Shown here: positions 1-64,000 of the stretch, piece by piece
How positions within the stretch are numbered: the stretch's first letter is position 1
Layout of the letters: every line of letters starts with the position of its first letter
NCBI RefSeq assembly: GCF_039555335.1
Contig: NC_092628.1
Location: 80,068,315 to 80,132,314 of the forward strand
Source of the DNA: Amphiura filiformis
Lineage: Eukaryota; Echinodermata; Ophiuroidea; Amphilepidida; Amphiuridae
Length of the DNA stretch: 64,000 nt
Direction: 5' to 3'
Program-made: the position numbers and the translations under genes
Notes under the pieces: model-generated
What the model was told of the DNA's origin: nothing
Seen by the model: the letters and a program-made list of their open reading frames with translations, nothing else
Database searches by the model: none

Positions 1-1250
1 TATAAGAATCATTGAGACTGCTATTCAATTTTCTCCATCTTTCTCTTGATTGTGGGGATTTGCTTAGAGAAAAATTGTTGGCTCTTGGTCTCATCAGATA
101 CCGAGCTTGGCAGGCCATAGGGCTATTTCTTACCAACCATTTCCTCTGCAACTTCTCTGACCGTTGTTTCAAAGGACTCGTATCGTTCTGTGGTGTTTAT
201 GGAATCATCATCCATCATGCTTTAAGAGCTTGGAATCGATTAGATAGCTCTAGTTGAAACTTTTTTTCTTGTGTCTGGATCCTGCAGCTTCCTACAATTG
301 AACTTAAGTCTCTTGTATGGCTTTCCCTTGCTTGTTCTCAAGCTAGTGACTAAGAGAATGACAATGCGATGGTCAGAGTCCAGTCCTACTGAATTGTAGG
401 CACGGCAGTTCCGAAGAGAATTGACCGACTTGCAGGTCCAATTGATATTTTGTTCCACCTGGGTGCATCCAAGTCCACTGGCGGCAACGTGGATGAGGGT
501 CGAATTCCTGACACAAGTTTACTAGCCATTCACCATTGTCATTTGTGGAATCATGGAAACAGTGCCTCCCAACAATTAGGGGGTGAGTAGCTATCGATTC
601 CAACTCTGGCATTAAGGTCCCCAAGAACTATATATATGTTATGTTTGTTTACTTGGTCTAAGAGAGAGATATAGAAGTCTTCCTTTGCAGCAGACGATGA
701 ACATTCAGTAGGAGCATATATATACAATGGTGAAGCTTACCTGATGATTTCCATGAATTAATGTTGCATAATATATAGAATTCTCTCAGTGATGACTTCT
801 ACCCCCCTCTGCAGGCATTCGTAGATGAATTTGGACATGAGAATGCCAACACCATCTTGCCTGTGTTGGGTGGCAGATCCATACACCATTACCCAGTTTC
901 TATCATCTGACCAAAGTTCTGCTGTTGGATTAGGGATAATAAGCCTATGTTCTTGTATCCCAATGATGTCGACACCAGCATCTGCACAGACCATAAAAAG
1001 TTCTGATGGATTTTCCCTTGTTGAAATAGAGTACGTACATTGTATGTAGATATTGTGAGAGGTTTGAAAGCAGACAAGCGACAAGAGTCAGTCATAGACC
1101 CCTCCCTCCCCTCCATCTGCCTTCGGTTGTTTTCGAGTTTTTCTTGTAGTTTTCGTAATCGAATAGTTTTACAAGAATTATTTAGTCCAGTCTTAGGAGC
1201 TTCACGTGTGATCAACCCTGATTCAGCTTGTTTCCGGATATCCAGCATCC
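1..1250 (-). pseudogene. LINE endonuclease region, decayed, runs off left edge
   Basis: Reading right to left, the three minus frames together give an exonuclease-endonuclease-phosphatase domain of a non-LTR retrotransposon. Near 1085 there is an N-terminal STYNVRTL motif. It is followed by DIIGIQEHR (catalytic Glu) and WSDDRNW...YGSATQHRQDGVGILMSK. A GDLNARVG motif lies near 590-635, then QWTWMHPGGTK...QLD, and SLRNCRAYNSVGLDSDHRIV (catalytic Asp-His) near 340-420. From about 240 to 1 the peptide resembles the linker between endonuclease and reverse transcriptase, so the RT would lie beyond the left edge. The frame changes at least twice and there are stops, so this is a dead copy. Clade (RTE- or CR1-like) is not resolved. 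Confidence 0.8.
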
Positions 1251-3237
1251 AATAACTACCAATATATAGTGTAGCTGGTCCTGTGTCACAACCTGGGGTA
1301 CCTTTGTGTTACATAGTAAAAAAATGAAATGGTTCATACATTTTACCTACACATCTCATTTGAAGTGGTTCATCCTTCTGAGCATTTTGACACCTTTTTT
1401 ATGGAAATCGGTTAAAAAATGAGAGAGTGCAGGCAAAAACAATCACAAAGTAGGGAGGATGTAACCCCACCTCTTTTTTCCACATTTACAATCATTCTGA
1501 GCAAGTATTGGTCTTTTAAATGAACTTTTGTATTTATTCACTTGGTTTAGATGTCTGGGAGTTCATTTAGACATTTTTTACTAGATTCAAATTTTAAAGG
1601 GGTTTTAAATCAAATTTACAATATGAATCCTCCCCTAATCCTCCTCCCCTAATCCTCAGCCACCCTTGGCACATTTCATGCCAAACGTCATAAGAAAATA
1701 ATTGAAAAATATTTGAAAACAGGATAAAAACATGAGTAATATAGAATAAATTAGCCTCAATTTAAGACCTAATTGAATCTTCTAAGTGAAGGAATACTCA
1801 AGAGACAGTGTTTTGAAATCCAAACTGCACATCAAAATGTAACAAAGCCACCTTTTTGTGTACCCCAGTATATGGCACAGGATCAGCTTGCCGCTGGTTG
1901 TGGAACAAGTTAGCCAGTGATGGAAGGATGACCTATGATGACCTGTTCAGCACCGCCCTATTGACCGTTGGAAGATGCATCTTCTCATCCGCTCTTGGAT
2001 ATCTATGGGGTAGGAACTCGATACGGAACCTGATAGTTTCATCCGCCCTTAACTAAGCTGACATGTTCAGCAACTAAGCTATATGTAGGGTGTCCAGTGG
2101 CCGGTGGGGTTTCTTCTCGTGCGCCCTTTGCCGTTGAACAATGTTTTCTCATACATTCGCCAAGGTAGTGAACAATACCTAACTGGGTGTAGATTGCAAA
2201 AGCAACCTAAATTACTCAAAGGATATAAAGATATAGTGTTCAGCATTTAGTCCAGTTACCAACCATACTAGACTAGGTCTGTGTGTATGTACCCCTCAAT
2301 GGCATCGGTGAAGTCTTGATTTTTCGCAGGTCTCAGGTGCCCATATCCTACAAGATGATGACGACAACTAACATTCCTAGGTAACTGGATACTGAGAAGG
2401 AGGAAGAACAAGCTAAATGAGAAACTGAGCTAGGGAGGCAGAGGTAAAACGAACCAGCCCATCTCCGAGAGCACCCAGTGGGAAATCCAGACAACCTTGA
2501 CTTCTTGCTATAAGATGGAGATGCAAGGAAGCCGATGTCTGGCAAAGGTTATTCTCTGCTCCACGACAACTGCTCTACAACAGCTGCCTCCCTTTATTAA
2601 AAGATCCTCATTTTGAAGGAGTTTTGGTTCAAATACAAGGTCCATGAGGGTGTATCATCAGCAGATTAGCGGATGTTGTTTACAAAGAGTTTTTAATAAT
2701 CATAGAGTAGCAATAGATTACATAATGCTTTGTTCCTTTGATGCCGATTAGATTTTCCGCCAGGCTATTCATAAAAGTGTTTCGAACAAAGGGTGTCCGC
2801 CATTAAATTGGTCACTGATCCGGCATCATATTAACGCTCTACAGAACAGAAGAGTATCAATATTAGTGACCACAATACAGTCACGTGTAAGGGCAGTCAT
2901 GTGTAAAGTGGTACCATTGTTCTCACACAGCTCAAGAGTGTATTGACTTGTGCCAATTTTGGCGCAACACACAAACCTTCTATGTAATTCCAAAGCGGCG
3001 CCCAAAGTGGTTTGTGCGGCTAATTTGAATAAAATGAATGGGCGCGCTTTGAATTGTCGATTCGCTCACGGGCAGCTCAGCAGCAATGGAGAAGACATGC
3101 ATGCATTTTGTGTGGTAATACTGTATAATGGTAATCACTACATATACATGTAACATGTATATGTATAGGCCTATAAAGGTTTTATCACAAATTTCCATTT
3201 GATTTTATTGTAAGAAGGATATTAGCACAGGAACAGT
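1251..3237. other. No gene recognised
   Basis: AT-rich sequence with only short chance ORFs on both strands. No splice-flanked conserved peptide, RNA gene or clear TIR pair was found. Confidence 0.5.
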
Positions 3238-3510
3238 AGCGTACACAAGGGAGGAGGAGACAGCTCCCTCTGTGAGAAATCTTGGAAGGGGATGAGGGAG
3301 GAAGAGGGGAGGAGGGGATATGGAGAATGAGTGAGGGCTGAAAGAATGGAGAAAGAGGAAGAAATGAAGAGAAATAAATAAAGAGAAGTAGATAGATAGA
3401 AATATCAGGAAAATGATTGAGAGGGGACAAGGAGAGCGAGGGAATGACAAAGTGTAGGCCTAGAAAAGAATAAGTACAGAAAAGGGAAAAGAAAGGAATG
3501 GTGAATACAT
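3238..3510. repeat. Polypurine tract
   Basis: About 270 bases on the plus strand are almost entirely A and G (GGGAGGAAGAGGGGAGGAGG and similar), with few pyrimidine interruptions. The strand asymmetry creates long Phe/Ser/Pro/Leu-rich ORFs on the minus strand that are composition artefacts. The 3511-3800 stretch after it holds nothing recognisable. Confidence 0.6.
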
Positions 3511-3802
3511 GTAATAATAATTAGTATGCCTATAATATAATTATAGAAACTAAACACATAACAGCACTAGGCAGCCATTCGATGATGTCAATACCTTTAT
3601 TACGCACAGTCAGATGTATTTCACACCTGCCAAACACAAGTCACCCAATTTCGAAAACTGGACGTTGAATGTACACTCTCATAAATATTGATTGGCAACA
3701 TTTTCCAATATGTCAGCGCTCTAATCGGAAACAATAGAACAATGAACCATGCAGAGCGTTGATTGTTTATGTATTATAATGTCCTTTCACTTGGCGAGCT
3801 TT

Positions 3803-4146
3803 CTTAAGGGGGTACTACACCCATGGATTTTTTGTTGTTGTTGCATTTTTTTGCATTTTGTGAAGAAATTACACACACAAAATTGGACAAAGTGGTATGC
3901 AAAATGAAGGGGCAAATCTTCTCGTTTTATTGGTGGCATCGGTATCAATGAGAGCTGAGAGCTGAGAGCACATCAATCAGACATACCAAATTGCATTCTG
4001 AATACGAGGAATAGCCTAAACTGATATCAAATAATTTTGAATTTTTGAAATTTGCGATATAATACAAATTTTATGATACATGTATTTTTGACATTTAACA
4101 GTCCTCGAAGTAAAGTTTATCAATCTAATGATATGCACTTAAAGTT
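3803..4146. mobile_element. Fragment of TTAA-flanked TIR family C
   Basis: Begins TTAAGGGGGTACTACACCC. From 3964 it carries the family-C core (AGAGCACATC, AATTGCATTCTGAATACGA, TGATATCAAATAATTTT, AACAGTCCTCGAAGTAAA) also found at 15337, 28521 and 49990. The right terminus is not evident, so it is a truncated or chimeric copy. Confidence 0.55.
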
Positions 4147-5300
4147 CACTAATGTATTTGACTAATTCATTTAATTGACTTGTCATTATTTTTGATTACC
4201 CGCAAAGTACACACTAGGATTAATGTCATTAAGTTTATGGTATTGATGGTATTAATATGCAAAAATGAATACAAACTCTGCAAAAATGCATAAAATTCAC
4301 ACAGGTGCTTACAATTGCACGAAATTAATATCTGTAAAATGTCATAATAATTTAAAAAAAATCCTTTTGATTTACTGAGAAGGGTAGGTTTCATTTAAAA
4401 TGACATTCCATTTAATTGAATTATCATTTTTGATAACTCCATAAAAGTACACAGAACCTCTTTATTAAATGTTGAATGAAATTACACATGTGTCCCTACC
4501 ATCTCTTAACCTGTCGCATGAACTAAATGTCTATAGTGCTCAACTTAAAACACTAAGATGTTCAGTCCATAAACAGGGTGTTTATTTTCTACAAGCAATA
4601 TACAGGGTGAGTCAAAAAAGTGCAATAGTATAGCCATTTTCTGAGTCATTGGCACTGAAGTAGAATGGAGCACCCAAAGTTTTATTGTCCCTGGTCTTGT
4701 ATAAGTAACCCTTACATCCACTTTTTGACTTTTTGAGAAAAACGACTTGTTTTGTTCGGTTCAATTTTGGTTCGGATAAATTGTTGATGAATAGAAACTA
4801 AAAGAATAGGTTTGGTATAATTTTTAAGCCTTACTATTTGTTTTATTATTTCTTTTATATAGCGCCTTTTGTGGATGTAAGGGCTTTTGCAACAAAATAA
4901 ATCTAACCCTTTTCTAGAAACCACCTTTGCAATCAAATTTGAAATATCTCATTAACTTTTTTAATTATGAATTTTTAATTAAATCCGGCAAAATGACATT
5001 TTTGATCATTTCCAAAGCTATAGCTTTCGTTAACTACAATGATTTTTTTTTTTCAAACTTAGTGACCCCAAGACAGTTCCTTTAAATTAAAAAACATTCT
5101 AGGCTACTATTATACATGCATGCCATACAGGCTGCGCGCTTGCTTTTTAATTGGTGTCCCCGGTGGAATATCAGCGGTGAGCGGAGATGAAAATGTTCCC
5201 GATGGTCATTATTTTTGGCCTTTTTTACTGGGACAATTGTGCACGAAGCACGCAAAACCTTTCCATTTTACACTATTCTAGCACAATCAAAGGTGATATG
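4147..5300. other. No gene recognised
   Basis: AT-rich. At 4602-4625 there is a lone mariner-like end (TACAGGGTGAGTCAAAAAAG) with no visible partner. ORFs here are short and unconvincing. Confidence 0.45.
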
Positions 5301-5703
5301 TTGTGGTAATTACACTATTTATTTTTGCCCCCAAATTAAAGCCATAATGTACGATCTTATAATATGAAATTGGTTAATTTTTTTCAAACCTGATTTTTTG
5401 CATATTTGTAATGTTTACACATGTCCCAACTTGAACCTAAATTGAATCGGCCAAATTTGTTGTCTTTATAGGTCAACAGAGCAAAGTTCGACATATTATC
5501 ATAATTTCAAAAATTATGATAATAATATGTTCTCCCATAGAATTGCATGTTAAATGGCCAAAATAAACAGTGGGGTTTCTTTCACTTTACCTTGTTATTT
5601 CAACTTAAAATGGGCAGCAACCCTTCCCGGCAGTTATTACTAATATTATTTCAACATTTTGAATAAAGAATAACAAAATTAAAATTTGACGGAAATCGTA
5701 CAT
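5300..5703. repeat. Dispersed repeat, copy 1
   Basis: Diverged but collinear with 9885-10325: shared pieces include GCATATTTGT, CACATGTCCCAAC against CACAGTGTCCAAC, CCCATAGAA, TTTCTTTCA(C/T)TTTA and CAGTTATT(A/T)(A/C)TAATATTA. No coding content is seen. It is a repeat family of unknown class; the palindrome near 5490-5530 (ATAATTTCAAAAATTAT) is local to this copy. Confidence 0.5.
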
Positions 5704-5705
5704 TA

Positions 5706-6299
5706 CCGTAAAATGGGGGTAACTTTGGGCACTTTTCAGAGTTTGTAAACCACTGCTTCCAAAGAAAACCAATTATATTTCTAATTATCTCTTTTTATGA
5801 CATTAGGGTTCCTTCTACACCTTGAAGTTGAAAAAAAAATAATAATAATTTTGCAAGGGTGCCCTAGGGGTTAAAAAAATACCATGACCAAAGTTACCCC
5901 GCATTTGGGGCAACTTTGGTCAGAGTATTACATTCCATGAAGAAAAAAAAATCAAAAAAATTGATCTTTGTTGTATATGGGCAAGTTGTTGTTTTTTTTT
6001 TTGTTTTTGACACCTTGCAAAATTAATCAAGCACGTCCATCCTTGCTCACAAATATCGATTTTTTAATTTTCTGAAAAAAATGTAAAAAAATGCTCATTT
6101 TTGGTCAAAAATCCGATTTTTTCGTAAATTTCGAGGAAATTGGACATGAGCGACTATTATTTCTTCCAAATATATTTCTTAACAAATTGACACCAAATAT
6201 GAATAAAACCAGTATTGCTATACGAAAACATGACCATTTAAAAAAATATATTTGACCGACCAAAGTTACCCCGCTGACCGAAGTTACCCTATTTTACGG
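5706..6299. mobile_element. TIR element with TA flanks (CCGTAAAAT ends)
   Basis: The left end TACCGTAAAATGGGGGTAAC and the right end GTTACCCTATTTTACGGTA are inverted copies with a TA on each side (5704-5705, 6300-6301), giving 594 bp inside. Repeated 'AAAGTTACCCCG' subterminal motifs occur within. There is no transposase ORF. TA flanks fit a Tc1/mariner-type MITE. Confidence 0.7.
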
Positions 6300-6688
6300 T
6301 AAGACTTTAAGGTGTTTAACGGTCTAAACAAGAAGATGCACAGGGCAATTCTGGACAATTTCTGTCCGATGGAACTGCTCCACGCCTGTTGCGGATTTTC
6401 TCGTCCAGAGGCTTTCCCCCACGAGTGATCGAAAAATTGAGAGGAAAAGGCATTACCAGAGGCGTTGTGATGTAATATTTGCTTGACTTCCCCTGCCAAT
6501 TGAATGTTTTCACTGATCACCACAAACTATACAATATAGGACATAGGATTTCCCGACTAGATCAGTCTTACTTTGTGGGGAACTTCTTTAATTTCTTAGT
6601 CATATTTCGGGCTGAAACTAGTATAGAAATATTTTAAGCACGGATTTTTAATTCTCACTGCACGGATTTCTATTCTCACTGCACGAAC

Positions 6689-6718
6689 GTGCCAGGAGGC
6701 ACGTTAAAATAGCCCCTG
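6689..6718. mobile_element. Solo end of a CAGGGGC hAT-like element
   Basis: GCACGAACGTG...CACGTTAAAATAGCCCCTG resembles the right TIR of the complete element at 7092-7297 with a few changes; no left partner is visible. It is probably a remnant. Confidence 0.45.
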
Positions 6719-6837
6719 GAAGTGATTCAAATCCTCTGAACTCTTCCACTATGGCAGGATTCGTAGCTTACTAGGCACTGAAAAATTTGTTGAGATATAA
6801 TCATATCGGTTCCTTTGTACATGCAATCTGTTCTGCT

Positions 6838-7010
6838 GAACAGTAGAATAGCATACTCATCTCATTATCATTGTTTTTGAGTGTCTCAGAACCAGTCAGA
6901 TGAGTTTCACATAAACCCAGAATGTCTATTTCAAATTGTCTGGCTTTTCCAGTATATCTCAATGTTGTTCGCAGCGTTCTCACATTATGTCTGAGGATGT
7001 GCACCACTTG
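6838..7010 (-). pseudogene. LINE endonuclease N-terminal fragment
   Basis: The minus strand encodes HNVRTLRTTLRY...ARQFEIDILGLCETHLTGSETL. NVRTL and DILGLCETH (catalytic Glu) are hallmarks of the start of the EEP endonuclease in non-LTR retrotransposons. The match ends after about 55 residues. It differs from the LINE at 1-1250 (CETH against QEHR), so it is a separate family or a distant copy. Confidence 0.65.
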
Positions 7011-7091
7011 GAGGGTGGGGCAGAACATTTGCAATAGAGGCATTCAATGGCGGCACCAGAAATTTTTCCGGTGGGTATGGGGGGGTGGCAA

Positions 7092-7297
7092 CAGGGGCTA
7101 TTTTAACGTGTCTCACTGTCACGTTCGTCACGAGATAAAATATTCGTGTAGATATGCTTTAATAGTAGACAATGGTAGAGCCTTTCTTACGGTCGCATTC
7201 AGGTAAAAATGTTTTATTTTTGAAACGCACTCTACTTCATCAACACTTTTATCTCATTGCACGAACGTGACAGTGAGACACGTTAAAATAGCCCCTG
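7092..7297. mobile_element. hAT-type MITE, complete
   Basis: 206 bp with 37-bp TIRs that are perfect inverted copies, beginning CAGGGGCTATTTTAACGTGT. It is flanked by an exact 8-bp direct repeat GGTGGCAA (7084-7091 and 7298-7305), the target duplication size of hAT elements. It has no coding capacity. Confidence 0.88.
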
Positions 7298-7754
7298 GGT
7301 GGCAAAGTGAATTACAGGGTGTCAAAATTCATGACATTTTAGTAAAATTGCCGCGAAAATTGTAAATTGCAAGCTGCATGCTGCGCACATGTCATTTTGC
7401 ATCCTGACATAAAGGAATTTAAGCAATAATTTTGTTTGGTATTTATCCGAGATACACTTAACTGGTGACAGCTACTGCCAGACACTGCTAAACCACGTAA
7501 CGACACCGTCCATAAGAAAAGAAAGCATGAACAAAATACACTCATGTTATATATGCAAAGACCTTCAGAAAAAATGTTTGGGTAAGAAATTTAGATCAAG
7601 TAATATTTAAGATGGCGTCCAATTTGGCTGCCAAATAAGAGTTTTGCATTAACACACACTATAGCAACATACAAATGATCTAATGATAAATATGTGCCCA
7701 TTTTGTTTCATTCGCATATTTTCAATTTAATAGCCCGTATCCATTGAAATACAC

Positions 7755-8140
7755 TAAAAAAAGCGCAGTGATTTATAGTGCGCTACGCACAGGCACAACG
7801 CCTAGACGGTGATCCACAAGCCTCAGCACACTTTACAGGTTGTCGCTGATCACTATGGTCCCACATCATTCCATAAACCATTAAACAACAAATCAGGGAC
7901 TTTGCTGCTTCAAGAGCGCACACCCTAGACATTCCACAAATAACCATCGCAACCAGGATCAGCTTTCCGAGTTTCGTACGGGTTACAACGAGACAAATTA
8001 GCAGTGAGTTCCTTGTCCAAGGGAATTTCAAGCTAACTCAATTTTTCCACGAGAGCATACTAGGCACCACCAGGGTTCGAACTCGCAACCTCTCGCACCA
8101 TAGTCGCCTTATCGATTGAGCTAACTTGACTGCTAGCACA
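7755..8140 (-). mobile_element. tRNA-derived SINE
   Basis: Read on the minus strand, the head (about 8140-8060) carries Pol III-like boxes: TTAGCTCAATCGATAAGG (A box region) and GAGTTCGAACCC (B box). A body follows with CCCTTGGACAAGGAACTCAC, reminiscent of central domains conserved in old deuterostome SINEs, and then a 3' tail GTAGCGCACTATAAATCACT ending in a T-run at 7755. The layout (tRNA head, body, LINE-like tail) is SINE-like. No clear target duplication was found. The 82-residue ORF across it is meaningless. Confidence 0.65.
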
Positions 8141-8327
8141 AGCTCAATAGCACAATATGAAACTGAAATCAAGTATCATCAATGGAAGGAATGTTTCTAA
8201 TCAAAAGGAATTAAGTAGCACACAATTTGTTTAATTTGTATCTTTCCAATTCAAGATGGAATCCAAAATGGCAGCCAAAATAGGCTATTTCCACTGTCCT
8301 AATAATTAATTATAGGTTAATGAACGC

Positions 8328-8462
8328 GTATTACTTATTGGGAGAGAAATTAGACAAAATAATGCACTTGTGCTGATGTTGATGCGTCTAATGCACTCCT
8401 CACCGCATCAACATCAGCACAAGTGCATTATTTTGTCTAATTTCTCTCCCAATAAGTAATAC
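8328..8462. repeat. Perfect long hairpin, 59-bp arms
   Basis: 8328-8386 is an exact inverted copy of 8404-8462 (GTATTACTTATTGGGAGAGA... and its complement) around a 17-base spacer. A related but less symmetric copy lies at about 28103-28230, sharing the lead-in GGTTAATGAACGCGTATTAC, so this is a mobile hairpin family rather than a one-off. Confidence 0.85.
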
Positions 8463-9531
8463 AAGTTTATTAATCTATTTCATACACGAGAAGAAAAACA
8501 CACGTGATTTTTACTTTTTTATATAACAAATTATCACTAAAAATGCTGGAAAACAGAACCAAATATAAATGCATCAACCCGCCCGAAAAATGAATCAATC
8601 CTACGCGACGCGAACGCACGCGAAACACTGCGCGTAGTACGCGGAGTGCACAATATACACAATCATTGCATGTTTCGTACTTTTCTAACAGCTTTTCTGA
8701 TTGGCTGCTTTGATGTAGGAGTGTATGAAATAAAAATATGCAATAAAATGATTATTTCCGACCCGTGAGCCAAATGAAATAACCAGTGTGATACCATGCA
8801 GTACGACAGCAACTTAGCTCACTTCCGGTAATTTTTACCGGCGTGACCTCTGCTGTTACGTAACGCAATGTTGAAAATCAAGTGGCAAATACGGTTTTTC
8901 AGAAAACATCAAAAAAATGGAATACACGAGTCGTTCCTCCCTTCATTTCCATATTGAGCCCATAGATAAGATATGAAACATGAGTATAAGGTAAAGAATA
9001 ACGTGTAAAAGTTGAATTATTGTGGAAAAAATGAATGCTTTTGGAGCGCGAAGTAGCCTAAAAAATGAGAGAAAATGCATGTCACGATCACTAAAATGGT
9101 TATATCTACAGCTTGGAGGAAACGCCGGTCTAATGCTTTTCTGTTATGATAAACATTAATTAACCAGAGCTTGTATTAAATTTTCAGCGAAAATGAGCGG
9201 TGGAACAACCTAGTCGTAGGTTGAAAAGTTGTGTTCTTTGAGTCCTCGTGTCGTACGCGCACGTTGCAAGTGTCACGATGCTTCACGAAGCCGGCGCTGT
9301 CTATTTATGCATGTTATATTGATCAATATAGCAATTAAAAACGTCTATTGTTATATATTTTATTAATGCAAAATACTCTATTGTGTAACAAAATATTGTA
9401 GTCGTCAAAGAAGGTAGTATCATCTCATTTAACTGAAGTACAAGCAGTTTTAAAAAGACTGTTGTTGAGTGAGATACCGTGACATGTTGAACGAGAAATA
9501 AGATAGCACAATAATACCCGTTGTAAGAACA

Positions 9532-9600
9532 AGATGCGATGGCTTAGTGGACAGAGCGAAGGTCTTCAGTGCGGAAGGTTGAGAGTTCGATTCCCATCAT
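9532..9600 (+). other. tRNA-like sequence
   Basis: A box TGGCTTAGTGG and B box GAGTTCGATTCC are correctly spaced, but the acceptor and anticodon stems do not pair well. It is a decayed tRNA or SINE-like head within the left arm of the foldback element. Confidence 0.45.
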
Positions 9601-9884
9601 GTTATGCTTAGAATTTTTCAGTTCGTTTTTTTTTCTTTTTTCTCTCCCTTTTGTCTTTAATAATATAGGCCTAATGAATGTCAGCTTGAAGGCCCACCTT
9701 TTTCATGATTTATTTCTTGTTGCTAAGTATTTCATATTTGGGCCTAATCCTACATTCGATTTGATATCTTTTTTTAAAAATTGCATTTAAGTTCAGTAGC
9801 TTTCAATATGAAATAATTTCAAATAAAGCATGTCAAACTTAAGTAATTTTTAAGTTCAAGATTATACTCGGAGTAGGATTACCG

Positions 9885-10325
9885 TATCAAATAAAGGAAC
9901 ATCAACACAGATTTTCACGATTTTTTAATTGGACTCCCCTATCGACAACATATTTTATGAGCTTTTATGCATACATATTAAATCACGAGAAGCACGAATT
10001 TCAAACCTAATATTTTGGCATATTTGTCATTTTTACACAGTGTCCAACCATTCTTCCATGGTCCAACTTACACCTCGGATTACACCTAATTGGAATCAGC
10101 CAAGTTCGTTTTCCAGATAGAGCAACTAACTTTGATGTCTTATTTAATCCCCCATAGAACACCAGAGTTAAGCGGTCAAGATATTAGGTGCTTTCTTTCA
10201 TTTTATCTCGCTACTCCTGCTTCAAATGTAATGTGAAAACCTTCCTGACAGTTATTTATTAATATTATAAATATTGTTATCATTTTTGGAATAACAAACT
10301 TCAAATTTAATAAAAATATGAAAAC
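9885..10325. repeat. Dispersed repeat, copy 2
   Basis: Collinear diverged copy of 5300-5703. It sits inside the foldback element at 8801-11154. Confidence 0.5.
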
Positions 10326-10372
10326 TAGGATTTAAAAAAATGAGTTAAAATAAAATCTAAAATCAAAGAGAG

Positions 10373-10450
10373 GTGCTAGCGGGGTTCGAACCAAGATCGA
10401 ACTTCCAAAATTTTAATTTACCCCCGGTATTTACCACCAAGCCATACCAG
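10373..10450 (-). other. tRNA-like sequence
   Basis: On the minus strand, A box TGGCTTGGTGG and B box GGTTCGAACCCC are separated by a normal to slightly long interval. It ends GCTAGCACC without a matching acceptor stem. It is the counterpart, in the opposite arm, of the tRNA-like sequence at 9532-9600. Confidence 0.45.
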
Positions 10451-11154
10451 TGATATGATAGATACGGTAATAATAGCAATGTTATTCCCACTCATGGCTC
10501 ACTCGTGAATTATATTTCTGGAATGAATTAACACCGTCCAAATAATGTAACACAAACCTTTATGCTGACTTTAAAATTGTTTAAACGTTGGGAGTATTAT
10601 TTTCAAGGTAAATAACCAACAATGAACAATTGACAATGCAAGTTTCTTTGCAGGAAAAACATCGATCGGCCTTTATATTGCGTGACAGTAGTCACGCACA
10701 AACATAAACATTTCAACGTGTTCAATATACGACTAAAAATATACCCCAACCAAAATTGATGAAATTTTCAGGCAAGCTCACTTTAGTTATTCTATAACAT
10801 GACACCCATTTTTGATTCCGGCGCTTTTTCTTGCTTGATGATATGAACATTTTTGTGTTCGTGACATGCAATTTTTCTCATTTTCCGAGCTACTTTGGAC
10901 ATGTTCAAGCTTCTTTATTGTCCATTTAATTTAACTTTTACAAGTTATTTGTTGCTTTACACAATGTTTGATATCTTATCTGTGGTTAGGGTACATAAAT
11001 GGAGCAATATACGACCCGTGTCTTTCATTTCTGGAGCTATTTTGATAAAACGTGTTTGCCGGCTAAAATTTCAACATTGCGTTACGTAACTCGTGTTCAC
11101 CAACCCATATAAATTTTCTGTCGAACAAAAGAGGTCACGAAGTTGCCGTCGTAC

Positions 11155-12460
11155 TGATGATAACATATTTAATTTGGTTTTGTTTTTTGTCTTTTCAAGA
11201 CTAAATGCATAATATACCAGGCGATAACTGATGATAAAACTACAAGTACCAGCAATATGGCTGTAAAAGAATGCAAGAAGCCGATGTGTTGGAGAAATAT
11301 CTGGTACTTGATTTATTTACAATTTCTTGAATTTCATATTAAATTTTCAGTGATCTACTCACAAAGTTGATAAATACACAAACATATGTCATAATACTAA
11401 TCACAGCGTGTCCGTCCGTCCCTCTGTCCGCTCGCTATCGTGTGTATTAACGGGTGTGTAAGCGGAGTAACGACAGGCGCAGTACTCGCATCGGAAAGCA
11501 TTACAGTGTGACTAATCGTGCAGGTGTACATCTCATCGGATCAATAGGCCTATTTTCAACACATATTTCAATACGGCACACGTGCGGAGGACTATTACAG
11601 CGGAACTTCCATGACTTCATTCCGGGATACATGAAGATGAAGGTCGGCCGCCATCAATAATATTTTGGGACATTGATAGGTTCTGATAACACTTTCCAAT
11701 CACGACACTAAAAAATTCTCTGGAGCCCCCCGTTAAAAAATATGACCACCCACTAAAAATCGCTCCAAAATCACTTAAAATATGTTTTAAAAAGCAGTTT
11801 TCCATCGTATTTCCAGGAAATATTGTAGGAAACTCCATGATTCAATTGGTCCCAAACAAATTGCTATTGAAAATACATATATTGGTAAATCTCCTCACAA
11901 ATTTGCAGAAGCCAGCAATTTCATTAAGGTGGATTTTTCATAAACTCAATATAGCCATATTTTCAAAATGTCGAAAATGAGAAAAAATGCAAATTTTACC
12001 TAATTTCTAACTTAATTATTTCCTTTATTCAGGCTGAGTTTGATATGACCTTTTTAGATAAACATTTTCCATCCTTTGCCTATAGAAAAATGCTTTCTCT
12101 ATTGTGGTATCTTTTTCTAATTTATTATGAGGGGTCTTTGAAATATTGCATTTTGCATTATTTCGTAAATCAACAAAATCAAAATGAGCATATTAATATT
12201 GTCTAATACTATTTACAATCTGTATTATTCAGAAAGAAAATATTATATAACATCAGTATGTAGATTATTAATAACAACTGAATGCAAGTTTTTACCTAGA
12301 AGTGACTTTTTAATGTCCAAATATCCCATTTTGGGCTGTATTTGGTCAATAATGTACATTCATATATGCCTAGAAAGTAGAAAATTAACTGCGTCGACAT
12401 TTGATGAAGGAAGCAAAGAAGCGAAGAATAATTAAAATGTCGTAATTGAATATTTTATTA
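11155..12460. other. No gene recognised
   Basis: Unremarkable AT-rich sequence. A GTCCGTCCGTCC microsatellite-like run is at about 11408. Short ORFs lack recognisable motifs. Confidence 0.45.
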
Positions 12461-12490
12461 CACGAATTTTCGGGCCTCGCCCTTCGTCAG
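12461..12490 (-). other. Hammerhead-core-like motif
   Basis: The minus strand reads CTGACGA, then a GGGC-GAG-GCCC hairpin, then GAAA: the order of the conserved core and stem II of hammerhead ribozymes, as found in Penelope-like retroelements. The cleavage-site strand and stems I and III were not identified, so activity is not claimed. Confidence 0.3.
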
Positions 12491-12539
12491 GTGACAAAAA
12501 TAGTGTTGTGAGGCCTACAAGAGAAACATTTAAAACATG

Positions 12540-12925
12540 ATTAAAACGCGAGCGCAGGTGAATGGTGGGAGCGACACGCAAGCGACACATGAGCGACAAG
12601 CGGGTAAAGCGTATACAAATACAGCGCGTTAAACATGTTAAAGTTGGAAAACAAAACGCGCAAGACGGAAAAAATAATTATAAAATGCGCAAACGCGTGT
12701 GCGAGTACAAAAAAAATTTATAGGCGTCGCGCAAGCACAAGCGAAAGCCTAGGTAAAAACGCGTAAAGCGTATACAATAAAAGAGCGTTAAACATGTTTA
12801 ATTTAAAAAAATATATATATATAAAAATATATAACAAAATATATAAAAAATATATAAAAAAAAATATATATGCCTACATAACATAAATAGTCACTCGATA
12901 ACATAACATAAATAGTCACTCGATG
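12540..12925. repeat. GCG-rich local repeats and AT microsatellite
   Basis: A GTAAAGCGTATACAA unit with a GCGTTAAACATGTT partner occurs at 12602-12640 and 12762-12799. An (AT/TATAAAA)-rich run is at 12808-12870. A 24-bp unit ACATAACATAAATAGTCACT... is repeated exactly at 12876-12899 and 12901-12924. Confidence 0.7.
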
Positions 12926-13200
12926 CCTACATACATACGCGCGCTACCTAACGGAGCGCTTCATTTTTTGAGACTAAACAATGGCGATATATATGGCCCA
13001 GCGTTTAGGACCGGCTGATCTGCATGAGGATTTCAGTTGGAGGAATAATGGTATATGGTGAAGAAATAGTATTATAGTATAACAAAATGTTCTGGTATAA
13101 GCGTGGTTTTCATGAATGAATCCCCAAATTAAATTTGATGATGCGTGAGAATTTGTTAGATTTTACTACATCCACTTGGTCCCATTACCATTTGGTACAA

Positions 13201-13903
13201 CTAGCGGGATACCCGCGCTTCGCGCGGGTCCCCGCTAGTGAGTAGGCCTAAATGGGAGAGTTCGCTATAACAGGAAGAATTACTGAACAGGTAGAATCAT
13301 TGAAAAGGTACATTTTATTTATATAAATCTGTAATTACATTTCCTTTCTTTTTTTCCATGTTATTTATTTAACCCCATTCCCATTATTTTCTAAATCTGT
13401 TATTTCTTACATTTCCCTTTTAGCTTCTCTTTTTTTTTTTATTTGCTGCTTGCGATTTCCCGTTTCCATGTTTTTTATTTAATTCTGCTCTCATTATTTT
13501 ATCTTCTTTTTTTCTTACATTTCCTGAATGGTTTCTATATTATCATGTCCACTGGTCTCTGGCTCGCAAGTCGCGTGGCTCTGCGCCGTTTACTCGCGAT
13601 TTGGCGTAGTGCGCATTACGCTCGCGCGCCGACGCGCTGCCTGCCAGCTGCAGTGACGCGCAGGCTGGTAACTGATTTTCATAACAAAAACCCCGTTTTT
13701 ACCCATATTTTCACTGTTTTTGCAGCCAATTCTTGACCGATTTCAACCAAATAAAGTCGAGGCAATTTCCCGTATATTCCTCGATCTCCCATATGAATTT
13801 GGCGACATGTGGATCGAAACTGACGGAGCCTTTTACATAAACCACATACATACATACATACATACACACACACACATACAACATTAGCCTATTTATAGTA
13901 AGA
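13201..13903 (-). mobile_element. Non-autonomous Helitron, both ends defined
   Basis: On the minus strand the 703-bp element starts with TC (TCTTACTATAAATAGGC, preceded by A at 13904). It ends with a GC hairpin ACCCGCGC-GAA-GCGCGGGT followed by ATCCCGCTAG, i.e. 3' CTAG, with T next (13200). TC...CTRR ends, a subterminal hairpin and insertion between A and T are Helitron signatures. Removing it joins ...ACCAAATGGTTA to TTGTACCAAATGG..., restoring the periodic host repeat. It carries a CATA/CACA microsatellite near its 5' end (13848-13880) and no Rep-helicase. Confidence 0.85.
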
Positions 13904-13951
13904 TAACCATTTGGTCCCATTTACCATTTCGCCCAAAACCCAATAGTCTAA

Positions 13952-14221
13952 GGGACCGTTCACAAACACTTGTTGGGGGGGGGGCGATGCAAAAAAATTT
14001 CATCCCGAAAATTTTTCGGGCCCCCCTTTACAGACCTCAAAAATTTCAGGGTCCCCTTTTTGACATGAAAATTATGGCTCAACCACATAGAAAAGCATAT
14101 AAACTCAATTTTCATAGGGAAAATTTGTGGTCATTTTTTCCAGGCCCCCCTAGGAGGATCAACATTTTTCAGCCCCCCTTTTTGCATCAGCCCCCCCTAA
14201 CAAGTGTTTGTGAACGGTCCC
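13952..14221. mobile_element. MITE with GGGACCGTTCACAAACA ends
   Basis: The left end GGGACCGTTCACAAACACTT and its inverted copy at the right bound 270 bp, with G-runs and C-runs just inside. Flanking TA dinucleotides sit close by. The ORF that reads through it is a chance frame. Confidence 0.75.
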
Positions 14222-14224
14222 TAA

Positions 14225-15122
14225 TAGTAATAACCAAAAAGTCTAAAACCATTTATTCCAATGAACCATTTGGTCTAATACCCATCTGGTCTATAACCAT
14301 TAAGTCTAATAGCCATTTGGTCTAATATTACCCTTTTGGTATACACACCATTTGGTCTAACAAGCATTTAGTTTACTAATTAATTGGTCTACTAACCGAT
14401 TGGTCTAATAGCATGTGTGAGGCTATGTAGGCGCAATGATGCTACTACACATGATGAGGTCATATGGGATTATAACATCCTATTCCAACTCTATGCAAAT
14501 GACGTAAACAGGCAAACCTATTTCGTTTTAAAGTTTGGAGTGGCAGATAACTCGTACTGGCCCATGTCCCATGCCTGTGGCACCCCGGTGATGCATGATG
14601 AGCCTAGTGTTGGTTATATTATTTATATACCGGTACCTTGTAAAGACCGGAAAAGAAGAACAAATAGCCAGGCAAAATGTCACTTTCAATACATGCAGGC
14701 CGCATGTCTTCTTCTTAATTTTGGGGTACATTATAAACAATAATAAACAATATTAATTCTGAGAATTCTGAGGAATAATGCACAAGTTTTGATGAATGTA
14801 GTATGTTTATACACGTGTTCGTCTCATTTACAAATATTTACAGTCCGTAACCAGTTGTAGACGAAATTTGTTTGATGAATTGGCAAATACACGACATAGT
14901 ATTAGACTAACTGGTTATTAGACCACATGGTTAATAGACCAAGTTATTAGATCAAACGGTAATTAGGCCAAATTGTTAATAATAAAATATTAGACCAAAT
15001 GGTTATTAGTCTATGGTCAGTAGACATACTGGTTATTGGACCAAACAATATTATACAAAAAGGACATCAGACTATATGATTATTAGACGTGGTAATTAGC
15101 CTTTCTGGTACTAGACCTTTTG
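14225..15122. repeat. Degenerate TTAGACCAAATGG repeats in opposite orientations
   Basis: 14225-14415 holds about ten diverged units of CCATTTGGTCTAATA; 14893-15122 holds a similar number of the reverse complement (TATTAGACCAAATGG). The central 14420-14890 is unlike either and contains a 108-residue plus-strand ORF without recognisable motifs. Outlying units occur at 13165-13200, 13904-13950 and 16566-16620, so later insertions have split a once continuous array. Confidence 0.75.
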
Positions 15123-15129
15123 TATTATA

Positions 15130-16563
15130 CAGACTTGATATTTAGTATGGAATATTTTTTGCAAAATTCCAAGACTGGTCTGGAAGGGGTCTGCATAAAC
15201 CGCACTAAATATTAATCGGGGTGTGTCGGGAGATGGTGTAACATAATTTTTTGACAGAAAATGTGCTTTCCAAATTCCATTAGTTTACACTATGGCGCTC
15301 ATAATGTAGTGAATTAGCTTTAAATGGCGGCTTTAAGGGATGGGGTATGAACGTTTGGACAGTATTTATTGTGGGACATTAGAGCACATCAGACATATCG
15401 AATTGCATTCTGAATCGAATACGAAGAATGTCCTTCTGATATCAAATAATTTTGATTTTTGAAATTCGCAATGTAATACACATTTTATGGCAAATGATTA
15501 AAATTGATATTTTTGATATTTAACAGTACTCGAAGTAAACTTTATAAATCTGATGATTTATACTTAAAGTGTATGTAGGTGGGATGAAAAGCCGACGATC
15601 AATTGAACATTTTAACTTATTGTATTTTTTTCCCAAAATACCAAAAAAATGAGGTCTTTTTGGGAAAACGTTATATGAAAGGTCAAAATTTTCAATTGAT
15701 CGTCGGCTTTTCCTCCCAGCTACATACACTTTAAGAATATATCATTAGATTTATAACATTTACTTCGAGGATTGTTATATATCAAAAATGTGAAAAATAT
15801 AAAATTTTAATAATTTGTCATAAAATTTGTATTATATCGTGAATTCCAAAAATGAAAATTATTTGATATCAGAAAGACATTCTTCGTATTCAGAATGCAA
15901 TTCGATATGTCTGATGTGCTCTCATGTCCCACAAAAAATACTGTCGAAACGCTCAAAACGCTCATTCCAGATCCCTTAAGGAGACTGAATTGGATTTTTG
16001 TGGGGGTAAAATTTCTGAATTTGAGCAACACTATTCTGTTATTATCAAATTTATTGACGTTTAAGGTGATGTTTACTGAACCTTAATACCAATAAGTGTT
16101 CATCAGAACTGAAATGCACTTGTAATTTACCAGTTTTGAAAGTGGGAGGAGCTTTAAAAATATGGCTCTTAAAAGTGGTATGCACTCAGAAAGTTTGAAT
16201 GGCCCTCTGGGGCCAAATGTTATAATCTTACTGTACATGTACACAAAAAAAGCAGCATGAGTTCATTGGACAACCAGAAATCCACGCAGTTGTTTTTGTA
16301 CCGTAAGTTTATAACATTTGACCCCAGGGGGTCATTTAAACTTTCTGAGTACGTACCACTTTTAAGAGCCATATTTTAAGCTCCTCCCATGTTCAAAAAT
16401 GTGTACATTGCAAGTGTATTTCAAATATGATAAATGCCAATTGCTGACAAAGTTTAGGAAATATCACCTCAAACCCTATACATTTGATAATAACAGAACA
16501 ATTTTGCATAAAGTCAGTCCTCGAATTTTGCGAGAAAATATTCCATACTAAATGTCAAGTCTG
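15130..16563. mobile_element. TIR element (CAGACTTG ends), interrupted
   Basis: CAGACTTGATATTTAGTATG at the left and its near-perfect inverted copy at the right (CATACTAAATGTCAAGTCTG) are flanked by TA (15128-15129, 16564-16565). The interior right half is itself an inverted repeat (GTGGGAGGAGCTTTAAAAAT against ATTTTAAGCTCCTCCCA). A family-C element is inserted at 15337-15975. Confidence 0.7.
15337..15975. mobile_element. TTAA-flanked TIR family C, full copy
   Basis: Bounded by TTAA at 15333-15336 and 15976-15979, with GGG...CCC termini. Long inverted arms run from the ends (ACAGTATTTATTGTGGGACA against TCCCACAAAAAATACTGT) through to the centre (GCCGACGATCAATTGA against TCAATTGATCGTCGGC). 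TTAA targets are typical of piggyBac-type elements. There is no transposase. Confidence 0.8.
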
Positions 16564-16639
16564 TAGATAAAATGGATATTAGACCAAATGGTGTTAGACC
16601 AAACGGCAATAGACCTGACACCTGATAAAGTCCCCGAAT

Positions 16640-18160
16640 GCGTGAGTCTCACGCTCAATGAGATATTGAAATATTGTAAATGTACATCATTATATGTACA
16701 TATTCGCATTCAATTTTAGACAATGCTTGAAGTACCTGTACATATTATTTGATAAATTCGCCTTTGAAAAGAAATGAAAATTCCATTGGTAGTAGATATT
16801 ATATATATGAAGTACCGTATGGCGTGGTGTTTGTTTTGTTATAAATGTTTTTTTTGCCTGATCTAACAGTTAACTAAAGATTAGTCTATTTTATTTAAAA
16901 TATGATTTATTTCCTAAACAGTGTAATGTTGGTTGCAAATTCCACTTTTGAAAATATGTTAAAAGACACAAATTCCTTGGAAAAAACCAAATTCCATTAA
17001 AACAAAACAAACTGTTATGTTATTGGAAACATATTTCTAAAATCAGCAATCAAAATAATTATCATATCAATCTAGGCACCCAAGTTTCATATCATTACTT
17101 TGCAGGGAGATTCATATGCAAATTCCATGAAAATTAACAAATTCCACTATAATAAAAGAGCAAAATCCCCATGAAAATAGTTATCAAACTCAAATCAATA
17201 ATAACCTTGGTTGAGAATTAAAGCCGTATTATGAATGTAAAATAATTAGTATGTTTATACATTGGAAAACGTTAATTGAGTCTACAAAAAAACAAGCAAA
17301 AAACGAAAAATCCGCCGAAATCAACAAACTCCCCTGCAGTATAGGAAAAAAGTACCACACTAATTTAAACATATTTCAGAAGTACAACATGTTGGTTATA
17401 TTATCCAAACGGTTTGATCCAATGTTAGCCTGAATATAGCAGAAAATGTGATTTGAAAATGTTCTTTTTTCGCTACTTTCCAAATTATGAAAAATCCTGT
17501 TTTTGCCCAAATTCCACCATGATTTTACGTAATTATATCAAAAGAATTAAATTTTTCTGAATAAGTCATCTTATAAAGCCTAGTTCAATTCCAATATGTT
17601 CAACTTTCTGCCAGACTCAGGTTATTTCAAAGTACATTTTCATGATGTCAAATGTTGGTCATTTTTAAGCTATATCAATTCTGAGGCAGGTCAAAAGAGG
17701 GCCAATTTTAGGGGGGTCATGGAATTTCCCCCAGGGGGGGGTCACCTGATTTTTTTACTATCATAGTTGTGAAACATCTGACCTAACTAGACTAAGTCCC
17801 AAATATCATTGGATTTGGCTGACCTTCATCTTCATTTTCATCTTCATCTTCATTTTGACATTTTAAAAATGTTGTTGTATTTTTGTTTTCATATGAAACG
17901 CTTTAAAAATGTTTTTATGACCTTTATATAACCCGACATTTAAATATTATTAAAACGTTTTGACCAAAACCAAAGCGTGTATACGTTTATAACGTTTGAA
18001 AAAACAATTTTTTGTTTGCTGAGGTATGCTGATGGGTTGCAAAAAAAGAGAGAAAGTCAGCATCCGAAAATTTGCGTGGCACATCCCTGTACAAATTTTT
18101 ATTGTTTATTGGAAGACCCCCTCCCAGATAATAAGCTATAATAATATAAAATAATGTGTA
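16640..18160. other. No gene recognised; fragment of TIR family B
   Basis: AT-rich. A CATCTTCATTTT microsatellite is at 17822-17860. At about 17885-18020 there is half of a family-B element (ATATAACCCGACATTTAAAT...TTTTTTGTTTGCTGAGG). No exon was identified. Confidence 0.5.
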
Positions 18161-19587
18161 TTAATCTTCCTGAGGAACGCAATTCGATGTCAATGTAACA
18201 AGCACTGTCAACAATGAGAAACCTCCTAATACCATGAAGAGAAAGCCTGATCCTTGGTCAAGAAGATAACCTGCAGGAATGAAAAACAACAAACATTTTT
18301 CAGGTACATCATCTCTATTATATCTACTATACTACACTACGTCGTATATATAAATTACTTGTAATCTGATGCACATTTCAGCACGTAACAAATGCTTACA
18401 AGAGAGAGTGGGAGAGTAATAAAGTCAGATTGAAGAAGAGAGTGTGCTCTTACTTCAGCTACTCACCTGAAATAAAACCAGCGACGAAATCTCCAAGAGC
18501 GAAGAACATCCAAGCAAAGCTGAATCCTTCTACCGCGCGATCATCTCCCAATAATTCTGTTGCAGCTCCAAAGGTCACATTTGGCAATAAACCAGTAGCG
18601 AATCCGTTCACAAAGGCAAGAAGTGCCAATGCCCAAAATGTGTTTACAAGGACGTCAACACCAAAGGCTACTGCATTAACCGAAGCTAATATAACCATTA
18701 ATTGTATTGCCGTTATGTTACAATTCTTAATAATTGGTCCCATCAAAGGCCGGCCTAATAGAGTGCCCAGTCCACCGCAAAATGAAAGAAAAGAGGCAGT
18801 TTGAGGTGGTAAACCTTTTCCAATGGCATTAGGTACGAGAAATATTGTCCATCCTGTAAACACTACGCCAGTAAGCATATGTGCGGCAATAATTGGTATG
18901 AATTTAGGATTCTTTATGAGATAGAATGAAATGTATCTTGAAATTTTAGCAGGTACATTCCGTATATTGGGGCACCTGGACTGCTGAGCGGCAGATTCGT
19001 CTGTTACTGGGATCTCAAAATACTCTTGTGCGGTCATATCCCTTCTCTGGTTTACTAATAGGCCACAAACAACAAGGTGGGAATTAAGGGTACTAAGTAG
19101 CATAAGAGCTCCTCTCCAGCCATAAATCTGAATCAGGAATTCACATATGGGTGGTAGAACCATCATACCTAGTGCGCCACCTGCACTTGTCAAACCCCAG
19201 ATGTGGTTGGTATTACTGGGGAAGTAATTTTTGGTTGTAGCCAAAGAAGCTATGAAGACCATGTTAAAGCTGCACCCTGTAAACGGAAAATGTGAAGTTG
19301 ATCATAATATGATAATCTACTTTGTTTAAATATGACCGTTTGTAGGTCCAATATAGGCATACGGTCTATCTAAAAACGTAATAATTTTGAGGTCGGGTTA
19401 CCTCCTATGATGTTTGTCGGTACGGTTTTTGGCAGTTGTGTATATAAACTGTAATAAGGGACGTGTCCCGGTGACATGTTCGTGTCATGATCATTAGGCA
19501 TTAGGCCACCAAAAATTGTTTGATTGGCGCAACCCGACCGACATTAAAATCAGGCCTAATAATAATAATAATAATACTAGTAATAAT

Positions 19588-19637
<50 letters not shown>

Positions 19638-21171
19638 AAATAATTAATTTATTTATTTATTTATTTATTGAATTTTTTTAATAAAAAAAAAAAAAAAAAG
19701 TTCTAGGGCCTTTATCAAACGCAATTTACAAGGCTTAAAATTAAAAAATTAAAAAAAAAATCCCGACCATACCTACCCTATTTTTTATGTTACGCCAATC
19801 AAACAATATTCTTTTTGTGGCCTTAGTGTACACCACTAAGAAAAAGACAAGGAGCAGCTGTGAAATTACTGATAGCAACCATATCTGTCTTTACCATCCT
19901 TACGGAGCCACATTTGATAAGATCTCAGACTAAACACCAGTGGCGTAGCGCTAGTCATCCTATGGAGTGGGGCATCAACCATGGGGGGAACCAATTTTCC
20001 TATGGATTATCTAACTTTTCAAATCGTTCGGAAGAGCACGTGCCCCCCCCCCCCCTTGCCCCTATGACGCTACGTCACTGCTCACTAATATAAAGTTTTA
20101 CTTCCATGGTATCAAGAAGGCTTCAAGACTTCACAATAACGACCCGGGGAATAACGGTTCTTTGGATATGGACGGTACTAATAATTCTTGCTGGTAATAA
20201 TTATGCATGAAATTACTCAAAACAAACAAAAATGATTGTAATACGAACCAGTGAATATGATCAAAACACCAAACCATGTAATAGTATTCACCAGTGCTGC
20301 AAACGACAGGCTACATGCGCATAAGATACCACCAAAAACTAAGACATGTCTCTCTCCAAACGTACAAGTAGCATAATCCGATAGCGGAGCTTTATCAAGT
20401 GAAAAATAAATAAATACGTCACACGCTCATACGTCATACGTTTGATTGGTCATAGCTATAAATACAATCCCGATTCAACTACCGTAAACGTTTGCCTAAT
20501 GGCGTTATAGGGTCCGTCCCTTGACATAACTGGAATTTTAGACACAAACTGAAAATGCCCTCCCATAAAAATCCCACCAGTATATAAGGGCACGTACCCT
20601 TAATTCTTTTTGGGATTTTTAGAGGAGGGAGCTCTCTATATTTGTACATGAAATTACCCCCAAGGCAAAGACGCCAAGGTGCACTATTAGGCGAACGTTT
20701 ATTCTTTTGTTTCATAAAGTGACTACCTAAAACGGAACATTTAATAGCTCCAATACCATACAATTTTGTACTTAAAGCCATATTTTAAAATATACTGAGG
20801 ACGCCCTCAAAGCTTGTTCAAAATTTTTCAAGATTTTTACATGATTGTAATTTTTGGAACATTCCACGAGTTTCAGTGCAATAATTGCAGATTATTACTT
20901 CAAAAGTTTGATCTTAAATGTTTATTATCAACCACGATGTGGTGTAAAAAATTGAACTATTTATATGGATAACAATTAACATCATCTTACAAATAACATT
21001 GGTAAATGCTCTGCATGTAGCTATCCATATTCCCAATGCAGTGCTCGATGTTTGAAGGCCTTCTCGAAGCGGTTGAAAAAACACGCCGAAACTTTTAAGA
21101 GTTCCTAATTCCCAAAAGTTAACCAGAAATATAGCTAAAATAACGCCGATCGACTTTAACATGATGATCAT
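18161..21171 (-). CDS. SLC16/monocarboxylate-transporter-like protein, copy 1
   Basis: Four coding exons (minus): 20991-21171, 20249-20389, 18467-19276 and 18161-18270 with stop TAA. GT-AG junctions keep frame throughout and give about 413 residues, a major-facilitator fold with about 12 hydrophobic segments. SLC16-like landmarks are FLVNFWELGTLKSFGVFF (TM1-2), PLSDYATCTFGERHVLVFGG, WGLTSAGGALGMMVLPPICE, IYGWRGALMLL and SFCGGLGTLLGRPLMGP (TM8). The arginine near residue 283 fits the conserved MCT TM8 Arg, but the acidic residue four positions earlier is Thr. The TM1 signature (D/E)G(G/S)WGW is absent and the TM5 YFxKRR motif reads YFPSNTN. ATG follows directly on an acceptor-like TTTTTAG, so a 5' noncoding exon is likely. 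It could be an orphan transporter of unknown substrate. The plus-strand ORF 18430-18804 is a shadow. Confidence 0.85.
19504..19822. mobile_element. PIF/Harbinger-like MITE in transporter intron 2
   Basis: 319 bp, flanked by TTA (19501-19503, 19823-19825), with inverted ends GGCCACCAAAAATTGTTTGA and its counterpart ending GTGGCC. GGC termini with a TTA target fit PIF/Harbinger. The paralogous intron of copy 2 shows an unfilled site (CATTTAGTGCACA near 45162). A (TAA)n microsatellite lies inside at 19557-19636. Confidence 0.75.
20485..20701. mobile_element. Short TIR element in transporter intron 1
   Basis: TAAACGTTTGCCTAAT at the left and ATTAGGCGAACGTTTA at the right are inverted, 217 bp apart. 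The equivalent place in copy 2 (about 48075) lacks it. Confidence 0.55.
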
Positions 21172-22818
21172 CTAAAAACAAATGTACAATGTTAAAATGC
21201 TTAGATATGCTTAAGAGAGCCATATCCATGAAAGTTATCCGCAAATATATGATAAACCTCAAATAATTCATAAACCGAATCATCCGAGAATCTTTTTCCC
21301 ATGATGAAATATCTTAAGTCGCACAAGAAACATTCTGGGGTGGCTTGTTATAATTACACAGAATTTAAGGGTACATGCTATATGAATAAAGACCAATCGA
21401 ACATATTCTTGTTTATGCCATAATATTGCAATCTTTCAACCCTTTCATAACTTCAGCTGTGTAACTTACGAAAATTCCCGCTAAAAAGTGGTTCTTTTAA
21501 TTTTTGAAAATACAATAAAAATTGGTCTGGATTTTTCGTACTGATTATACTATAATGATCACAAGACTATAATGTTCTGATCACACTATAGACTGGGTTG
21601 ACATGAGACGTCAATTGCCAGTCAATTTGTCTCTATTGTTCCTTGCCCGGTCATATGCCCATGGATCAGGGACCGTGCTTTTAAAAAACCCGCCAGATCA
21701 AACTAGGGCCATTGACCTGTGTAGTGGTCATACGTTGCTCGCTCAACCATAACAGTATGACCGTCCATAATAGCGACTCATTAATGCCTTGCATCAGGTC
21801 ATGGACTCTATTAAATAATTCTAACCCTTTCTTTGAGGTCAATAGATGAAAGAGAGGCCTTGAAAAACTAAGGGAACAACCCAAAAGTTCGATGAAGCCC
21901 TATAAACGAAAGTCCTTTCGTTCGAAGGCTAACCCCTTTTAGCCCTTTTAGCTCCAATACCATACAATTTTGTACTTAAAGCCATATTTTAAAATATACT
22001 GAGGACGCCCTCAAAGCTTGTTCAAAATTTTTCAAGATTTTTACATGATTGTAATTTTTGGAACATTCCACGAGTTTCAGTGCAATAATTGCAGATTATT
22101 ACTTCAAAAGTTTGATCTTAAATGTTTATTATCAACCACGATGTGGTGTAAAAAATTGAACTATTTATATGGATAACAATTAACATCATCTTACAAATAA
22201 CATTGGTAAATGCTCTGCATGTAGCTATCCATATTCCCAATGCAGTGCTCGATGTTTGAAGGCCTTCTCGAAGCGGTTGAAAAAACACGCCGAAACTTTT
22301 AAGAGTTCCTAATTCCCAAAAGTTAACCAGAAATATAGCTAAAATAACGCCGATCGACTTTAACATGATGATCATCTAAAAACAAATGTACAATGTTAAA
22401 ATGCTTAGATATGCTAAAGAGAGCCATATCCATGAAAGTTATCCGCAAATGATAAACCTCAAATAATTCATAAACCGAATCAACCGAGAATCTTTTTCCC
22501 ATGATGAAATATCTTAAGTCGCACAAGAAACATTCTGGGGTGGCTTGTTATAATTACACAGAATTTAAGGGTACGTGCTATATGAATAAAGACCAATCGA
22601 ACATATTCTTGTTTATGCCATAATAAACCATAACAGTATGACCGTCCATAATAGCGACTCATTAATGCGTTGCATCAGGTCATGGACTCTATTCAATAAT
22701 TCTAATCCTTTCTTTGAGGTCAATAGATGAAAGAGAGGCCTTGAAAAACTAAGGGAACAACCCAAAAGTTCGAGGAAGCCCTATAAACGAAAGTCCTTTC
22801 GTTCGAAGGCTAACCCCT
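20747..22818. repeat. Tandem duplication containing transporter exon 1
   Basis: Block A (20747-21425) recurs at 21951-22625 with about six differences. Block B (21745-21937) recurs at 22626-22818. The second unit lacks 21426-21744, so A2 abuts B2 directly. Block B ends in the first ~65 bp of the TIR family-A terminus. Confidence 0.9.
22195..22375 (-). pseudogene. Duplicate first coding exon of the SLC16-like gene
   Basis: This 181-bp exon encodes the same 60 residues plus one base as 20991-21171, with the same acceptor-like TTTTTAG and donor GTAAGA. It lies 1204 bp upstream of exon 1 of copy 1, and no second set of exons 2-4 stands behind it. It could act as an alternative first coding exon giving the same protein, or be a skipped relic. 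Confidence 0.75.
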
Positions 22819-23291
22819 TCCCCCTCCCCTCTAACGTAAGTGTCAAATATCGAAAATTCCAACCCGTATTCATTGGGCACAGGGCCGTCGCTATGATCGA
22901 TGGGGTTGTGGAGGGGTGCGACATTGCTAGGATATTGATCACGTTTAAGAAACAATAATTCTATTTTATTTTGAAATATTTTTCTTCATAAAAATTAGGA
23001 CTTGCTGGATTTTCAAATAAAAAAGTGCGGTACATAGATGCTTTAAAAATGAACTTACAAGTTGCAGGTTATCTGAAATCATTTTGAAGCAACCACTGTA
23101 AAATGTCAATATCGAAGTTCAGAAAATACTAAAATCTTACAATTATATATTAAATCCTTAAAAAATTATCAACTTTGACCGATGTTTTAACTACTTCTTT
23201 ACAAACGTAACTACTTCTTTACAAACTTTTTGACACCCCTAACGAAAAAACTTTCGTTTATAGAGCTTCATCGAACTTTTAGGTTGTTTCC
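22753..23291. mobile_element. TIR family A, uninterrupted copy
   Basis: Starts GGGAACAACCCAAAAGTTCG...ATAAACGAAAGTCCTTTCG and ends with the inverted counterpart (CTTTCGTTTATAGAGCTTCA...AGGTTGTTTCC), with TIRs of about 55 bp. It has no coding capacity. It is joined head-to-tail to the next copy with a single base between. Confidence 0.8.
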
Positions 23292-23600
23292 TGGGAACAA
23301 CCCAAAAGTTCGATGAAACCCTATAAACGAAAGTCCTTTCGTTAGAAGGCTAGCCCCTCCCCCCTCCCCTCTAACGTAAGTGACAAATATCGAAAATTCC
23401 AACCCGTATATTCATATAGGATACAGGGCCGTCGCTATATGGTGCATGGGGTTGTGGAGGGGTGCGACAATGCTAGGATATTGATCATGCTTATGGAAGA
23501 AACGAATATTGCATTCTATTTTAAAATATTTTTCATTATCTTTTTTGGCACGGAAAAAATAGAACTTGCTGGATTTTCAAATAAAAAAGAATGTGGTATG

Positions 23601-24844
23601 AAACACAAAACGTTTTCGACATCATTCGCCAAAGGTTAGAAAAAGTGGTCAGAAAATGTTTAAATGTCGGGTTATATAAAGGGTATATAAAGGGTAAAAA
23701 AAATTTCATATTAAAGATTTGAAAACATTTTGATAACCTCCTGCAAATATTCTAACATAATGTCTTTAAAAAATATTTTACAATAACTTTTTGAAAACAG
23801 TTTAGAAATAGTTTTGTAGTATGTTTTCATACATAACGTTTTTCATGACGGTAAAAATGACCTTTACATAACCAGGGGATGAGACTGCTCTGGTTAAATG
23901 TCGGGACCTAGGTCACAAGTTGAGAAGAAATGATATGCCAAGTTTGAAGTTCCCTAATCGGCCCATGAGTGACCAAATCGTTCCTGGTAAGCCGTAGCCT
24001 ATACTTCTATTACAGTATATGCAGTCTACATGTTCTTTATAGTATTGCAGATTCATATAGAATTGCAGATTACATATTCTTTGTTGACAAGGGGCAGTCT
24101 TCAGTGAACAGCTCTCTTTTTCCGAGCCAACAAACCTTCAAATTTAGCATATCGACGAAGTCTGCTTGTTTCTGTAGACAAGGGGCAGTCTTCAGTGAAC
24201 GGCTCTTTTCAGAGTCACCAAAACCTTTTAAATTAGCAGATAGGCGAGATCTGCTTAATCTCTGTTGACAAGGGGCAGTCTTCAGTGAGCGGCTCTTTTC
24301 AGAGCCACCAAACCTTTAAAATCAGCAGATAGGCGTGGTCTGCTTGTTTCTGTAGACAAGGGGTAGTCTTAAGTGAACGGCTCTTTTCAGAGCCACCAAA
24401 ACCTTTTAAATTAGCAGATAGGCGAGATCTGCTTAATCTCTGTTGACAAGGGGTAGTCTTCAGTGAACGGCTCTTTTCAGAGCCACCAAAACCTTTTAAA
24501 TTAGCAGATAGGCGAGATCTGCTTGTTCTCTGATGACAAGGGGCAGTCTAAAGTGAACGGCTCTTTTCTGAGCCATCAGTAGGCAAGGGACGGTCTACAT
24601 GTCTCATTCTTCTGAGGTACTTTGTCCTGAAGAAGTCAGAGCTACTCCTGACGAAAGCTTGACTAAACTTGTCCGACGGCGAACCCGCTAAAAAAATTGT
24701 TATGAATTCCCGTCGAAAAAGCCTATCCCACAATTTACCTGATATAACCCGACATTTTAATGTTATTAAAACGTTTCTACCAAAACCAAAACCACAAAAT
24801 ATAACATGTTTAAAACGTTTTAAAAACGTTTTGTGTTTGCTCGG
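23601..24844. mobile_element. TIR family B, long form carrying a stem-loop array
   Basis: The left end AAACACAAAACGTTTTCGAC and right end AACGTTTTGTGTTTGCTCGG match the family-B ends at 46343-46730. Subterminal AAATGTCGGGTTATATAAAG and ATATAACCCGACATTTTAAT are present. Unlike the ~390-bp copy at 46343, the centre holds the 90-bp array and about 200 bp of other unique sequence on each side. Confidence 0.7.
24083..24590 (+). repeat. Tandem array of histone-type 3' stem-loops, ~6 units of 90 bp
   Basis: Spacing between cores is 88-90 bp. The core GGCTCTTTTCAGAGCCACCA is exact in units 3, 4 and 5 (24291, 24379, 24469). Unit 2 (24201) has one change leaving a G-U pair; unit 6 (24559) has a loop-closing change; unit 1 (24111) is degenerate. 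The exact units match the histone mRNA 3' stem-loop (6-bp stem, 4-base loop, 3' ACCA); two of the three also have AAC upstream. A second hairpin, AGCAGAT...ATCTGCT, follows each. No histone ORF and no clear purine-rich U7 element (CAAGAAAGA type) lies beside them. Confidence 0.85.
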
Positions 24845-25240
24845 ACAGTTGCTTTAAAAATGAACTTACATGACGTTGCAGGTTGCGAGTACTGCACTCC
24901 ATATTGATTTGAAATCATTTTACAGAAACCACTGTAAAATCCGTAAATATCGTACTTAGGAAAATACTAAAATTTGACAATTATATTTTAAATCCTTAAA
25001 AAAAGATAACCTTTGACCGATGTTTTAACTACTTTTTTACAAACGTAATCGGACTTTCTGACCCCCTCCCCCCCTAACGAAAGGACTTTCGTTTATAGGG
25101 CTTCATCGAACTTTTGGGTTGTTCCCTTAGAAAGTGCAATAAGTAGCATTAAACTCACGTTAATTAATTTATAAGCTCTTGTGTGCCTTGTATGTATTTA
25201 CTACAGGAATGCGCTCGTATTGTTACTGAGGCTGTCAGTT

Positions 25241-26520
25241 CTATACGCCGTAGAAGTGACGTAGTTAATCGGATTAACTACCATAGCAATAGATGAATAC
25301 AATTTTGGCTATATCGCCCCGCACTACAACGTTCATGCGGTACCGATGCATTGAACCATAGATTACACCTGTAAGATTTAGTCTATTTGAAAAGAGCGGT
25401 ATTGTATTCAATCTTACACCACATTTCGCCATAATACATTCTAGAAACGCTTGCTGTTAGAATAAGAAAAATTTTAATGCTAATTTATTGCACATTCTAG
25501 GGAAGCGTGGTTACCTTTTAAAATAACCGAGTGAGAGGGTTTTCAAGAAAATATTTTTCCTGTCAAAACTGAAGCATCCTCTGTATAAAAGAAAATATGA
25601 ATATTAACTGCACATCATATATAACGATTCGTGATACCCAATTATGGCGCATTTGATGTCGTTTAAGAGGCAGAGAATTTTATTTCAATTTTATATACGC
25701 CAAAAGATTTTTTTAATTGAGCAAAAATAAGGATAGAAAAAACGTTGAAAATCCTATGTGAATATTACATTAGACCCAACCAAAGATTACTGTTTCGTTT
25801 TTATGGTAATCTAATCTTTTATTTCCTGAAAAAACATTTTGGGTCTAATGTCGAATATTCACATACTTGATCAAAACATCGAACGTGTATACAAGAAAAT
25901 GATAGGTTTTCCTCTATAGTATTTTACTGACCATGGAAATGTACTGAGACACAATCACGTGTCAAAATCGATATAATGTATTGTCCATATAGACGTCCAG
26001 TTATCATGTTTTTGTTGGTTGTTTTTTTTGTATAAAACACGTAGTTAACAACAATTGAGCGCTAATAATACACATAAATGTTTTTAGGCAAATAAAATTC
26101 CAAAATATGGTACGTTTTCTGCCTTTGCTTGTCACGTGGTAGGCCTATGTTGAAGTTGCGATTATATCTACAAATAAGTTTCAAAAGAATTCCAACAAGA
26201 CAAGTGGCCGAGTGGTCTAAGGCGATGGGTTCAAAGTGTGTCCAAAGCAGTCCGTCGCCGTGAGTTCGAACCCCGCCTCCACCAAACTTTAATGAAGTAA
26301 AATTAAAATTAAAATTTTACTTTTTAATAAATTTCATATTGGGGAAATGTGACTGGCAGAATTTATTTATGGCGTGGAGTGGTGTGATTCAATCTATTAT
26401 ATGATTGAAGACAGGTGATGAGTGCAACCTGCTGCAGTGCAGCGCGGTATATTCAAAAATTGTATTCATCTATTGCTATGGTAGTTAATCCGATTATGAC
26501 GTCACTTCTACGGCGTATAG
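25241..26520. mobile_element. TIR element with ~90-bp arms
   Basis: CTATACGCCGTAGAAGTGAC...ATCGGATTAACTACCATAGC and its inverted copy end at 26520. Similarity may extend about 12 bp further out. Inside are a TATGTGAATATTACATTAGA hairpin pair (25755-25870) and a tRNA-like sequence (26199-26284). No transposase. Confidence 0.65.
26199..26284 (+). other. tRNA-Leu/Ser-like sequence
   Basis: GTGGCCGAGTGGTCTAAGGC (A box) and GAGTTCGAACC (B box) with a long variable region and terminal CACCA resemble a class II tRNA. The loop would give CAA, but the acceptor and anticodon stems do not pair, so it looks like a pseudogene or tRNA-derived insertion. Confidence 0.5.
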
Positions 26521-27041
26521 ACACAGCGAGACGTCCAGTACAGCTTCAATTGTCACTCGTCAACAATAGAATTTTGACTCTTTTAAATCAATACTTTGGT
26601 TAAATGGAATGGGAAAGACATCCCCAAGTGATATCGATTGTTTTTAGCCAATGAGATAGGAGTCATTTTTGTTGCGTTGGAAAAAGCGAGCTACCTTATT
26701 GGTCAACTACCAATCGCTGGTCGTTCAGCGACGGAGTATAAATTCAATTTATTTGTAAACTGGCGCTTGATGTTGTAACCTGGCGCTTGATGGTGCGTTT
26801 ACGTTTCCATTCGACTCGCTACAGTGTGTATTTCTATTGGTTTGTTTCCGCCTAAACAAAATATAATTCTTTACCTGGCGTTGACGATGTGCGAAGCCAC
26901 TGGAAGCTGTTGGCATTTACAGCAGTTGAGATGCAGAAATGGTGCCAAAATTTAACCCATACTGTCATTGGAATTACAATTAAATACAACATTTTTTGGC
27001 AAATATGATTTGTATAACCACCACATTACATACCAGTGTAC

Positions 27042-27365
27042 GAAATCAATTATTGATGCTTACCCGCCAGCCTGAATATAATCATGATTCAAACAAGGGG
27101 AGAGGCTAACGCATCATACTCTGGAACAAAGAAACATTCAAACGTTACAAACTAACGCACGAGATCAAATTAAAGATGCTTAATTTATTTATTTCGGATC
27201 ATACGAGATCAATTATTGATGCTTACCCGCCAGTCCAATATAATCATGATTCAAACAAGGGGAGAGGCTAACGCATCATACTCTGGAACAAAGAAACATT
27301 CAAACATTAAAAACTAACGCACGAGATCAAATTACAGATGCTTTCAGATGTTTTTTGCCACTTAA
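27042..27365. repeat. Tandem duplication, 2 x ~162 bp
   Basis: The unit beginning ATCAATTATTGATGCTTACC recurs 161-163 bp later with a few differences (GCCTGAATATA against TCCAATATA). Confidence 0.85.
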
Positions 27366-27612
27366 GTGATTCCAAAACTTAAACTTAATCCTAAGTAGTA
27401 CACTACATTGCTTATTTTGTAAAAGATCTAAAATCGCAAATTCTGGACAAAATGACCCAAAAATAAATGAAAACAAAATTTGTGTTTTTGGTAACACCCT
27501 ATTTCATACAGAGTGATATATATATATATGGAGAAACATTTCCGAAGGGTAACCAGCTTCTAACAAAAAATGCCGACAACCTGTAAAATTTGATTCAATG
27601 GCCATCCATCTA

Positions 27613-28439
27613 CAGCCTGTCTCAAAAAAAATTGTGCAACTGAAAAGCGCCCTCTTTGGCAATTAGAAAATACCGTTGTGACACGATGCTTACATCAACG
27701 TCATGGGCGTAGTCTCAGCTCTCAAATGCCGTTTGTTCTGTTCAATTTGCTTGTTTTAATTTCGAGATATGTTTAGTTAACGACAAAAGGGTAAAGTCAC
27801 AATTGTGCCACTTTTACTAGGGAATAAGGCTTTACATGTAAATCAGTGATAGCATCAAGTTTATCAAGAGTTCCTTCGTGAGATCAAAAGAATGCATCAA
27901 TTACAAAATACATTTTTTTACTGTTTTATCATGATGCAGGAATAATGATTCTCTTTTTCCACTTAAAAAGATTAAATGATAAATAGATATTTCACATTCT
28001 GCTGAAAAAATAAATACATGTGCATGTCAATGATTTTATCGTAGTAAATATTGTTCTCTAAGTCACTTAAGACATGTTAAATGACAAACAAATATTGCAC
28101 ACTTATAGGTTAATGAACGCGTATTACTTGTTGGGAGAGAAATTAGACAAAATAATGCACGCGCGCTGATGTTGATGCGTCTAATGCACGAGTCCCGATG
28201 GGAGAGTGCATTAGACACATCAACATCAGCTATCATTGATTTACATGTACAGCTCTCTTCCCTAGTAAAAGTGGCACAATTATGATTTTACCCATTCGTT
28301 GTTAAATAAACAGATCTCGAAATTGAAATAAGCAAATTGAACAGAACAAACGGCATTTGAGAGCTAAGACGATGTCCTTTACGTTGATGTAAGCATCACT
28401 TTCACTTTTCACTTGAACAATTTTTTTTGAGACAGGCTG
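27613..28439. mobile_element. Foldback element, CAGCCTGTCTC ends, ~230-bp arms
   Basis: TA + CAGCCTGTCTCAAAAAAAAT at the left and its inverted copy + TA at the right. Inverted similarity continues through AACAAACGGCATTTGAGAGC and GTGCCACTTTTACTAGGGAA to GTAAATCA(G/A)TGATAGC. A hairpin element related to 8328-8462 lies inside at about 28103-28230. TA flanks suggest a mariner-type origin. Confidence 0.75.
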
Positions 28440-28520
28440 TATAACGTCTGACATCGAGAGACGCGTAAAAATAGACCAAGTCGTCATCTCAATAAAATTC
28501 TTCATCTTGAACACAGTTAA

Positions 28521-28968
28521 GGGGTGGGTATGAAATTATTGTGGGACATGAGAGCACATTAGACATATCGAATTGCATTCTGAATACGAAGAATGTCCTT
28601 CTGATATCAAATTCGCGCTATAATACACATTTTATGGCAAATGATTAAATATTGATATTTTTGATATTTAACAGTCCTCGAAGTAAACTTTATAAATCTA
28701 ATGAAATGATATGTACTTAAAGTGTATATAGCTGCGATGAAAAGCCGACGATCAATTGAAAATTTTGACCTTTCGTATTGAAGATATGGATTTTTTTATT
28801 TCGAGGACTGTTAAATATCAAGAATTTACCAAAATGTTGTTTTAATTTGTCATAAAATTATTTGTATTATATCGCGAATTTCAAAAAATCAAAATTATTT
28901 GTCTGATGTACTCTCAGCTCCCACAAAAAATGCGTGAAAACGTCGCTAAACGTTAATATCAAATCCCT
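28521..28968. mobile_element. TTAA-flanked TIR family C, shortened copy
   Basis: TTAA at 28517-28520 and 28969-28972, with GGGG...CCC ends and the same internal blocks as 15337-15975, but shortened near the centre and the right arm. Confidence 0.75.
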
Positions 28969-29018
28969 TAAACCATCGAGTTAATATTAGTAGCTCGATG
29001 GTGAAACTATGCGTGCGT

Positions 29019-29125
29019 ATTCCTTTTATGATTCATTTAAATGTTCATTGTACTTCTATTATTACTACAAGGACACACTGGCGCGGCGTGGAACAGAAAT
29101 GTGTATTTTAGTTTCAGAAATTGTT
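29019..29125 (+). repeat. Left member of a 5-kb-spaced inverted repeat
   Basis: About 107 bp, roughly 95 percent identical to the reverse complement of 34052-34160 (ATGTTCATTGTACTTCTATT, ACACACTGGCGCGGCGT, TTTCAGAAATTGTTGTTAC). Confidence 0.8.
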
Positions 29126-29742
29126 GTTACTTGCGTACTCCTTGGCGTATTCTTAAAAAAGCTCGTGCCACAGTTTGATAAAAAAATTTAAAGTAAAAAA
29201 ACAAACAAAAACAAAACCGCATTAGTTTTTCAACTTGGGAAGAGCTTGAGATAAACTATTAAATTAAAATATTATGATGGATCCGAAATAAGTAGATCAC
29301 TTACATCACTTATATCGCCCATTGAGAAAACCACTTTATCCTCATACTCAAGTTGCTCAAAGATGGGTTCAATATCGAACAGTACACCGCGTCACCAGCC
29401 CTATATCTTCGTGTCAGAAATTGCCATGATAGTGCTAGTTGTTCAACAGCACGGCATGGCGATTTTGTTCCGCCGTGATTTAATAGCTTCGAGATAAAAT
29501 GTCGCGCACTCCAGGCAAAGTATAACACACCACCTGTACCTGTACGAACACCAGCTGTACGATAGATACATAACTGTTCTTTTCCACTACGCATATACGC
29601 ATGCTCCGCTGCGATCTGCGCATGCTCATTACCCTTTTAACGTTTCTAACTCAAGAAATTTGTTTTTGGTCAGTTTTTGTTTTCAAGACGCAAGCGGGGA
29701 ATTCAATGCGCAGAGTAAAGGTTATCAGATTCTTTTAACACA

Positions 29743-29982
29743 TACCGTAAAACCTCGACTACAAGCATATAGTGTATTTTTGATGAAAGCTAAATTAAAA
29801 CGAGACAGCCGCAAATATGCCAATACAATAGATTGGTCTTACAATAGTACATGTTTTTATATGTTTGTATCGGTAATTAATTTGCTCAAACTCCATAATA
29901 TTATAATTTTGTCGATGGATGGCGTCTGGATTAATTCAGCTTTCATCAAAAGCACTTTGCTTGTAGACGAGGTTTTACGGTA
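29743..29982. mobile_element. 240-bp MITE, TACCGTAAAACCTCG ends
   Basis: Inverted ends of about 48 bp (TACCGTAAAACCTCGACTAC and counterpart ending GTTTTACGGTA) start and finish with TA. The 130-residue ORF running across it is a chance frame. Confidence 0.8.
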
Positions 29983-31749
29983 TATTCATGTGCAAGCCTT
30001 ACAAAAGTTTTGTTCAAATAGCAAAAATAACGAAATATATTCAAGGATTTGAGATTTTATCATATCAATAGTAAACACACCAGCATAGGCCTATGTAGCT
30101 ATAGGAGCTTGGTCGGGTCACACAATTCATATCAATCCAATTAAATGTGCTTCAGGAATACGAGTCGATTTGGACTATTCATTGAGTTATCAATTCTGTA
30201 AAGACTGCGTAAATACAGGCTTTATTGTCCGACATTCTAAAAGAATAATCATTCTTGCTTGGATATTTTGAAAGACAACTCAAACAGCTAAATTAATAAC
30301 ATGATCGCTGAGCTATAGGGTCATTCCATATGAAATCAAGGAGTCGCCCCACCTGACCCCCTCAGATTTGCTTTATATTTTAGTCATATGTTCTACCTGT
30401 AAAAATATTAAAACCTGCAAATTTGAGGTCTGTATCTCTTACGGATTTTCTGTGGCAGCCATTTAAAGTTGGAGTAGGGGGTCTAAATTTGGACCCAAAA
30501 GTTGCCCTTTAAACAAATTTCATCTTTGGGAGCCTGTGCCTTCTTTGTAAAAAGAAAGAGAGGTCTGAAACTTAGTATACACACTAACTGCATGCCCAAT
30601 TTGTCAAAAAATAAAAAATAAAAAAATTCTGTAATTGCGTGTTGTGTCACGGGGTCATTAAATATGAAAGAAAAAATGTAATGTTTTGTAAACTGGCAAG
30701 TTTAGCCCCCCTAAATTCACATTTTTGGTCAGATTAATTATTTTTTGTTGTCACTGATGCTATATATAGGATAAATACAATGCATATCCAAAAAATTGAG
30801 GTCACAACTCATTTACATTTCGAACAGCGCCCTCACGAAGATGAAATTTATTGCAAATTGAACATTTTCAGGGGGCCCAAAGTCGATGTGGTCCACCTTC
30901 AAAATTTATAAAACATCACTTTTATATAACTACTAGTCTTAAATTTCAACTTTGCTAAGTCTCAGTAATTGTATAGGTTGACTTCATATAAAATGACAAG
31001 CCCAAAGTTGATCATTTTCTTATGATTGCATGTAGTGCAAATGTGCCGAATTCGGAAGGCTTGAAAGTCAAATTGGCCACAATATTATAAACTGTAGGCA
31101 CCTGTATGCATTTTGTGCAACTTTGCAGAGTTTTAATCCGTGTCTTGCATTCTGATTAACATATTTTAACCGTTAACTTCGCATTAGCGAACCAGGTGTG
31201 TACTTTCATCTAGCTATAGGCTTTTAAAAATGACAACGAGAATCGAGGCATTCGTATGCACGTTTTATGTAGCCATCAGTAAAAGGACTAGCTCAGATCG
31301 CCGCGCGCCAAATAAGTTAGCAGTTTAAAATGTGCATTTTTTCCCAGCCTTAAAAAAATAGAGAATCGAGTCTGGTACCTCTCGGTTCTGAAACTCAGTG
31401 CATTACCACTATACTAAGCCAACTAACTAATTATAGCTGTGAGAAGTTTGATAGTAGTCCTTGATATTGTTGAATAGAATAAATCAATACTGATATTTAT
31501 CTAATGTACAATGTTATTCAAATGGACATTCCATATAACTAGGAATATGTGAAATGGCTATCAATCGATCAATCAATATAGTTTTCAGTTCCTTCCTTCC
31601 TACCTTCCTTCCTTCCTTCCTTCCTTCCGTTAAAGTGCAGACCACATACATAGATAGGGATAATCACACTGCGTTGGTGGCTCATGCGTGGAGCAACACG
31701 TGCAAAAATATCAGGTGCAAGTAAAAAGCTGACTGTAACTTGTAAGATG

Positions 31750-32028
31750 CTACAGTTGTTGGGTCCTCAGCACAAATTTGAAAGCGTTGAGAAATGAGAA
31801 GGCTGCAGGATCACTCTCCAAGATGTTCCAATCCCTAGTTGTTCTTGGGAAAAAGGAGTTGGAGTAGGCAGCTGAGTTGCAGTGTTGGCACAGGAAACGA
31901 GATGAATGACCTCTGGTTCTGGATGTTGATGGAATAAGATAATTGGACCACTCGATGTCAATGAGACCAAACCTGATTCGGTACATCATCTGGAGTCTGC
32001 TCAGTCGGCGGCGACAAGTTATCAACAA
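31750..32028 (-). pseudogene. LINE reverse-transcriptase C-terminal relic, copy 1
   Basis: The minus strand encodes RLQMMYRIRFGLIDIEWSNY...STSRTRGHSSRF...YSNSFFPRTTRDWNILESDP. The pattern 'TRGHSSRF ... FFPRTxRDWN' is characteristic of the C-terminal tail of Jockey/CR1-type LINE polyproteins. Only the tail remains. Confidence 0.75.
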
Positions 32029-33295
32029 CAGTTTTCAAGTTATCAACAATAAATAATAAACCGATAAATCATGGAATACGACATTCTTTGTAAAAAGAAA
32101 GAGAGGTCTGAAACTTAGTATACACACTAACTGCATGCCCAATTTGTCAAAAAATAAAAAATAAAAAAATTCTGTAATTGCGTGTTGTGTCACGGGGTCA
32201 TTAAATATGCAAGAAAAAATGTAATGTTTTGTAAACTGGCAAGTTTAGCCCCCCTAAATTCACATTTTTGGTCAGATTAATTATTTTTGTTGTCACTGAT
32301 GCTATATATAGGATAAATACAATGCATATCCAAAAATTGAGGTCACAACTCATTTACATTTCGAACAGCGCCATCACGAAGATGAAATTTATTGCAAAGT
32401 CAACATTTTCAGGTTGCCCGAATTTGATGTGGTCAACCTTCAAAATTTATAAAACATCACTTTTATATAACTACTAGTCTTAAATTTCAACTTTGCTAAG
32501 TCTCAGTAATTGTATAGGTTGACTTCATATAAAATGACAAGCCCAAAGTTGATCATTTTCTTATGATTGCATGTAGTGCAAATGTGCCGAATTCGGAAGG
32601 CTTGAAAGTCAAATTGGCCACAATATTATAAACTGTAGGCACCTGTATGCATTTTGTGCAACTTTGCAGAGTTTTTAATCCGTGTCTTGCATTCTGATTA
32701 ACATATTTTAACCGTTAACTTCGCATTAGCGAACCAGGTGTGTACTTTCATCTAGCTATAGGCTTTTAAAAATGACAACGAGAATCGAGGCATTCGTATG
32801 CACGTTTTATGTAGCCATCAGTAAAAGGACTAGCTCAGATCGCCGCGCGCCAAATAAGTTAGCAGTTTAAAATGTGCATTTTTTCCCAGCCTTAAAAAAA
32901 TAGAGAATCGAGTCTGGTACCTCTCGGTTCTGAAACTCAGTGCATTACCACTATACTAAGCCAACTAACTAATTATAGCTGTGAGAAGTTTGATAGTAGT
33001 CCTTGATATTGTTGAATAGAATAAATCAATACTGATATTTATCTAATGTACAATGTTATTCAAATGGACATTCCATATAACTAGGAATATGTGAAATGGC
33101 TATCAATCGATCAATCAATATAGTTTTCAGTTCCTTCCTTCCTACCTTCCTTCCTTCCTTCCTTCCTTCCTTCCGTTAAAGTGCAGACCACATACATAGA
33201 TAGGGATAATCACACTGCGTTGGTGGCTCATGCGTGGAGCAACACGTGCAAAAATATCAGGTGCAAGTAAAAAGCTGACTGTAACTTGTAAGATG

Positions 33296-33583
33296 CTACA
33301 GTTGTTGGGTCCTCAGCACAAATTTGAAAGCGTTGAGAAATGAGAAGGCTGCAGGATCACTCTCCAAGATGTTCCAATCCCTAGTTGTTCTTGGGAAAAA
33401 GGAGTTGGAGTAGGCAGCTGAGTTGCAGTGTTGGCACAGGAAACGAGATGAATGACCTCTGGTTCTGGATGTTGATGGAATAAGATAATTGGACCACTCG
33501 ATGTCAATGAGACCAAACCTGATTCGGTACATCATCTGAGTCTGCTCAGTCGGCGGCGACAAGTTATCAACAACAGTTTTCAA
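33296..33583 (-). pseudogene. LINE reverse-transcriptase C-terminal relic, copy 2
   Basis: Identical peptide tail to 31750-32028, carried by the second unit of the 1543-bp tandem duplication; a one-base difference upstream alters the frame at the N-terminal side. Confidence 0.75.
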
Positions 33584-34051
33584 GTTATCAACAATAAATA
33601 ATAAACCGATAAATCATGGAATACGACATCATTGCATTCTGTTGCCTGAAAAAGTCGACGATCAGATTGAAATTCGACGATCAGACTGAACTTCTAAAAG
33701 GGACAAGTGCCTAGATATCAGCGTTAAGTTTAAAACGCATTGAAAACGCCAAATTGCAGTCACAAAATATATAATATTAGTAAATCACCAAAGCGAATGG
33801 TAACGTAGGTATGTGGAAAAGAACTGTATTAACAATAACTAAGTATGTGGCCAAAGATTTGTCGCTTTTTTTTTTTTTTTTTAAAAATATCAAATTTTGG
33901 GAAAACGTCCCAAAATGTAAAACAAACATGAACCTTCCAAAATAAATACATATTCGTACTTGGCGGCCCATTCACTACCTGCCGCTGTGATCTGGGGCAA
34001 CTCATCGCTTCCCCTCTCCAGTTACCTGTACTTCAAGTTTGCCACAGCCCT

Positions 34052-34160
34052 TATGTAACAACAATTTCTGAAACTAAAATACGCATTTCTGTTCGACGCC
34101 GCGCCAGTGTGTCCTTGTAGTAATAGAAGTACAATGAACATTTAAGTGAATCATAAAACT
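34052..34160 (-). repeat. Right member of the inverted repeat
   Basis: Reverse complement of 29019-29125 with about five differences. The 33628-34050 stretch before it shows nothing recognisable. Confidence 0.8.
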
Positions 34161-34263
34161 CATAAAACTTGTAACTTATAAAACAGTGTTGAACAATTAA
34201 TGTCAAAGGTAACAACGCAGACCTCTTCAATGCAGTACAGGCAATGCTTTTAAAACAGAAAAA

Positions 34264-37235
34264 ACTAGAGTCAACAGACGCTGAATACAAGCCGCAATTT
34301 GACCCCTATAACTTGACCCCTGGGTTACGGATGGGGTCAACTGCTCTTGCACTGTGCTTAGAATGTCATAAGAAATATTCCTGGTGAATTTCAGCTTAAT
34401 CGGAACTTATACATGGATTTTGATTTTTTGAAAATTTTTGATTGACCTTTTGACCCCTTTATTGACCTTTGACCTCAATGTAAAAAAAACCTTATGTACA
34501 CCGACAAAATGCATTGTTTCAATTTTAATTAAAAAATTCTAACATGTTCAGTTCTTGAGATAAAAATTCTTGAAGTTATTCAGCTAAAAACAGGAAGTGA
34601 CCCCTTAATGACCTTTGACCCCCAAAATAAAAAATACCATGCATACATCAGGGAACACTAATTCATGTATGTTGGTTATATTATTCTGGTCTGTTTACAT
34701 TTTGAGATAAAAATTTTTTGAACATTTTTGGTTTTTGACCGAAGTAACCCTTAATGACCTTTGACCCCAAACCTGTAGGCATCCTAAAGACCCTGGCTAG
34801 TAGCAATGCATGTGTGCTAATGGCGACTCTCTGCTATATATTTTGTAAAGACAGTGATTTTTTGAATATTTTTAGCTTTCAGACCGGAAATGACCACCTT
34901 AATGACCTTTGACCTCAATTCTTTTTAGGAAGTTTTAAGCACTGCCACATGTTGATTCATATGCATGAGTCACATGATCATTGCATGAAATTTGTGGAAG
35001 GAGTAGCATTTTTTTTTTTTTTTCTTTTTTGACTATTTTAGCTAGGTCAAAGGTCACAGCGAGGTCAAAGTCAAATGGAAGGTTTGGCCTAGCCCAATGG
35101 TCATTTGGGTCAACTGTGGTTGAAATCTGTCAATCCCTTGCGGAGCTACATGCAGTTGATTGCGGTTGCCAGAAGAAAGAAGAAATAAGCTGTGGTCTAA
35201 CCCACGAACACAGCCGTGTTGTTACCCCTAATGACCTTTGACCCCAAAAATATATGAAACGGCCATAGACATTGGCTAATGTCAATGCATGGGTGCATGT
35301 GGCACCACTTTGCTATGTTACTTGTGGCAGAAGGGGCATTTTGAAGGTTTTTCGTCTCAGACCGGAAGTGACCCCTTAATGACATTTGACCCTAAATAAA
35401 AAAATACCACATATGAATTGGGTACCCACAATTCATGTGTGAACATACTCGTTACTGTCCAATGTTTTTCTTAGCAAATAAAAAAATTGACGGTTTTTCG
35501 TTTTATACCGGAAGTGACCCTTAATGACATTTGACCCCAAATAAAAAATACCACATATGAATTGGGTACCCACAATTCATGTGTGAACATACCGTTACTG
35601 TCCTATGTTTTTCTTAGCAAATAAAAAAAATTGAAGGTTTTTCGTTTTATACCGGAAGTGACCCCTTAATGACCTTTGATCCCAAATCTGTGAGGACCCC
35701 CATAGACACTGGGTAATAACAATGCATGTGTGCAAGTGGTGTCACTGTCCTACGTAAGTTGTGGGAGAAGAAGCATTTTAAACGTATTTCGTATTATACC
35801 GGAAGTGGCCCCTTAATGACCTTTGACCCTAAATATAAAAATAGCACATATACACAGGATAACTACAATTTATGTGTGAACATACCGTTACTGTCCTATG
35901 TTTGTCTTAGCAAATAAAAAAAATTGAAAGTTTTTCGTTTTATACCGGAAGTGACCCCTTAATGACCTTTGACCCAAAATCTGTGAGGACCCTATAGACA
36001 CTGGATAATAACAATGCATGTGTGCAAGTGGTGTCACTGTCCTACGTAATCTGTGAGAGAAGAAGCATTTTTAGTTGAAATCACGTTTTTGACCCCTATG
36101 ACCTCTGCGTGACCTTTGACCCCACGAGTTTCATATGACATGTAGGGGCATGGTCAATGATGGTTGTGACCAAGTAAAGTCAAAATCGGTGTAAGCATGT
36201 AAGTGCTAGAGCAAATGAAGTGGTCGGCAGAAAGAAGAAAGAAAGAAGAAAGAAAGAAGAAAGAAAGAAGAAAGAACCTGTAAGAAAAAAGACACAGCCG
36301 TGACTAACGTCACGGCTGTGTAACTAGAGTCAACAGACGCTGAATACAAGCCGCAATTTGACCCCTATAACTTGACACCTGGGTTACGGATGGGGTCAAC
36401 TGCTCTTGCACTGTGCTTAGGATGTCATAAGAAATATTCCTGGTGAATTTCAGCTTAATCGGAACTTATACATGGATTTAGATTTTTTGAAAATTTTTGA
36501 TTGACCTTTTGACCCCTTTAATGACCTTTGAAAAAAAAAAAAAAAAAACCTTATGTACACCGACAAAATGCATTGTTTCAATTTTAATTAAAAAATTCTA
36601 ACATGTTCAGTTCTTGAGATAAAAATTCTTGAAGTTCTTCAGCTAAAAACAGGAAGTGACCCCTTAATGACCTTTGACCCCCAAAATAAAAATACCATGC
36701 ATACATCAGGTAACACTGATTCATGTATGTTGGTTATATTATTCTGGTCTGTTTACATTTTGAGATAAAATTTTTTGAACATTTTTGGTTTTTGACCGGA
36801 AGTAACCCCTTAAGGACCTTTGACCCCAAACCTGTAGGCATCCTAAAGACCCTGGCTAGTAGCAATGCATGTGTGCTAATGGCGACTCTCTGCTATATAT
36901 TTTGTAAAGACAGTGATTTTTTGAATATTTTTAGCTTTCAGACCGGAAATGACCCCCCTTAATGACCTTTGACCTCAATTCTTTTTAGGAAGTTTTAAGC
37001 ACTGCCACATGTTGATTCATATGCATGAGTCACATGATCATTGCATGAAATTTGTGGAAGGAGTAGCATTTTTTGTGAAATCACATTTTTGACCATTATA
37101 GCTAGGTCAAAGGTCACAGCGAGGTCAAAGTCAAATGGAAGGTTTGGCCTAGCCCAGTGGTCATTTGGGTCAATTTTGGTTGAAATCTGTCAATCCTTTG
37201 CGAAGCTAGATGCAGTTGATTGGTTGCCAGAAGAA
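34264..37235. repeat. Duplicated blocks rich in TGACCTTTGACC and CCGGAAGTGACC
   Basis: 34264-35195 recurs at 36323-37235 (offset 2059, small indels). Between them, 35210-36090 holds a ~145-bp unit repeated about five to six times (ACCGGAAGTGACCCCTTAAT then GACCTTTGACCC). It is bounded by CACAGCCGTG palindromes (35212, 36295-36322) and GAAAGAA microsatellites (36233-36280). Confidence 0.85.
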
Positions 37236-37319
37236 AGAAAGAAGAAACTAGAGCAACTGTGCCCTTTGCAAGGGCACGAGGTAAGTTAGGCGTATGACTG
37301 TGATGACATCATCACGCAG

Positions 37320-38260
37320 CAATACTGTGCAACGTTAAATTTGACCCGACCTTTGTCTTCGGTTGACCTTTTCGGTTTCATATTCGGAGCAATGTTACAT
37401 TTGACCTGACCTTTGACCTTGGATGACCTTTTCGGTTTTACACTCCCCAAGTGTTAGGGATCATTTGCCGCAAGTTGCAGCCTGATCGGAGCAACTTTAA
37501 ATTTGATCTGACCTTTGAACTTGGATGACCTTTCCAGTTTCATACTTCTCAAGTGCCAGGGATTATTTTCCCCGAGTTGCAGCCCAATCAGAGCAACTTT
37601 AAATTTGACCAGACCTTTGACCTCGGATGACCTTTGCGGTGTAATACTTCCAAGGTGTCAGGGATCATTTCCCCAAGTTACAGTCTCATCGGAGCACCTT
37701 CACATTTGACCTGACCTTTGACCTCACATGACCTTTGTGGTTTTATACTCTCCAAGTGTCAGGGATCATTTTCCCCGACTTACAGCCTAATTGGAGCAAC
37801 TTCAAATTTGACCTGACCTTTGACCTCCCATGACCTTTGTGGTTTTATACTCCCCAAGTGTCAGGGATCATTCCCCCGACTTACAGCCCAATTGGAGCAA
37901 CTTTAAATTTGACCTGACCTTTGACCTCACATGACCTTTGTGGTTTTATACTCCCCAAGTGTCAGGGATCATTTTCTCCAAGTTACAGCCTGATCAGAGC
38001 AACTTCAAATTTGACCTGACCTTTGACCTCACATGACCATACAGGTAGTATAGTCGCGAAGTGTCAGGGATCATTTTCCCTGACTTACAGCCTAATTGGA
38101 TCAACTAAAAATTTGACCTGACCTTTGACCTCACTTGACCTTTGTGGTTTTATACTCCCCAAGTGTCAGGGATCATTTTCCCTGAGTTACAGCCCAATCG
38201 GAGCAACTTGTAATTTGACCTGACCTTTAACCTCACATGACCTTTGCAGTTTAATGCGGT
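37320..38260. repeat. ~103-bp minisatellite, about nine units
   Basis: Each unit reads TTTTATACTCCCCAAGTGTC...CAGGGATCATTTTCCC...GAGCAACTT...AATTTGACCTGACCTTTGAC...CACATGACCTTTG. Unit length stays near 99-108 bp and drift is mainly substitution. The 38261-39460 stretch after it holds poly-C runs, a CACA run and no gene. Confidence 0.9.
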
Positions 38261-39467
38261 CATATTTTAACATTTTACTTACCCCCCCCCTCCATTATTT
38301 ACCATTATTGCATCATCTGTAGAAACTATAAAGTGGGATTATTGATTTTCATAAATGCATCATGGGAAGGCGTGATGCAGTTTTAGCCAAGATATCACCC
38401 CCCCCCACACACACACACCCACCCCAACCAGTTCCGATACATTTCTTCAAGAAAGAAGAAAAGTACGTGTGTGCAGTACCAGTGCAGCACAAAACCTTTT
38501 ATAGTACTAATACCACTGCATCACTAACCTCACAATATTCAGATCAAATCTGATTGAATGAAGTCATTTCCCACAACAGCCTATTTCACAACCACATGTA
38601 ATAGCTTCTAATACCATTGCCAACTCTACATGTACAATTGTACATGTACAAACAACTGCAATCACACCTATTTAAAGATATGACTATCTCAAGCAATGCA
38701 TAATACTGTTGTAGCTGTTTATATCTAGCATACAGGCATCACATCACAAGTTACACTCAAGATATGTAACAAAATTGGCATCTGAACATACCTCAGTTTG
38801 TTTCGTGTGAATCGCCCACTTGCGGTTTCATACACCCCAACTGGGCTGTTCCAGTTGAAATTCATACAACCTCTCCGGAAGACATTATCTTAATCTCCCA
38901 CACAGGGCGTGTGAATTTCGAATGGGCCTACCTCAATGGGTGACTCCGTTTGTAATATTCACTCCTGTGTGGACGATTCCAGTCATGTCTTGCATGAAGG
39001 GTGTATGGATTGCAGTTGGAATAGCCAAAATTTACACGTTTTGATGTATGGATTGCAGCTGCAATAGCCAGGCGGCGACTGGTATGATAGAGCCGGCAAC
39101 TTGTGAAACCGCCCGGCCGTATGACATTTTCCACACGGTTGACGATGGAAATTTACTGAATTTAGAGAATGCACGGCACTCACCACCTAGCACTAGACGA
39201 ATCCAGACGAAGTTTTACACGTTTTGAAGCACAGACAGCAGAACCATTGCTTGTTTATCAAAACACTAGACTAGATGTCTCCATGTTTTGCCCCTAATTA
39301 TAATGGGGGTGTGGCACATATGAGGCAAAAATGACCATTTTGACCCTGTGACCCCTGGATGACCTCCGATATTAAAACTTTTTAAGACTTTTGTAGCCAC
39401 TGACCCAACACGGGTTGCCTATGCGTTTGGTCGAAATCCGATCACGGATGTAGCACTAGTAGTCAAT

Positions 39468-39471
39468 TGTG

Positions 39472-39502
<31 letters not shown>

Positions 39503-39505
39503 AAC
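39468..39505. repeat. (GAAA)n microsatellite
   Basis: About eight GAAA units, followed by an AAGTTAGGC...GCCTAACTT palindrome near 39520-39547 that may mark an element end. Confidence 0.8.
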
Positions 39506-39842
39506 AAACAGCAAGAAAAAAATAAGTTAGGCTGCACGCCTAACTTAAGAAGAAAGAATTGAGAAGAGACAGAACAAGCCGACATCCGTCGTCGGCTTGT
39601 AATCAAGCATTCGAGCCCGGGTTTGTTTCCTTTTGGTTTATATCTTTATGATATGAATTGAAGCAACTACCACATATTGACAACAAATAAATATAACTTT
39701 CATACACATTAACCCTTAATTATTTTATCAGCCTACTGCACAAATAAAATTCACATTTCTAATGCATAAAAAGGAATCCAGATGAGCAATGGGTTTTGGG
39801 GTTGTGGTGAGCAGCGGTGGTTTCGGATTAGGATGTATAGGT

Positions 39843-39883
39843 GCGCCATGGCTACAGAGCTATGCGCTCTGTAGCCATGGCGC
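39843..39883. repeat. Perfect 18-bp-stem hairpin
   Basis: GCGCCATGGCTACAGAGC (39843-39860), loop TATGC, then the exact inverse (39866-39883). It is GC-rich in AT-rich surroundings. The 39884-40500 stretch holds no gene. Confidence 0.85.
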
Positions 39884-40504
39884 CTATGTTCAAGGGTATT
39901 AGGTTTGGCAGACAACGGTGGCCGATCATTTAAATGGGGTGACCCTATTGGTTTAGGATATGAATTGTCTTCAAACTTACATACAATATCAAATATCGTC
40001 CCCTTTATGCATCTATGTGAGAAAACGAGAATATTTTCAGCGTAAATTAATGTGAATAATTAGCACAATCAGCAAGCCAATGATCATTGCGTGAATTGCA
40101 TTATGGTCCGGCATCCAGAAACATGCAGCACCGTTGCCGTATTTTTTTAATGATTTTGTAAATTAAAAAACTGAGTTTTCATTCTTGTAGTTTTAATTAA
40201 TTAATTAATTTTGTAGAGGGGGACATTTTTTCTTATATTTTTTTTCATGTTCCTCGTATCGTGCTTGAGAAGATAAGGTCTTCTTATGTATTTATTTCGC
40301 CCCTTATTTCTTTATTTTTGTTTTCAGCGTTTCATTATTACAGAGCCCTTTGACGTAATTTATTTCCCGAGCCGGGCCGAGGTATGTTTTTAGCTGTTAT
40401 AGAAACAAAAGTGCACAAAATATATTTCCCAATGTAATGTATACATTTTCACATAAAAACAAATAATTTAGGAGTTAAAATGGATGTGAAAAAAATTACC
40501 GAAA

Positions 40505-40574
40505 TAACCCCACCGGGAATCGAACCGGGCCTCCCGCGTGGCAGGCGAGAACTCTACCACTGGACCACGAAACC
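40505..40574 (-). tRNA. tRNA-Gly(GCC)-like gene, probably decaying
   Basis: The minus strand shows D-loop AGTGGTA, an intact anticodon arm CTCGC-CTGCCAC-GCGGG with anticodon GCC, a TTCGATT T-loop and B box GGTTCGATTCC, matching eukaryotic tRNA-Gly(GCC). The acceptor stem (GGTTTCG with TGGGGTT) pairs almost only by G-U wobbles. The D-stem has a C-A mismatch and the T-stem appears one G short, leaving a central C-C. It is probably a pseudogene. Confidence 0.6.
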
Positions 40575-41151
40575 TTTTGAACAAATACGGGAATTTTTAA
40601 AATTATATATATATTCAAGTCAAATAATTGCAGTCTCTTCATCAGCGTTTGGTTCCGCTGTTTCCATCCACGATATATACAAAATCACACGTAGCATTAT
40701 ACAAATTATAATGAGGCGATTTACAGGGGTGAAACGCCGTCTGTTGGCGAAAATCCGACCCTTTTCCCACGTGTTTATCCTACCCTAGCAGCGCATCTGA
40801 GTGGGTCCCCCAGGGGCAAATAATAATATTTTAAACAATGGTATTACGTCACGGCTTCTTTATTTTTTTTAAAAATTGGCCCTCAAACTCATAATAACAG
40901 TCCAATACAAGAATTAACTGCAGAAAGTCATACTTTAATAATCTATCTTCCTGTATAACCGATTATTTGGGATAATTACCGTCCCGTTATCTTGCTATTT
41001 GATGACAAAATCAGCGGGACAAATATACGTACCGAGGAAAAAATATGACAGGGCTCACCGATTTGGAGATTTGCTGGCTAGCGAATATTGGCCGTTGCCG
41101 GCGGGGTGGAATAGCGTCCAGAACCAGTAGCGTAGACTTGGCGACAGATCT

Positions 41152-41557
41152 CAGGCCTTGCCGTTTGAGGTGAGCCATCGCTCTCGCTCGCCACCGCTCG
41201 CCCAAACCCAATTTCTAGTGAGCGATTTTCCACTCGCCATAGACACTGAATATCGCTCGCTGCGAATCACCCAAATTTGAACTACATTCAAGTTTCAGCA
41301 TCGATTCTGCGCCCCTTGGGCGCATTTCAGCACAAAATCATTTGAAAGATCATTTTAAGACCAATATTGAACTTCATTATGGTATATTAATGTCAAGAAA
41401 TTTGGGAGGGACGCCATTGTGTATCCTTAGCCCTGGCGCCACAACCCTTAGCTACGCCACTGAGTGATTTAGCTCTGAGAGTGATTCGACCACTCGCCTA
41501 TGATCATGCTAGCGAGTGATTGACCACTCGGCTTAAAAATCTAGACGGCAAGGCCTG
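41152..41557. mobile_element. TIR element with CAGGCCTTGCCGT ends
   Basis: Inverted ends CAGGCCTTGCCGT and ACGGCAAGGCCTG enclose 406 bp and are flanked by a 5-bp direct repeat GATCT (41147-41151, 41558-41562). The interior is rich in CACTCGC/GCGAGTG motifs. It could be hAT-related. Confidence 0.65.
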
Positions 41558-42290
41558 GATCTACAGATTACGAAAAATTGTGCCATTATCGTCTTTCACT
41601 TCTTACTTCATACTGTCTTGACTGTTTTCATGGATTGTTAAATCATGTTGATTCTGGCATTCCCGCTTCAATGACATGCCTCCCGAACATCCTCTGGTAG
41701 TTCTTTAACTTGACGACCTCTCTTAAATACCAACAGTTTCTTCTGTGATCATATTGGTGACGTCTCTGAAACTGGTCCACAGTCCTTCCACATTTGTCTC
41801 CAAGTATGAGGGGGGGGGGGGTCAAAAAGTCTTAGGTACATTTATATGGAAATATATTTTTCAGTCCCTCCAGTCCCTACATATCTGAACACTCCATTAA
41901 CATTTGTGTCTTTTGTTTTTGCATTCAAAAAAGGAAACATTTGTCGCAAGCGTTTGAATTATTGTGTTATTACTACCACAATACTTTTACGTTAATATTA
42001 TTAATTTTGGATATGTGTTGGAGAAATATCTGCCTCTTGATGTATTCACAATTTATTTAATTTCGTTATAAATTCTATAATGATCTACTCACAGCAAAAA
42101 TCTACATTGATTCAAATACTTATATTTTGTATTGTTGAGCATGTTAAGTCGTATCCTTTTTTTTTCAAGGCACATTATTTAACTAATAGCGTATACTTAA
42201 TCCAAAGGAAAAACAAATCCAAGTTGCCAACTTCTTGAGAAGATAGCTTACGCTTCCCACAATGCATTTCTTCCCTCTTTTGTGTTGCTA

Positions 42291-42567
42291 TAGACCTTTT
42301 CAACGAAAAGATCGGAAAACCGCAGTATTTATTTAGTAAGCTAGGGGATCAAATTGGTGCACAATGAATCAAGCGGAACGTGGTCCTCGCAATCTCTTGC
42401 ATACACTACAAGCCATACCCAACGCTTGACCGTGTCTTTCACGTAGATTTGTGTTCAGACGAGTGTGTTCAGACGTAATAGTTGCGTTTGCGTAAGCGTC
42501 GATGACCCGGAATTGTAAACGGGTCATCCATAACAAACTTCGGAAAACTTCGATTTGAAAAGGTCTA
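42291..42567. mobile_element. TIR family E, short copy
   Basis: TAGACCTTTTCAA...TTGAAAAGGTCTA ends, 277 bp. The same interior (AACCGCAGTATTTATTTAGT, GATGACCCGGAATTGTAAAC) is found in the longer copy inside LRWD1 at 62500-62943. Confidence 0.75.
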
Positions 42568-42617
42568 TTCAGTGCAATATGGGTCGATATAGAGTGACAA
42601 GAAATAAATAATGTGTG

Positions 42618-45600
42618 TTAATCTTGAGGAATGTAATACGATATCATTGTAACAAGTACTGTCAAGAATGAGAAACCTCCTAATACTATGAAGAGAAAGG
42701 CTGATCCTTGGTCAAGAAGATAACCTGTAGAAATGAAAAAGAACAAACGTTTCTCAGGGGCATCGTCTCTTTTACATCTACTATACTTTTATGGATCACA
42801 AAGGCCAAATACCTTTTACCCAAATTCATTTCAGAATGCACAACAAAACACACTGAATTGTATAGTACCATGACCACGGATGACTGGGCAAAGTTCATTC
42901 ACATAAACATAAGTGCATACAATATTTTACAAATGTTTACTTATCCGGTAGTCTTCTTTTTCCTTTTGATTATAAAGTTCTGTTGCACTCAATGTTCCCG
43001 GACGAATGACGTCAAACGTGTCCAGCGAAGGCCACTGTCCAGCGAAGTCCCAACTGTTAACTTGAACTTATATAATCCAATGCGTACAAATCCTGGTACA
43101 GATGGCAATCTCACCATCCACCCGCTTTCTTTAGGAAACAGGCTTTATTCCACGTGCTGCTCCACTTACATTGACAGATTTGTCTTTTCCCCTTTTCGTA
43201 AACTAGACTTCAGCAAGTCTAAGGAACATATAACTAATTCCCTTTTTGGCAAGTCTTGCGGTTAGCACAGCTGTGTGAGTGAACATGACACCACTGCCCG
43301 CCCACTGCATACACACGTGCATGGTGAAATTTGAATTTTGACAGATATATTTACAATAAAAACACCTTTAAAAGGTTGGTCGATTTCACATTTTATGTTA
43401 TCTACAGAAGGTGTGAATTATCCTTCATGCATACATCACTTTAGATCTGAAATCGACCAAGCAATAATGACACACGGGCAATTCTAAAACAACATCTTTT
43501 GCACAGAGTTCAATGGGATTTGAAAAGTAAAGTGGCAGTTGAAACTCTAGTGATAACACTTTTACAGTGCATGATGGGGCTTCCTTAAATCATCCTCTGA
43601 TCTCATTCGTTCTGATTGGAAAAGTAGCACTTTCGCTACGTAAAACAATGTAGCTATGCAATCATATAGCTCATACTTGGATCACTGGCATATATCTGCC
43701 ACGGAAATCTATTGCTTCTGTCTCTGATACCGAACTAGTAAAACTCAAAAGTCCCAGTTATATTAAAAGATCATTCTGTCACATTCACCATATTTTAGCC
43801 ACATGTTTTTTTCATACGCAATGATCATTCTGTAAAATATGAGGATTTCCCAATCCACTGACTGACTTTGTTAATATTGTGATAACATGATTAAATCATG
43901 GAGGGAATTCCCATCTTTCATAAAATAGCTTTTGCAAACAAAGTTAAATGATTAAAAGCTATTAAATTAAAAAGGGCACAACGTTACAATGTTAAATCCC
44001 TAATATGTAAATTATCTGACGCTCATTTCAGCACGAAATATCAATGTTTAATCATTTTAATTGAGAGAGAGAGAGACTGGGTGAGCCAGTCAAAAAAGAG
44101 GATGTGCTCTTACTTCAAGCTATTTCAGCTACTCACCTGAAATAAAACCAGCAACGAAATCTCCAAGAGCGAAGAACATCCAAGCAAAGCTGAATCCTTC
44201 AACCACACGATCTTCTCCCAATACCTCTGTTGCAGCTGCAAATGTCAAAATTGGCAATATTCCAGTAGCGAATCCATTTACAAAGGCAATAAGTGCCAAT
44301 GCCCAGAAGCTGTTTACAAGGACGTCAAAACCAAAGGCTATTGCATTAGCCGAAGCTAATATAACCATTAATTGTATTGCCGTTATGTTACAATTCTTGA
44401 TTATTGGTCCCATCAAAGGCCGGCCAAATAAAGCGCCCAGTCCACCGCAAAATGATAGGAATGAGGCAGTTTGAGGTGGTAAACCTTTTCCAATGGCATG
44501 AGGTACGAGAAATATTGTCCATCCTGTAAACACTACGCCAGTAAGCATATGTGCAGCAATAATCGGAATGAATTTAGGATTTTTTATGAGATAGAATGAA
44601 ATGTATCTTGAAATATTAGCAGATACATTCCGTATATTGGGGCACCTGGACTGCTGAGCGGCAGATTCGTCTGTTACTGGGATCGCAGAATATGGTTGTG
44701 CGGCTATATCCCTTCTCTGGTTTACTAATAGGCCACAAACAACAAGATGGGAATTAAGGGCGCTTAGTAGCATAAGAGCTCCTCTCCAGCCATAAATCTG
44801 AATCAGGAATTCACATATGGGTGGTAGAACCATCATACCTAGTGCGCCACCTGCACTTGTCAAACCCCAGATGTGGTTGGTATTACTGGGGAAGTAATTT
44901 TTGGTTGTAGCCAAAGAAGCTATGAAGACCATGTTAAAGCTGCACCCTGTAAACGGAAATATGAAGTTGATCATAATATGATAATCTACTTTGTTTAAAT
45001 ATGACCGTTCGTAGGTCCAATATAGGCATACGGTCTATCTAAAAACGTAATAATTTTGAGGACAGGTTACCTCCAATCTGTTTGTTGGTACGGTTTACGG
45101 GAAGTATTCGGCAATTGTGTATATAAACTACAATAAGGGACATGTCATGATCTGTGCTGCACATTTAGTGCACATGTTGACCAAAAAAAAGAAAGACAAG
45201 GAAATTACTGATAGCCAACATATTCTGTCTTTATCATGTTTACGGAGCCACATACAGGGTGTCCCAGAAAAAATTACCGAGCGAATAAAATTGAACGTAA
45301 GTCGAGAAATAGACATCAGAATCAAAAAATTTTAAAATGTATCGCATAGCTTATTTTGTTGTGCATCACATACGAAAACTTTATTTGATTCGGTTGCCTG
45401 GTTGCGAAGAAATGAACGATTACATAATGCGTGCATCAATTCAGTTCATTCCAAGTTTGATCAACAGGCGCTTTTTTCATACTCGCTCACCGCTTCCTAA
45501 AGTTTGTGTATCTTATTAAATTTAGTCCACATTATCTATTTTATAATCGGACGGTGTTATGTGATATGTCATTCATGCCTTCACTGAAGATGAATAACAG

Positions 45601-48600
45601 TTTGTCGAGAAAACTTTGATTTCTGCAATTGGAAGCTTTCCAACTTCAATTCTTTATGTTGTGCAAATATATTATATTTTAACTTTCTAATGAACATTTG
45701 AGCCAAGAATAACAATGATCAAGTGCTTACAGCTTTACGTGTGATTTTTGATGCCATGCAACATTAATGTTGAAGTTTTAAAAGATTTAAACTTTGCATT
45801 ATAATTTCTTGGAAATATTCGAAAAACAGTAATGTGTGTGTGAAAATTTTTAAGCCAGCTGGAATTCTTTATGCAATAATTCTTTATGCAACATTTATAT
45901 CTACATTAACGAAAATGTATATTTACAAATACCGAGCATCATCTTACATGCAAGCTTTCATTTTCAATATCGTGCAGGTTTTAAAATTTGAACAAAACCT
46001 AATTAAATGTTTTGCAAGAAACAGATTGTTTAAAAAGAACGAAAAGGATTTCACAGAAATATGAAGCCCATGGACAGTTAACCATTAGTATGCATTGTGT
46101 TGAATGATCTTTCTTTCAAACTTGGAATGAAGTGAATTGACGCATGCGTTATGTAATCGCTCATTTCTTCGCGATCAGTCGACCGATTCCAGTAAAATTA
46201 GCATATAAGATGCAGAATAAAATGGGCTACACGCTGATGTTTAGATTTTTTTTTTTTTTTGTCTATTTCTCGACTTATATCCAAATTTATTCGCCCGGTA
46301 ATTTTTTCTGGGACACCCTGTATTATCAGTGGCGAAGCGCTACCCAGCAAACACAAAAATATTTTTAAAACGTTTTAAACATGTTATATTTTGGGGTTTG
46401 GTTTAGATAAAAACGTTTAATAACATTAAAATGTTGGGTTATATAAAGGTCATGGAAACGTTTTAAAACGTTTTAAATGAAAACATAATGCAACAATATT
46501 TTTAAATTGTTTTAAAAATGTTATTGTAAAATATTTTTTGATATTTTGTTAACACTTAAGTAACATTATATTAGCATATTTGCAATAGGTTATCAACTGA
46601 TATTTTTGAATGTTATAAAAATGTTTTATACCCTTTATACGTCCTTAATATAACCCGACATTTAAACGTTTTCTGCCAACCTTTTCTAACCTTTTACGAA
46701 TGATGTCGAAAACGTTTTGTGTTTGCTGGGTAGTCATCCTATGGGGGAAGGGGCATCAACCGTGGGGAACCAATTTTCCTATGAATTATCTAAATTTTCA
46801 AATCGATAGGAAGAGCACGTGCCCCCCCTTGCCCCTATGACGCTACGCCACTGCTCACTAATATTAGGGTGGCCACAATGCTAGCTATTGTGTGTACCCT
46901 GCTTACATACACAAATGTATGGTGGAAATTGTAACAGATTCTGCAGCAGTTGGAAAACTTTTGGGCATTTTGAATTCCATATAATTTGTCTCCTAGTAAC
47001 TTCTGTGCAAACCCGACTACCTAATTAGAAATTAGAACATTTTCTGCTCGTAATGAAGGTGAATATAGCATTTTTGTACGGTCACGCATAAAAAAGTTAC
47101 GCACAAAATAATTTTTTGTCATCAAATAAAACTATTTTCCCAAAGATGTACAATTATGCTATATTCAGTTTTACAATCTAGACCCTCAGAGCAAAATCCT
47201 GTGCAAAAATCAGACCAATTTGGTTGTGTAGTTTGGGAAATACAGGCCTTTGAAGGTCATAATTGGCACATACTAGCGCCCTCAATGGTGAAAATCACAC
47301 ATATTTACCTTAAAAGTCCTGGCAAAAGAGTTATTTTTGTGATTTCAGCCATTTTAAAAATGTTGTAAAGAAGCAAATATAGCAATTATGACCCTGGATT
47401 TTTTTTAATATTTGCATAAATGAACATTAAATAAACAAAAACAATACATCTCATGCCTTCTTTGGCTTTATTCCCACAATTATCGCTTCATGAATATGCA
47501 AATTTATGACAAAATCAGGATTTTCCTAAAAATGGGGTAAAATGGCCAATTTTGTGAATCTTTATAAGGCTGTATCTTCGCAACGGATTGTCCGATTGAG
47601 TTGATTCAAAAGTTTTTGAAATCATTTTGCAGAAGGAACAATCCTGATAGGAAAAGTAATTCCAGGGGTGGGTTTGAAATTTTCATGTGACCACCCTACT
47701 AATATAACGTTTTTCTTCCATGGTATCAAGACTTCGCAATAACGACCCGCGGAATAACGATTCATTGGATATGGATACGTACTAATCATTCTTTCTGGTA
47801 ATATGCATGAATTTACAAAAGAATTTACTAAAAACCAAACAAATATGATTATAATACGAACCTGTGAATATGATCAAAACACCAAACCATGTAATAGTAT
47901 TCACCAGCGCTGCAAACGACAAGCTACATGCGCATAAGATACCACCAAAAACTAAGACATGTCTCTCTCCAAATGTGCAAGTAGCGTAATCCGATAGCGG
48001 AGCTTTATCAAGTGAAAAATAAATAAACAAAATACGTCACAAAAAGAAAGTAACCACTCATTTGAGTGGTCACAGATTGAACTATGAATAATCTTTTGTT
48101 TCATAAAGTGACCACGTAAAACAGACCTCAAACAGAACGCTACTTTATTTTATTGCCACATTTTAGCTCCAATGCCATACAATTTTGTGCTTAGGCGACA
48201 AAAAAAGAAAACCCTGTTCTACGAGCCCGACCGACCCAGATTTTGAACAAATTGGGAAGAAAAAAAATTTCCTGTACAAATGAATACCGACCCAAATTTC
48301 GGAAATTTCAGGAACAATTTTTGTTTTTTTGTATTTCCTCAAATTGCAAATTATTTACAGATTTTGGAAATTTTTTGGGTCATTTTCCAAAAAAAATTAA
48401 AAATGGCCGACCGACAGACCCTACTTGAAAGGTCCGTCCGCCTGTAGAACATGGTTTATTTTTTCGTCGCCTTAAAGCCATATTTTAAAATTTACTGAGG
48501 TGAACGCCCTTATTGTAATGTACTTTATTAAACTAACATACCCTGCAAAACTCCAGGCTTTAGGTGCTGTGGTTGTGACAAAATCCGAGGTTTTGAATAG

Positions 48601-49313
48601 TCTTACTCTTACGCCCCAGGTGGTGTCAATTAAACGAAGAGGAATAAAACGGCGGCGTACGTCGTTTAATTATTACGACCAAAACATAAGTCGAACGTGT
48701 ACGCGATACCTTCATAACAGTAGCATGGCGTGCGGGAAGGTCATAACACATCAAATGGACCGACCTCCGTCACGATCGACAGAGTGGTACGCATTGGCGG
48801 CATATGATTTCTTTGTTTTGTCTGATATGTTCGGGTCTGAATTAAAGGGGCATATCTGACAGTGAACACTAACATTTTGTGGAAAAGAAATGCAATTCTC
48901 TTTCTTATGGAAATGTTACAATATGGCTTTAATACAATACTGAATTCGATCAGGAACCAGGCAAATAGTATAATATCCTTACAAATATTTTTGGAACATT
49001 CCACGTGTTTCAGTGCAATTGCTTACTATTACCATGATTACTTCGAAAGTTTGATCTTAAAAGTTTATCATCAATCACGATGTGATGTAAAAATTAAACT
49101 ACTTATATGGTTAACAATTAACATCATCTTACAAATAACATTGGTAAATGCTCTGCATGTAGCTATCCATATTCCCAATGCTGTGCTCGATGTTTGAAGG
49201 CCTTCCTGAAGCGGTTGAAAAAACACGCCGAAACATTTCAGAGTTCCTAATTCCCAGAAGTTGACCAGAAATATAGCTAAAATAATGCCGATAAACTTTA
49301 ACATGGTGATCAT
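42618..49313 (-). CDS. SLC16/monocarboxylate-transporter-like protein, copy 2
   Basis: Four coding exons (minus): 49133-49313, 47862-48002, 44137-44946, and 42618-42724 with stop TAA. They give about 412 residues. Exon lengths and phases equal copy 1 (181, 141 and 810 bp) except that the last exon is one codon shorter. The frame is intact and most differences from copy 1 are conservative, suggesting both are functional. The TM8 block reads SFCGGLGALFGRPLMGP: the Arg is kept, the usual Asp four residues before it is Ala. As in copy 1, the DGGWGW TM1 signature and the basic TM5 motif are missing. Introns are enlarged by at least four mobile elements absent from copy 1. It is probably a plasma-membrane solute carrier, substrate unknown. 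Confidence 0.85.
42791..44003. other. 1.2-kb insertion in transporter intron 3, nature unknown
   Basis: Intron 3 is 196 bp in copy 1 and 1412 bp here. Flanking intron sequence matches on both sides (CATCTACTATAC at the left, CATTTCAGCACG at the right). The extra sequence has no obvious inverted ends. It contributes most of a 185-residue plus-strand ORF (42708-43265) that is unlike anything I recognise. Confidence 0.55.
45255..46320. mobile_element. Tc1/mariner-like TIR element in transporter intron 2
   Basis: CAGGGTGTCCCAGAAAAAAT...TACCGAGCGAATAAA and the inverted counterpart ending GGGACACCCTG are flanked by TA (45253-45254, 46321-46322), 1066 bp. A TA target and CAGGGTGTCCC ends fit mariner-derived elements. 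No intact transposase ORF. Confidence 0.75.
46343..46730. mobile_element. TIR family B, 388-bp copy with TA target duplication
   Basis: CCCAGCAAACACAAAAATAT...AACGTTTTGTGTTTGCTGGG, flanked by TA on both sides. The paralogous intron at about 19944 reads GGCGTAGCGCTAGTCATCC, the unfilled target, against GCGCTA-[element]-TAGTCATCC here. Confidence 0.9.
46865..47697. mobile_element. hAT-like element with 8-bp target duplication
   Basis: Begins TAGGGTGGCCACA and ends TGTGACCACCCT, flanked by ACTAATAT at 46857-46864 and 47698-47705. The unfilled site in copy 1 reads CTCACTAATATAAAG (20082 onward). 833 bp, no transposase. The short inverted ends are imperfect. Confidence 0.8.
48194..48471. mobile_element. 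PIF/Harbinger-like MITE in transporter intron 1
   Basis: 278 bp, ends GGCGACAAAAAAAG and CTTTTTCGTCGCC-like, flanked by TTA (48191-48193, 48472-48474). The unfilled site in copy 1 is CTTAAAGCC at 20771. From about 48496 to 48985 a further ~0.45 kb without recognisable content is also absent from copy 1. Confidence 0.8.
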
Positions 49314-49357
49314 CTAAAACCAAAATGTACAATGTTAAAATGCTTAGATTTGTCAAA

Positions 49358-49625
49358 AACATCAAAATGCTCCGATTTTTCCAAAAGAGGTGTCAAAATG
49401 TTTGTTTTGATCAAACAATTCAAATAAGGATAGGACTGCCCCATCTTGGATGTTTCGTTACCTACAGCAAAATAGGTCAAGGTCAATTAGGCCTCAATGG
49501 AACTTGACCTATTTTGCTGTGTTACCTAGGTAACGAAACATCTTTGATGGTGCAATCCTACCCTTATTTGAATTGTTTTATCAAAACGAACAATTCAACC
49601 TCTTTTGGCAAAATCGAGCATTTGA
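49358..49625. repeat. Long hairpin, ~125-bp arms
   Basis: AAAACATC...GTTTCGTTACCTACAGCAAA...ATAGGTCAAG on the left pairs with ACTTGACCTATTTTGCTGTG...GGTAACGAAAC on the right across a short AATTAGGCCTC loop, with scattered mismatches. It lies just upstream of transporter copy 2 exon 1, where paralogue similarity stops. Confidence 0.75.
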
Positions 49626-49989
49626 ACTTTAAACAGGGTCAAATAATTGATTGTTATGTAGAATATGAAAGTGAAAAAGAAGATTATCGGTCAAATATTA
49701 CCCTAAACTAGAATAATCTTTTCTTGATTCACGGTCATTGGTTTCAGGAACAATAACACAAAACGACCAGTAAGATATTACCCTGACGTTCATTGTATAC
49801 ATAAACTTAGTCTGTTCAATTTTGCATAAAGCGAAAAAATTTGAAAGATTTTGCCAGTTCTATTTATCTATTAACTGAATCATCTTCCAAACACCGTCGC
49901 ACAGTGGGCCAGTTCAAAGTCAAAGTGTGCCAAAACCCTAATTTGGTGACTATCAATGTTCCAATATTATATAAGAGGATGAACTTTAA

Positions 49990-51766
49990 AAGGGATCTGG
50001 AATGAGCGTTTTGAGCGTTTAGACAGTATTTTTTGTGGGACATGAAAGCACATCAGGAATGTCGAATTGCATTCTGAATGCGCAGAATGTCTTTCTGATA
50101 TCAAATAATTTTCATTTTTTGAAATTCACGATATAATACAAATTTTATGACAAATTATTAAAATTTGATATTTTTCAAATTTTTGATATATAACAGTCCT
50201 CGAAGTAAATTTTATAAATCTAATGATATATTCTTAAAGTGTATGTAGCTGGGATGAAAAAATTTGACCTTTCATATTGAAGATATGGATTTTTTTCCCA
50301 AAAAGACCTAATTTTGTTGGTGTTTTGGGAAAAAAAATCCATATCTTCAATACGAAAGGTCAAAATTTTCAATTGATCGTCGGCTTTTCATCCCACCTAC
50401 ATACACTTTAAGAACATCCCAGCAAACACAAAAACGTTTCTAAAACGTTTTAAATAAGTTATATTTTGGGTTTTGGTTTAGGTAAAAACGTTTTAATAAC
50501 ATTAAAATGTCGGGTTTTACAAAGGTCATGAAATCGTTTTAAAACGTTTTGTATGAAAACACACTACAACAATATTTTTAAAATGTTTTCGAAATGTCAT
50601 TGTAAACTATTTTTGCAAACATTGTTGGCCAAATATTTTATCATCACTTAAATAACATTATGTTAAAATATTTGCACCCAGCAAACACAGAAATGTTCTT
50701 AAAATGTTTTTTACAAAACGTTTTAATAACATTTAAATGTCGGGTTATATAAAGGTCGTGAAAACATTTTAAAACGTTATTGTAAATATTTTGGGTAAAC
50801 ATTTTTGCAAAATATTTTTCAACCCCAAAATAACATTCTGTTTAGAATGATTTGTACCAAGTTTTCAAAATGTTTTTGGAATGTTATTAAAACGTTTTAT
50901 ACCCTTTATATAACCCGACATTTAAATGTTTTCTGTAAAACATTTGTGTTTGCTGTGCAGTAAATTACCAACAAATGTTATTTAATGTTATGAAAACGTT
51001 TTATACCATTAATGTACCCTTTATATAACCCGACATTTAAACGTTTTCTGACAACCTTTTATAACCTTTTGCGAATGATGTCGAAAACGTTTTGTGTTTG
51101 CTGGGAATGGGATATTATCAGATTTATAAAGTTTGCTTCAAGTACTGTTAAATATTCATAACCTCATTGATATACGCAGAAAGTGCGATCCAATCACAGA
51201 TAATAACTTTTAAATACGCGGACGCAAATGCAGGTCATTGAAAAAGTATAATGACCGCGTCTCGTGACGTAGCTAAAAGTACGCTCTACAATGACCGCGT
51301 TACGTGACGTGTTACGCGTTCGAACAATTTACGCGGACGCTGGCCGCCGTATTTGGACATTCAGTGCATGATTGCGTGCTAGTGTGGTCGCTAGCGGTAT
51401 TTCCTTAATGGGCTATTCGACTTTTTTTACAGGGAAAACGACAGATAAAGTTAAAATTGAGTTCTGTTTTCAAATTAAAAGAAGAAAATGTGACGTTAAT
51501 TGAATCTTAAAATTGAATATCCCTCGGTTCAATGTTTAGATATTTCACAATACCCTCAAAACAACTGATGCGCAGTCATTAACCTCTAATCAAAAATATC
51601 AATTTTTAATCATTGGCCATAAAATGTGTATTACATTGCGAATTTCAAAAAATCAAAATTATTTGATATCAGAAGGACATTCTTCGTATTCAGAATGCAA
51701 TTCGATATGTTTGATGTGCTCTAATATCCCACAATAAATACTGTCCAAAGGTTCATACCCCACCCC
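49990..51766. mobile_element. TTAA-flanked TIR family C, interrupted copy
   Basis: TTAA at 49986-49989 and 51767-51770, with GGG...CCC-type ends and family-C blocks at both sides. Family-B elements fill 50418-51105. A further ~400 bp (51165-51590), containing ATGACCGCGT(C/T)(T/A)CGTGACG repeated twice, also interrupts it. Confidence 0.7.
50418..51105. mobile_element. TIR family B, with a second family-B copy inside
   Basis: Outer ends CCCAGCAAACACAAAAACGT and AACGTTTTGTGTTTGCTGGG. Within it 50677-50957 is another copy (CCCAGCAAACACAGAAATGT...TTTGTGTTTGCTGTG), whose right end has diverged. Confidence 0.75.
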
Positions 51767-53863
51767 TTAAGAATATTTTCATTAAAATATTTCACCCTTG
51801 GTTTATTCTTTAAGGTGATATTTTTTTATAATAAACACGCAAAATCGCCACAATCTGCTTCTTATCAGAAAAATTGATTTTGGGATGTTTTTATTCGTTC
51901 AATGGAAAGAATATTTTCATTCGGTGAAATATGAACTGTTCCATTCAACTCGGCAAAGCCTCGCTGAATGGAACATTCCATGTTTCACCTCATGAAAATA
52001 TTCTTGCCATTGTACTCATAAACATTCAATATTTGTATACTATAAATAGCAAAATATTCAATAGTAATTGACCAATCAAATGGTAAGAATCTTTGTATGA
52101 GTTATAAAATGAACACTGACTAACATTTTGTGAAGGAAAAAAAATTTGTATGGAAAGATTGCTTTCCATCCTATAGAACCCGTCACTTAGGCTTATTTCC
52201 CAGTAAAGTCATTTTGAAAGCGGGTCAGCGGGACGAATTTGAAAAAGTATTATACGGAGAGAAGATGAATTACTTAGGCTTGTAAATACTTGGGCAGGGA
52301 AAGTTTATACTATAGTACACAGTATATTATCGTAAGCCATGTCTATCAATATACGCATGGGCTCGGTCGAGATTTATCGGTCGTTCGGTTAAAATCAAAG
52401 CGACTCCGGCTATTTTGACAAATCAGCGCAAATAACACGCTAATTCTTATTTCATTACACTCGAACGAATTAGAGAGGTTGCGATTTCAAACGCCGTGAT
52501 CATGCGCTCGTCTATATACTTCAAGATCACTCTTCTGTGACGGAGCGAGGTCGCTGATCTCGCCAGTATAGAGGCCCTGCATGCTTTTATCAATTGGCTC
52601 CAAACAAAGGATTTGAACCGGTGTCCTTCACCGTAATCATGGCGCAGTGCAGTCCATTCAATCAAATTTTGTCATCAACCTATTTAATCGTTGTGCATTT
52701 GTTATGTGTGTGAGACGAACTGTCGCGGTAGATTACAATCATGCTTTTGCTGAATGCATTTGAGTAGTCCACCATATTTACGGTATGATATGTCATATGC
52801 ACAACATCTATTGAAGAGTCTGCACGTACGAAATGAACGTGTGGACAACGTAAAAAATGTACAAAATAAAAAATGTTATAATAATTATATCACAGACAGT
52901 CAAGGATATTGGAAATACGAAGGAAAGTCTAACTATTAATATGATCTATTTTGTTTGTAAGAAATCATTATAATAAAGCAACAGTACGGTAAGATGTGAA
53001 CATTTGACTTCATTCATATAAGCGGTTAGGTTTCATTATCACAAAATCACATTTTTGTTCCTAAAATGGGGGTTATAGCGCCCTCAACGGGCACTCTCTC
53101 CATAGGGCTACATGTACAGACCAGTTATAGACAAATAGCCCTAAAATAAAACTGACTTGTTCATTTTCCTCAAATTTTGCATATGATGTAGATTTAACAT
53201 CTGGAATATAATGAAAGTGGTGTCGTTGCTGCTCTTCTAAATTCATTTTTAAAATGTCCGTCCCAGACCAAGGTGCGTTCATACGTGCAGATTGTCAACT
53301 GAAATGTGTGTAAGATCGGCCGTATAAAAAAAGAGATTTCGATTTGCATCTTTAATACAAACGCACAGAATAACACACGGAAGGACGTCTAAATTTGACA
53401 GTTACGTCACGCCCGGGCGTCAGGCGTCACCCGGTTCATGCAACGCGACTAATTTTCCCCACGAAAAATATAATTTTGAAAATAAAGTCATGATATATGC
53501 ATGTAGTGGTCATTAATCTATTGAAATATTTGGGTTTTTTGTTTGACAACCATAATATTCTGAATACTGAAATACAATTAATTTTAAGGGGCATGTTAAC
53601 CCTGGTTTATAGTCATAATCAAAAGCATGCTGTATTGAAGTAGCAGACCCGGAGACCACTATACTATTTTGCAGTAAACCTTTGACGAGCGCGACTACGA
53701 TGTTACAAATTCGGAGCTAACAACGCGTACGTACGCGCACAGTTCATTCATAAATTTCCACTCGGCAACAGCAGATCGCCTCAGCAGCCAATCAGAGACA
53801 AGTGCGTCCAACGCAGTAAATCATATAGTCTCGGTCCCAGCCGATTTGTGCTCCTTCGTCACT
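51767..53863. other. No gene recognised
   Basis: AT-rich, ending at the gap. A palindromic stretch at 51895-52010 (AATGGAAAGAATATTTTCAT against ATGAAAATATTCTTGCCATT) and a weak tRNA-like B box on the minus strand near 52615 are the only structures seen. Confidence 0.45.
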
Positions 53864-54063
53864 NNNNNNNNNNNNNNNNNNNNNNNNNNNNNNNNNNNNN
53901 NNNNNNNNNNNNNNNNNNNNNNNNNNNNNNNNNNNNNNNNNNNNNNNNNNNNNNNNNNNNNNNNNNNNNNNNNNNNNNNNNNNNNNNNNNNNNNNNNNNN
54001 NNNNNNNNNNNNNNNNNNNNNNNNNNNNNNNNNNNNNNNNNNNNNNNNNNNNNNNNNNNNNNN
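53864..54063. other. Assembly gap (200 N)
   Basis: A run of exactly 200 N, a typical placeholder for a gap of unknown size. ORFs crossing it are artefacts. It lies on the side of ALKBH4 exon 1 where the missing downstream exons should be. Confidence 0.98.
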
Positions 54064-54415
54064 GCCAAATAAAAAATGGTTTCTTCAATTTTATTTTTAT
54101 TTTTTGAAATTCAGTTATAACTTTTCAAAAAATATGTCTAGGAAGTAGAGATGCTTTCTATAGCCTTGCTAATATACAAGAAACACTTGTAGAGGGGGCC
54201 TATCTCTCAGAACAACAAATAAAAAGAGGCCTCCTCCTTTTTCCAGGCATTATTCAATTTATTGTACACGCTAAAACAGCTCTAATTATGGGTATTTACA
54301 CCGATTTTGCGATAAAAATAAAAATAAAAGCCCCTCTTCCTTCTTTTTTTTTCAAAACCCGGACGTGAAACATGTTTTTATTTTACTTGGCCTTATGTGT
54401 ATTTTTTAAGCTTAC

Positions 54416-54517
54416 CTCTTGCAGCTCTTGTCGGTGGACTTGGGCCACTTCTGCATCTGGCTTGCAAACTAAACAGTATCGGATCCCTTTGCATCCACAA
54501 CTAATATCACACTGCAT
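54416..54517 (-). CDS. ALKBH4: ALKBH4 orthologue, first coding exon only
   Basis: The minus-strand exon starts at ATG (54517-54515) and ends CTGCAAGAG before donor GTAAGC, 34 residues in phase 0. The peptide contains CGCKGIRYCLVCK, matching the N-terminal cysteine-rich signature CGCKGIRxCLxC of ALKBH4, a 2-oxoglutarate/Fe(II)-dependent dioxygenase of the AlkB family linked in vertebrates to actin demethylation and related roles. An in-frame TGA upstream supports this start. The catalytic double-stranded beta-helix exons are not found before the 200-N gap or in 49.7-53.8 kb, so they are missing, in the gap, or far downstream. Its neighbour LRWD1, head to head, supports the assignment. Confidence 0.75.
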
Positions 54518-54900
54518 ATTTATACAACCAAGTTTTAGTTTTAAAGCTCAAAACATGAAAATGTTGCCATCCACATGTGCCAATGTGTACCGTCTTTCTG
54601 TTTACATTTTAACAGCCTCATCCCCGCCACCAACTTACATTGATCACAGTTGAAAATGTTCATGACCGATCATCAATACTTCGAATAGCAGATAATTTGT
54701 TGCAACGAGACTACTTGATAATCGTGACATCTGACCTAGGAGGGCGCTATAACATTAATTGAACAGCGCCCTCGGCGATCCACTCCTCTTTTGTGCCAGC
54801 AGTGGTGGGGAACAACTCAGTGATTTCTGCCCAACATTTTAGCTATAAATTCACCCATTTTGCAAGGATCTTCCAAGCTTTGGCGAAAGACGCAGGTAGT
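54518..54900. promoter_or_regulatory. Candidate ALKBH4-LRWD1 bidirectional promoter region
   Basis: Between the ALKBH4 start codon and a possible LRWD1 noncoding first exon ending GACGCAG before GTAGTT at about 54894. It contains an inverted GAGGGCGCTATAA...CAGCGCCCTC pair (54738-54774). Transcription starts are not visible in sequence, so this is positional inference from the head-to-head genes. Confidence 0.3.
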
Positions 54901-57900
54901 TTAAATATCTATATATTCTTAAAAAACATTTCTACCTATATAATGACATTATTTCGGGTCAAATAAGTGTGTAAAACATTGGCGTGCCTACGCCGGACTT
55001 CTGCGTCGGCAACCAACAGCGAGGTCAAATAATTTTATTTTTTCAGGAAGCGAGCACAATTTCGGCCATAAATTAAACGATTAACGCACATATTTATTCA
55101 TAAATATATTACCAATCAATCTACTCATTACATAGTTCAGACTTTCAATATTACAAGTGTACATTTTTTAGTCATAAAGTGGTCGAATTGTGGAAGAAAA
55201 GTGAGTTTGTGAACTTCAAAATTTGTGTATTTTTCTTATTTTTTCTAAACTAAAGAGCGCCACCGACGCCAGACACAAACGTGTTCAGGACGCCCTCTGT
55301 TAATTATGAACTTTATTTTGAAATTTAAGCATATTCAATAAATCTACAGTATCATTAATTTTAATTATATTTGCATTGTAGCCTGTACTAAATTAATTTT
55401 GGCTGGGCATGGGCAAGGCTATGCCTATCTAGTCTACAATGTATATGCAAAAAAATTTGTTCTCTATCAGATGTATATCTGTTCTGTATCTGCTGTCTTT
55501 ACACGTACAATCACCATCCAATGCATCTGGTTGTCGCGATGTCGCATACGTGGGGGGGGGGGGGTCATGTGCAAATTCACGGTTAAATATTGAAGTGGGC
55601 CTTGCAAAGCAATGGGTACGCAGACTACGCACCAAAGAATTAGAAGGAGAACCTAGTTGCCCGTCCAACTTGTCTATGTTTCGTCAGCACAGACATTGAC
55701 TAGTTCACCACGTAAACTTGTATGGCTCAAAATTCGGACCGCTCGCCATTAAGTTTACTGCTTTCTGTGTTTTGAAATTTGTTGACGTTTTAATGCTCCC
55801 CGATTTCCGGTCGATTATTTAGCTGTGCCGCGTCACGTGCATGGCGCTAGTGGGTACCAGCCAAACTTCAGAAGAAAAAAAATCACGATCGCCGATAACG
55901 ATGTGATATGGGACTTACATAGGATTACAAAGAGATATTTCTTGCCAAAATTTGACCATTTCTAGGTAGCTTTGCCCTACTTTGTCTTTGTTATATGAAA
56001 AAGGACAGTCTTAAGTAAGTAAATGTGCAACGCTTTTGATGTTTTGGGAGACTGGGAGGGATCAGAACAAAAAAATGATGGAGCCTATTCTTGACTTTGT
56101 AATATTCCTTCAGCACATTATCGTACGGTAATAGCCTTATACGATGGACAGATAGTCCAGTTTGTGAATGAGGACATCGTATAAGTTCCTTGTACTAGAC
56201 ATTGACCAATGGCAATGTTGACTGACTGTTATCATACTGACATTTCTTTTAACGAATACTGCACCATAGACACCCATATATGATAAATGACACGAAGGTG
56301 GGGTGTTCCTCACTAGGCATAGGTGTAGATCCCAATATTTTGTCAGGGGGATGGTCCGTACAATCATACCCCCCAATCATGCTAATGTTGACGCCTGTAT
56401 GTGGGTTTCTGACCAATCATATTTGGCCATTTTAGCCCCAAAAGTGCGAATTTGCTTCGCGCGAATTTATTCCATTTTTGCACCGGCCCTATTTCAACAG
56501 TTTAGCTCCAAAATGCCAAAATAACCACACACTTATTATGTCGCCAAAAGGGGCTGAATTCACTATACTTCAAGAAATTTTTCCAACCCCATCCCCCCCA
56601 ATGTCAAAAAGAAATCTACGCCACGGTCACTAGGAGAACCGGGACTCAACCGCCATCTTGATACAGGCATGGAGCAAAAATTGGGGGTATTTGGTTTCCC
56701 TCGGAATGTGCTCGAGGCATTCGTTGCAGTCATGCAAAATGGATGATGGGTGCATTTGAGAGACGCACTTGATATGACCTGCTGCACACAAGTACCAAGA
56801 CGCTTCAGATTAGACGCACAATTGTTTCGTCTCCGAAAGAAAGGACCCAATACCCCCAATTTTCTCCCCATAGTTGATGGCGCAAAATGGTGGTATAGGG
56901 AGTCCCGGTTCTCTGTCTCTCCCAATTCTGCACCCGTGTACCGTACCGCTTCGCTGTGCTGCACTGTTGTGACAAGATCACGCTCTCTTTGAAGTTATAA
57001 TTTATAAACAAACTCTGTCAAAAGATCAGTTTGGACACAACTATTGAACTAATGAACTATGCATGCTCTCAGGAATCCTGAACAGCAAAATCTGTCACTT
57101 TTTCCCGCATAGTGTTCTCAGTCGTCATCCAGAAGGTGGACGAATCTGGGCAACAGTCTTTAGATTGATCAGCTCATATTTTTCGGTGGGAATTGTTTAG
57201 TGCCGTACTATTACATTGTCTTTCCTATTCGGCGAGGATGACAATTTTGACCTCCTCGTCTGTTTACAAACAGAGAGGTAGACAAAAGACCCTTCCGCTT
57301 GTCCAAACACTCAAGTATCCGAAGGAATAATGAAGGATGGTCCACAATAGCGTGATTCACGTAACTTTGGGATTAAAAAGCTGTCAAGTAGAACCACATG
57401 CTTCTTTTGTCCAATTTGCCATCAAGATTTCATATGGCAACAGTTCAGACCCAGAACACAAACGATTTTTAGCGAAAACCTTATTTAGGCGATGTTCTTG
57501 TAATATTAGCATGTTTACATTGTAAAAAATTGCTATACAAGCTGAAATTTGTGTAGCAGGTTGTCCAAAATGGGGAGCATTTTGCTCCACGACACAAGTT
57601 AAATTGAACCCTGGACAAAAGGAGTCAAATTTATATTTTGGGATGTTTCTGGCAACAAGTCACAAAACAATTCTCAAAATAAAATATATCGATTGATATT
57701 ATTCTGTGTAGTATATGGCCCGCTGATTACGAGCTGATCAAACTATACTATGCAAAGACCACACGCTTGCAGTGCAAACACAGCTTTTGAGGAATGAGGA
57801 TTGACCAATCACGGTTCGAATACGGTCGTCGCTAGGCAAGGTCAAGGTTCAGTCATGTAGGTCACGCGGTCGTGTTATTCCACAAAAAGTATGCTGATAC

Positions 57901-58789
57901 AGAAGGGATATCCTCTCATGATCAAGAATCAGATATTTTGCTTGTAGCAGGGCTTTTCACTGGTGATGAAGCACGATTCCATTGCATGTCCTCATTTACC
58001 CTAGCTCGAGATACTCTAGCTAAAATACAGGTTTACATTTACTATCTTACATTATCTTGCTGTATTTCAGCTAGAGCTCCAAACAACAAGCTTCCGGGGT
58101 TTTTTGGAGAACAATACTGTTACGTAAGATGAAGAAGAAACCCGCCTCGGAGCCCGCCCTACTCATTATTTCATTGTACTTATTGTAATTTGCCTCCACA
58201 CATTACGTAATCAACACAAAGCTTTTGTGAGAATTAGTGAGTTGATAAGAAATTGAAAGCGGAGGATACGAAGGACACGCCGATTGCTAGTTGTCAATCA
58301 TGAATTGCCATAACGTTTAATATTTTACTGCATGGCATTCCGCAAGCACCAAGACAAATTATGCCGTATTTTTCCAAAGATCATCTCATATGAAGTAAGC
58401 TGAATGCGATCTGTACTTTTGTAACATTCCGATCGCTTTTGATCACCTATTATCGGCGAATTTGCTTGAAAACACATGAGTTCATGTTGTGTAAACATAA
58501 TTAGCATAGACACAAATGAAATTACGATGCAATACAATGCAATTTGAATGCGCAGCAGATCTATAGAAATAAGGCTGCCCGGTTTTATGCAGAATTAGAC
58601 CACATCTGATTTACCCTGTTTTTCACTTTTTTGCTGGACCTTGAAAGGGTACCAGCCTACACACAGTGTATGTTACAAGCTTACTAAGTTATATGCACGA
58701 TGTTTGGTGATGTTAATTGTTATATCTTTTTAAAAAATGACTTGGTATTTTTATTATTTAAACCAAAATGTATGCACATTAATTTCCAG
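54901..58789. other. Presumed LRWD1 5' intron / intergenic, no exon recognised
   Basis: No conserved coding exon was found. It contains a G-run with CGTGGGGGGGG (55550), the TIR element at 56634-56913 and a CTTTTTATTGTT-type background. ORFs up to 133 residues exist but have no family-like motifs. Confidence 0.4.
56634..56913. mobile_element. TIR element with GAGAACCGGGACTC ends
   Basis: GAGAACCGGGACTC at the left and GAGTCCCGGTTCTC at the right, 280 bp, with inner inverted similarity (CAAAAATTGGGGGTATTTGG against CCCAATACCCCCAATTTTC). The minus-strand 133-residue ORF spans it and is not a gene. Confidence 0.6.
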
Positions 58790-61700
58790 AGAGCAAGTGG
58801 ATAGATCAGTATGCAGACGTCACCAGGAGGAAGAATTGGTTCCAGCACAATGCTAGTGGAGAAATTGGTTTTGGGATGTGCTGGTGCCATAAGCTTGCAG
58901 GTAAGGGAGCCTGGTCAAATCTTGAGAAGGATGAGATCTGAATCCCTAAGGGAGCAAGCCGAAAGTTTGATGACGTCTTATAAATGAAAGTCCTTTAGTA
59001 AGAGGAGGGGTCAAAAAGTAAAGTCTGATTATGTAACTTGTAAAAAAATTGTTAAAATATCGGTTAATCTTTCAGGTGGGTATTTTCAATGTTTCACACT
59101 TGACGTTTCAAGGAAGGGGGTTACCCTCCAAACAAAAGCACTTTTGTTTTAAATAAGACATCAAACTTTTGCTTTGTTCCTGAAGACATTTAAGACCTAA
59201 AAAAAATTGTTTGATTTGCATAACCTGACCGACCCTAAAAATAGGCCTGACCCTAGACTTTTTTCTTAATTACAAATGATAACCAGGAGGGTGAAAGTGC
59301 TAGGAACAATGCCGGAAACTACGTCACTCTATTGTGCGACTTAAACTACATCATTTTAATGCATGCGTGTTCGTTAATACAGCTTTAGTCTCCTCCACCT
59401 TCTCAACATGGTACGTGGAATGTCTGGAATCACATTGACGGCGGAGGAGAATACTAGCTGGTCAGACAGTTTAATTTTATCAAGCATATATAAATACCTA
59501 AACAATCACCGTCATTTGATCGATTTACTACAGAATATAATTGATTATTCAAAATATAATTTTAATATTGTAAACATGTTAACTTATATATTTGTGTACT
59601 AAAGTATAAGGACACGTGAATAAAATCATGTCGAAGACAAAATGGCCGCTAATCCGCCTATTGTCTAGACTTAAACTACATCTTCCGGTTTGTTACGTAA
59701 TACTAGGATGCCCATCCCTTTGTATCGATCCCTGTGATAACCCACCTACCAGCCAGTGGCTTGGAGAATATTTTGGGAACAGCCCATTATTCTGAAGGGT
59801 CATTATTAATCTGAAAAGGGTTAGAGTTAAGGGTTCGGGCATTTTATGTTAGGATAAGGGTTATAGGGGTATTAAGGTTTAGGGTAAGCATTGGAATTTA
59901 AGGTTAGGTTTAGCATCAGGATTAAATGTTAGGGTTAGGTTGGGGACTTAAGGTAAGTGTAGGTTTTTGGCTTAAGGTTATGTTTAGGGTTGAGATTAGG
60001 GCTTAAACAGGAAGCCCCGTTTGGCCAGTTCGCCACAGAAGAACTGGTTTACACATGTTAACTTTGATGACAGACAGAACAGAATGTACATGGGATAAAT
60101 TTTAACCTTGACTAATTCCCAAAGGAACCTGAACCAAAATGGGGCTTCCACTTTAAGTTACATTATAGGTCAGGATTAAGGTAAAGTTAAGGGGTATTTT
60201 ATATGTTATATATCTTTCGGACTATTGGCCCTTTGAACTATCGACCTGTAAGTCTGTAACCAACATTTAACAGTACCTGCCCGTCTGGCAGATAACAAAG
60301 ATCAGTGTGAGCAATCTGAGAGTCAAGCTGGACATTTTGAACTTCCGGACAAATAATTACTTCTAAAGACTTCAAGCAAACTGACATGTGTCAAAGCGTA
60401 ATTTGCAGTTTTCACATCCAAGCAAATATTTGATGCTATTTTATCATATATATTATCAATGAATATATCCAAGAACATATTCCAGTGTTACAACTTGCAG
60501 GAGATTTATATTATGATTCTGTAAAAGTTAACAATACAGATGCATATAGACCAAAGTACACCAAGGATATAATTTCTACACGTAGGGTCTTTTTAATCAC
60601 CCTGTTATTTATTCTGTTATTGTGAAAAGTGAATTCAAACTAATATGCTAACTTGCTTTCATGTATGGTATGTTGATAATAGCAACATTATGTTATCCTT
60701 TTGTTTCAGGATATTAAAAGGCTCGACTTGTCAAGGAGAAAAATTTCAACTCTGGACCCCTTTGTGTTCTCTAAGATGCACGAACTTGAAGAGCTAGACC
60801 TGTCTGGAAACAGAGTGTCGGGTTTTCCAATTAACCTCGGTCTCCGCAAATTGAGGACCTTGAATTGCAATAAGAATGCATTCAAGTCTGTGCTGACCTT
60901 TGAGCAGTTTCCTAGCTTGGAAGAGTTGTACATTGAAGATAATGAACTAGGGGTAAGGATTAAAACTGTGCGGTTCATACTTCCATGTTAAGGTTACATG
61001 ATTTTAATTAATGAAAAAATAGGTCAATGTGTTATATCTAGTACTTGCTAGGTCAGGTTTTCATACCATAAGACTCATTCAATGTTTTCATCAGGAAAAC
61101 AACTCATCTTTAGAAATAAAATTCAGAAGCAGAAAGAACTCTAGATATATCATATATTCTTCGCACAGATTAATCCGAATGGCCTGGGTGCCCTTGCCTG
61201 TCCCACCTGGCTGAAAGGGTGGCACCAAGGCTGTAGTATTTTAAGGGTTAATTACCATCACAAGCTTGGCTGGGGTACACATTTTGTTTATCCATTTTCT
61301 GATTAAAGCCTCACAATGTAAAGTTAGGCATGTACCTGTAAATTTTAAGTGGAAATAAATTGTTTCGTACCACTGTCATAATTGTATTTTTGTATCTTAC
61401 AGGCACCAGATCAGTACATTGCTGTATACATGCTGCCCAAGCTCACCAAGCTGAATGGCAAAGATGTTGACATCCGTGATACCATTAAAACCATGGAAGA
61501 TATCTTGCAAGCTAGGGTAAATACTTCATACCATTCTCTCCTCAATACCAGTAAAGTCGGTTTAAGTCACAGAAGATAATATGAAATCTGTACCGGTAAT
61601 ACATATCCTTGATCATCTCTCTATTAATTTCATGAAGTAATTTGATGTGGTACATGTAGGATTGTGGTGTACACCGTGACCAAATTTATTGAAAACATTG

Positions 61701-63495
61701 TGAGGAAAAAATCAACCATTTTATTCAAACTCAATTGTGTGAAAGATAGTCTTATCCTAAAAACATACCAGCTTCTCGACTGAACTGAGATGTTTAATTT
61801 AGCTCTCTGGTTTGATTGTATGCAGGATGTACTGAAATAGGTTAGTACCATGTCTAAATTAAACATACCAATAACAAACCAGGCACCATGTTGTCGCTTG
61901 GCTGGAAAACCTATGAAAAATTGTCCAATGACAAAACCTAAATGTACAGTAACAAAAGAAATGGTTCAAAATTTAACAGTGTTTACAAGGGTGAACTGGT
62001 TATTTACAGACACTTACATAGTTAACAGTTACTAGGGAAGTATTAGAAGGGATTTGTCATTTTCTTTCAGTTGATGCACAAAACAAGAATGTTACCAAAT
62101 TTGCACATACCAGTATGAGGTTTATGAACTGGGGCCCCACTTTTTACATTTTTCGGGTTTACATTTGAATTACATATATATGAGGTTTCCCCACCCAGCA
62201 ATGATGTATCAAATCAATAAAATTGTGCTTTACCATTTTATACCAAAAGCTGGATACTATATGGAAAGAGAGCTTTGCACAGCGAGTGAAAGGTCGCATA
62301 AAGGAGGACGAGGAACGTTCTCTTGAAAATGAGTTCATCGAGGACCTGAAGGCAAAAGTTACATATGGACCTCCTTCACTGGTTGAATTTACTCATCACA
62401 TGGTAAGTCAAGAATGTTTATAGTGGGAAAGTATTCGTATTCAAAATTTGTATTTAATAAATATTATCATAAAGCTTGCAAATGTGCATGAAGTTATGGA
62501 CATTTTCAAATCAAGGTCGGAAAAGATTGGAAAACCGCAGTATTTATTTAGTAAGCTAGGGGGTCAAATTGGTGCACAATGAATCAAGCGGAATAATGTA
62601 CCCTTTTGAGTGAAAATACAACGTATTTAGCCAAAATCAACATGAGTCATCACGGAGAAATATTTTCTAAAGATATTGAACTAACACTTCCACCATTTGG
62701 CACTTCACAATGTGACAGTAAAAGAAAGAAAAAGCAGATGCTTGTCGTCTGCGGCACATTTGATTTGGTCTTCATGCGGTCTTCGCAATATTAATATCAA
62801 TCTCTTGCACAAGCCATAACCAACGCTTGACCTTGTCTTTCACATAGATTTGTGTTCAGACGTAATAGTTGCGTTTGCGTTAGCGTCGATGACCCGGAAT
62901 TGTAAACGGGGTCATCCATAACAAACTTCGATTTGAAAAGGTCGATAAGATATATATTATATTGTTTGTGTATAACACATTGTGGTGTACTTGTTGAGAT
63001 GTGATAATTTGTGAATAACCTTTCAAAAAAAAGATATTGTTTGTCCTCTGGTTTTCCCTGATCTATTTCTCATCCTTTTCAGCTTACTGTATTAGCAGAG
63101 AAGCAAATTACACAAGAAACTGCTGGGCTGCGCACAAATGAGCTTCTCACTGTCACTCCTATGTTCAGGAAAGTTGTCAATATGGCAGAGGTAGAAGAAC
63201 CAGAACCACCTGCTCCTAAACCGAAAGCTACTGTTAAGATGATTGTCGGACCTAAGAAAAATCCCACCGCTTCTCCTTCCGGCAAGCCCCAAGTGAAGGT
63301 AGCACAAGTGAAGAAAGTTACAGAGAAAAGAGAAGGAAGTGAGGAGGCCAATGGTGAAGTCCCGCGGCAAAGAAAGCCAAAACAGATGGTGAAGACGGCG
63401 AGGAGGAACTGCCTGAGGAAAGCGAAGAAAAGAAGGAATCTTCACCACCTTCAAAGGGCAGAGGTCGCCCAAAAGGATCAACAAACAAAACAAAG
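58790..63495 (+). CDS. LRWD1: LRWD1 (ORC-associated, ORCA) orthologue, 5' part
   Basis: Five exons: 58790-58900 (coding from ATG 58811, in-frame TAG at 58802), 60710-60952, 61403-61516, 62250-62402 and 63083-63495; all visible introns are phase 0. Residues 31-149 are leucine-rich repeats: IKRLDLSRRKISTLDP, MHELEELDLSGNRVSGFP, LGLRKLRTLNCNKN, FPSLEELYIEDNELG, then the cap LPKLTKLNGKDVD. Exon 4 ends KVTYGPPSLVEFTHHM, like the RYGPESLSEFTQW block of vertebrate LRWD1. Exon 5 is a Lys/Glu/Pro-rich linker ending in an AT-hook-like KGRGRPKGS. In vertebrates LRWD1 binds ORC and repressive histone marks through a C-terminal WD40 domain, which would lie beyond the right edge. Exon 5 has an apparent one-base deletion near 63357. 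Confidence 0.88.
58948..59270. mobile_element. Diverged TIR family-A relative and half a Harbinger-like MITE in LRWD1 intron 1
   Basis: 58948-59183 has inverted ends (GGGAGCAAGCCGAAAGTTTG...ATAAATGAAAGTCCTTT against AAAGCACTTTTG...CAAACTTTTGCTTTGTTCC) like family A. Directly after, ATTGTTTGATTTGCATAACC and GACCGACC resemble the left end of the element at 19504. Confidence 0.6.
59815..60006 (+). repeat. Degenerate telomere-like (TTAGGG)n in LRWD1 intron 1
   Basis: About 190 bp of scrambled GGGTTAGAGTTAAGGG, TTTAGGGTAAG, TTAGGGTTAGG and similar motifs, G-rich on the plus strand. No perfect run longer than two TTAGGG units remains. Confidence 0.75.
62500..62943. mobile_element. TIR family E, longer copy in LRWD1 intron 4
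   Basis: Left end TTTTCAAATCAAGGTC and right CTTCGATTTGAAAAGGTC, with interior blocks shared with 42291-42567. About 190 bp at 62600-62790, including a 62-residue ORF without known motifs, is absent from the shorter copy. Confidence 0.7.
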
Positions 63496-64000
63496 GTTAG
63501 TACACTTAATGATTTGGTGAGATGATGGATGAGGGTCAAAAACTAGAATACTTCATCCTCACCCACCCCACTCATTCTTGTCAGCCAGCTGGGGGAATTC
63601 AAGGTTTTATAGGTCGTCCAAAGGAGAGACCTTATGGCATCATGAGTCGTGTGTGTGTTGGTGTATGTGGCCATCAACCAGTGTTGTGACAAAGTCACCA
63701 AGGTCAAATCACAAGTCAAGTCACAGTGTATTTGTGATTCAAGTCATTTACAAATTAAGCTCAAGTCATTCCCATTGCTCAAGTCAGTCATTGATTTCCT
63801 AAAGTCATGCCCAAGTCACTAGGTCTGCTTATTGTGTACATTAGTCATTTCCAACAGGGACCCTAATGCAAACATACTTTTGACTCAACATGTTAGTAGC
63901 CCTGCTGTATGGCACACAAAACACAACATATCTTTGATATGGCACTCTGCTTTAGAAAGGCTACCAAAAAGTACACCAAACATCTATACTTGTTGATGGT
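63496..64000 (+). other. LRWD1 intron 5 (partial)
   Basis: Begins at donor GTTAGT. 63685-63825 is rich in a loose AAGTCA motif (CAAGTCAAGTCACAG, CTCAAGTCATTC, CCCAAGTCACTAG). No further exon is seen before the window ends. Confidence 0.5.

Follow-up and report, generated by a model that had tools for sequence, protein, structure and literature searches.

A tandem array within nested insertions

Within the 64-kb window (the whole stretch of DNA analysed here), Tandem Repeats Finder identified an array on the + strand (24078-24575) with a period of 90 bases and 5.6 copies, which bears out the initial annotation of a 90-bp unit repeated about six times and which, as a series of head-to-tail units of about 10-100 bases, is a minisatellite. 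The 20-base motif GGCTCTTTTCAGAGCCACCA occurs exactly, in sense orientation and with its ACCA tail, in the three units for which this had been claimed, namely unit 3 (24291-24310), unit 4 (24379-24398) and unit 5 (24469-24488). The copy in unit 2 (24201-24220) has a single mismatch that keeps a G-U pair, the copy in unit 6 (24559-24578) has two mismatches and a broken closing pair, and unit 1 (24086-24176) carries a degenerate hairpin with a 3-base insertion and three substitutions within the 20-mer. The second hairpin reported for most units, AGCAGAT/ATCTGCT, was likewise found on the + strand in unit 2 (24235-24255), unit 3 (24324-24344; with one U-G pair, as claimed), unit 4 (24413-24433) and unit 5 (24503-24523); in unit 1 the same U-G wobble as in unit 3, together with one broken pair, leaves 6 of 7 pairs, and unit 6 is truncated and lacks this hairpin. 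Unit 3 is 88 bases long, and a unit-like remnant without the hairpin lies at 24582. No other array of this kind occurs within the window.

A protein-coding array (90 = 3 x 30) was rejected since the 88-base unit 3 shifts the frame; minus-strand frames of 82 and 81 amino acids are present at the array, and a Pfam scan, which covered the first of these, gave no match. A hammerhead ribozyme was considered for CTGAAGA...GACGAAA at 24627-24656, which resembles a decayed core, and was rejected since no Rfam hammerhead was found at E ≤ 10; CTGANGA occurs on the + strand at 24530, 24627 and 24648 and on the minus strand in four units, at 24104, 24195, 24285 and 24463. Searches of viral_contigs returned 0 exact matches for the 20-mer, the unit, the second hairpin and the terminal repeats of elements A and B (described below), and since the collections searched were prokaryotic or viral, absence from them says little about animals. 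Two further, larger minisatellites of TGACCTTTGACC-type sequence lie at 35341-36024 (146 bases) and 37384-38252 (102 bases), with 4.7 and 8.5 copies by Tandem Repeats Finder, so that such arrays are not exceptional in this window; repeats rich in TGACCTTTGACC also suggest that the DNA may well be from an echinoderm. In addition, 16-base repeat arrays in inverted relative orientation, foldback-like, are located at 14241-14410 and 14900-15045.

The array lies in a nest of insertions. The outermost level consists of two family-A elements on the + strand, A1 (22749-23292), which has terminal inverted repeats of about 53 bases and is the uninterrupted sibling, and A2 (23293-25130), which is interrupted by element B; the two align at 82-83%, with inverted arms. 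Since the right arm of A2 pairs with the left arm of A1 at 98%, A1 and A2 may have moved together as a single composite. Element B (+ strand, about 23595-24844; its left terminus is degenerate and its ends are approximate) bears the terminal repeat (CCCAGC)AAACACAAAACGTTTT and was aligned to opposite-strand copies at 46343-46724 and 50417-51106. Within B, the array makes up over half of an 868-base insert, C (+ strand, 23874-24741), which has one copy of an imperfect 8-base direct repeat on either side, the left one, ACATAACC, at 23866-23873 and the right one, ATATAACC, at 24742-24749. Insert C is absent from the B copies or fragments at 46343-46724, 50417-51106 and about 17858-18026, all of which cross the insertion point uninterrupted, as does another B copy that sits within the one at 50417-51106. 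The array had been placed in a family-B terminal inverted repeat element inserted in a family-A element; this nesting stands, but the array belongs to the third-level insert and is not part of family B itself, since the siblings lack 23874-24741. The siblings could instead have lost C through deletion between the 8-base repeats, which is less simple because every compared sibling lacks C at the same place. As for the class of C, the best match between its 150-base ends was equalled by 194 of 300 shuffles, so that no terminal inverted repeat stands above chance; hAT and other known classes were considered, but C lacks inverted ends and its direct repeat does not define a class. C may have arrived as a small transposon, by retroposition, or as filler DNA of the kind described for Pack-TIRs (PMC8277862).

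Exon-like frames on the minus strand, at 20917-21171 and 22121-22375, for which Pfam gave no match, have the nest on their upstream side, and an MFS_1 gene frame (18462-19301) is nearby. A transcript of the MFS_1 gene, if it extended this far, would read the minus strand, where GAAA takes the place of UUUC in the loop. Several other rearrangements were observed in the window. The MFS_1 gene stretch is present in two minus-strand copies (18364-19467 and 44014-45146) whose DNA is 90% identical, and a tandem duplication of 98-99% identity (20745-21425/21949-22625 and 21745-21938/22626-22819) includes an exon-like frame beside the MFS_1 frame as well as the left end of a family-A element. Inverted repeats at 25240-25328/26433-26521 (89%) bound an element of about 1.3 kb, inside which we read a tRNA-like stretch near 26200-26285 where ARAGORN makes no call. 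A head-to-tail duplication of about 1.55 kb (30541-32084/32084-33629; 98.8% identity) contains frames with a weak PF25206 (DUF7836) match below the curated cut-off, and a long hairpin at 8312-8478, 88% self-complementary, has miRNA-model scores below the cut-offs and is perhaps a MITE.

Likeness of the hairpin to histone 3' stem-loops

The best Rfam family at the array was RF00032, the histone 3' UTR stem-loop, with scores of 31.4 bits for unit 3, 30.3 bits for units 4 and 5, 22.1 bits for unit 2 and 13.4 bits for unit 6; with the whole window searched against all families, the E values of the top four units ranged between 4.5e-5 and 0.13. This covariance scan named the expected family at up to 31.4 bits but left every unit under the gathering cut-off of 34 bits; at gathering thresholds, nothing was reported in the entire 64 kb. 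Units 3, 4 and 5 show the features of RF00032, that is, a six-pair stem, a four-base UUUC loop and the ACCA tail in the sense orientation, and the AAC that precedes the stem presumably matches sea urchin histone genes. In 100 dinucleotide shuffles of the window, the 20-mer with up to three mismatches was found 0.00 times on average (maximum 0), and the looser histone-type pattern GGYYYTNTNNARRRCC matched, on both strands of the window, the three exact units only. The original identification of a histone stem-loop therefore holds on the RF00032 match and on the rarity of the exact 20-mer in unrelated DNA, and at window scale the units do better than shuffled sequence.

The main rival to a histone origin is coincidence, in which a chance hairpin in one unit resembled the histone stem-loop and was then multiplied with the unit, a reading that we regard as a real, if doubtful, possibility. 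Prokaryote sequence served as control DNA, comprising a 257-Gb contig collection and 793 genomes (398 + 395); we know of no prokaryote with SLBP. The exact 20-mer occurred once in the 257 Gb, and its independent-base expectation at this base composition is 0.0005 per Gb, which argues against coincidence, though hairpins need not be independent-base events, given that the window itself holds 62 perfect hairpins with six pairs and a 4-base loop. The degenerate 18-mer GGYYCTTTTCAGRRCCAC was present in 68 prokaryote stretches of the 257 Gb, no more than once in each; pairing is perfect in 29 of them, and one contains the exact 20-mer. Each of five genomes drawn from this set had RF00032 matches at E ≤ 1 (best 23.3 bits), and the prokaryote site with the exact 20-mer scored only 21.2 bits (model positions 6-24), which indicates that the window units fit the flanks of RF00032 better too.

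Higher scores were also obtained from prokaryotes. RF00032 matches at E ≤ 0.001 were found in at least 25 of 398 and at least 38 of 395 genomes, and matches of 29 bits or more, taken by score, in at least 4 of the 793 (29.6 bits; 34.3, 29.7 and 29.2 bits), at least one of them above the 34-bit cut-off; the counts are lower bounds, given the strict filters and the 15 candidates scored in each genome. An RF00032 score alone thus proves no histone origin, since genomes with no known SLBP reach at least 29 bits. Across an entire animal genome, about 30 bits is not a rare score, but an exact 20-mer is rare. The repeats, being tandem copies, amount to a single event and not to three independent matches. 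On the minus strand the hairpin becomes GGCTCT-GAAA-AGAGCC, with a GNRA tetraloop of the ordinary kind. Coincidence is further favoured by the absence of histone sequence beyond the hairpin.

With respect to this absence, no histone downstream element (CAAGAAAGA-like, with at most two mismatches) was found on the + strand of 24078-24720, compared to a window average of 2.8 per kb, where CAAGAAAGA is what we take to be the sea urchin form and the host's own form may differ. Neither AATAAA nor ATTAAA occurs on either strand of 23861-24760. In agreement with the earlier remark that no histone gene lies beside the array, human H2A, H2B, H3 and H4, used as queries, had no homologue in the 64-kb window translated in six frames (phmmer E ≤ 10, tblastn E ≤ 1). 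Histone 3' ends are described as having the hairpin, the HDE and a mature end a few bases past the hairpin (PMC1924863), and the stem-loop and a purine-rich element are given as their hallmarks (PMC5011920). As far as sequence comparison reaches, the units share with such ends just the hairpin and its tail, and the resemblance to a histone gene is confined to about 20 bases. The array differs from the histone stem-loops of RF00032 in its scores below 34 bits, in having no downstream element and no histone gene in the window, and in its tandem copies. Capture of a histone 3' UTR, as suggested initially, is our leading candidate for the origin, although the likeness covers no more than hairpin and tail, with neither a downstream element near the array nor a coding remnant in the window.

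Conservation, pairing and folding of the units

Conservation was measured as the mean pairwise difference of the 20-base motif and of the rest of the unit, and the motif was ranked among equal-length circular windows, its own included; unit 6 was counted only over its first 48 columns, and the remnant at 24582 lies outside all counts. Across units 1-5, the motif differed by 0.122 and the rest by 0.157, with 36 of 93 windows as conserved as the motif, while across units 2-5 the values were 0.025 and 0.121 (5 of 90 windows). Over the first 48 columns, the motif was less conserved than its surroundings in units 1-6 (0.125 vs 0.083; 45 of 48 windows) and more so in units 2-6 (0.060 vs 0.096; 7 of 45 windows). 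Conservation of the hairpin is therefore mixed, and the verdict on whether it is conserved relative to the rest of the unit shifts with the inclusion or omission of the end units. In units 2-5, few stretches vary as little as the hairpin, so that some constraint is conceivable there.

Among the 13 pairs, no compensatory (two-sided) change was found, and there were two types of one-sided wobble; 94.4% of 71 cells were paired, which is not above shuffles. A tree of units 1-5 with the motif removed yielded the groups (u1,u3) and (u2,u4,u5). Because both lineages contain perfect hairpins, the founding unit probably carried one, and units 1, 2 and 6 have probably drifted from it; the idea that the closing A of the stem is derived, as the end units lack it, was dropped for the same reason. 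Folding z scores for units 1-5 were 0.23, -0.10, -0.09, -1.01 and -1.90 for the + strand; the minus strand gave 0.39, -1.61, -2.06, -2.25 and -2.63, so that in units 2-5 its folds depart further from shuffles than those of the + strand (-1.61 to -2.63 vs -0.09 to -1.90), in keeping with coincidence.

These results also bear on whether a mobile element multiplied the histone stem-loop as working SLBP sites, so that its transcripts would titrate SLBP as a sink, or would gain a histone-like 3' end and become S-phase-linked and poly(A)-independent, including in their translation, which we consider very unlikely. Such sites would be consistent with three exact sense hairpins with ACCA, with a fourth preserved through a G-U pair, with the low hairpin divergence among units 2-5 and with the lack of AATAAA or ATTAAA noted above. 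However, the U7 downstream element is absent from the + strand of 24078-24720, neither end unit (1 or 6) keeps the hairpin, its conservation in units 1-6, taken over the first 48 columns, falls below that of its surroundings (45/48), no compensatory changes were found, and the array is the only one in the window. Likewise, the roles as decoy or as processing or termination signal that were raised in the initial annotation gained no positive support, given the lack of compensatory changes, the degenerate end units and the mixed conservation.

Origin of the array and what it would mean

Overall, we favor, with a probability of about one half, the interpretation that the array is a non-functional, decaying selfish minisatellite with a probably histone-derived hairpin, residing inside C, in B, in A. 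The founding unit would have held a histone-type 3' stem-loop with its ACCA tail, most likely copied from the 3' end of a histone mRNA, and the likeness does not extend beyond roughly the 3' end of a mature histone message, as would fit an origin from mRNA or as short filler DNA. The unit would then have been multiplied locally via unequal crossing-over or slippage, and the array would now be decaying, chiefly at its ends, without benefit to the host. The lack of an intact hairpin in end units 1 and 6 was counted for decay; counted against this interpretation were the lack of histone-like sequence outside the hairpin, the RF00032 scores below the cut-off, the equally high scores in prokaryotes and the low divergence of the hairpin in units 2-5, which would allow for some constraint. 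If a + strand transcript were made, its intact units could bind SLBP, and U7-dependent cleavage would be poor without a downstream element.

An improbable alternative is that the array acts at the level of DNA within the element, either as transposase sites or through cruciform-forming hairpins that promote expansion. In the foldback-like Galileo, tandem repeats inside the element are reported to bring additional transposase sites (PMC4079207), and each unit here, as a rule, offers two hairpins. However, the array is central in C and does not take the form of repeats at both ends, and the ends of C match each other in inverted orientation no better than expected by chance (194/300 shuffles).

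Returning to the selfish, decaying minisatellite, published elements provide partial precedents. A Culex Helentron carries captured H4 and H15 fragments, and in some copies of its derivative HINE-Cq-32A.1, simple or tandem repeats take up around half the length (PMC4067079). This is histone-derived sequence in mobile DNA, as the array would be, but it consists of coding fragments and not of a 3' hairpin (PMC4067079). Helentrons and HINEs insert at TT without target duplication, whereas C has its 8-base direct repeat and no T-T junction. Among foldback and MITE-like elements, Tetris has, as here, a tandem array inside a non-autonomous element (PMC4079207), as does a P. gingivalis MITE minisatellite (PMC4596501), with no histone hairpin reported in the parts of either source consulted. 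Animal transposons with terminal inverted repeats capture sequence, in single-copy cases mostly via gap filling (PMC8277862); as in these Pack-TIRs, C represents foreign sequence between the ends of such an element, B, and differs from them in having no known parental locus. Among the literature matches listed (titles and abstract openings), no element with histone-hairpin arrays appeared, and the 20-mer as an unbroken DNA or RNA string occurred in no paper text searched, a body of text in which subscription papers are mostly outside scope. The initial statement that no element like this has been described was thus too broad, as a Helentron with histone fragments (PMC4067079) and repeat-bearing transposons (PMC4079207) have been published, although neither source, in the parts consulted, mentions arrays of the hairpin.

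If the hairpin arose by coincidence, the case still shows how little an RF00032 match near the cut-off proves, tandem copies included, since multiplication within an array is a single event and prokaryotes, too, reach scores of this kind. If it is histone-derived, a regulatory RNA motif of one gene class would have been moved and multiplied by mobile DNA, and the array would offer a natural test of SLBP action outside histone genes.
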